DNA of 28,216 bases from a virus. Of this stretch, positions 1-28,216 are shown piece by piece. The stretch lies in the IMG/VR virus record IMGVR_UViG_3300043425_000229, positions 1-28,216 of that record, one strand, 5' to 3'. The stretch's first letter is position 1. Each line of letters starts with the position of its first letter. A program made the translations under genes and the position numbers. The notes under the pieces were generated by a model that saw only the letters and a list, made by a program, of their open reading frames with translations, was not told the origin of the DNA and ran no database searches.

Positions 1-1
1 G

Positions 2-112
2 GACGGCTTCGACTACGGTCGGGCCGTCGGGATGTATGCGGGCCTCGAACAAGCAAAGCGTATCCTGATCGACCTTGTGGCCGAGAGGGAGCGCAAAGAC
101 TTTAATCTCTAA
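2..112 (+). CDS. C-terminal end of a small phage protein (5' cut by window)
   Basis: An open frame enters from the window edge and ends with TAA at 110-112, leaving the last 36 residues, which run from DGFDYGRAVG to a KDFNL end. The piece is mostly one amphipathic helix with a charged tail. It lies 21 bases before the co-chaperonin gene, and that gene's AAGGAG ribosome-binding site falls in the gap. Phages with this gene order often have a small helical protein of this kind between portal and scaffold genes; that placement is an inference because the upstream genes are missing. I cannot assign a function. Confidence 0.6.
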   Translation, partial: DGFDYGRAVGMYAGLEQAKRILIDLVAERERKDFNL

Positions 113-133
113 CCCTGCAAAAAGGAGCGCAAC

Positions 134-562
134 ATGCAGGAACTGGCAAATAAAGTGGAGTTTGGCTACGACAGCGAGGACGAGGCGTTTCCGCCTTGCG
201 ATCCGGGCGTACAGCCGTTCGGCAGCCGCGTACTGGTTCAGATACGCACGCCGAAGCAGAAGACCAAGGGCGGGATCATCCTGACCACGGAGACGCGTGA
301 AACGGACGCGTGGAACACGCAGATCGCCAAGGTGATCGGCGTGGGCGAACTGGCATTCAAAAACCGCACGAGCATGGAGCCGTGGCCCGAAGGGAGCTGG
401 TGCAAGCCCGGCGACTTCGTCCGCGTGCCCAAGTATGGTGGCGACCGCTGGACCGTCAAAACCGCCGACGGCGCAGATGAAGCGCTGTTGGTAATCTTCA
501 ACGACCTCGATCTGATCGGCAAGGTGACGGGCGACCCGCTCGGCATCAAGGCCTTCATCTGA
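134..562 (+). CDS. GroES-like co-chaperonin (phage-encoded)
   Basis: The 142-residue product looks like a GroES/Cpn10 co-chaperonin. The core begins with PFGSRVLVQI at about residue 28, which matches the GroES first strand. It is followed by KGGIILTTETRETD at 45-58; the hydrophobic GGIIL tripeptide region is the mobile loop that docks into GroEL. Later come AKVIGVGE (65-72), KPGDFVRVPKYGG (91-103) and a closing strand ending in LLVIFNDLDLIGKV. GroES caps GroEL, and T4 gp31 is the known phage version needed to fold a large capsid protein. It is longer than GroES (about 97 residues) because of an acidic N-terminal extension of roughly 27 residues and an insert around 75-90. An AAGGAG site precedes the ATG. 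Its position just before scaffold and capsid genes supports a role in capsid folding; partner specificity is inference. Confidence 0.8.
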   Translation: MQELANKVEFGYDSEDEAFPPCDPGVQPFGSRVLVQIRTPKQKTKGGIILTTETRETDAWNTQIAKVIGVGELAFKNRTSMEPWPEGSWCKPGDFVRVPKYGGDRWTVKTADGADEALLVIFNDLDLIGKVTGDPLGIKAFI

Positions 563-590
563 TCGATAAGGCTACAACAGGGAGCCGGTT

Positions 591-1508
591 ATGGCAGACA
601 ATGTAATGACGGAAAACGACGACGAGGAACTGGTCCCCGTCGAAGAGCAGCCCGAGGAGGGCGAAGAGCAGGCCGCCGACGAGGCGGACGAGGATGACGA
701 CGAGGATGCACGCCTCGCCGCCAGCGAGGACGACAGCGACGAGGAGATTACGGCCAGTAATCGACGCCGCCGCGAGCGTCGCCGCGATCGCGTCCGCAAG
801 GCACGGGACGACGCCGAACGGCAGATCCAGAACCTCAAGCAGCAAAACGCGGAGATGCTCCGCCGTCTTGCCGCCGTCGAGGGGCACGCGGTCAACAGCA
901 ACGCCAAGACGCTGGATGAGCGCATCGCCAAGACGCAGCGCGACATCCAGCAGGCCGAGCACTTCATCGCCAAGGCGACTGAGGCGGGCAACGGGGAAGA
1001 CGTCGTGGCGGCCATGCGCATCCGCGATCAGGCGATCGCCGAGGCGCAGCAGCTCGTCGGAGCGAAGCAGCAGTTCGAGCAGGCTCGCAAACAGGCTGCC
1101 GCACCGCGCGTCGACCCGAACGTGGTCAACTACGCCAAGGAGTGGATGAGCGCGAACCCGTGGTACGACCCCAATGGTCGCGACCGCGACAGCGCTCTGA
1201 CCAAGGCGATTGACAACGAACTGGCGCAGGAGGGCTTCAATCCCGCCTCACGCGAGTACTGGGAAGAGCTTACGTCGCGGGTCGCTGAGGCCTTCGACGG
1301 TGGTGAAGAAACCTCCGCCGCAAAACCGAAACGGCGTGGTCCGCCCATGGGCAAAACCCGTGAGCATGCACCGCGCAGCACTAAGAACGAAATATACGTG
1401 ACACCCGAACGGAAACAGGCTATGATCGACGCTGGCGTATGGGATGACCCTGCACAGCGCCAACGCTATTTGAAGGCGTACAAGGCCTACGACAGTTCGG
1501 CTCGCTGA
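591..1508 (+). CDS. Head scaffolding protein
   Basis: The 305-residue product has the usual form of a podovirus scaffold. Residues 1-57 are extremely acidic (runs of Asp/Glu). A basic patch RRRRERRRDR follows at about 58-67, then a long heptad-rich coiled coil to about residue 170. A conserved-looking segment with SANPWYDPNGRD and EYWEEL lies at about 185-230, and the C-terminal third is basic, as in scaffolds that dock onto the inside of the capsid shell. There are no catalytic motifs. It lies two genes before the decoration and capsid genes, as expected. The ATG is preceded by GGGAG. Function is assigned from composition, the NPW[YF]D/EYW-type segment and gene order rather than a unique motif. 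Confidence 0.8.
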   Translation: MADNVMTENDDEELVPVEEQPEEGEEQAADEADEDDDEDARLAASEDDSDEEITASNRRRRERRRDRVRKARDDAERQIQNLKQQNAEMLRRLAAVEGHAVNSNAKTLDERIAKTQRDIQQAEHFIAKATEAGNGEDVVAAMRIRDQAIAEAQQLVGAKQQFEQARKQAAAPRVDPNVVNYAKEWMSANPWYDPNGRDRDSALTKAIDNELAQEGFNPASREYWEELTSRVAEAFDGGEETSAAKPKRRGPPMGKTREHAPRSTKNEIYVTPERKQAMIDAGVWDDPAQRQRYLKAYKAYDSSAR

Positions 1509-1524
1509 GAAGGAGTGAGACAAC

Positions 1525-2079
1525 ATGACGAATGGTACTGAAGACAGCCGCCTGAAAAAAGCACCGGACTTTGACGTAGTCGGTCGCCGGGATACGCGAG
1601 GACAGGAGAACCGAGAGGTTACCGAAAATCGCGACGTGTCCGAGGATGATCGCTTGGAGATGTTCCGAAACCAACTGTTTAACGACGCACTGCCTGACCT
1701 GCCGGAGATCCCGGGCTATCATCTGTGCTGGCTCACCACAACCAACCCGCGCGACCCCATCCATCGGCGCATGCAGCTCGGCTACGAGCCTGTTAAGCCG
1801 GAAGAGGTTCCGGGAATGGAATATGCCTCAATGAAGACTGGCGAATGGGTCGGCTTCATCGGTGTGAACGAGATGCTCGCGTTTAAGCTGCCCTTGAGCC
1901 TTTACCATAGGTTCATGCAGGAAGCTCACTACGACGCTCCGAAGCGTGAAGAGGACAAGATCGCCGACGTCGCGGACATGCTCCGTGAACAGGCGGAGAG
2001 AGCCGGTGCAAGGTTGATTGAGGGTGACGGGATGCAGGACATGCGTTCGCATTCGACGCAGAGGGTGACTTTCTCCTGA
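1525..2079 (+). CDS. Conserved phage protein between scaffold and capsid genes
   Basis: This 184-residue protein has a strong AAGGAG site before its ATG and is 16 bases downstream of the scaffold gene. The first 60 residues are charged and probably disordered. The middle has GYHLCWLTTTNPRDPIHRR and a GYEPVKPEEVPGME segment, then a hydrophobic stretch (VGFIGVNEMLAFKLPLSLYHRFM) and a C-terminal helix rich in charged residues. No signal peptide or clear membrane segment is present. Proteins of similar look sit between scaffold and capsid genes in many environmental podovirus-like phages, so a head-assembly or minor head role is likely, but no function is established from the sequence. Confidence 0.7.
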   Translation: MTNGTEDSRLKKAPDFDVVGRRDTRGQENREVTENRDVSEDDRLEMFRNQLFNDALPDLPEIPGYHLCWLTTTNPRDPIHRRMQLGYEPVKPEEVPGMEYASMKTGEWVGFIGVNEMLAFKLPLSLYHRFMQEAHYDAPKREEDKIADVADMLREQAERAGARLIEGDGMQDMRSHSTQRVTFS

Positions 2080-2115
2080 CGCGTTTCTCGCAACCCAATT
2101 TTGAGGTAAATGGAT

Positions 2116-2676
2116 ATGAGCACTGTATCTCAGCCGTTTGGCCTTCGCCCCGCATACTCGCCGAGCGGTGTGGTTCGCCCCACCGCTTACTCGATTGCGT
2201 CGGCGTATGCCGCCAATATCCTTCAGAGCCAGCCGGTTAAGATCGGCACTGACGGAACCATCCAAGCGGCCGCCATCGGCGACCGTTTCATCGGCACGTT
2301 CCAAGGCGTCGAGTTCACCGACACCGACGGCCGTCGCCGCGTCAGCAACAAGTGGACTGCGTCCACCACTGCAAGCAACATCGTTGCCTACGTCACTCTC
2401 GACCCGACCATCGTCTATGAAATTCAGGCGAATGGCTCGATCGCGGTGACTGACATCGGCAAGCAGGCTGACTTCACCACCATCACTGCAGGCTCGACCG
2501 TCACCGGTCTGTCGGCGATGATGCTGGACACTGCTACGTTGACCGACAGCGGCAACGCTTCGTTGCGCATTATTGACGTGGCCCCCGGCCCGGACAATGC
2601 GTTTGGTGATAACTTCACGATCGTTCAAGTTCAGATCTCTGAACACCAGAACGTCGCTGACCGCGCCGCTTACTAA
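2116..2676 (+). CDS. Head decoration/cement-like structural protein
   Basis: The 186-residue product is rich in Thr, Ser, Ala and Ile with alternating beta-type hydrophobicity, and has few charged residues. It starts STVSQPFGLRPAYSPSG and contains GDRFIGTFQGVEFTDTDGRR and a NIVAYVTLDPTIVYEIQA strand pair. It is directly upstream of the major capsid gene, the normal place of head decoration or cement proteins. The start was set at 2116 because GAGG at 2103-2106 is 9 bases upstream; an in-frame ATG at 2110 would leave only 3 bases. It could instead be another surface-exposed head protein; beta-rich composition and location are the evidence. Confidence 0.65.
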   Translation: MSTVSQPFGLRPAYSPSGVVRPTAYSIASAYAANILQSQPVKIGTDGTIQAAAIGDRFIGTFQGVEFTDTDGRRRVSNKWTASTTASNIVAYVTLDPTIVYEIQANGSIAVTDIGKQADFTTITAGSTVTGLSAMMLDTATLTDSGNASLRIIDVAPGPDNAFGDNFTIVQVQISEHQNVADRAAY

Positions 2677-2690
2677 GGAGGGCTTGAACA

Positions 2691-3608
2691 ATGGCTACCC
2701 CAATGCGGAGTACTGACTTTCGCTCCATCGTCGAGCCGATCCTGAACGAAGAGTTCGACGGCGTTTACAACCAGCGTGCCGATGAGTGGTCGCAGGTCTT
2801 CAAAGAGTTCAAGGGCATCCCCCGGAACTACCACGAAGAGCCTGTCCTCTATGGCTTCGGCGCTGCACCGGAACTGCCCGATGGCATGCCGGTCACCTAC
2901 CAGTCGGGCGGCGTGCTGTTCATCCAGCGCTACGTCTATCAGGTCTACGGCCTCGCCTTCGCTCTGACGAAGGTTCTGGTCGAAGACGGTGACCACATCC
3001 GCATCGGCCAGACCTATGCCCGCCACCTCGCGCAGTCGCTTGTTGAGACCAAGGAAACCCTCGGTGCCAACATCCTCAACCGCGCATTCACCGGTGGTGC
3101 ATATGTCGGCGGCGACGGCGTCAGCCTCGTCAACACGGCGCACCCGATCGCGACCGGCACTTTCTCGAACCAGCTCTCGACGGCCGCAAACCTGTCGCAG
3201 ACCTCGCTTGAGCAGCTGCTGATCCAGATCCGCAACGCAGTGGACAACAACGGCAAGCGCATCCGCTTGACGCCGAAGAAGATCGTCACCGGTCCTTCGA
3301 ACGTCTTCCAAGCGGAAGTTCTGCTGAAGTCTGCACTGCGTGCCGGCACTGCCAACAACGACGTCAACCCCGTCAATTCGATGGGCCTGCTCGCTGATGG
3401 CCAAGCCAACCTGTCGCGTATCACGTCGACCACCGCATGGTGGATCCAGACCGACGCGCCGGAAGGCCTGAAGCTGGCCATGCGTCGCGGCCTCGAAAAG
3501 TCCATGGAGGGCGATTTCGAGACCGACAGCATGCGCTACAAGGCGACCGAAAGGTATGCATTTGGTTGGACTGACCCGCGTGGCGTATACGGTACAGCCG
3601 GAATTTAA
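2691..3608 (+). CDS. Major capsid protein (HK97-fold type)
   Basis: The 305-residue product matches the general pattern of HK97-fold major capsid proteins of the Mu gpT-like group. An N-terminal segment with RSIVEPILNEEFDG is followed by a region containing FKEFKGIPRNYHEEPVLYG, an amphipathic long helix region (about 105-125), and GVSLVNTAHPIATGTFSN, the His-Pro loop common in this group. The P-domain-like part has a long KIVTGPSNVFQAEVLLKSAL segment, and the protein ends with RYAFGWTDPRGVYG. The ribosome-binding site AGGAGGG is the strongest in the head module, as expected for the most abundant virion protein. A double stop (TAATAA) ends the gene, and a hairpin follows at 3645-3697. The fold was not computed. 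Confidence 0.85.
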   Translation: MATPMRSTDFRSIVEPILNEEFDGVYNQRADEWSQVFKEFKGIPRNYHEEPVLYGFGAAPELPDGMPVTYQSGGVLFIQRYVYQVYGLAFALTKVLVEDGDHIRIGQTYARHLAQSLVETKETLGANILNRAFTGGAYVGGDGVSLVNTAHPIATGTFSNQLSTAANLSQTSLEQLLIQIRNAVDNNGKRIRLTPKKIVTGPSNVFQAEVLLKSALRAGTANNDVNPVNSMGLLADGQANLSRITSTTAWWIQTDAPEGLKLAMRRGLEKSMEGDFETDSMRYKATERYAFGWTDPRGVYGTAGI

Positions 3609-3644
3609 TAAGCGTTTGAAATACAACGTTTTTTAAGTTCTTGT

Positions 3645-3697
3645 AAAAGTCCCTATCAGTAACTAGGCTTCACTGTCTGCTACTGATGGGGATTTTT
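3645..3697 (+). terminator. 17-bp hairpin after the capsid gene; terminator and/or RBS-sequestering element
   Basis: The left arm at 3645-3661 (AAAAGTCCCTATCAGTA) pairs with the right arm at 3681-3697 (TACTGATGGGGATTTTT) over all 17 positions. Fifteen pairs are Watson-Crick and two are G-U. The loop is 19 bases. The right arm ends in a T-run, so the structure has the form of an intrinsic terminator closing the capsid transcript. The right arm also holds GGGGA, the only ribosome-binding site for the ATG at 3698, which begins directly after the arm. Transcripts reading through from the capsid gene would therefore hide that site. The structure is read directly from the sequence; both functions are inferred. 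Confidence 0.75.
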
Positions 3698-4306
3698 ATG
3701 CGTAAAGAACACGACATTTGCACGTTGGACGGCTGCGGCCGTCCGCATAAGGCGCGCGGCTACTGCCCGACACATTACATGCAGTTCAAGCGGGGCATAG
3801 CGCCCGTTGGGCCGATCAAGACGCGCGTCGCGGTTAAGCCGGACGAGTGTGTTGAGGAGGGTTGCTCGGATCCAGTGAAGGCCAAGAGCCTGTGTAAGAT
3901 GCACTACCAGCGGTTGTTGCGGCACGGGTACACCGGGCGCACCGAAAGGAAGAAGCCCCCGCGCGAGTGCATGATTGAGGCATGTGATAACCATGTATAC
4001 GCCAAAGATATGTGCCACGCGCATTACGCCAAACAGCGGAAGTGGTTGGCACATGGGGTTGACGCCCAGCGGTATCAAGACATGCTGCGCGAGCAGGGTG
4101 GCGTCTGCGCGATTTGTCACCGCCGAGAGCGACAGCGCGACGGATTGTCGGGTAAATCAAAAGATCTTGCCGTCGACCACGACCACAAGACTGGCGCAGT
4201 GCGGGCCCTGCTATGCTCGGCCTGTAATACGGCGCTCGGCCTATTCAACGACGACAGGGCGACGCTCGACGCGGCGAGGGCATATCTCGACAAGCATCTA
4301 GCCTAA
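3698..4306 (+). CDS. Endonuclease VII-type HNH nuclease with three zinc-finger-like repeats; probable free-standing homing endonuclease
   Basis: The 202-residue product has two parts. The N-terminal part has three copies of C-x4-C-x9-C-x2-H (CTLDGC...CPTH, CVEEGC...CKMH, CMIEAC...CHAH), each followed by Tyr and a basic residue. These are probable zinc-binding DNA-contact modules. The C-terminal part (about 125-202) is a recombination endonuclease VII-type beta-beta-alpha metal domain: CAIC, then LAVDHDHKTGAVRALLC and CSACNTALG, with the Asp-His-Asp-His catalytic core and four metal-binding cysteines. Start at 3698 was chosen over the in-frame ATG at 3686, because GGGGA at 3688-3692 fits 3698 and 3686 has no site. 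Its place between capsid and other virion genes, bounded by hairpins, suggests a mobile homing nuclease rather than a Holliday-junction resolvase; that is inference. Confidence 0.85.
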   Translation: MRKEHDICTLDGCGRPHKARGYCPTHYMQFKRGIAPVGPIKTRVAVKPDECVEEGCSDPVKAKSLCKMHYQRLLRHGYTGRTERKKPPRECMIEACDNHVYAKDMCHAHYAKQRKWLAHGVDAQRYQDMLREQGGVCAICHRRERQRDGLSGKSKDLAVDHDHKTGAVRALLCSACNTALGLFNDDRATLDAARAYLDKHLA

Positions 4307-4332
4307 TGCCTTTGGCTGTGTTATGACGCCCT

Positions 4333-4346
4333 GCCGCCCGTGCGGC
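4333..4346 (+). promoter_or_regulatory. Small GC-rich hairpin after the endonuclease gene
   Basis: GCCGC (4333-4337) pairs with GCGGC (4342-4346) around a 4-base CCGT loop. It is followed by CTATATTCTTTCG, a T-containing but not continuous tract. It lies in the 69-base gap between the endonuclease gene and the next virion gene, whose AAGGA site is at 4362-4366. It could be a weak terminator or processing site. Only five base pairs support it. Confidence 0.25.
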
Positions 4347-4375
4347 CTATATTCTTTCGCGAAGGATTAAATTAA

Positions 4376-4819
4376 ATGGCACAGACGACTTGGAGCGGAC
4401 CGCTCGCCTCGGGCGACCGCAACGCAGGCGAGAGCGGCGGACCGAATATCGGCCTCGTCACCCTCGCCCAGACCGCGCTCATCAACTTCGACGCCACGCT
4501 GGTACAGAACGCCACGTTCAATATCCCGGCGAGCAGCCAGATTGTTGACTTTTATGTCGACGTTCTGACGCAGTTTGACAGCGCCACCTCGGCGACGCTG
4601 TCGGCTGGTACGGCATCGGGTGGCACGCAGTATCTCAGCGCCATCAACGTAAAGACGGCGGCTCGCCGCCCGAATGCGTTCAGCGCTGCGCAGCTTGCTG
4701 CCATGGACGACGTCGGCACCAACCGCACGGTTGTCGCCACCGTCACCTCGGTCGGTCAGCCGACTGCGGGTCAGGTGCGTGTCACCATGCTGTACGTGCA
4801 AACGACGGCTGATGACTAA
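4376..4819 (+). CDS. Small virion structural protein, beta-rich
   Basis: This 147-residue protein begins MAQTTWSGPLASGDRNAG and contains NIPASSQIVDFYVDVLTQFDS and ends in VRVTMLYVQTTADD. It is rich in Thr, Ala and Val with beta-strand periodicity, few Lys, no signal peptide and no membrane segment. Proteins with the TTWSGPL start and a PAGSQI-type segment are common next to capsid genes in environmental tailed phages and are usually annotated as virion or decoration proteins; that is recalled family knowledge, not computed. AAGGA lies 9 bases upstream. The composition and gene neighbours support a head-surface or neck-accessory protein. Confidence 0.65.
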   Translation: MAQTTWSGPLASGDRNAGESGGPNIGLVTLAQTALINFDATLVQNATFNIPASSQIVDFYVDVLTQFDSATSATLSAGTASGGTQYLSAINVKTAARRPNAFSAAQLAAMDDVGTNRTVVATVTSVGQPTAGQVRVTMLYVQTTADD

Positions 4820-4844
4820 TCGCTGACGCGGTGATATAAGGCGC

Positions 4845-4878
4845 GCGGGTAGTGGCTTCGGAAGTCACCACTACCCGC
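4845..4878 (+). terminator. 11-bp perfect hairpin between two virion genes
   Basis: GCGGGTAGTGG (4845-4855) and CCACTACCCGC (4868-4878) are perfect inverted repeats with a 12-base loop. The loop itself contains CTTCGGAAG, which could form a tighter inner stem. It fills the 81-base gap between the genes ending at 4819 and starting at 4901. No strong T-run follows (CGCACTTTG), so it may be a partial terminator or an mRNA-processing or stability element rather than a full stop. Confidence 0.55.
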
Positions 4879-4900
4879 CGCACTTTGTAAGGAATTTACG

Positions 4901-5299
4901 ATGGCCGACGCTGTAACCACCCAGACCATTTTCGACGGCGAACGTATGGCCGTCATGAAATTCACGAACGTCTCCGACGGCACCGGCGAAAGCGCTGTGC
5001 TGAAGGTCGACGTATCGGCTCTCAGCCCGAGCGCCTTTGGCCTAGCTTGCGATGGCGTGACCATCGAGCGGGCCCACTGCTCGATCAATGGCATGTCTGT
5101 GAACATCCTGTGGGACGCAAACACGGACGTTCCCGCCTTCATCGCGGCACCGGGCGTGTACACCTTCGATTTCTCCAAGATCCAGCTGCCGAACGACGCG
5201 GGCGCTGGCAAGACCGGGGACATCCTCTTCACCACCATCGGGGCGAGTTCGGGTGACACCTACACCATCGTCCTCGAGATGGTTAAGTCGTACGTCTAA
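4901..5299 (+). CDS. Small virion structural protein, beta-rich
   Basis: The 132-residue product starts ADAVTTQTIFDGERMAVMKF and continues with TNVSDGTGESAVLKVDVS. It has a predicted beta-sandwich-like pattern and a C-terminal EMVKSYV. There are no enzymes' motifs or membrane segments. Genes with this FDGER...VMKFTNVSDGTGES start occur in structural modules of many environmental podovirus-like phages, so virion location is likely; the exact role is unknown. AAGGAA precedes the ATG. Its stop overlaps the next start (TAATG), which implies co-translation with the basic protein that follows. Confidence 0.65.
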   Translation: MADAVTTQTIFDGERMAVMKFTNVSDGTGESAVLKVDVSALSPSAFGLACDGVTIERAHCSINGMSVNILWDANTDVPAFIAAPGVYTFDFSKIQLPNDAGAGKTGDILFTTIGASSGDTYTIVLEMVKSYV

Positions 5300-5733
5300 T
5301 GTCCGGCGCGTGGACGCGTAAAGAGGGGCAGAACCCAGAAGGCGGCCTGAACGCCAAGGGTCGTGCCTCCTTGCGCGCTCAGGGCCATGACATCAAGCCG
5401 CCGGTCAGCGCCAAGCAGGCGAAGAAGTCGCCCAAGGCTGCAGGCCGACGCAAGAGCTTCTGCGCACGCATGAGCGGCATGCCGGGGCCGATGAAGGACG
5501 ACAAGGGTCGCCCGACGCGCAAGGCCCTGTCCCTGCGCAAGTGGGACTGCAAGGCAGAGGGGGGTAGCGTGACAAAACCCGTGTGGGACAAGAAACGCCC
5601 TGACGATCTCGGCAAGCCGAAGAGCCTGTCAGTCAAAAAGAAGGCCGCAGCCAAGCGCCGCGCCAAGGCCGCTGGCCGGCCCTATCCAAATTTAGTCGAT
5701 AATCTCGCCGTAGCGCGCAAGAAAGGTAAGTGA
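5299..5733 (+). CDS. Highly basic phage protein (DUF6321-like)
   Basis: The 144-residue product is very rich in Lys and Arg, with hardly any hydrophobic core. It begins SGAWTRKEGQNPEGGLNAKG, followed by RRKSFCARMSGMPGPMKDDK and LRKWDCKAEGG. This is the pattern I recall for the DUF6321 family, in which the RKEG-NPEGGLN and SFCARM...LRKW-C blocks are conserved. Two Cys in those blocks could bind metal or form a disulfide. The charge suggests nucleic-acid binding, possibly DNA packaged in the head, but no binding domain is established. It overlaps the preceding structural gene by one base and is followed, after one base, by another basic gene. Confidence 0.7.
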   Translation: MSGAWTRKEGQNPEGGLNAKGRASLRAQGHDIKPPVSAKQAKKSPKAAGRRKSFCARMSGMPGPMKDDKGRPTRKALSLRKWDCKAEGGSVTKPVWDKKRPDDLGKPKSLSVKKKAAAKRRAKAAGRPYPNLVDNLAVARKKGK

Positions 5734-5734
5734 C

Positions 5735-6187
5735 ATGGACGGTTACAAAGATAGCACCAAAGTCCAGTACATGAAGGGCGGATCCGCTGGCACGAAGGGT
5801 GCGGCTAAGATCTCGAAGGTCATGGGCGAGTTCAAGCGCGGAGAGCTGCACAGCGGCTCGAAGAAGGGCCCCGAGGTGAAGAATGCCAAGCAGGCCATTG
5901 CGATCGCCCTCAGCGAGGCGGGCAAGAAGCCGGTGAAGAAGCAGCGTGGCGGTATGGTCGAGGAGGGCGTCTCCACGCGCCCCGTCGACAAGTACGGCCG
6001 CCGCATGCGCATGGACACCGTGGCCGTCGACAACTCGCCTGTGCCTCCGAAGAAGGGCATCGGCGCGATCGACCTCGCCATCATGGCCGCCAAGCGCGCC
6101 TCCAAGGCCGTACCGGCCCACAGCAACAAGCCGATGATCAAACGCGCATCGGGCGGTCTCGCCTGCATGCCGGGTCGCAAATCCTAA
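5735..6187 (+). CDS. Basic phage protein (DUF6496-like)
   Basis: This 150-residue protein has the block KVMGEFKRGELHSGSKKG followed by VKNAKQAIAIALSEAGKKP at about 28-67. It matches the DUF6496 signature as I recall it: (K)VMxEFKxGxLHSGSxxG...VKNxKQAIAIALSEAG. The rest is Lys/Arg-rich and low complexity with a short hydrophobic helix (IGAIDLAIMAAKRASKAV). It ends with a Gly-Gly-Leu-Ala-Cys-Met tail. The ATG is one base after the stop of the previous basic gene, so the two are co-expressed. A DNA-associated or virion-associated role is suggested by charge and context only. Confidence 0.7.
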   Translation: MDGYKDSTKVQYMKGGSAGTKGAAKISKVMGEFKRGELHSGSKKGPEVKNAKQAIAIALSEAGKKPVKKQRGGMVEEGVSTRPVDKYGRRMRMDTVAVDNSPVPPKKGIGAIDLAIMAAKRASKAVPAHSNKPMIKRASGGLACMPGRKS

Positions 6188-6224
6188 CAGGCCCCGCCGC
6201 CGCAGTTTTTAGAAAGAGAAATTC

Positions 6225-6644
6225 ATGGCCAACGCACTTTATCCGCTCTGGAAGCTGCAGCTTTACAGCTTCACCGCCAACAACAACCTCTCGTCGGGCA
6301 CCGTCAAGGTCGCCCTGATCGACACGGCCAACTACACCTACAGCGACGCGCACCAGTTCTACAGCTCGGTGCCGGGCGCTGCGGTTGTCGGTACGCCTCA
6401 GACCATCGGCTCCAAGACGTTCAACGTGGTCTCTGGGGCTCCGGTGTTTGACGGCGCGGATGTGACCTACACGACAGTGACCGGCGCTTCGGTCGAGGCG
6501 CTCATCATCTATATCGACACCGGCACTGCCGGTACGTCGCCGCTTGTGGCCTACATCGACGCGGGTGTTACGGGTCTCCCGGTGACGCCAAATGGCGGAA
6601 ATATAAACATAGTTTGGAATGCTTCAGGAATATTTGCCCTGTAA
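6225..6644 (+). CDS. Conserved phage virion protein
   Basis: The 139-residue product starts ANALYPLWKLQLYSF and has LSSGTVKVALIDTANYTYSDAHQF, then TVEAL-like strands (ASVEALIIYIDTGTAGTS) and GLPVTPNGGNINIVW near the end. This pattern is widespread in structural regions of tailed phages of many hosts. It is beta-rich with no membrane segment. It is probably a tail- or fibre-associated virion subunit; the exact place in the particle is not known to me. The 37-base gap before it holds only AGAAAGAGAA as a possible binding site. Confidence 0.65.
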   Translation: MANALYPLWKLQLYSFTANNNLSSGTVKVALIDTANYTYSDAHQFYSSVPGAAVVGTPQTIGSKTFNVVSGAPVFDGADVTYTTVTGASVEALIIYIDTGTAGTSPLVAYIDAGVTGLPVTPNGGNINIVWNASGIFAL

Positions 6645-6668
6645 GCTCTATTATTTTGGGGTAGCCTA

Positions 6669-7646
6669 GTGGCGTTAAAGCATACATTTGTCAGTAGCGC
6701 ACCAGAAGGTTCGGACTCGTCGCTAGTTCGGACCTCGAACTGGAATGCTGACCACACGATTGATACGGGTGGGATTACCATCCCGTACAACTCCACTGCG
6801 CCTACGTCCCCAGCCGTCGATAATGTTACGGTGTTCTGCACAGAGATCGCCAATCGGGCCATGCCCGCGTTCGTTGGGCCGTCTGGCCTTGACAGCGCAC
6901 TGCAGCCACTTCTGGCGCGTAACAAGGTGGCGTTCTGGAACCCTCCGGGCAACGCGACAACCGCTCCGGGCGTATTCGGCTTCGGTACGTTCACCATCGT
7001 GTCGAACGCGGGCACTACCTTCACTGCGCGCAACGTGGCTACCACCAATGTGCTCACGCGTATGAAGCGCGTGGCGGTCGTGAGCACCAATACTTCCGGC
7101 ACATTGGGTAGCCTGCGCGATCCGCAGGCTCAGTACACCACAGGCACAGGTTCTGGGCTCGGGGGCTTCCATTACGTAGCTCGGTTTGCTACTTCTGATG
7201 CAGCTACGGTATCCGGTGCACGTGCCTTTGTTGGAATGAGTTCGGCCACTAACGCGCCAACTAACGTAGACCCCGCCACGCTCGTCAATAGCATCGGCGT
7301 GGCGCAGCTTTCGGGCGATGCCACACAGTGGTATATCGTTTATGGCGGCAGCGCAGCGCAAACGCCTATTGCCCTCGGCACCAGCTTAGGTGCTCCGACA
7401 CTAAACACCACGGCATTTGAATTGGCGCTTTTCAGCGCACCTTCGGCCAACGGCGTGGTCCATTACGAGGTGTTGAATATTGGTAGTGGTGTGAAGGTGA
7501 CGGGCACTTTAACGCCCGGTACGCCCGGCGTACAAACACCGCTCAATACCACGCTTCTCGCACCTCGCTTCTGGCGCACCAATAACGCCACCGGCTCTGT
7601 TGTCGGCTTAGATATCTGTTCGCTTTACATCGAGACTGACCAATGA
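6669..7646 (+). CDS. Probable fibre/adhesion protein
   Basis: The 325-residue product starts at GTG (GGGG seven bases upstream). The N-terminus ALKHTFVSSAPEGSDSSLVR with TSNWNADHTI is typical of phage fibre/appendage proteins, in which a short NWNADH segment follows the start. The rest is beta-rich, Thr/Ala/Gly/Ser-rich, with a C-terminal jelly-roll-like region (GGFHYVARF...GARAFVGMS...FELALFSAPSANGVVHYEV) similar in form to the C-terminal carbohydrate-binding domains of phage fibres. No hydrolase motif was seen. Neighbours are a small overlapping gene and the 23-residue-repeat protein. Receptor binding is inferred. Confidence 0.65.
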   Translation: MALKHTFVSSAPEGSDSSLVRTSNWNADHTIDTGGITIPYNSTAPTSPAVDNVTVFCTEIANRAMPAFVGPSGLDSALQPLLARNKVAFWNPPGNATTAPGVFGFGTFTIVSNAGTTFTARNVATTNVLTRMKRVAVVSTNTSGTLGSLRDPQAQYTTGTGSGLGGFHYVARFATSDAATVSGARAFVGMSSATNAPTNVDPATLVNSIGVAQLSGDATQWYIVYGGSAAQTPIALGTSLGAPTLNTTAFELALFSAPSANGVVHYEVLNIGSGVKVTGTLTPGTPGVQTPLNTTLLAPRFWRTNNATGSVVGLDICSLYIETDQ

Positions 7647-7801
7647 TTTACACGATCATTCTTGACGAGGGGGTTGTCCTGCGAGACAGCGACGGGGCGC
7701 AGATCGCGCCGTGCCAAGACGATCATGATCCTGATTTTATGGCGTACAACGCATGGGTTGAGGCAGGCGGACAGCCGACAATCCTAGACACTAGGGGATA
7801 A
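7643..7801 (+). CDS. Small 52-residue protein coupled to the fibre gene
   Basis: The ATG overlaps the previous stop (ATGA), and the frame stays open for 52 codons to TAA. The product starts MIYTIILDEGVVLRDSDG and ends with DPDFMAYNAWVEAGGQPTIL. The D-x-Y-x-x-W-x-x-A-G-x-x-P pattern at the end is seen at the ends of small fibre-assembly-type and tail-associated phage proteins. Overlap with the fibre gene and position before another repeat protein support co-translation. It might help fibre folding; there is no direct evidence for this. Confidence 0.6.
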   Translation: MIYTIILDEGVVLRDSDGAQIAPCQDDHDPDFMAYNAWVEAGGQPTILDTRG

Positions 7802-7804
7802 CCC

Positions 7805-9415
7805 GTGTCCGCATTTGACGCTGGTGCCTTTGACGCCGGGGCGTTTGATGCTGGTGTAGGGGCGCAAACGCTCCTCCCGAGCCTAGTTACCAATACAAAT
7901 ACCATATACGCCGCGACGGTCACGCGTGGCGCGATTACGCTTACCCCCGGTTTGCTGACTAACAGCAACACCATCTACTCGCCCACGGTCACTGGGGCTG
8001 GGCCCGCCCAGACGCTTAACCCGAGCCTGCTGACCAATAGCAACACCTTCTACGCCGCGACGATCACGCGTGGCGCGGTGACGGTCAGTCCTCCTCTGCT
8101 GACCAACAGCAATACCATCTACGCGGCCACAGTGGTTCCGGGCGCGATCAATCTGCAGCTGGCCCTGCTGATCAACAGCAACACCTTCTACGCCGCGACG
8201 GTCACGCGCGGGGCGGCGACGATCAGCCCGCCCCTGCTGACTAACAGCAACGCCATCTACGCGGCGACAGTAAGCCCCGGAGCGATCACCCTCCAGCCGC
8301 CGCTCCTAAGCAACGGCAACACCATCTACGCGGCGACGGTGACTGCGGGGGCCGCCACGCTGCAGCCGCCGCTGGTCAGCAACAGTAACACCATCTACGC
8401 CCCGGCGGTTGTCCCCGCCGCGACCACGCTCAGCCCGCCCCTGCTGGTCAACAGCAACGTCGTCTACGGTCCGGCAGTCAGCCCCGGCACCGCGATGGTG
8501 CAACCGCCGCTGCTCGCCAACTCGAACGCCTTCTACGCCGCGACAGTGACCGTAGGGGCGGTTACGCTCAGCCCGGGCCTGCTGGTCAACGCCAACCAAA
8601 TTTACGCGCCCGTTGTCATCCCCGGCACGGGCACTATCGCCGTACCGTTTGTCGAGAACGTCAACGCCTTCTACGCGGCGTCCGTCATCCCGTCTGCGGT
8701 CACGGTCAATCCGCCGCTAGTCACCAACGCCAACCAATTATATGCACCGCTGGTCGAGGACGACTACCTCCTCGGGCCACCGCTCGTCGAGAACGTAAAC
8801 ACCCTCTACGCCCCGGCGGTTGTCCCCGCTGCGACCACGCTCAACCCGCCGCTGGTCACCAACACCAATCAGTTCTACGCCGCCACGGCCACTTCGGTAA
8901 ATCTAGTCAGCCCGCCGCTGGTAGAGAACGCCAACACCTTCTACGCCGCGACGGTGACGCGCGGCGCGGTCACGCTGCAGCCGTTACGCGTAAACAACAC
9001 CAACATCTTCTACCCGGCGGCACTGCTGGCGGATCAGGAGCTGCGGCCCGCGCTCTTCGACAACGACAATGAGTTCTACCCAGTCGTCGCCCAGTCGACG
9101 TACACCCTCACGCAGGCGCTGCGCTTCAACAACATCTCGGCCATCTACGGGCCGACTGTCGTCGCGCTGCCGCCGATCCTCCAGCCGCCGCTGGTCGTCA
9201 ATCCGAACGGCTTCTACGGCCCCTACATTCTGGCCTTCCCGCCACCCGATTTCCCGTCCCCAGATCAGCGGCAGGACATGCCCACGATCCCTGAGACGCC
9301 GCGAACCACTGTCGAGATCCAAATCTTGGCGCGCATGCCCGCGCCGGCGATCCCCGAGCTTGCACGGCAGCCCATGCCCGAGAGCAGCAGCCCAAGATTG
9401 CCGATGGTGTTGTGA
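7805..9415 (+). CDS. Virion protein of about twenty 23-residue repeats, probable beta-solenoid fibre
   Basis: The 536-residue product begins at GTG, three bases after the previous stop. After a short FDAGAFDAGAFDAG triplet at the N-terminus come about twenty tandem units of 21-25 residues, mostly 23. The consensus is LxPPLLTNSNTIYAATVxxG followed by A-x-T. Asn-Ser-Asn-Thr and the aromatic Tyr are the most constant positions. Such short, regular, hydrophobic/Asn ladders usually fold as beta-solenoids or beta-prisms. The last about 60 residues are Pro-rich (TIPETPRTTVEIQ) with no repeat. It sits between a fibre-like gene and a neck gene, so it is probably a fibre or tail-spike shaft. Function is inferred from repeat type and place. 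Confidence 0.7.
   Translation: MSAFDAGAFDAGAFDAGVGAQTLLPSLVTNTNTIYAATVTRGAITLTPGLLTNSNTIYSPTVTGAGPAQTLNPSLLTNSNTFYAATITRGAVTVSPPLLTNSNTIYAATVVPGAINLQLALLINSNTFYAATVTRGAATISPPLLTNSNAIYAATVSPGAITLQPPLLSNGNTIYAATVTAGAATLQPPLVSNSNTIYAPAVVPAATTLSPPLLVNSNVVYGPAVSPGTAMVQPPLLANSNAFYAATVTVGAVTLSPGLLVNANQIYAPVVIPGTGTIAVPFVENVNAFYAASVIPSAVTVNPPLVTNANQLYAPLVEDDYLLGPPLVENVNTLYAPAVVPAATTLNPPLVTNTNQFYAATATSVNLVSPPLVENANTFYAATVTRGAVTLQPLRVNNTNIFYPAALLADQELRPALFDNDNEFYPVVAQSTYTLTQALRFNNISAIYGPTVVALPPILQPPLVVNPNGFYGPYILAFPPPDFPSPDQRQDMPTIPETPRTTVEIQILARMPAPAIPELARQPMPESSSPRLPMVL
7871..9230 (+). repeat. About 20 in-frame repeats of about 69 bp
   Basis: Each unit codes for 21-25 residues and contains a variant of AACAGCAACACC-ATCTACGCC. 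Units 1-10 are closest to each other at DNA level, and the later units diverge (for example ENVNAFYA and NNTNIFYP). All length changes keep the frame, as expected for a repeat expanded by recombination or slippage under selection for protein. Confidence 0.85.
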
Positions 9416-9462
9416 TGGTTTACGCGGGCAACTTTTTTTGGTATTCATGCGGCGCTAGAAAT

Positions 9463-9482
9463 GCTTGCCTTCACTGGCGAGC
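9463..9482 (+). promoter_or_regulatory. 7-bp hairpin in the 95-base gap before the neck gene
   Basis: GCTTGCC (9463-9469) pairs with GGCGAGC (9476-9482) around a TTCACT loop, with one G-U pair. The gap 9416-9510 also holds a run of seven T at 9433-9439, and GCGGAG just before the next ATG. A 27-codon frame at 9415-9498 is not convincing. Nothing else was recognised in the gap. Confidence 0.3.
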
Positions 9483-9510
9483 TGCTGCGTCTTGTTAGCG
9501 AGCGGAGCTT

Positions 9511-10497
9511 ATGGCGTACTCAGGAACAGTCTCTCAGACCCAATTCAACACGCGCCGCGTGATTGAAAATGCGGCGCGGCGGTGCAAACTGCCGGCGCAA
9601 TCACTGACGCCTGAGCATGTCGACATCGCGAACGACCAGCTCTTCCTCCTCCTGTCGGATCTCGCCAACAGGGGCATCCAACTCTGGTGCGTCCAGAAGA
9701 ACATCTACCCGCTGTACGACGGCCAGTCACAGATCATCACCTACACCGGCACGGTCGACATCCTGAACAGCAACCTGCGCACGCTGCAGCAGGCCACCGG
9801 CGTAACGACGACCGGCGCGCAGTTCTCCAGCACCGATTTCACAACCCCCACCATCGTCTCGACAGTCGGCATCAAGTGGTCGGCGGCGTCAGTCCCCTTC
9901 GCCCTGCAGCGCAGCGACGACGGCGCGGCGTGGGAGACCGTGCAGCTGGAAAACCAGACCGCCTCGGCCGGGGAGTGGACGTGGTTCGATCTCAGCACGG
10001 TAGTCGCCTCGCGCTACTTCCGCGTGCTGGCGACGTCCGGCACCCTGTCCTACGAGACGATCTACCTCGGCAACACGCCGACAGAAATCCCCCTCGCCCG
10101 CCTCAGCCGCGACGACTACACGAACCTGCCCAACAAGGCATTCCTCTCCAACCGCCCCCTGCAGTATTGGCTCGACCGCCAAAGCCTGTCGCCGGTCATG
10201 AACCTCTGGCCCGTGCCCAACGCGGCGGCCGAGGTGAAGCAGATCGTCGTCTGGTGCCAGCGCCACATCATGGACGTCGGGACCATGACGCAGGAGATCG
10301 AGGTGCCGCAGCGCTGGTATGAGGCGATCGTGGCCATGCTCGCCGCACGCCTCGCCATGGAGTATATCGAGGTCGACGCGGGCCTCATCGGCCTGCTTGA
10401 CCAGAAGGCCAAGGAGAGCCTCTACTTCGCCCAGCAGGAGGAGCGGGACAACAGCCCGATGATGATCCTCCCTGACTTCAGTATGTACACACGCTAA
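9511..10497 (+). CDS. Neck/head-to-tail adaptor-like protein with inserted F5/8C-like beta domain
   Basis: The 328-residue product has helical N- and C-terminal parts and a beta insert. Residues 1-70 contain VIENAARRCKLPAQSLTPEH and a helix DQLFLLLSDLANRG followed by LWCVQK. The C-terminal part has TNLPNKAF, RPLQYWLDR, LWPVPNAAAEVKQIVVW and VPQRWYEAIVAMLAARLAMEY. This layout is typical of P22 gp4/T7 gp11-type adaptors that sit under the portal. Between about 92 and 189 is a beta-rich segment with FALQRSDDGAAWETV, WTWFDLS and RYFRVLATSG. It is like a discoidin (F5/8 type C) galactose-binding-like fold. Its stop overlaps the next start (TAATG). The insert call rests on motif similarity only. 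Confidence 0.65.
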   Translation: MAYSGTVSQTQFNTRRVIENAARRCKLPAQSLTPEHVDIANDQLFLLLSDLANRGIQLWCVQKNIYPLYDGQSQIITYTGTVDILNSNLRTLQQATGVTTTGAQFSSTDFTTPTIVSTVGIKWSAASVPFALQRSDDGAAWETVQLENQTASAGEWTWFDLSTVVASRYFRVLATSGTLSYETIYLGNTPTEIPLARLSRDDYTNLPNKAFLSNRPLQYWLDRQSLSPVMNLWPVPNAAAEVKQIVVWCQRHIMDVGTMTQEIEVPQRWYEAIVAMLAARLAMEYIEVDAGLIGLLDQKAKESLYFAQQEERDNSPMMILPDFSMYTR

Positions 10498-10727
10498 TGC
10501 CGGTCTTCCTCAACACGCAGGGTAACCCCACGCTGGGCATCGGCATATGCAGCCGCTGCAGCCGCAAGTTCCCCCTGCACGAACTGCAGTCGGATCCGAA
10601 CTACCCGGGCCTGCGCGTCTGCCGCGCAGACCTCGACCAGTTCGACCCCTATCGCCTGCCAGCCCGGCAGACCGAGAAAATATCGCTGCCCTTCTGCCGG
10701 CCTGACACGCCACTGGATGGGGTCTGA
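10497..10727 (+). CDS. Small conserved phage protein with Cys pair
   Basis: The 76-residue product starts MPVFLNTQGNPTLGIGICSR. C-x2-C (CSRC) is followed by KFPLHELQSDPNYPGLRVC, so three cysteines plus a nearby His or Asp could hold a zinc ion. It continues with DQFDPYRLPARQTE and ends TPLDGV. Small proteins with this GIGIC-x2-C...LDQFDPYRLPAR pattern occur directly downstream of neck genes in many environmental phages. It overlaps the neck gene by one base, which implies co-translation. Role is unknown; a small neck-assembly factor or zinc-knuckle protein is possible. Confidence 0.65.
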   Translation: MPVFLNTQGNPTLGIGICSRCSRKFPLHELQSDPNYPGLRVCRADLDQFDPYRLPARQTEKISLPFCRPDTPLDGV

Positions 10728-10729
10728 GA

Positions 10730-10828
10730 ATGAGTAAGCCCGAGGCGCGCTCCCCTTGGGTCGAGGCGGCACCGGCGGTGTTCTTTCCCCCACTGCCGGT
10801 GCCGCCCATATATGGAGAGAAATTGTGA
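10730..10828 (+). CDS. Possible 32-residue peptide overlapping a hairpin (uncertain)
   Basis: ATG at 10730 opens a 32-codon frame (MSKPEARSPWVEAAPAVF, then PPLPVPPIYGEKL) whose stop overlaps the GTG start of the next gene (GTGA). Pro-rich C-terminal composition and the overlap fit a leader peptide, but the frame is mostly made by the 16-bp hairpin at 10765-10806. No binding site is clear before the ATG other than GAGAA. It may not be translated. Confidence 0.3.
   Translation: MSKPEARSPWVEAAPAVFFPPLPVPPIYGEKL
10765..10806 (+). promoter_or_regulatory. 16-bp GC-rich hairpin before the ferritin/Dps-like gene
   Basis: GGCGGCACCGGCGGTG (10765-10780) pairs with CACTGCCGGTGCCGCC (10791-10806) at all 16 positions, with one G-U pair. 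The loop is TTCTTTCCCC. It ends eight bases before GGAGAG (10814-10819), the binding site for the GTG start at 10825. No T-run follows, so it is more likely a processing, stability or attenuation element between the neck genes and the lysis cassette than an intrinsic terminator. Confidence 0.7.
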
Positions 10829-11178
10829 TTGAACAACTTATCAGTCGGGTTTTTTACGCGCGCAACCTCGCGCATTGGAACCACTGGCGCACGAAGAGCT
10901 TCAGCCAGCATCAGGCGCTGGGCGCGTTCTACGACGACGTCATCGACACGATCGACAGCCTCGTCGAGGCGCATCAGGCCGTGAACGGTCTGGTCGGCGC
11001 GATCCCGTCCCCAAGCTCGACTGGCTCGGACGTGCTGAAGATCCTGAAGGCCGACGCCGAGTGGATCGAAGAGCATCACGAGGAAATCTGCGGCGGTAAT
11101 CGCGCCGTGGGCAATCTCGTCGACGGCGTCACTGACGTATACCTCCGCACGATCTACAAGTTGGAAAACCTGAAGTGA
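10825..11178 (+). CDS. Ferritin/Dps-like helical phage protein (DUF5856-like)
   Basis: The 117-residue product starts at GTG, five bases after GGAGAG. It opens VIEQLISRVFYARNLAHWNH and continues WRTKSFSQHQALGAFYDDVIDTIDSLVEAHQ. The H-x2-H-W...S-x-H-x-A-L-x-x-F-Y-D...D-x-x-D-x-L-V-E pattern over two helices resembles Dps/ferritin-like proteins and the phage family I recall as DUF5856. A second helical pair follows after a SPSSTGSD loop. An upstream in-frame ATG at 10756 was rejected because it lies at the base of the hairpin and has no binding site. Iron binding has not been shown and the usual full set of ligands cannot be confirmed. Stop overlaps the next start (GTGA). Confidence 0.65.
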   Translation: MIEQLISRVFYARNLAHWNHWRTKSFSQHQALGAFYDDVIDTIDSLVEAHQAVNGLVGAIPSPSSTGSDVLKILKADAEWIEEHHEEICGGNRAVGNLVDGVTDVYLRTIYKLENLK

Positions 11179-11462
11179 CGCAGGAGATAATTAACTGGGT
11201 TTTCGGCGGCTTTGGCGCGGCCGTGGGCTGGATCCTGAAGGTCGTGTGGGACGCCCTCAAGGAGCTGCGGCAGGACGTCAAGCAGATCGAGCGCGACCTG
11301 CCCGAGGTCTACGTCCGCAAGGACGACTTCCGCGAGGCCGTGCGCGAGATCCGCGACACGATGAAGGATCTACGCACGGACATGAAGGCGGGCTTCGACA
11401 AAGTCGACACGACGTTAGGGGTCATCTTCAAGCGCCTCGAGCAGAAGGAGGACAGGGAGTAG
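11175..11462 (+). CDS. Membrane-anchored coiled-coil protein, candidate inner-membrane spanin
   Basis: The 95-residue product starts at GTG, overlapping the previous stop. Residues about 5-25 (IINWVFGGFGAAVGWILKVV) form one membrane segment. The rest (about 28-95) is a highly charged coiled coil with VYVRKDDFREAVREIRDTM and KAGFDKVDTTLGVIFKRLEQ. One N-terminal anchor and a periplasmic coiled coil are the features of inner-membrane (Rz-type) spanins. It directly precedes a lipobox protein, as spanin pairs do, with a one-base overlap (TAGTG). A holin-associated coiled-coil protein is another reading. The topology was not computed. Confidence 0.55.
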   Translation: MTQEIINWVFGGFGAAVGWILKVVWDALKELRQDVKQIERDLPEVYVRKDDFREAVREIRDTMKDLRTDMKAGFDKVDTTLGVIFKRLEQKEDRE

Positions 11463-11665
11463 TGGGCTCGCGGTTTCTCAAGCACACCCTCATCGTGGCG
11501 GCTGCCCTGCTGCTTTTGGGCTGCGAGGACCGCTATCGCTACTATTGCCAAGACCCGGACAATTGGGAGGCGGAGGAATGTCAGAAGCCCAAGTGCGTAG
11601 CATCTGGCTACTGCACTGAGTATCTGATTACGACTGAAGAGACTACAGATGAAACCCCTCGATGA
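11462..11665 (+). CDS. Cys-rich phage lipoprotein, candidate outer-membrane spanin
   Basis: The 67-residue product starts at GTG with AAGGAGG at 11445-11451. Residues 1-21 form a lipoprotein signal (basic start, AAALLLLGC) with lipobox Leu-Leu-Gly-Cys and lipid site Cys21. The mature part has four more cysteines (29, 40, 45, 51) within YRYYCQDPDNWEAEECQKP and KCVASGYC, so two disulfides are likely in the periplasm. The size and the place next to a membrane-anchored coiled coil fit an outer-membrane spanin (Rz1-type). Rz1 proteins are usually Pro-rich, while this one is Cys-rich. It overlaps the next gene by 17 bases. The lipoprotein call is strong, the spanin role weaker. Confidence 0.7.
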   Translation: MGSRFLKHTLIVAAALLLLGCEDRYRYYCQDPDNWEAEECQKPKCVASGYCTEYLITTEETTDETPR

Positions 11666-11936
11666 GTGGACGCCGGAGGAACTGTTGAGATTTATCGTGG
11701 GCGTGGTCCTCTCGGTCACGCTCATGTTCATCGTGGCGACGGTGCTGTATTCGCTGATTTTCGTGTCGCAGCCTATGGACGGGCAGGCACCTAATGACGC
11801 AGAGTTTTTTAAGCTGATCAACCCGATCGCGACATTCATAGTCGGCGCACTGGCGGGGTTGATGGCAGGACAGGGCGGCAGGTTCGCGAAACCCCCGTCG
11901 AAGGATGACGAAGGAGAAAATGATGAGCTTCCTTAA
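11649..11936 (+). CDS. Two-segment membrane protein, holin-like
   Basis: The 95-residue product has two hydrophobic segments: about 13-39 (LRFIVGVVLSVTLMFIVATV, then LYSLIF) and about 56-77 (LINPIATFIVGALAGLMAGQ). They are separated by an acidic Gln/Asp loop, and the C-terminus is charged (KDDEGENDELP). This fits class II holins, which have two membrane segments with both ends inside. The gene overlaps both neighbours (17 bases before, 14 after), and is in a lysis cassette. The same family occurs in many environmental phages. Whether it is holin or antiholin is not decided by sequence. Confidence 0.6.
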   Translation: MKPLDEWTPEELLRFIVGVVLSVTLMFIVATVLYSLIFVSQPMDGQAPNDAEFFKLINPIATFIVGALAGLMAGQGGRFAKPPSKDDEGENDELP

Positions 11937-12402
11937 GAGTTTTGAAAGCGGGCAGGACGGCGTCAACGACACCATCGAGTTCGTAATCCGCGTGGCCATC
12001 GTCACGCTGGCGGCCGTCATCCTCGTGGTGGTGCTGGCGCTTGCCGTCGGCCTGTTCGTCCCGAATGACGTCATCGACGGCGCGGCTATCCTTGAGGTGG
12101 TCAATCCCGCCTTCCAGACCATCATCGGCGCATTCGTCGGCCTGCTCGGCGGCCTGAGCCTCAACGCCAACGCGCGTGAGACCGCGCCCGAGGCACCGGA
12201 GGAGCCGGACGCCCCCGCGCCTGAGCCTGAAGCGCCCAAGGCCTACAGCGACCCGCAGGGCACCGTCTTCATCGACACGCCCGAAGAGGACGACGAGATG
12301 GAACCGTGGGAGAAATACCGTAACGACCTGCGCTACGACGCCAACGGCGACGGCGTGGTCGACGAAAGTGACTTTCCTGATTGGCGGAGTGCTGGCAAAT
12401 GA
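11923..12402 (+). CDS. Two-segment membrane protein with C-terminal EF-hand, holin-like
   Basis: The 159-residue product starts at 11923, six bases after AAGGAG; earlier in-frame ATGs at 11905 and 11920 fit worse. Residues about 21-50 (FVIRVAIVTLAAVILVVVLA) and about 65-87 (NPAFQTIIGAFVGLLGGLSL) are membrane segments, as in the preceding gene. A Pro/Glu/Ala-rich linker follows (APEAPEEPDAPAPEPEAPK). The last 22 residues hold a full EF-hand calcium loop, DANGDGVVDESD (139-150), with Asp/Asn/Asp/Gly/Asp/Asp in the ligand places, the pattern also seen in dockerins. The stop overlaps the endolysin ATG (ATGA). Holin function is inferred from topology and place; calcium control is a guess. Confidence 0.6.
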   Translation: MSFLKSFESGQDGVNDTIEFVIRVAIVTLAAVILVVVLALAVGLFVPNDVIDGAAILEVVNPAFQTIIGAFVGLLGGLSLNANARETAPEAPEEPDAPAPEPEAPKAYSDPQGTVFIDTPEEDDEMEPWEKYRNDLRYDANGDGVVDESDFPDWRSAGK

Positions 12403-13013
12403 GCCTTGTAAATCTACAGCAAAAGATCGGAGTGACGGCAGATGGCGCGTTCGGCCCGGGAACATTTAAGGCAGCTGCGGCTTTCTATAAGCTATCACCT
12501 AATCGGGCTGCGCATTTCTTTGCTCAAACGGCGCATGAAAGCGGCGGCTTCAAGGCGTTCAGCGAAAATCTGAACTACAGCGCGAAGGGCCTGCGCGGCA
12601 TCTTCCGCAAGTATTTCCCGACGGACGCCCTCGCCAACGCCTACGCCCGCCAGCCGATGAAAATCGCAAACCGGGTCTATGCCAGCCGCATGGGCAACGG
12701 CCCCGAGAGCAGCGGCGACGGGTGGAAGTATCGCGGCCGTGGCCCGCTCCAGCTTACCGGCAAGGACAACTACCGCGCGTTCGGCCGGTACATCGGGCGC
12801 GAGCAGGAGGTGTTGGACAACCCAGACCTCGTGGCCAATGAACTGGGCTTCGAGAGCGCGCTGTGGTTTTTCGACCACAACAAGCTCTGGTCGATCTGCG
12901 ATCAGGGTGTCGGCGACACCGCCATCCTCGCGCTCACCAAGCGGATCAACGGCGGCACCCACGGCCTCGACGACCGCAGGCTGAAGACCAAAAAATATGC
13001 GGGGTGGCTGTGA
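12399..13013 (+). CDS. GH19-type endolysin (chitinase-like muramidase)
   Basis: The 204-residue product cuts peptidoglycan glycan strands in the host wall. Residues about 6-32 (LQQKIGVTADGAFGPGTFKA) look like a short peptidoglycan-binding repeat. The catalytic domain of glycoside hydrolase family 19 follows: AAHFFAQTAHESGGFKAF with general-acid Glu47, the second acid in SENLNYSAKGL (Glu56), then GDGWKYRGRGPLQLTG, the substrate-cleft block, and DTAILALTKRINGG near the end. There is no signal peptide, so release depends on a holin. Start at 12399 uses GGCGGAG and overlaps the upstream gene (ATGA); the TTG at 12381 has no better site. The stop overlaps the next ATG (TGATG). Confidence 0.9.
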   Translation: MSLVNLQQKIGVTADGAFGPGTFKAAAAFYKLSPNRAAHFFAQTAHESGGFKAFSENLNYSAKGLRGIFRKYFPTDALANAYARQPMKIANRVYASRMGNGPESSGDGWKYRGRGPLQLTGKDNYRAFGRYIGREQEVLDNPDLVANELGFESALWFFDHNKLWSICDQGVGDTAILALTKRINGGTHGLDDRRLKTKKYAGWL

Positions 13014-13276
13014 TGGGCCTCAACATGGGCGACATCCTCAAGGGCGCGGTTCCGATCCTCGTGGCCTGCATTGCGTGGCTGCTGGGGCAGGTAAGCGCCT
13101 TCGAGACGCGGCTGACAAAGATCGAGGCCGGAATGCCCGTTCTTCTTACACCGGATGGCACGCCCACAGACAGCCCGATTTCGGCAAGGCACAGATCGGA
13201 GCTGCGTGAGCATCTCACAGGCGAGATCAACGAGCTGAAGGTGCGCGTCGGCGTCATCGAGAGTAAACGCAAATAG
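13013..13276 (+). CDS. Small N-terminal membrane-anchored protein, lysis cassette
   Basis: The 87-residue product begins MGLNMGDILKGAVPILVACI and has one membrane segment at about 10-28, followed by AFETRLTKIEAGMPVLLTPD, a short loop and a charged helical C-terminus ending NELKVRVGVIESKRK. It starts on the stop of the endolysin (TGATG), so its translation is coupled. One anchor plus a short coiled coil resembles spanin or antiholin subunits. It is a second such protein in the cassette, besides the one at 11175-11462, and sequence alone does not say which is the spanin. Confidence 0.6.
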   Translation: MGLNMGDILKGAVPILVACIAWLLGQVSAFETRLTKIEAGMPVLLTPDGTPTDSPISARHRSELREHLTGEINELKVRVGVIESKRK

Positions 13277-13288
13277 CAGGAGGCTATC

Positions 13289-13456
13289 ATGAACCTGAAG
13301 AAGCTAATCAAGAAAGTCGCCAAGGACGAGCTGGAGAAGAAAATTCTCCCCATGCCCGACGCCCAGCCGCAGACCGGCAAGAAGGCGAAAATCGCGGGCG
13401 GTCTGGCCGTCGTCGCGGCAGTCGCGACGGCACTGTCACAGTATCTCAGCGGGTAG
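13289..13456 (+). CDS. 55-residue basic membrane peptide, holin-like
   Basis: ATG at 13289 is five bases after a strong AGGAGG (13278-13283), and the frame runs 55 codons. The product starts MNLKKLIKKVAKDELEKKIL, a Lys-rich amphipathic helix, and a Pro/Gln linker leads to KIAGGLAVVAAVATALSQYL, one membrane segment near the C-terminus. Small one-segment proteins beside an endolysin are often pinholin or holin regulators. The strong binding site and coding frame make the gene itself credible although it is short. Confidence 0.65.
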   Translation: MNLKKLIKKVAKDELEKKILPMPDAQPQTGKKAKIAGGLAVVAAVATALSQYLSG

Positions 13457-13489
13457 TAATATCCGCCAAAAATATGTAAGGAGTGGGGT

Positions 13490-14143
13490 ATGGCCACTGC
13501 GATGACATTCACGACGTTGAAACAGGACGTGCAGCGCTATCTCGAGCGCGGCTCGACGCTGGCGTCCGACCCCATCGTCTTCGAACAGATACCCCGCCTG
13601 ATCAACCTCGCCGAGCGTCGCATCGCCCGCGAGCTGAAGATCCAAGGCTTCATCAACGTCGTCACGACGTCGATACTGCCCAACTCCTCGGTCATCCCCA
13701 AGCCTGACCGCTGGCGCGACACCGTGTCGGTCTTCATCGGCACCGGCGTCAACGGCGACACGCGTCAGCCGCTGTACACGCGCAGCTACGACTATCTGCG
13801 CAGCTACTGGCCCGACGCGACCCAGACTGGCCAGCCGGTCTTCTACGCGGACTATGACTACAACCACTGGCTGGTCGCACCGACGGCCGACATCGAGTAC
13901 CCCGTCGAAATCCTGTACTACCAGTTGCCGGCCCTCCTCGACGAGGAGGCCCAGACCAACTGGCTGACCGAAAACGCACCGGAAGTGCTGCTCTACGGCA
14001 CGCTCCTCGAGGCGACGCCATTCCTCAAGAATGACGAGCGCATCCCGGTGTGGCAAAATATGTATGACCGCTCGGCGGCGATGCTCAACGGAGAGGATCT
14101 CGCGAAGATCCTCGACCGCAGCGCCACGCGCAAGGAGGCTTAA
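13490..14143 (+). CDS. Phage neck/adaptor protein (head-to-tail connector)
   Basis: The 217-residue product has a helical N-terminus (TLKQDVQRYLERGSTLASDP, then FEQIPRLINLAERRIARELK) and a central beta region with NSSVIPKPDRWRDTVSVFIG. The helical C-terminus has NAPEVLLYGTLLEATPFLKN, then DERIPVWQNMYDRSAAMLNG. This is the layout of the phage adaptor proteins in the T7 gp11/P22 gp4/SU10 adaptor group that bind beneath the portal. AAGGAG is six bases before the ATG. It is the second adaptor-like gene in the window (see 9511-10497), and the lysis cassette lies between them. The exact ring position is not decided. Confidence 0.75.
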   Translation: MATAMTFTTLKQDVQRYLERGSTLASDPIVFEQIPRLINLAERRIARELKIQGFINVVTTSILPNSSVIPKPDRWRDTVSVFIGTGVNGDTRQPLYTRSYDYLRSYWPDATQTGQPVFYADYDYNHWLVAPTADIEYPVEILYYQLPALLDEEAQTNWLTENAPEVLLYGTLLEATPFLKNDERIPVWQNMYDRSAAMLNGEDLAKILDRSATRKEA

Positions 14144-14148
14144 AGATA

Positions 14149-17100
14149 ATGTCGAACTCGTTTACACAGGTCTTCGGCGGCACCACCATTTACCCCGCCG
14201 ACGTCTCCTATCTGCCCCTCGCCCTCACCGGCAACATCAGTCTTGAGTGGCCCCTCGAGGCGACTGCGGGCAGCACTGTCGTCGCCCGCATCATCGACAT
14301 CACGCCCAGCGGCGCGTACACCATCACGATGCCCGAGGCGACGGCTGTTAGCGTCGGGCAGACGGTCCTGTTCAACAACCTCGGCCCGTCCACGGTCGCC
14401 GTCAACAAGGCGAACGGCAGCGCGATCCTGAGCATCGGGGCCGGCGAGCAGTGGCAGGCCTACCTCATCGACAACACGACGGTCGGCGGCACTTGGCGCA
14501 CCCTGCGCTACGGCGCGGCGACTGCACAGGCTCAGGCGGCCGCGCTGGCAGGCCCCGGCCTCGTCACCGACGGCTCGCAACTCGCGCAGAATTACGAAGT
14601 CATCGACTTCTCCGTCACGCCCTACACCCTGACCGGGCCCGACCGCGCGAAGGTCTTCGTCTGGGATGGCGGCCTCGGCACGCTGAACCTGCCGTCCGCG
14701 CCTGCCGCAGGCGACGGCTGGTTCGTGCAGGTCCGCAACGCGGGCCAAGGCGACTTGACCATCGACCCGTCGGGCACCGAGCTGATCAACGCGGGCTCGA
14801 CGCTCCGTCTGCAGCCCGGCGACAGTGCCGTGATTGTCAGCAACGGCACGCAGTGGTTCACGATCGGCCTCGGCCAGCAGGCCGTCTTCGCCTTCGACTA
14901 CACGTCCATCGCCGTCACCGGCGGCACCTACACGCTCAGCGGCTCGGAACTGAACCGCATCGCCTACAAGTTCACGGGCACGCTGGTGTCCAACGTCACC
15001 GTCGTCGTGCCCGCCACCGTGCAGCAGTATTGGGTGAATAACTCCACCACGGGGGCATTCACGCTGAGCCTGCAGGCGTCCGGCAGCGGCACGTCCACGC
15101 CCGTCACGCAGGCGTCTACGAGCATCCTGTACTGCGACGGCACCGATATCATTCCCGCCACCACGGCCGTCACCTTTGCGGGGATCCTGCCGGTGTCGCA
15201 GGGCGGTACTGGCGCGAATAACGCGGCGTCCGCGCGCACCAACCTCGGCGCGACGGGTATCGGCTCGAGCCTGTTCACCGCGACCAGCGCGGCCTCGGCC
15301 CGCAGCACCATCTCGGCGGCGTCCTCGGGCGCTAACTCCGACATCACGTCGCTTTCGGGCCTCACCACGCCCCTGTCTGTCGGCCAAGGCGGCACCGGTG
15401 CCTCGACCCTGACTGCCAATGGCGTCGTGGTCGGCAATGGCACGTCTGCCGTGCAGGTGACTGCCGCAGGCACCACCGGTCAGGTTCTCGTCGGCAATAC
15501 GGGCGGAGCCCCCTCATGGGCCACCCTCACTGGGATTGGCGTCACGTCGTTCAGCGGCGGGACCACTGGCCTCACACCTGCCTCACCCACTACTGGCGCG
15601 ATCACCCTCGCAGGCACGCTCGGCGTAGCTAATGGTGGTACGGGGACTACCACTGCATTCACCGCTGGCTCGGTCGTCTTCGCCGGTGCCTCGGGCGTAT
15701 ATTCGCAGGACAATACTAACTTTTTCTGGGACGATACGAATAATCGTCTGGGTATTGGTACGGCTACACCGGGAGCTAGGCTGGAGACATCAGTTACCTC
15801 GGCTGGGGCTACGGCAGAAGTTTTGCGGCTGAGCAACCCCGGAGCGGGGGCGAACACCCAAGCCCAGATCAATTTTGCTACTACTTCTACGTCATACGCC
15901 ACCATCACTGGCGGATACGGAGCCGCCGCACCGCAGATGACTTTCAATCTGCCAAGCGCCACCGCAGGTAACTATATCTGGCAGATTACGGGCACCGAAC
16001 GCATGCGTCTTGATGCTGCAGGCAACGTTGGGATTGGTACCTCGGCCCCTGATACAACCCTGCATGTTCAAAGCGCGACCGGGCAAATTCGGGTCCAGAA
16101 TACTACGTCCGGCACGGCCCTCATAGGCTTCCGTAACAGCACAACTTCTGACATTCCTTGGGTGGGTACCGGTGGCGATGATATTCGCATTATCACGCAG
16201 TCCGCAGAGCGCGTGCGTATTAACAGCGCGGGCAATGTCGGGATCGGTACAGGGTCGCCTACCACGCGACTGGAAGTATCCGGTTCGCTGACGACCACTG
16301 CTGATGTTTTCGGTGTTGTGACTTTGGGTCGCTTTGACGCTGGCTTCCCTTGGGCGATTGTCCGTCCAGACGCATCTGCTACGGGTATCGAGTTCCGCAA
16401 CAACGCGGGCGACCAAGTTCTGTCAATGGTGTCCGCCACCAAAAATGTCGGGATAGGGACGGGTTCCCCAGCGGAAAAACTAACAATACAAGTTAACACC
16501 GGCGCTAGTGGTTTTGAGAGTGGCTTCACCCTCACTAACGGGGTCGATGCCAATCTATTTGGTTACGTCACAGGCACTGCGGCCACTGACAAACGCGCAC
16601 TCATCACGGTGGGTGCGGCTAACCAATCTTTGGCCTTCGGCACGCTCTACACCGAACGCATGCGCATCTTGGCCGACGGTAACGTCTTGGTTGGTCGCAC
16701 TACTGCCTACGTACAGGCTTACCGCATGGTGGTGAACGGGGATAGCGGCGCGATAGCCATACCTATGGCAATCAACGATGACCGCAGTGGTACTGTCGAC
16801 AGCCGTATCCTAGCGTTTCTCAGGGGCGGAACTGAGACGGGGTATATATCCAGCACAAACAACACTTTGGCCGTTGCCGGTTTAACTACGTTGACGTTCC
16901 AGACGGCCTCGTCAGAGCAGATGCGCATTACTAATACGGGCAACGTCGGGATCGGTACGAGTTCGCCGGGTGAGAAACTGGATGTAAAAAGCCAGATCAA
17001 CGTCACCAATGCGTCGAACGCCTCGTTTAACGCCCTTCGTGGTAGCCGTTTCGGCTATTCAGTATCTTACAATGCTGTTGTTGTCGGCGCGACCAGCGGT

Positions 17101-18657
17101 AACACTACGGTTTGCGTCAACGTCGATCCGATTGGTAACCCGGGGGGACTATTCACCGGTTTGGGTAATGAGGTGCTATTCCGTGACGGGGTGACCTTTA
17201 TAACGCCCAACGCTGGCAATACCGACTACAACCTCGACATATTCAGCATGAAAGACGGCAGTGTCGGGATTGGCACGGCCACACCTGACGCGAAGTTGGA
17301 GGTATCGGGCGGACTGGACGGTGTTTATAACGCCAACGTCCTTGTGTCCTCATCCGCCTCCTCTGCGAAATTGGCGTTTAACCCTAACGGGGTTAGCTCT
17401 GCGGCTATCGGAAGCGCTTCCGGCGGCCTTATTTTCTATGCCAACGGCGCAAACGCCGAGCGTATGCGCATCGACAGCAGCGGCAACGTGATGATCGGCA
17501 CCACGGCGGCCAATAACAAATTTCTGGTTACATACGCTAACCCGGTTTCGGTGCCTGCTGCGGGTGCTGGTGGGCATTGCACTGCATTTGGTACGGTCGG
17601 CTATGGCCTTGCGACCGGCGCAATCACTAACGGTGATGCTTATCTACAGGCGACCCGTTGGGACACGATTGCCACAAACTACAACCTTCTTCTCCAACCG
17701 AATGGCGGTGATGTCGGGATCGGCACGACTACACCACAAAGAAAACTGGGTATCGGCGGCACCGCAAATGCCTACATGAACTTCAACCCCACTTCGTACC
17801 GTCAGTTTACCATCGGCTCCGACAGCAACGGGTTCCTAATCTTTGATGATGTCACGGCCTTCTATCGTATGGTTATCGACACGTCGGGCAACGTCGGGTT
17901 CAATGTCAACGCACCTTCATACCCCATGGAAGTCCGTGCAGACGGAGTGTCCACGGCAAGCTATATCGGTATAACCAACACCACAGCTACTGGTGGTTCT
18001 GGTGCAGCAGGCTATCTCGCCCGTGCTGGTTCGAACTTTGCATATTTCTATGTGCGTGGCGACGGCACGGCGTATATCGACAACGCCACTGCCAACCCCC
18101 TTGGCTTCGCCGTTAACGGCTCCGAGCGCGCCCGCATCGACAGCAGCGGTAGATTTCTAATTGCAAAAAGCAGTGTTGCCAACGAGACTACGACTGACGG
18201 GTTCATATACTACCCAAATGCCTCGGGTAGTGGCTCTACATTATATGTGACAAATGGTGGCACAGGTACCGCGATGGCGGTATCGACGCAGGCGGATACT
18301 CAGGCAATAATTTTCTTCCGTTCTGGGTCAAACGTCGGAAATATATCCGTCACCACCACCTCGACTGCGTACAACACTTCGTCGGATGCCCGACTAAAGG
18401 AAAATGTATTTGATGCAGACGATGCCGCCAATCTGATCGACGCCATCCAAGTTCGTAAATTCGACTGGAAAGCAGACGGCTCACATCAGCCCTACGGTAT
18501 GGTCGCACAAGAACTGCTCACCGTTGCACCGGAGGCAGTCAGCGTACCCGCTGATCCTGACGACATGATGGGTGTCGACTATTCCAAACTGGTGCCGATG
18601 CTGGTTAAGGAAATCCAATCGCTGCGCGCCCGCGTGGCACAACTTGAAGGGAAGTAA
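14149..18657 (+). CDS. Giant tail fibre (1502 residues) with self-cleaving S74 chaperone domain
   Basis: Residues 1-about 330 form a beta-rich N-terminus (FGGTTIYPADVSYLPLALTG). Residues about 345-530 hold QGGTGANNAASARTNLGATG-type fibre repeats. About ten variants of NVGIGTxSPxxKL follow from about residue 540, often preceded by ERMRI and a Gly/Asn turn; these are beta-solenoid head-like repeats. At about 1411 SSDARLKENVFDADDAANLI starts the intramolecular chaperone (peptidase S74, endosialidase type), with the conserved Ser-Asp-x-Arg-Leu-Lys-x-Asn block and a YGMVAQELLTVAPEAV block, ending in a coiled coil. In this family the domain trimerises the fibre and then cuts itself off. AAGGAGG precedes the start. 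Receptor binding is inferred; enzymatic activity was not seen. Confidence 0.85.
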   Translation: MSNSFTQVFGGTTIYPADVSYLPLALTGNISLEWPLEATAGSTVVARIIDITPSGAYTITMPEATAVSVGQTVLFNNLGPSTVAVNKANGSAILSIGAGEQWQAYLIDNTTVGGTWRTLRYGAATAQAQAAALAGPGLVTDGSQLAQNYEVIDFSVTPYTLTGPDRAKVFVWDGGLGTLNLPSAPAAGDGWFVQVRNAGQGDLTIDPSGTELINAGSTLRLQPGDSAVIVSNGTQWFTIGLGQQAVFAFDYTSIAVTGGTYTLSGSELNRIAYKFTGTLVSNVTVVVPATVQQYWVNNSTTGAFTLSLQASGSGTSTPVTQASTSILYCDGTDIIPATTAVTFAGILPVSQGGTGANNAASARTNLGATGIGSSLFTATSAASARSTISAASSGANSDITSLSGLTTPLSVGQGGTGASTLTANGVVVGNGTSAVQVTAAGTTGQVLVGNTGGAPSWATLTGIGVTSFSGGTTGLTPASPTTGAITLAGTLGVANGGTGTTTAFTAGSVVFAGASGVYSQDNTNFFWDDTNNRLGIGTATPGARLETSVTSAGATAEVLRLSNPGAGANTQAQINFATTSTSYATITGGYGAAAPQMTFNLPSATAGNYIWQITGTERMRLDAAGNVGIGTSAPDTTLHVQSATGQIRVQNTTSGTALIGFRNSTTSDIPWVGTGGDDIRIITQSAERVRINSAGNVGIGTGSPTTRLEVSGSLTTTADVFGVVTLGRFDAGFPWAIVRPDASATGIEFRNNAGDQVLSMVSATKNVGIGTGSPAEKLTIQVNTGASGFESGFTLTNGVDANLFGYVTGTAATDKRALITVGAANQSLAFGTLYTERMRILADGNVLVGRTTAYVQAYRMVVNGDSGAIAIPMAINDDRSGTVDSRILAFLRGGTETGYISSTNNTLAVAGLTTLTFQTASSEQMRITNTGNVGIGTSSPGEKLDVKSQINVTNASNASFNALRGSRFGYSVSYNAVVVGATSGNTTVCVNVDPIGNPGGLFTGLGNEVLFRDGVTFITPNAGNTDYNLDIFSMKDGSVGIGTATPDAKLEVSGGLDGVYNANVLVSSSASSAKLAFNPNGVSSAAIGSASGGLIFYANGANAERMRIDSSGNVMIGTTAANNKFLVTYANPVSVPAAGAGGHCTAFGTVGYGLATGAITNGDAYLQATRWDTIATNYNLLLQPNGGDVGIGTTTPQRKLGIGGTANAYMNFNPTSYRQFTIGSDSNGFLIFDDVTAFYRMVIDTSGNVGFNVNAPSYPMEVRADGVSTASYIGITNTTATGGSGAAGYLARAGSNFAYFYVRGDGTAYIDNATANPLGFAVNGSERARIDSSGRFLIAKSSVANETTTDGFIYYPNASGSGSTLYVTNGGTGTAMAVSTQADTQAIIFFRSGSNVGNISVTTTSTAYNTSSDARLKENVFDADDAANLIDAIQVRKFDWKADGSHQPYGMVAQELLTVAPEAVSVPADPDDMMGVDYSKLVPMLVKEIQSLRARVAQLEGK

Positions 18658-18659
18658 AT

Positions 18660-19001
18660 ATGGCAGTTACCAACACATGGGGCGTAGTGCAGATGGACGC
18701 CTACCCCGAATTCGACGGTGAAACCGACGTGGTCTTCATGGTCCACTGGACCCTTGCTGGCACCGAAACAGTCTCCGGCACGACCTACAATGGCGGTGTC
18801 TATGGCTCGGTTGGCGTCACCCTCGATGAAGGCGCGACCTTCACGCCATATGCCGATCTGACCGAAGCGCAGGTCATTGGGTGGGTGCAAGACGCTCTTG
18901 GCGAAGACCAAGTTACAGCGTATGAGGCGAATGTGGCCCAGCAGATTGCCGATCAGGTACATCCGCCGGTAGTCACGCCCCCGTTACCATGGAGCGCATA
19001 A
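18660..19001 (+). CDS. Small conserved phage protein next to the fibre
   Basis: The 113-residue product begins AVTNTWGVVQMDAYPEFDGE and contains DVVFMVHWTLAGTETVSG, ADLTEAQVIGWVQDALGED and PPVVTPPLPWS at the end. Proteins with this NTW-x-V-x-Q-M...D-V-V-F-x-V-H-W-T-L pattern are conserved beside fibre genes in many tailed phages. There are no motifs for an enzyme or a membrane segment. The N-terminal part is beta-like and the C-terminal part helical. It begins two bases after the fibre stop and its TAA overlaps the next ATG, implying one translational unit. Function unknown. Confidence 0.7.
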   Translation: MAVTNTWGVVQMDAYPEFDGETDVVFMVHWTLAGTETVSGTTYNGGVYGSVGVTLDEGATFTPYADLTEAQVIGWVQDALGEDQVTAYEANVAQQIADQVHPPVVTPPLPWSA

Positions 19002-19165
19002 TGGAAATTGAACTGAAACTGACCGTCGACGAGATCAACGCCGTACTGCAGACGCTGGGCAACCTGCCCACGTCGAGCGGCGCATGGCCCCTCGTTGTCA
19101 AAATCAAGTCGCAGGCTGAGGCGCAAGTGCCCCCCGCTGCGCAGGATGATGTAGAAGGGGGCTAA
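19001..19165 (+). CDS. 54-residue conserved small phage protein
   Basis: ATG overlaps the previous stop (TAATG), and the frame runs 54 codons to TAA. The product is MEIELKLTVDEINAVLQTLG followed by NLPTSSGAWPLVVKIKSQAE. Its form is one beta strand and one helix with the LGxLPTSxxAWPLxxKI pattern I recall in small proteins near fibres in other phages. It is too short for a catalytic domain. Its overlap with the upstream gene supports expression; the role is unknown. Confidence 0.6.
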   Translation: MEIELKLTVDEINAVLQTLGNLPTSSGAWPLVVKIKSQAEAQVPPAAQDDVEGG

Positions 19166-19176
19166 GCGTCCTTTCA

Positions 19177-20958
19177 ATGGCTGAGCAAATCGTCCAGATC
19201 AGATCGACACCCGGCATCAAGCGGGACGGCACCAAGTTCGACGGCGACAATTACGTCGACGGGCAGTGGGTACGCTTCCAGCGCGGGCTGACGAGAAAGA
19301 TGGGCGGCTACCGCTCAATCAATAAGTTCCTGCGTGGCCTCCCGCGCACGCTGTTGGAGTACACGCAGGATCTTCAAACCTACATCCACGCCGGCTCGGC
19401 CCGGCGCGTGGAACGCTTCTACATCGACAGCACGTACAACACGAGCGTCATCGCCGACCGCACGCCCGCGACAGGCTTCACGGCCAGCGACGCCAATCTC
19501 TGGCAGTTCGCAGTCTCCTACGACACCGCCTCCGGCAACAAGATCGTCGCGCAGGTCGCCCCGAACCTCAACTGCATCTGCAACAGCACCGGCGGCGAGA
19601 TCTTCACGGGCGACCTCCTCGGCACGGCGACCCTGACCCCCGTGGCGGGCGCGAAGAAGCCCGCCAACTTCAGCTGCACCGGCGGCATCGTCAGCCTCGC
19701 GCCGTACCTCTTCGCCTTCGGCAATGACGGCTACGTCGCGTGGTCCGTGCCCAACCGCCCAGACGACTTCACTGGCTCGGGCGCGGGCAACGCCCACGTC
19801 ACCGGCCAAAAGATCGTGCGCGGCATGCCCCTGCGCGGCGGACCGGGCAACAGCCCCTCCGGCCTCTTCTGGTCGGCCGACAGCCTCATCCGCGCCAGCT
19901 ACATCGGCGGCTCGGCCCTATTCCAGTTCGACACGATCAGCTCGCAGTCGTCGATCCTGTCTGCGCAGTCGGTCATCGAGTATGACGGCGTCTTCTACTG
20001 GATCGGCACCGACCGCTTCCTGATGTTCAACGGCGTCGTGCGCGAGGTTGAGAACAACCTCAACCTGAACTTCTTCTTCGACAACCTGAATTACGCCCAG
20101 CGGCAGAAGGTCTTCGCCCTGAAGGTGCCGCGCTTCGGCGAAATCTGGTGGTGCTTCCCCTTCGGGAACAGCGAGGAGCCGAACCACGCGATCATCTACA
20201 ACGTCCGCGAGAATGTCTGGTACGACACGGCCCTGCCGAATGACGGGCGCGGCGCGGGTCTCTTCCCCGCAGTGTTCCGCAAGCCCCTGATGTCGGGCGT
20301 GCAGCCGCAAGACTTCACCGCCTTCGAGGCCACTGTGGCCGTCGGCGGCACCGGCTACGCCGTCGGCAACATCCTCACCTTGTCTGGCGGCTTCGGCCAG
20401 ATCGACGCCGAACTGACGGTGTCCACGATCGGCGCAGGCGGCGCAGTGACTGGCGTCACGATCAGCAACGCGGGCGACTACACCGAGATCCCGAGCAACC
20501 CCGTGGCGGTCACCGGCGGCAGCGGCACGTCCGCGACGTTCGACATCACCTTCGAGCGGCCCTACAAGTTCTGGGTCCACGAGATCGGCACGGACGAGAT
20601 TGACGGCCTGCTGCTCAATCCGATCCAGTCCTACTTCGAGACGGCGGACATCTCCCTGCCGGTGACGGCCTCGGTCAACAAGGCCCTGCAGGTGCTTATG
20701 CTCGAGCCGGACTTCGTCCAGAGCGGCGACATGACCGTGCAGGTGACGGGCCGCGCGAATGCCCGCGCACCCGAAGTCGACGGGCCGATCATGACGATAG
20801 TCGAGACGGCGCAGACGCCGCAGGAGCAGGTCGTCTTCCTCAAAACCCAGCGGCGTGAGCTTCGTTTCCGCTTCGAAAGCAACACGCTCGGGGGTGACTT
20901 TCAAATGGGATTGATCCTCGCACACGTCCAGCCGGGCGATGGCACGACATTAGCGTGA
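19177..20958 (+). CDS. Probable tail-hub/stabilisation protein (P22 gp10-like position)
   Basis: The 593-residue product begins AEQIVQIRSTPGIKRDGTKF and has YVDGQWVRFQRGLTRKMGGY. This start (STPGI-x-RDGT...W-V-R-F-x-R-G-L-x-R-K-M-G-G-Y) is common in podovirus proteins built from six to eight beta blades that close the tail tube. Blade-like repeats with LLEYTQDLQTYIHAG, ADSLIRASYIGGSALFQFD and YDGVFYWIGTDRFLMFNG follow. Residues about 387-458 (VGGTGYAVGNILTLSGGFGQ, then AGDYTEIPSNPVAV) look like an inserted glycine-rich beta domain. Position after the fibre and adaptor genes fits the hub role. A GGGGG run 14 bases upstream is a weak binding site. The blade assignment is from pattern only. Confidence 0.65.
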   Translation: MAEQIVQIRSTPGIKRDGTKFDGDNYVDGQWVRFQRGLTRKMGGYRSINKFLRGLPRTLLEYTQDLQTYIHAGSARRVERFYIDSTYNTSVIADRTPATGFTASDANLWQFAVSYDTASGNKIVAQVAPNLNCICNSTGGEIFTGDLLGTATLTPVAGAKKPANFSCTGGIVSLAPYLFAFGNDGYVAWSVPNRPDDFTGSGAGNAHVTGQKIVRGMPLRGGPGNSPSGLFWSADSLIRASYIGGSALFQFDTISSQSSILSAQSVIEYDGVFYWIGTDRFLMFNGVVREVENNLNLNFFFDNLNYAQRQKVFALKVPRFGEIWWCFPFGNSEEPNHAIIYNVRENVWYDTALPNDGRGAGLFPAVFRKPLMSGVQPQDFTAFEATVAVGGTGYAVGNILTLSGGFGQIDAELTVSTIGAGGAVTGVTISNAGDYTEIPSNPVAVTGGSGTSATFDITFERPYKFWVHEIGTDEIDGLLLNPIQSYFETADISLPVTASVNKALQVLMLEPDFVQSGDMTVQVTGRANARAPEVDGPIMTIVETAQTPQEQVVFLKTQRRELRFRFESNTLGGDFQMGLILAHVQPGDGTTLA

Positions 20959-21188
20959 TCAACCCCCTCGGAATGACTTGGCAAGACTGGGCTTCTTCGG
21001 TTATATTGGTCGTCGGCGACGCGTGGTCATTCGGGAGGCCTCCCGAGGAAACTGCGTGGCGCGATTGGGCAACGGGGCTTGTACGCGCGTCTCCTTTTAC
21101 GCAGCGCACCCTTCCTGATCCTTACCAGTTCTCGGACTGGCGTGACTGGGCAATGCGCGCCTACCCGATGCTTGAAAGTGCAGGTTGA
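20955..21188 (+). CDS. 77-residue protein with three W-x2-W-A repeats
   Basis: GTG at 20955 overlaps the previous stop (GTGA), and the frame runs 77 codons. Three motifs occur: WQDWA (9-13), WRDWA (35-39) and WRDWA (62-66), spaced 26 and 27 residues. Each is preceded by Ser/Thr or Asp. The Pro-rich pieces between them ([16 protein letters not shown]) suggest three short helical modules. The function is not known to me. It lies between the hub protein and the large repeat protein, so tail or internal-protein assembly is possible. Stop and next start overlap (TGATG). Confidence 0.6.
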
Positions 21189-24100
21189 TGGACGACTACT
21201 ATATCCCCGGCTATACTAACTATCTGTACTCGAACGAGCCTTACTATGGCGCGTACGACTACGGCATGTCGGGATACTACGATCCGGTAGGTGCATCGCC
21301 GACCGAGCCGACGTACTATCCCGAGCCGACGTACTATCCCGAGCCGACGTACTATCCCGAGCCGACGTACTATCCCGAGCCGACGTACTACTCTGAGCCT
21401 GTATACCCAGCGCCTACAAGCCCTCCGCCTACAAGCCCTCCGCCTGCAAGCCCTCCGCTTGCAAGCCCCCCGCCTGCAAGCCCCCCGCCTGTATACTATG
21501 AGCCTGCGAGCCCTCCTCCAACTGAGTACTCAGATCTTGCGTATTCGGCGGCGCAGGCTGAAGCGCAGCGGGTAGCAGCAGCACAGGCTCAAGCCCAGCG
21601 TGTCGCAGCAGCACAGGCTGAAGCGCAGCGGGTAGCAGCAGCACAGGCTCAAGCACAGGCAGAGGCCCAAGCACAGGCAGAAGCCCAACGGATAGCGGCA
21701 GCACAGGCCCAAGCACAGGCCCAAGCTGAGGCTCAACGGGTGGCAGCAGCACAGGCCGAGGCCCAACGGGTAGCGGCAGCACAGGCAGAGGCCCAACGGG
21801 TAGCAGCGCAACAAGCTGAGGCCCAACGCATAGCAGCGCAACAGGCTCAAGCACAGGCCGAGGCCCAACGGGTGGCGGCAGCACAGGCCGAGGCCCAACG
21901 GATGGCAGCGCAACAGGCTGAGGCCCAGCGGATAGCGGCAGAGCAAGCTCAGGCGGCGCAGGCTGAAGCCCAGCGGATCGCGCAGGCCGAGGCCCAACGC
22001 ATAGCGGCGCAACAGGCTGAGGCCCAGCGGATAGCGGCAGCACAGGCAGAGGCCCAACGGGTAGCGGCAGAGCAAGCTCAGGCGGCGCGGGCTGAAGCCC
22101 AGCGGATGGCCGCGCAACAGGCTGAGGCTCAACGGGTGGCAGCAGCACAGGCCGAGGCTCAGCGGATAGCAGCGGAACAGGCTCAGGCGGCCTATACACC
22201 GCCGGTCGAGTATACATCCCCGCTTGATTACGGCACGTCCGACTACTCAGAGCCGGTGTACACGCCCCCGGCCGACTACTCGGAGCCTACGCCCATCTAT
22301 CCAGAGCCGGCGTACACACCGCCTGTCGAATATTACCCCGAGCCGACTTACTCGGAGCCTGTCTACTCGCCCCCTGCGTACGCAGAGCCGGCGTACACAC
22401 CTCCGGTCGAGTACACCCCGCCTGCGTATGTGCCGCCGGTCGAGTACTTCCCTGAGCCGGCGTACACGCCTCCGGTCGAGTACACGTCCCCGCTCGACTA
22501 CGGTGCGTCCGATTACTCGGCTCCGGTCGATTACTCGACACCCGTCACCTATCCCGAGCAAGTCGGTGCGCCTGTCAGCGCCGAGCCGGTATACACCCCG
22601 CCGACTGACTATTCGTCGCTGGTGAATTACACGCCTCCCGCCGAGTATCCGACACCCGTCACCTATGCCGAACAGACAGGTGCGCCGGTTGCGGTCGAGC
22701 CTGATTACTCGACACCCGCCACCTATGCGGAGCAGACAGGTGCGCCGGTGGCGGCTGAGCCGTACTACTCGCCCCCTGCCGCTGTTGAGCAGGCGGGCCC
22801 GCTGAGCTACGCCGAGCAGACAGGCATGCCCACCGACGTCGGACCGGACTACTCCTCGCTCGTCAACTACCCCGAACAAGTTGGAGCGCCCGCCGCTGTG
22901 GAACCCGTCACCTATGCAGAGCAGACAGGCACGCCGGTTGCCGCAGAGCCGGTTGCCGCAGAGCCTTACGCTTCGCCCCTCGAACAGGCTACGCAAACGC
23001 CACCGCCGTTGACATACGAGGAGCGGGAAGCGCGCAGGATCGCGGCGAACACCCCGCCAGAAGGCACCTTCATCACCGCCCCGTTGAGCAACACAGGGGA
23101 AGCCACTGGTTTTGGCGACCGAGGGCAGACCAACGCATTCCAGTATTGGGGCGGCCCCATCCGCGTCACAGACCGCAATGGCAAAGTCCTGTTCAGCGGT
23201 GAGGGACCGGAGGCTGCCGTAGAGGCTGTGAAGTTCGCACAGAACCTGAGCGACACCAAGGGCGCGAACGCCGCGTGGGATATCCAACAGGGCGAACGGA
23301 CGATCAACCCAGACGGCTCCGTAGGGGAGATGCGCTGGATCTCAGGCCCGTCCGACGCCAAAGACGGCAGGGGCATCATCGGCGACATCGGGGGCTTCTT
23401 GATACCGGCTATGGTGGCACTCGCCACCGGGGGCCTCAGCATACCCGCGCAGATCGCGGCAGCCTCAGCAGCGGGCGCGGCCGGTAACGCCTTCGCAGAT
23501 AAAGATCCGCTCAAGGGCGCGGTCATGAGTGCCCTGACGAGTGCAGGCGGCACGGTTCTCGGCCCGGCTATCGGCGAGGCTGCAGACCTCGGCGCGAAGA
23601 CGGCTGGCGCGATCGGCACCGGCCTCGGCGCGACTGCAGGCGGTCTCGCCACCGGCCAGTCTCTCGAAAACGCTCTGCTTGGCGGTTTGGCTTCAGGCGC
23701 TTCTTCCTACTTTTTACCCGGTGTCGCAGAGGAGTTGGGCCTCACAGCGCCCAGCGCCCCGTCCTCCTCGACGGGCGGTGGCTCTGGCACTTTCGATGGC
23801 AGCACCATAACTGTCGCGGCTACCCCTCCCGTAAGCGCCCCAGTATCGATCAGCGATGGCGGCGGCTCTGCACCGAGGGGGGATACCGGCCAAGACACCC
23901 TCAACGATATCGTCGTATCAGCTACGCCCCCAGTGTCGACCTACGTACCAATTCCGGGGCTTGAAGCCGCCGACATGCTGGGCCTTACTGGGGCGGAATT
24001 GCCTCTTCAGCCCGCGCCTGAAACGCCGCCCGAAGAGCGGGATATCGTCGTATCTGGTACGCCTACGGTGTCGACGCCAGTAGCGCTGCCCCCGAGCAGC

Positions 24101-25249
24101 CCACCAAGCGGGCCGCTCAGCTCTGACATTGTGGTCAACGCGCCGGAGACGACATATCCCGAAGAGCAGGTGCCGGTAGCACTGCCCCCGAGCGGGCCGC
24201 CGAGTGGCCCGCTCAGCTCTGACATTGTGGTCAATGCGCCGGAGACGACGTACCCCGAACAGCAGGTGCCGGTAACGCTGCCTCCTGTGGTGGCAGAACT
24301 GCTCGGCACTCCTGATATCGTGGTCAATGCACCGGAGACGACATATCCCGAAGAGCAGGTGCCGGTAACGCTCCCGCCGAGCGGGCCGCTCAGCTCTGAC
24401 ATTGTGGTCAACGCGCCGGAGACGACATACCCCGAGCAGCAGCCCAGCGCGCCGGTAGCCCTACCTCCGTCAGGCGGTCTACCTCCTGTTGATTACGAGC
24501 AGGGTATTGATGTCATTGCGCCAAAGGTTATCCAACCCGAGCCGCCTGCCATACCTCCGGTGCCCCTCGCGCTCCCCGGCGTGCAGACGACGCCTGTCTC
24601 ACAGCCCGACCTGCTCAAGGACGTCAAGCCCGAGGTTGCGCCCGAGAGGAACAGACTGCAGGACATCATCGACTACCTGCGCCTCGCAGGCCTCGCCACC
24701 AGCACGCTGGGGGCGCTGTTCGAGGGTGGCGGCGGTGGCGGCGGCAGCAAGTTCCGCGTGCCGGTACGCTCGAGCCCGTTCAGCTCAGTCTTCTCGGCGA
24801 AGCTCCCGCCACCCAATCTGCCGGGCGGTGTCGGTGGTGGCGGCACAGGCGCACGCACTGCGTCCGACCTCGCTGTGCAGGGCCTGCGCGACCCGATGGA
24901 CTATTACCGCTATGGCTACGGCCCCGAGCAGAGCTTCTTCAACTACGTGCCGCAGGGTGCGCCGAACCGGAGCCGAGCCTACACCGGATACGCCCGAGGC
25001 GGCTTCGCCGTCGAGGGGCCGGGCGACGGCCGCGACGATAAAATTCCGGCGCTGCTTTCCGACGGCGAATATGTTATAGACGCCGAAACGGTCGCGCTCT
25101 TGGGCAACGGATCGAACAAGGCGGGGGCGAAGATGCTCGACAAGTTCCGCGTGAACGTAAGGAAACAAAAGGGCCAGAAGCTGGCGCGAGGCGAATTTAG
25201 CGCCAAGGCGAAGCGGCCCGAACACTATATGGCCGGAGGGCGAACATAA
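21188..25249 (+). CDS. 1353-residue repeat-rich virion/ejection-type protein (Pro/Tyr, TolA-like helix, TonB-box-like repeats)
   Basis: Region order: Tyr/Pro/Glu repeats (1-115); an Ala/Gln/Glu/Arg helical repeat of period 10 (122-334); a second Pro/Tyr/Glu region (335-610); a globular part with [20 protein letters not shown]; a Gly/Ala-rich region with possible membrane helices (728-853); DIVV-Pro repeats (870-1110); a Gly run; and a C-terminal domain (1270-1325) with [20 protein letters not shown] and [17 protein letters not shown]. The last block is a domain I recall at the end of phage proteins near tail-internal genes. The gene is between hub and internal-protein genes, so ejection with DNA is plausible. 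ATG at 21188 overlaps the previous stop; TTG at 21185 is a less likely start. Functions of the regions are inferred. Confidence 0.6.
21305..21394 (+). repeat. 18-bp tandem repeat, five units (EPTYYP)
   Basis: Four perfect units GAGCCGACGTACTATCCC start at 21305, 21323, 21341 and 21359, and a near-perfect fifth (ending TACTCT) starts at 21377. The near identity at DNA level means very recent expansion. It is in frame in the large repeat gene. Confidence 0.95.
21404..21495 (+). repeat. 15-bp Pro/Ser tandem repeat
   Basis: Units of the form AGCCCTCCGCCTRCA (Ser-Pro-Pro-Pro-Thr/Ala) recur five to six times with single-base changes. Together with the 18-bp repeat it makes the N-terminal region likely to vary in length between relatives. 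Confidence 0.85.
21551..22190 (+). repeat. About 18 in-frame repeats of 30 bp ([10 protein letters not shown] helix)
   Basis: The 10-residue unit AQAEAQR[V/I]AA recurs throughout, with some units lengthened by AQAQ insertions. Constant Arg and Glu positions suggest a single long charged helix, similar in composition to TolA domain II and to phage tail-needle-type helices. The DNA copies differ mainly at third positions. Confidence 0.9.
23906..24470 (+). repeat. Six DIVV-containing repeats, four of them close copies
   Basis: DIVV starts at nucleotides 23906, 24041, 24125, 24221, 24314 and 24398 (residues 907, 952, 980, 1012, 1043, 1071). The last four share [13 protein letters not shown] followed by EQ or QQ and VPV-Ala/Thr-LPP at DNA and protein level, spaced 84-96 bases. 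The first two are divergent ([12 protein letters not shown] and [12 protein letters not shown]). Confidence 0.9.
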
Positions 25250-26859
25250 TGGCGCTGAGTGATTTCTTGAACAACGGGGAGCTGCCGGCTGGCTCGACCT
25301 ACACGTCGAAAGTCAGCGAGACGGTGCTGCCCGATTGGTACACCAACTACGCGATGCAGCTGCTTTCCAATCAGCAGGCGCTGAGCGCGAACCCGCTGCA
25401 GCTGTATCAAGGCCCACGCGTCGCCGAGTTCTCGCCCACGCAGCAGCAGGCCTTCGGCATGACCGGTCAGGCCGCCACGGCCTACCAGCCTGCCCTGACG
25501 CAGGCCACACAGGCCACGCAGGGTGCCATGGCCGCGCCGGGCGCTCTGGCGACTGCCCAGCCCTTCATCGGGCAGGCTACGGCCCTGAACCCGATCGCCG
25601 AGGCGGCGACTGACTTCGGCACGGCCCGAGGCCTCACAGGGCAGGCCGCGCAGGCGACGCAGGGGGCCATGGCCGCTCCCGGCGCTCTGGCGGCCGCACA
25701 GCCCTACATCGGGCAGGCGTTGGGCCTCGACCCGACTGCAAGGGCCGAGGCCGACTTCGGCACGGCTCGCAGCCTTGCAGGGCAGGCCGCAGGCGCGAAC
25801 ATCTCTGGCGCAGCTGAACCCTATTTGGCGCAGGCAGGCCAGACCAGTGTCGCCAACATCGGCCAGTACATGAACCCCTACACCGACGCGGTCGTCAACC
25901 GCATCGGCGAGCTGGGTGCGCGCAACCTGTCCGAGAATATCATGCCCGGCATCGAGGGCCGCTACATCGCCGCAGGGCAGCTAGGCTTCGGCGGCCGTCA
26001 GCCGGGGGCGGGCACGCCGTCGGGAATGATGACCGACACCGCCCGCGCAGTCCGCGACGTCAGCAGCGACATCCTCGGCAAGCAGAGCGAGGCCCTGCGG
26101 GCTGGCTACGGCGAGGCTGCCGCCCTTGCTGGCACCGACCTGTCGCGCATGGGCCAGTTGGCCAGCACGGCGGGCAACGTCGCCGAGGCACAACAGCGGA
26201 ACACGCTGAGTGCCGCGCAGCAGCTGCAGGGCCTCGGCACTGCGGGCGCGAACCTCACGCAAGAGCAGCAGCGCATGCTGGCCCAGATCGGCCAGACTGC
26301 AGGCGGCTTCGCCGGTCAGGACATCGCGCGCAACCTCACAGGGGCGCAGCAGCTCGGCAGTCTCGCCGAGACGGCGCGCGGCCTCGGCACGGCAGGCGCA
26401 GGCCTCACACAAGAGCAGCAGCGCCTCCTCGCCAGCATTGGCCAGACCGCCGGCGGCTTTGCCGGTCAGGACATCACGCGCAACCTCGCTGGGGCGCAGC
26501 AGCTGGCAGGCATGGGCGAGACGGCGCAGCAACTCGGCCTCACTGGCGCAGGCGCTCTGCAGCAAGTCGGCGGCATGCAGCAGGGTCAGGCGCAGAAGAA
26601 CCTCGACCTCGCATATGGCGACTTCCTGCGTCAGCAGGGCTACCCGCAGGAGCAGATCAACGCGATGCTCCAGACCTTCGGCGGCGTCAAGGCAGGTGTA
26701 CCCACAGCCACCAAGGACGAGGGCATCGTGCCGCTGGGGTACCAGCAGACCTACAAACCCAGCACCGCAGAGACGGTCGGCGGCGCGCTAACGGGCATCG
26801 CTGGCATCCTTGGCCAAGCTCAGGCCGGCACTGCCCTCGGCAAGCTACTCGGAGTTTAA
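25249..26859 (+). CDS. Internal-virion/ejection-type protein
   Basis: The 536-residue product starts on the previous stop (TAATG), with GGAGG upstream. It begins ALSDFLNNGELPAGSTYTSK and has LPDWYTNYAMQLLSNQQALS. The middle and end are Ala/Gln/Gly-rich helices with low charge. Two internal duplications occur (units of 47 and 50 residues). Near the end, NLDLAYGDFLRQQGYPQEQI and NAMLQTFGGV are a pattern seen in internal or ejection proteins of other phages. There is no signal peptide; a weak hydrophobic C-terminus (TVGGALTGIAGILGQAQAG) might contact membrane. Position in a series of long helical genes at the end of the structural module supports an internal core protein. The role is inferred. 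Confidence 0.6.
   Translation: MALSDFLNNGELPAGSTYTSKVSETVLPDWYTNYAMQLLSNQQALSANPLQLYQGPRVAEFSPTQQQAFGMTGQAATAYQPALTQATQATQGAMAAPGALATAQPFIGQATALNPIAEAATDFGTARGLTGQAAQATQGAMAAPGALAAAQPYIGQALGLDPTARAEADFGTARSLAGQAAGANISGAAEPYLAQAGQTSVANIGQYMNPYTDAVVNRIGELGARNLSENIMPGIEGRYIAAGQLGFGGRQPGAGTPSGMMTDTARAVRDVSSDILGKQSEALRAGYGEAAALAGTDLSRMGQLASTAGNVAEAQQRNTLSAAQQLQGLGTAGANLTQEQQRMLAQIGQTAGGFAGQDIARNLTGAQQLGSLAETARGLGTAGAGLTQEQQRLLASIGQTAGGFAGQDITRNLAGAQQLAGMGETAQQLGLTGAGALQQVGGMQQGQAQKNLDLAYGDFLRQQGYPQEQINAMLQTFGGVKAGVPTATKDEGIVPLGYQQTYKPSTAETVGGALTGIAGILGQAQAGTALGKLLGV
25510..25791 (+). repeat. Two in-frame copies of a 141-bp unit
   Basis: The unit ATQGAMAAPGALA[T/A]AQPFIGQA with a tail ending DFGTARGLTGQ occurs at 25510-25650 and again from 25651. 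The copies are clearly related at DNA and protein level, with the second more changed in its middle (GLDPTARAE). Exact unit edges are approximate. Confidence 0.75.
26233..26532 (+). repeat. Two in-frame copies of a 150-bp unit
   Basis: LGTAGANLTQEQQRMLAQIG and the following GQTAGGFAGQDI-x-RNL block occur at 26233-26382 and again at 26383-26532, exactly 50 codons apart; a third, short beginning (LGLTGAG) follows. Both copies retain QTAGGFAGQDI. The duplication is recent enough to show clear DNA similarity. Confidence 0.85.
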
Positions 26860-26863
26860 GGCT

Positions 26864-27565
26864 ATGGACGAAGAAGAGACGATGGGCGAGGACGTCGGTG
26901 CCCTGAGCGCCATGGGTGGCATCGACTTTGCGCAACTAAAGTCGGATCCGATGGGCCTTATCCAGAGCGTATACGACCGCCAACTTGCGGCAGAGGCGGC
27001 GCGAGAAAAGACGCAACGAGAGTTATTCGAGCGTGGCGAGGAGAACATACGGGCGCGCAACGCCGGCATGTCGCAATCGGAAAAACTGTTCGCCATATCG
27101 CAGGCCCTCCTCGCGCCGCGCAAGTATCGCGGTATCGCCGGCACGATTGGCAAGCTGTCGGGGGCGTTCGGCGATATCGCAGAAGCTGACCGCAAAGCGC
27201 GCTTGGCCCGTGAAACCGAGCTGGAGCGCTTCCGCAATAGCTATCTGTCGGGCGTGGCTGATCGCGGCGTCACCAGTGCGAGGACGGCTGCCGAACTCGT
27301 GCGGGCCGGATCCGCTTTTGCGAGACCTGTCGCGGGTGTTGAGGTCAATGGTGAATTGCGCGACCCATATTCAAACGCGCCGATAAATCCGAACTTCAAC
27401 AACGTGTTCGACAGTCTGGAAGCCGAGAGAAACGCCTACGCGCAATTGGAGGGTGCTCCTACCGAGGCGAACTTGAAGGCTTTACTGGACTTCTACCCCC
27501 GCTATGCACCAAAAATACGGGCCGCCTTTCAGCGAGGATTGGCTAAACTCGGCAAAGGGAATTAA
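26864..27565 (+). CDS. Probable internal-virion protein, helical
   Basis: The 233-residue product starts DEEETMGEDVGALSAMGGID and has an acidic N-terminus, then a long charged helix with DRQLAAEAAREKTQRELFER. The block SQSEKLFAISQALLAPRKYR and GIAGTIGKLSGAFGDIAEAD follows, a pattern found in proteins that lie between ejection-protein genes of environmental podoviruses (from memory). The end is basic. The ATG is four bases after the previous stop, with GGAG nine bases upstream; an earlier in-frame ATG at 26810 would overlap the previous gene by 50 bases and has no better site. No catalytic motif was seen. Role is inferred from neighbours. Confidence 0.6.
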   Translation: MDEEETMGEDVGALSAMGGIDFAQLKSDPMGLIQSVYDRQLAAEAAREKTQRELFERGEENIRARNAGMSQSEKLFAISQALLAPRKYRGIAGTIGKLSGAFGDIAEADRKARLARETELERFRNSYLSGVADRGVTSARTAAELVRAGSAFARPVAGVEVNGELRDPYSNAPINPNFNNVFDSLEAERNAYAQLEGAPTEANLKALLDFYPRYAPKIRAAFQRGLAKLGKGN

Positions 27566-27569
27566 TTAG

Positions 27570-28216
27570 ATGCAAGCGACAATCAATCCTGCAGACTTTG
27601 GCGGCCCTAGAAAAACTTCTGAACAGCAGCAAAAAGCTCAGAAGAGTGACATCGACATCACGCGCGGCCAGCAGGATGTGGAGAAGACTGCGGCTACGCT
27701 GCCTTTCGCCGGACCGCAGGCCGAAGAGAACCTGCGCAAAGAGCGGCTTGATATCATGATCAAGGCCAAGACATATGGCGGTGATCTGCGCCAGCGTTTC
27801 GATGCGGACAACGACGTCAAAATATACCGCGAAGGCATGCGGTACTACACCACGGCGCTTTCCACGCCCCCAAACTCGGCGGGTGACCAAGACCTAGTTA
27901 CGCTGGCTGCGAAGGTACAGGATCCGACCGGCGCGGTCATGCAGGGCGACATCGACCGCTACAACACCATCCAAGTTGCCCTCGAACGGATACCCCAGCA
28001 GTTCCGAAACGAGTTCAATAAAAGCGGTAAGTTTAGCGATGGAACACGCCGAGCTATCCGCGAGTTTCTGAAAAACCGCGTCCTCGTACAGCGCGACGGC
28101 TATAATGACGTCCGCAAGAGCTATGAGGCGGACATCGCGGCCTTCAACGGAGAGGCTGCGGCTTTGGGCGTGCCGCCGCTTGACACCCAGATAATTCTGA
28201 AAACGCACCCCGCTGA
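27570..28216 (+). CDS. Long internal-virion-type protein, 3' end cut by window
   Basis: ATG at 27570 follows the previous stop by four bases, and the frame is open to the window edge (215 codons and two bases). The product starts MQATINPADFGGPRKTSEQQ and has DITRGQQDVEKTAATLPFAG. The rest is helical and charged, with YTTALSTPPNSAGDQDLVTL, AAKVQDPTGAVMQGDIDRYN and FSDGTRRAIREFLKNRV. Genes of this kind are at the start of long internal-core or DNA-ejection proteins in related phages, some with a lysozyme domain further on; the rest of the gene is not visible. The assignment rests on position and low-complexity helical composition. Confidence 0.6.
   Translation, partial: MQATINPADFGGPRKTSEQQQKAQKSDIDITRGQQDVEKTAATLPFAGPQAEENLRKERLDIMIKAKTYGGDLRQRFDADNDVKIYREGMRYYTTALSTPPNSAGDQDLVTLAAKVQDPTGAVMQGDIDRYNTIQVALERIPQQFRNEFNKSGKFSDGTRRAIREFLKNRVLVQRDGYNDVRKSYEADIAAFNGEAAALGVPPLDTQIILKTHPA

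Follow-up and report, generated by a model that had tools for sequence, protein, structure and literature searches.

Introduction

A hairpin that hides the ribosome-binding site (RBS) and has a promoter nested with it is a known arrangement in homing endonucleases of T-even phages. In the insertion sequences IS10, IS50 and IS200, a fold that hides the Shine-Dalgarno sequence (SD) silences impinging read-through RNA, and transcription from the element's own promoter begins within this fold; IS200 carries a terminator-like hairpin in addition to the SD-hiding one. For phages, RBS-sequestering hairpins combined with late promoters are documented for I-TevI, I-TevII, I-TevIII and segB of T4 and for mobE of Aeh1 (PMC2988022, PMC3014915). 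T4 I-TevI also attaches to an operator that overlaps its promoter, and read-through into T4 mobE and segF is limited by an intrinsic terminator in the 5' part of the coding sequence (PMC2988022). In the case of the ISPpu9 transposase, a 5'-UTR structure buries the RBS and an antisense RNA is proposed to open it (PMC8450116).

The locus considered here lies behind the major capsid gene of a 28-kb viral record (28,216 nucleotides; this whole stretch is called the window). A preliminary description of it had drawn a parallel to I-TevI, which is apt in its logic, the closest documented cases being the free-standing mobE of Aeh1 and segB, and also I-TevI (PMC2988022). As in the T4 and Aeh1 leaders, a stable hairpin is predicted to hide the RBS of a phage nuclease on transcripts of the upstream gene, and a promoter-like signature in the hairpin would yield RNA unable to form it; like mobE and segB, the nuclease is free-standing. 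The promoters of the T4 and Aeh1 leaders are late promoters, however, whereas the boxes here follow a sigma-70-like -35/17/-10 layout; the repressed RNAs are early and middle there and presumably the late capsid RNA here; and the nucleases there are of the GIY-YIG or other HNH families rather than of the Endonuclease VII type. The hairpin here additionally has a U-tract and takes the place of the capsid terminator. While the terminator of T4 mobE and segF sits inside the gene, the one proposed here ends at the start codon and shares its helix with the SD lock. In IS10, IS50 and IS200 the transposon ends supply the repeat, whereas this is a phage nuclease cassette with neither transposase nor terminal repeats. 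The RBS of a mobility gene is buried both here and in ISPpu9, with antisense opening there and a bypass by an internal start here. We put the probability at about 0.8 that these 57 nt form a promoter-in-hairpin valve, which serves a mobile cassette encoding an Endonuclease VII-type nuclease.

Results

The locus and the mobile cassette

The features of the locus are as follows.

2691..3608, + strand: major capsid gene, the upstream neighbour and source of read-through RNA (Pfam Phage_capsid_4; 80 relatives at 84-94% identity)
3609..4361, + strand: mobile cassette with hairpin 1, hairpin 2 and its putative promoter, nuclease and tail (compared with the empty relative L004; boundaries also from L067/L077)
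3606..3635, + strand: hairpin 1, on the capsid stop codon and just behind it (weak in the window, z -1.2)
3641..3646, + strand: promoter -35-like TTGTAA (TTG in 32/32 alleles)
3643..3661, + strand: left arm of hairpin 2, forming most of the 17-nt spacer of the putative promoter (fold; spacer of 17 nt in all alleles; arm covariation)
3664..3669, + strand: promoter -10-like TAGGCT in the apical stem (T 32/32, A 32/32, G 31/32, G 32/32)
3675..3677, + strand: predicted transcription start, placed 6-8 nt past the -10
3681..3699, + strand: right arm of hairpin 2, with SD, U-tract and two start-codon bases (fold)
3688..3692, + strand: SD GGGGA (sequence; opening cost)
3693..3697, + strand: U-tract, a terminator-like tail (T counts in 32 alleles)
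3698..4306, + strand: Endonuclease VII-type HNH nuclease with three Cys/His repeats (Pfam PF02945, E 1e-20; PHROG HNH/endonuclease VII)

The downstream gene had been called a probable homing endonuclease from its sequence. Its product of 202 amino acids has a Pfam Endonuclease_7 domain (E 1e-20); the catalytic motif DHDH/DHCH is conserved, and the DHDH and the Cys residues are intact. That it homes is suggested by its presence and absence at the site. In the closest empty alleles, the capsid stop codon is followed by a short G+C-rich terminator-like hairpin and, about 52 nt on, by the next structural gene; in the occupied alleles two hairpins come first and the nuclease follows, starting about 90-104 nt behind the capsid gene. 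Compared with the empty relative L004, the cassette replaces about 35 nt containing the native capsid hairpin. In the pair L067/L077, a stretch of 686 nt comprising the two hairpins and the nuclease stands in place of 89 nt that include the native terminator; the boundary falls at the capsid stop codon, and the flanks are 97-98% identical on either side. Two more pairs, L042/L179 and L014/L017, likewise differ in the presence of the cassette between near-identical flanks, and on the capsid tree the cassette switches between present and absent 13 times, with a minimum of 9 forced changes.

In DNA-pattern scans of all viral contigs, hairpin 2 turns up only before the focal nuclease, so leader and nuclease travel together; one scan of genome contigs returned distant relatives only. 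Two alleles (L165/L213) with nearly the same capsid gene continue into Endonuclease VII genes that differ from each other, as do their promoter-hairpin leaders. The nucleases of L011, L212 and L213 are chimeric, with a focal-like C-terminal Endonuclease VII half (59-67% identity) joined to an N-terminal half that, like the leader, is of a different type.

Hairpin 1, although weak in the window, occupies a position that holds a stem-loop across the family (mean z -3.3, 32 alleles). It is A/T-richer than hairpin 2 and reaches into the -35 box in many alleles; its sequence varies and its fold is kept. Candidate roles are a weak terminator, a 3' stabiliser or UP-like DNA. Another terminator-like hairpin (4333-4346, GCCGCCCGTGCGGC, with a T-rich tail) lies between the nuclease gene and the structural gene that comes next. 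Elsewhere in the window, two long open reading frames (7805-9415 and 21185-25249) consist of degenerate repeats, with LL.NSNTIYAATV units and Pro/Tyr-rich units, and probably encode structural proteins.

Structure and covariation of hairpin 2

The preliminary description had reported a 17-position pairing with two G-U pairs and, in its right arm, the sole binding site (GGGGA) of the nuclease gene. Both hold: each of the 17 positions in 3645-3661 has its partner in 3681-3697, including G3649-U3693 and U3654-G3688, and the SD at 3688-3692 falls in the right arm. Folding of the RNA lengthens the helix to 3643-3661/3681-3699 and adds an apical stem (3664-3668/3675-3679). Over 76 nt the fold has an energy of -34.5 kcal/mol (z = -7.2), and none of 200 shuffled sequences folds as well. 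The helix takes in the A and the U of the start codon (ATG, 3698-3700). Rfam covariance models have no match in 3400-4500 up to an E-value of 1.

We gathered 32 distinct occupied leaders by a second search that used the nuclease alignment. Hairpin 2 is kept in 32/32 of these alleles with compensating changes. The preliminary description had proposed to look in relatives for paired changes and for nucleases with unpaired flanks; the two arms change together, and no allele at the site has unpaired flanks (0 found, 32/32 paired). On a plain MAFFT alignment, RNAalifold recovers part of the stem only, and because the right arms are misaligned in this input, the covariation is measured by swapping arms. 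Over the 32 alleles, a duplex of an allele's own arms has -25.6 kcal/mol, against -14.8 kcal/mol with foreign arms. An initial clustering of the spacers chained into 3 groups and had no power; the permutation test is based on 12 diverged representatives instead, and 0 of 100,000 permutations pair as well as the real arms.

The cost of opening the Shine-Dalgarno sequence

The mean unpaired probability of the SD is a poor measure of its accessibility, because the coding sequence also pairs with the SD, and the free energy needed to open it is used instead. In the window, opening GGGGA costs 25.0 kcal/mol on capsid read-through RNA and 2.5 kcal/mol on RNA from an internal start. The means over the 32 alleles are 20.1 kcal/mol (range 12.9-25.0) and 3.6 kcal/mol respectively, and the SDs of 26 other genes of the window open at 0.6-9.2 kcal/mol. 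When the 5' end is slid along the window leader, the lock breaks between 3651 (17.3 kcal/mol) and 3657 (4.4 kcal/mol), and all transcripts from 3657 onward open at 1-4.5 kcal/mol. A start at 3675..3677 gives about 3 kcal/mol, as compared with 23-25 kcal/mol from upstream starts. The earlier proposal that expression needs a start inside or after the left arm thus agrees, at the computational level, with the folds of truncated transcripts and with the conserved promoter-like signature described below.

A promoter-like signature inside the hairpin

The same DNA holds a promoter-like signature that the preliminary description had overlooked. A TTG hexamer (usually TTGNAA), a gap of exactly 17 nt and TAGG fit all 32 leaders, with 0 failures; one leader (L033) has TAAGGA at the TAGG position, and the sixth position of the -10 is mostly T across the leaders. 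The gap between the boxes is the left arm of the hairpin: its sequence varies widely and stays paired with the right arm, while TTG and TAGG are fixed. The TA of TAGG persists even in the three leaders where it is unpaired (L015, L208 and L217), and this TA is therefore held for its sequence. In the window the complete pattern has a single occurrence, against 0.01 expected.

This TTG-17-TAGG layout looks like a sigma-70 promoter with its -35 at the hairpin base and its -10 in the tip. A phage T4 late promoter (TATAAATA) is absent from 3600-3700; the boxes are sigma-70-like instead. The window's own boxes, TTGTAA-17-TAGGCT, are weak by E. coli standards, another site in the window leader scores higher, and a generic promoter scan of the window did not list them; the signal comes from the relatives. 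The T4-type leader calls for a promoter that yields RNA without the left arm, and a candidate for it is thus present as a sequence signature.

Unrelated Endonuclease VII genes and controls

Is the arrangement particular to this nuclease? Unrelated Endonuclease VII genes at capsid sites, with start codons picked by an SD rule, have an SD opening cost above 10 kcal/mol in 18 of 20 leader families. In 19 of the 21 high-cost families, at capsid sites or not, the best promoter-like -10 lies 20-38 nt ahead of the start codon; a transcript begun from such a site would lack most of the left arm. The leader families are partly non-independent (several are focal, others are inter-related), and both these counts, which overstate the number of separate origins, and the combined promoter p-value over the families have to be read accordingly. 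The leaders of L011, L096 and L100 have no good promoter match.

Of 323 other genes taken as controls, 15 have a cost above 10 kcal/mol, 3 of the 15 being Endonuclease VII genes missed by the filter, which puts the share at about 4% of other genes. GIY-YIG nucleases that follow the capsid gene at the same site (L027, L031, L042, L056) have an open SD (6.3-7.8 kcal/mol), and the SD of Endonuclease VII genes away from capsid sites is mostly not hidden. Of seven Endonuclease VII genes in cultured phages, that of AlanGrant sits inside a terminase intein; the other six leaders are open (1.7-8.3 kcal/mol) and none of them adjoins an annotated capsid gene. The device therefore seems tied to capsid-site cassettes and not to the whole nuclease family.

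Termination and alternative readings

The six nucleotides before the start codon contain 3-6 T in 32/32 alleles and at least 5 in 31/32. Together with the G+C-rich stem, this U-tract matches the pattern of an intrinsic terminator, with a short G+C block in the window itself. A generic terminator scan of the window did not flag hairpin 2, because of its long loop. Termination at hairpin 2 is plausible from these sequence features, and the U-tract, characteristic of the focal family, probably replaces the lost capsid terminator. What the unrelated leaders have in common with the focal one is the SD lock and the putative nested promoter. In L044, most of the nuclease is lost to an internal deletion that spares the hairpin and the start codon; given this allele, hairpin 2 may also serve the capsid gene. 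Its -35 reads CTGCAA in place of TTGCAA, a single case that is only suggestive.

One could then read hairpin 2 as the intrinsic terminator of the capsid operon and nothing else, with the overlap of the SD as a by-product of tight gene packing. The U-tract in all alleles, the terminator-like hairpin right behind the capsid gene in empty relatives and the hairpin retained by L044 all accord with this. We consider it unlikely, however: genes directly behind the capsid gene in relatives lacking the focal nuclease have an open SD (1.3-9.5 kcal/mol), the leaders of L092, L097, L106 and L108 hide the SD without any U-tract, and a pure terminator has no need of TTG-17-TAGG.

Just as improbable, in our estimate, is that TTG and TAGG are a site for a protein, the nuclease or another one (an operator, a homing half-site or an RNA-binding site), rather than a promoter. 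The sequence TACA and adjacent loop bases are conserved in the 32 leaders as well, which such a site would explain, and given that T4 I-TevI binds to an operator overlapping its promoter (PMC2988022), both could hold. Yet canonical boxes appear at the same position in unrelated leaders: TTGACA-17-TACAAT (L215, L224), TTTACA-17-TATAAA (L097) and TTGCCA-17-TATGAT (L094). A promoter explains these and a family-specific operator does not; the boxes of L106 are TTGCAA-17-TAAGCT.

Less probable still is late, conditional expression through a trans-acting factor or antisense RNA that opens the hairpin on capsid transcripts, for which the ISPpu9 transposase is a precedent (PMC8450116): a non-systematic look saw no antisense promoter or partner, and with the internal promoter signature no opener is needed.

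Discussion

The promoter-in-hairpin valve would work as follows. A polymerase reading through from the capsid gene would place the whole of hairpin 2 in the RNA, where the right arm would lock the SD and part of the start codon and leave the read-through RNA untranslated. The U-tract probably ends many of these transcripts, standing in for the displaced capsid terminator. Within the same DNA, a sigma-70-type promoter would have its -35 at the hairpin base, the left arm as its 17-bp spacer and its -10 in the tip. An internal start after the left arm would give a short leader in which neither hairpin nor terminator can form and the SD is open. The cassette thus seems closed to translation on capsid transcripts and open to it on RNA from its own promoter.

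Beyond the focal family, the leaders at other capsid sites lean us, with less assurance, towards regarding promoter-in-hairpin leaders as a general control device that has evolved repeatedly among the Endonuclease VII-type mobile nucleases colonising the capsid genes of unrelated phages. The left arm would double as the spacer, and one stretch of DNA would serve as start signal, translation lock and, in the focal family, replacement terminator.

What is new with respect to the T-even phages is the use of this logic with promoters of the host type, across many unrelated phages, for another nuclease family and with unrelated sequences. The design is compact: the gene would be readable only from its own promoter and shielded from transcription that enters from upstream. 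With 32 natural alleles, empty sites and the broken allele L044 at hand, the switch lends itself to direct testing, and the arrangement suggests a general rule for the survival of selfish nuclease genes in highly transcribed structural operons.
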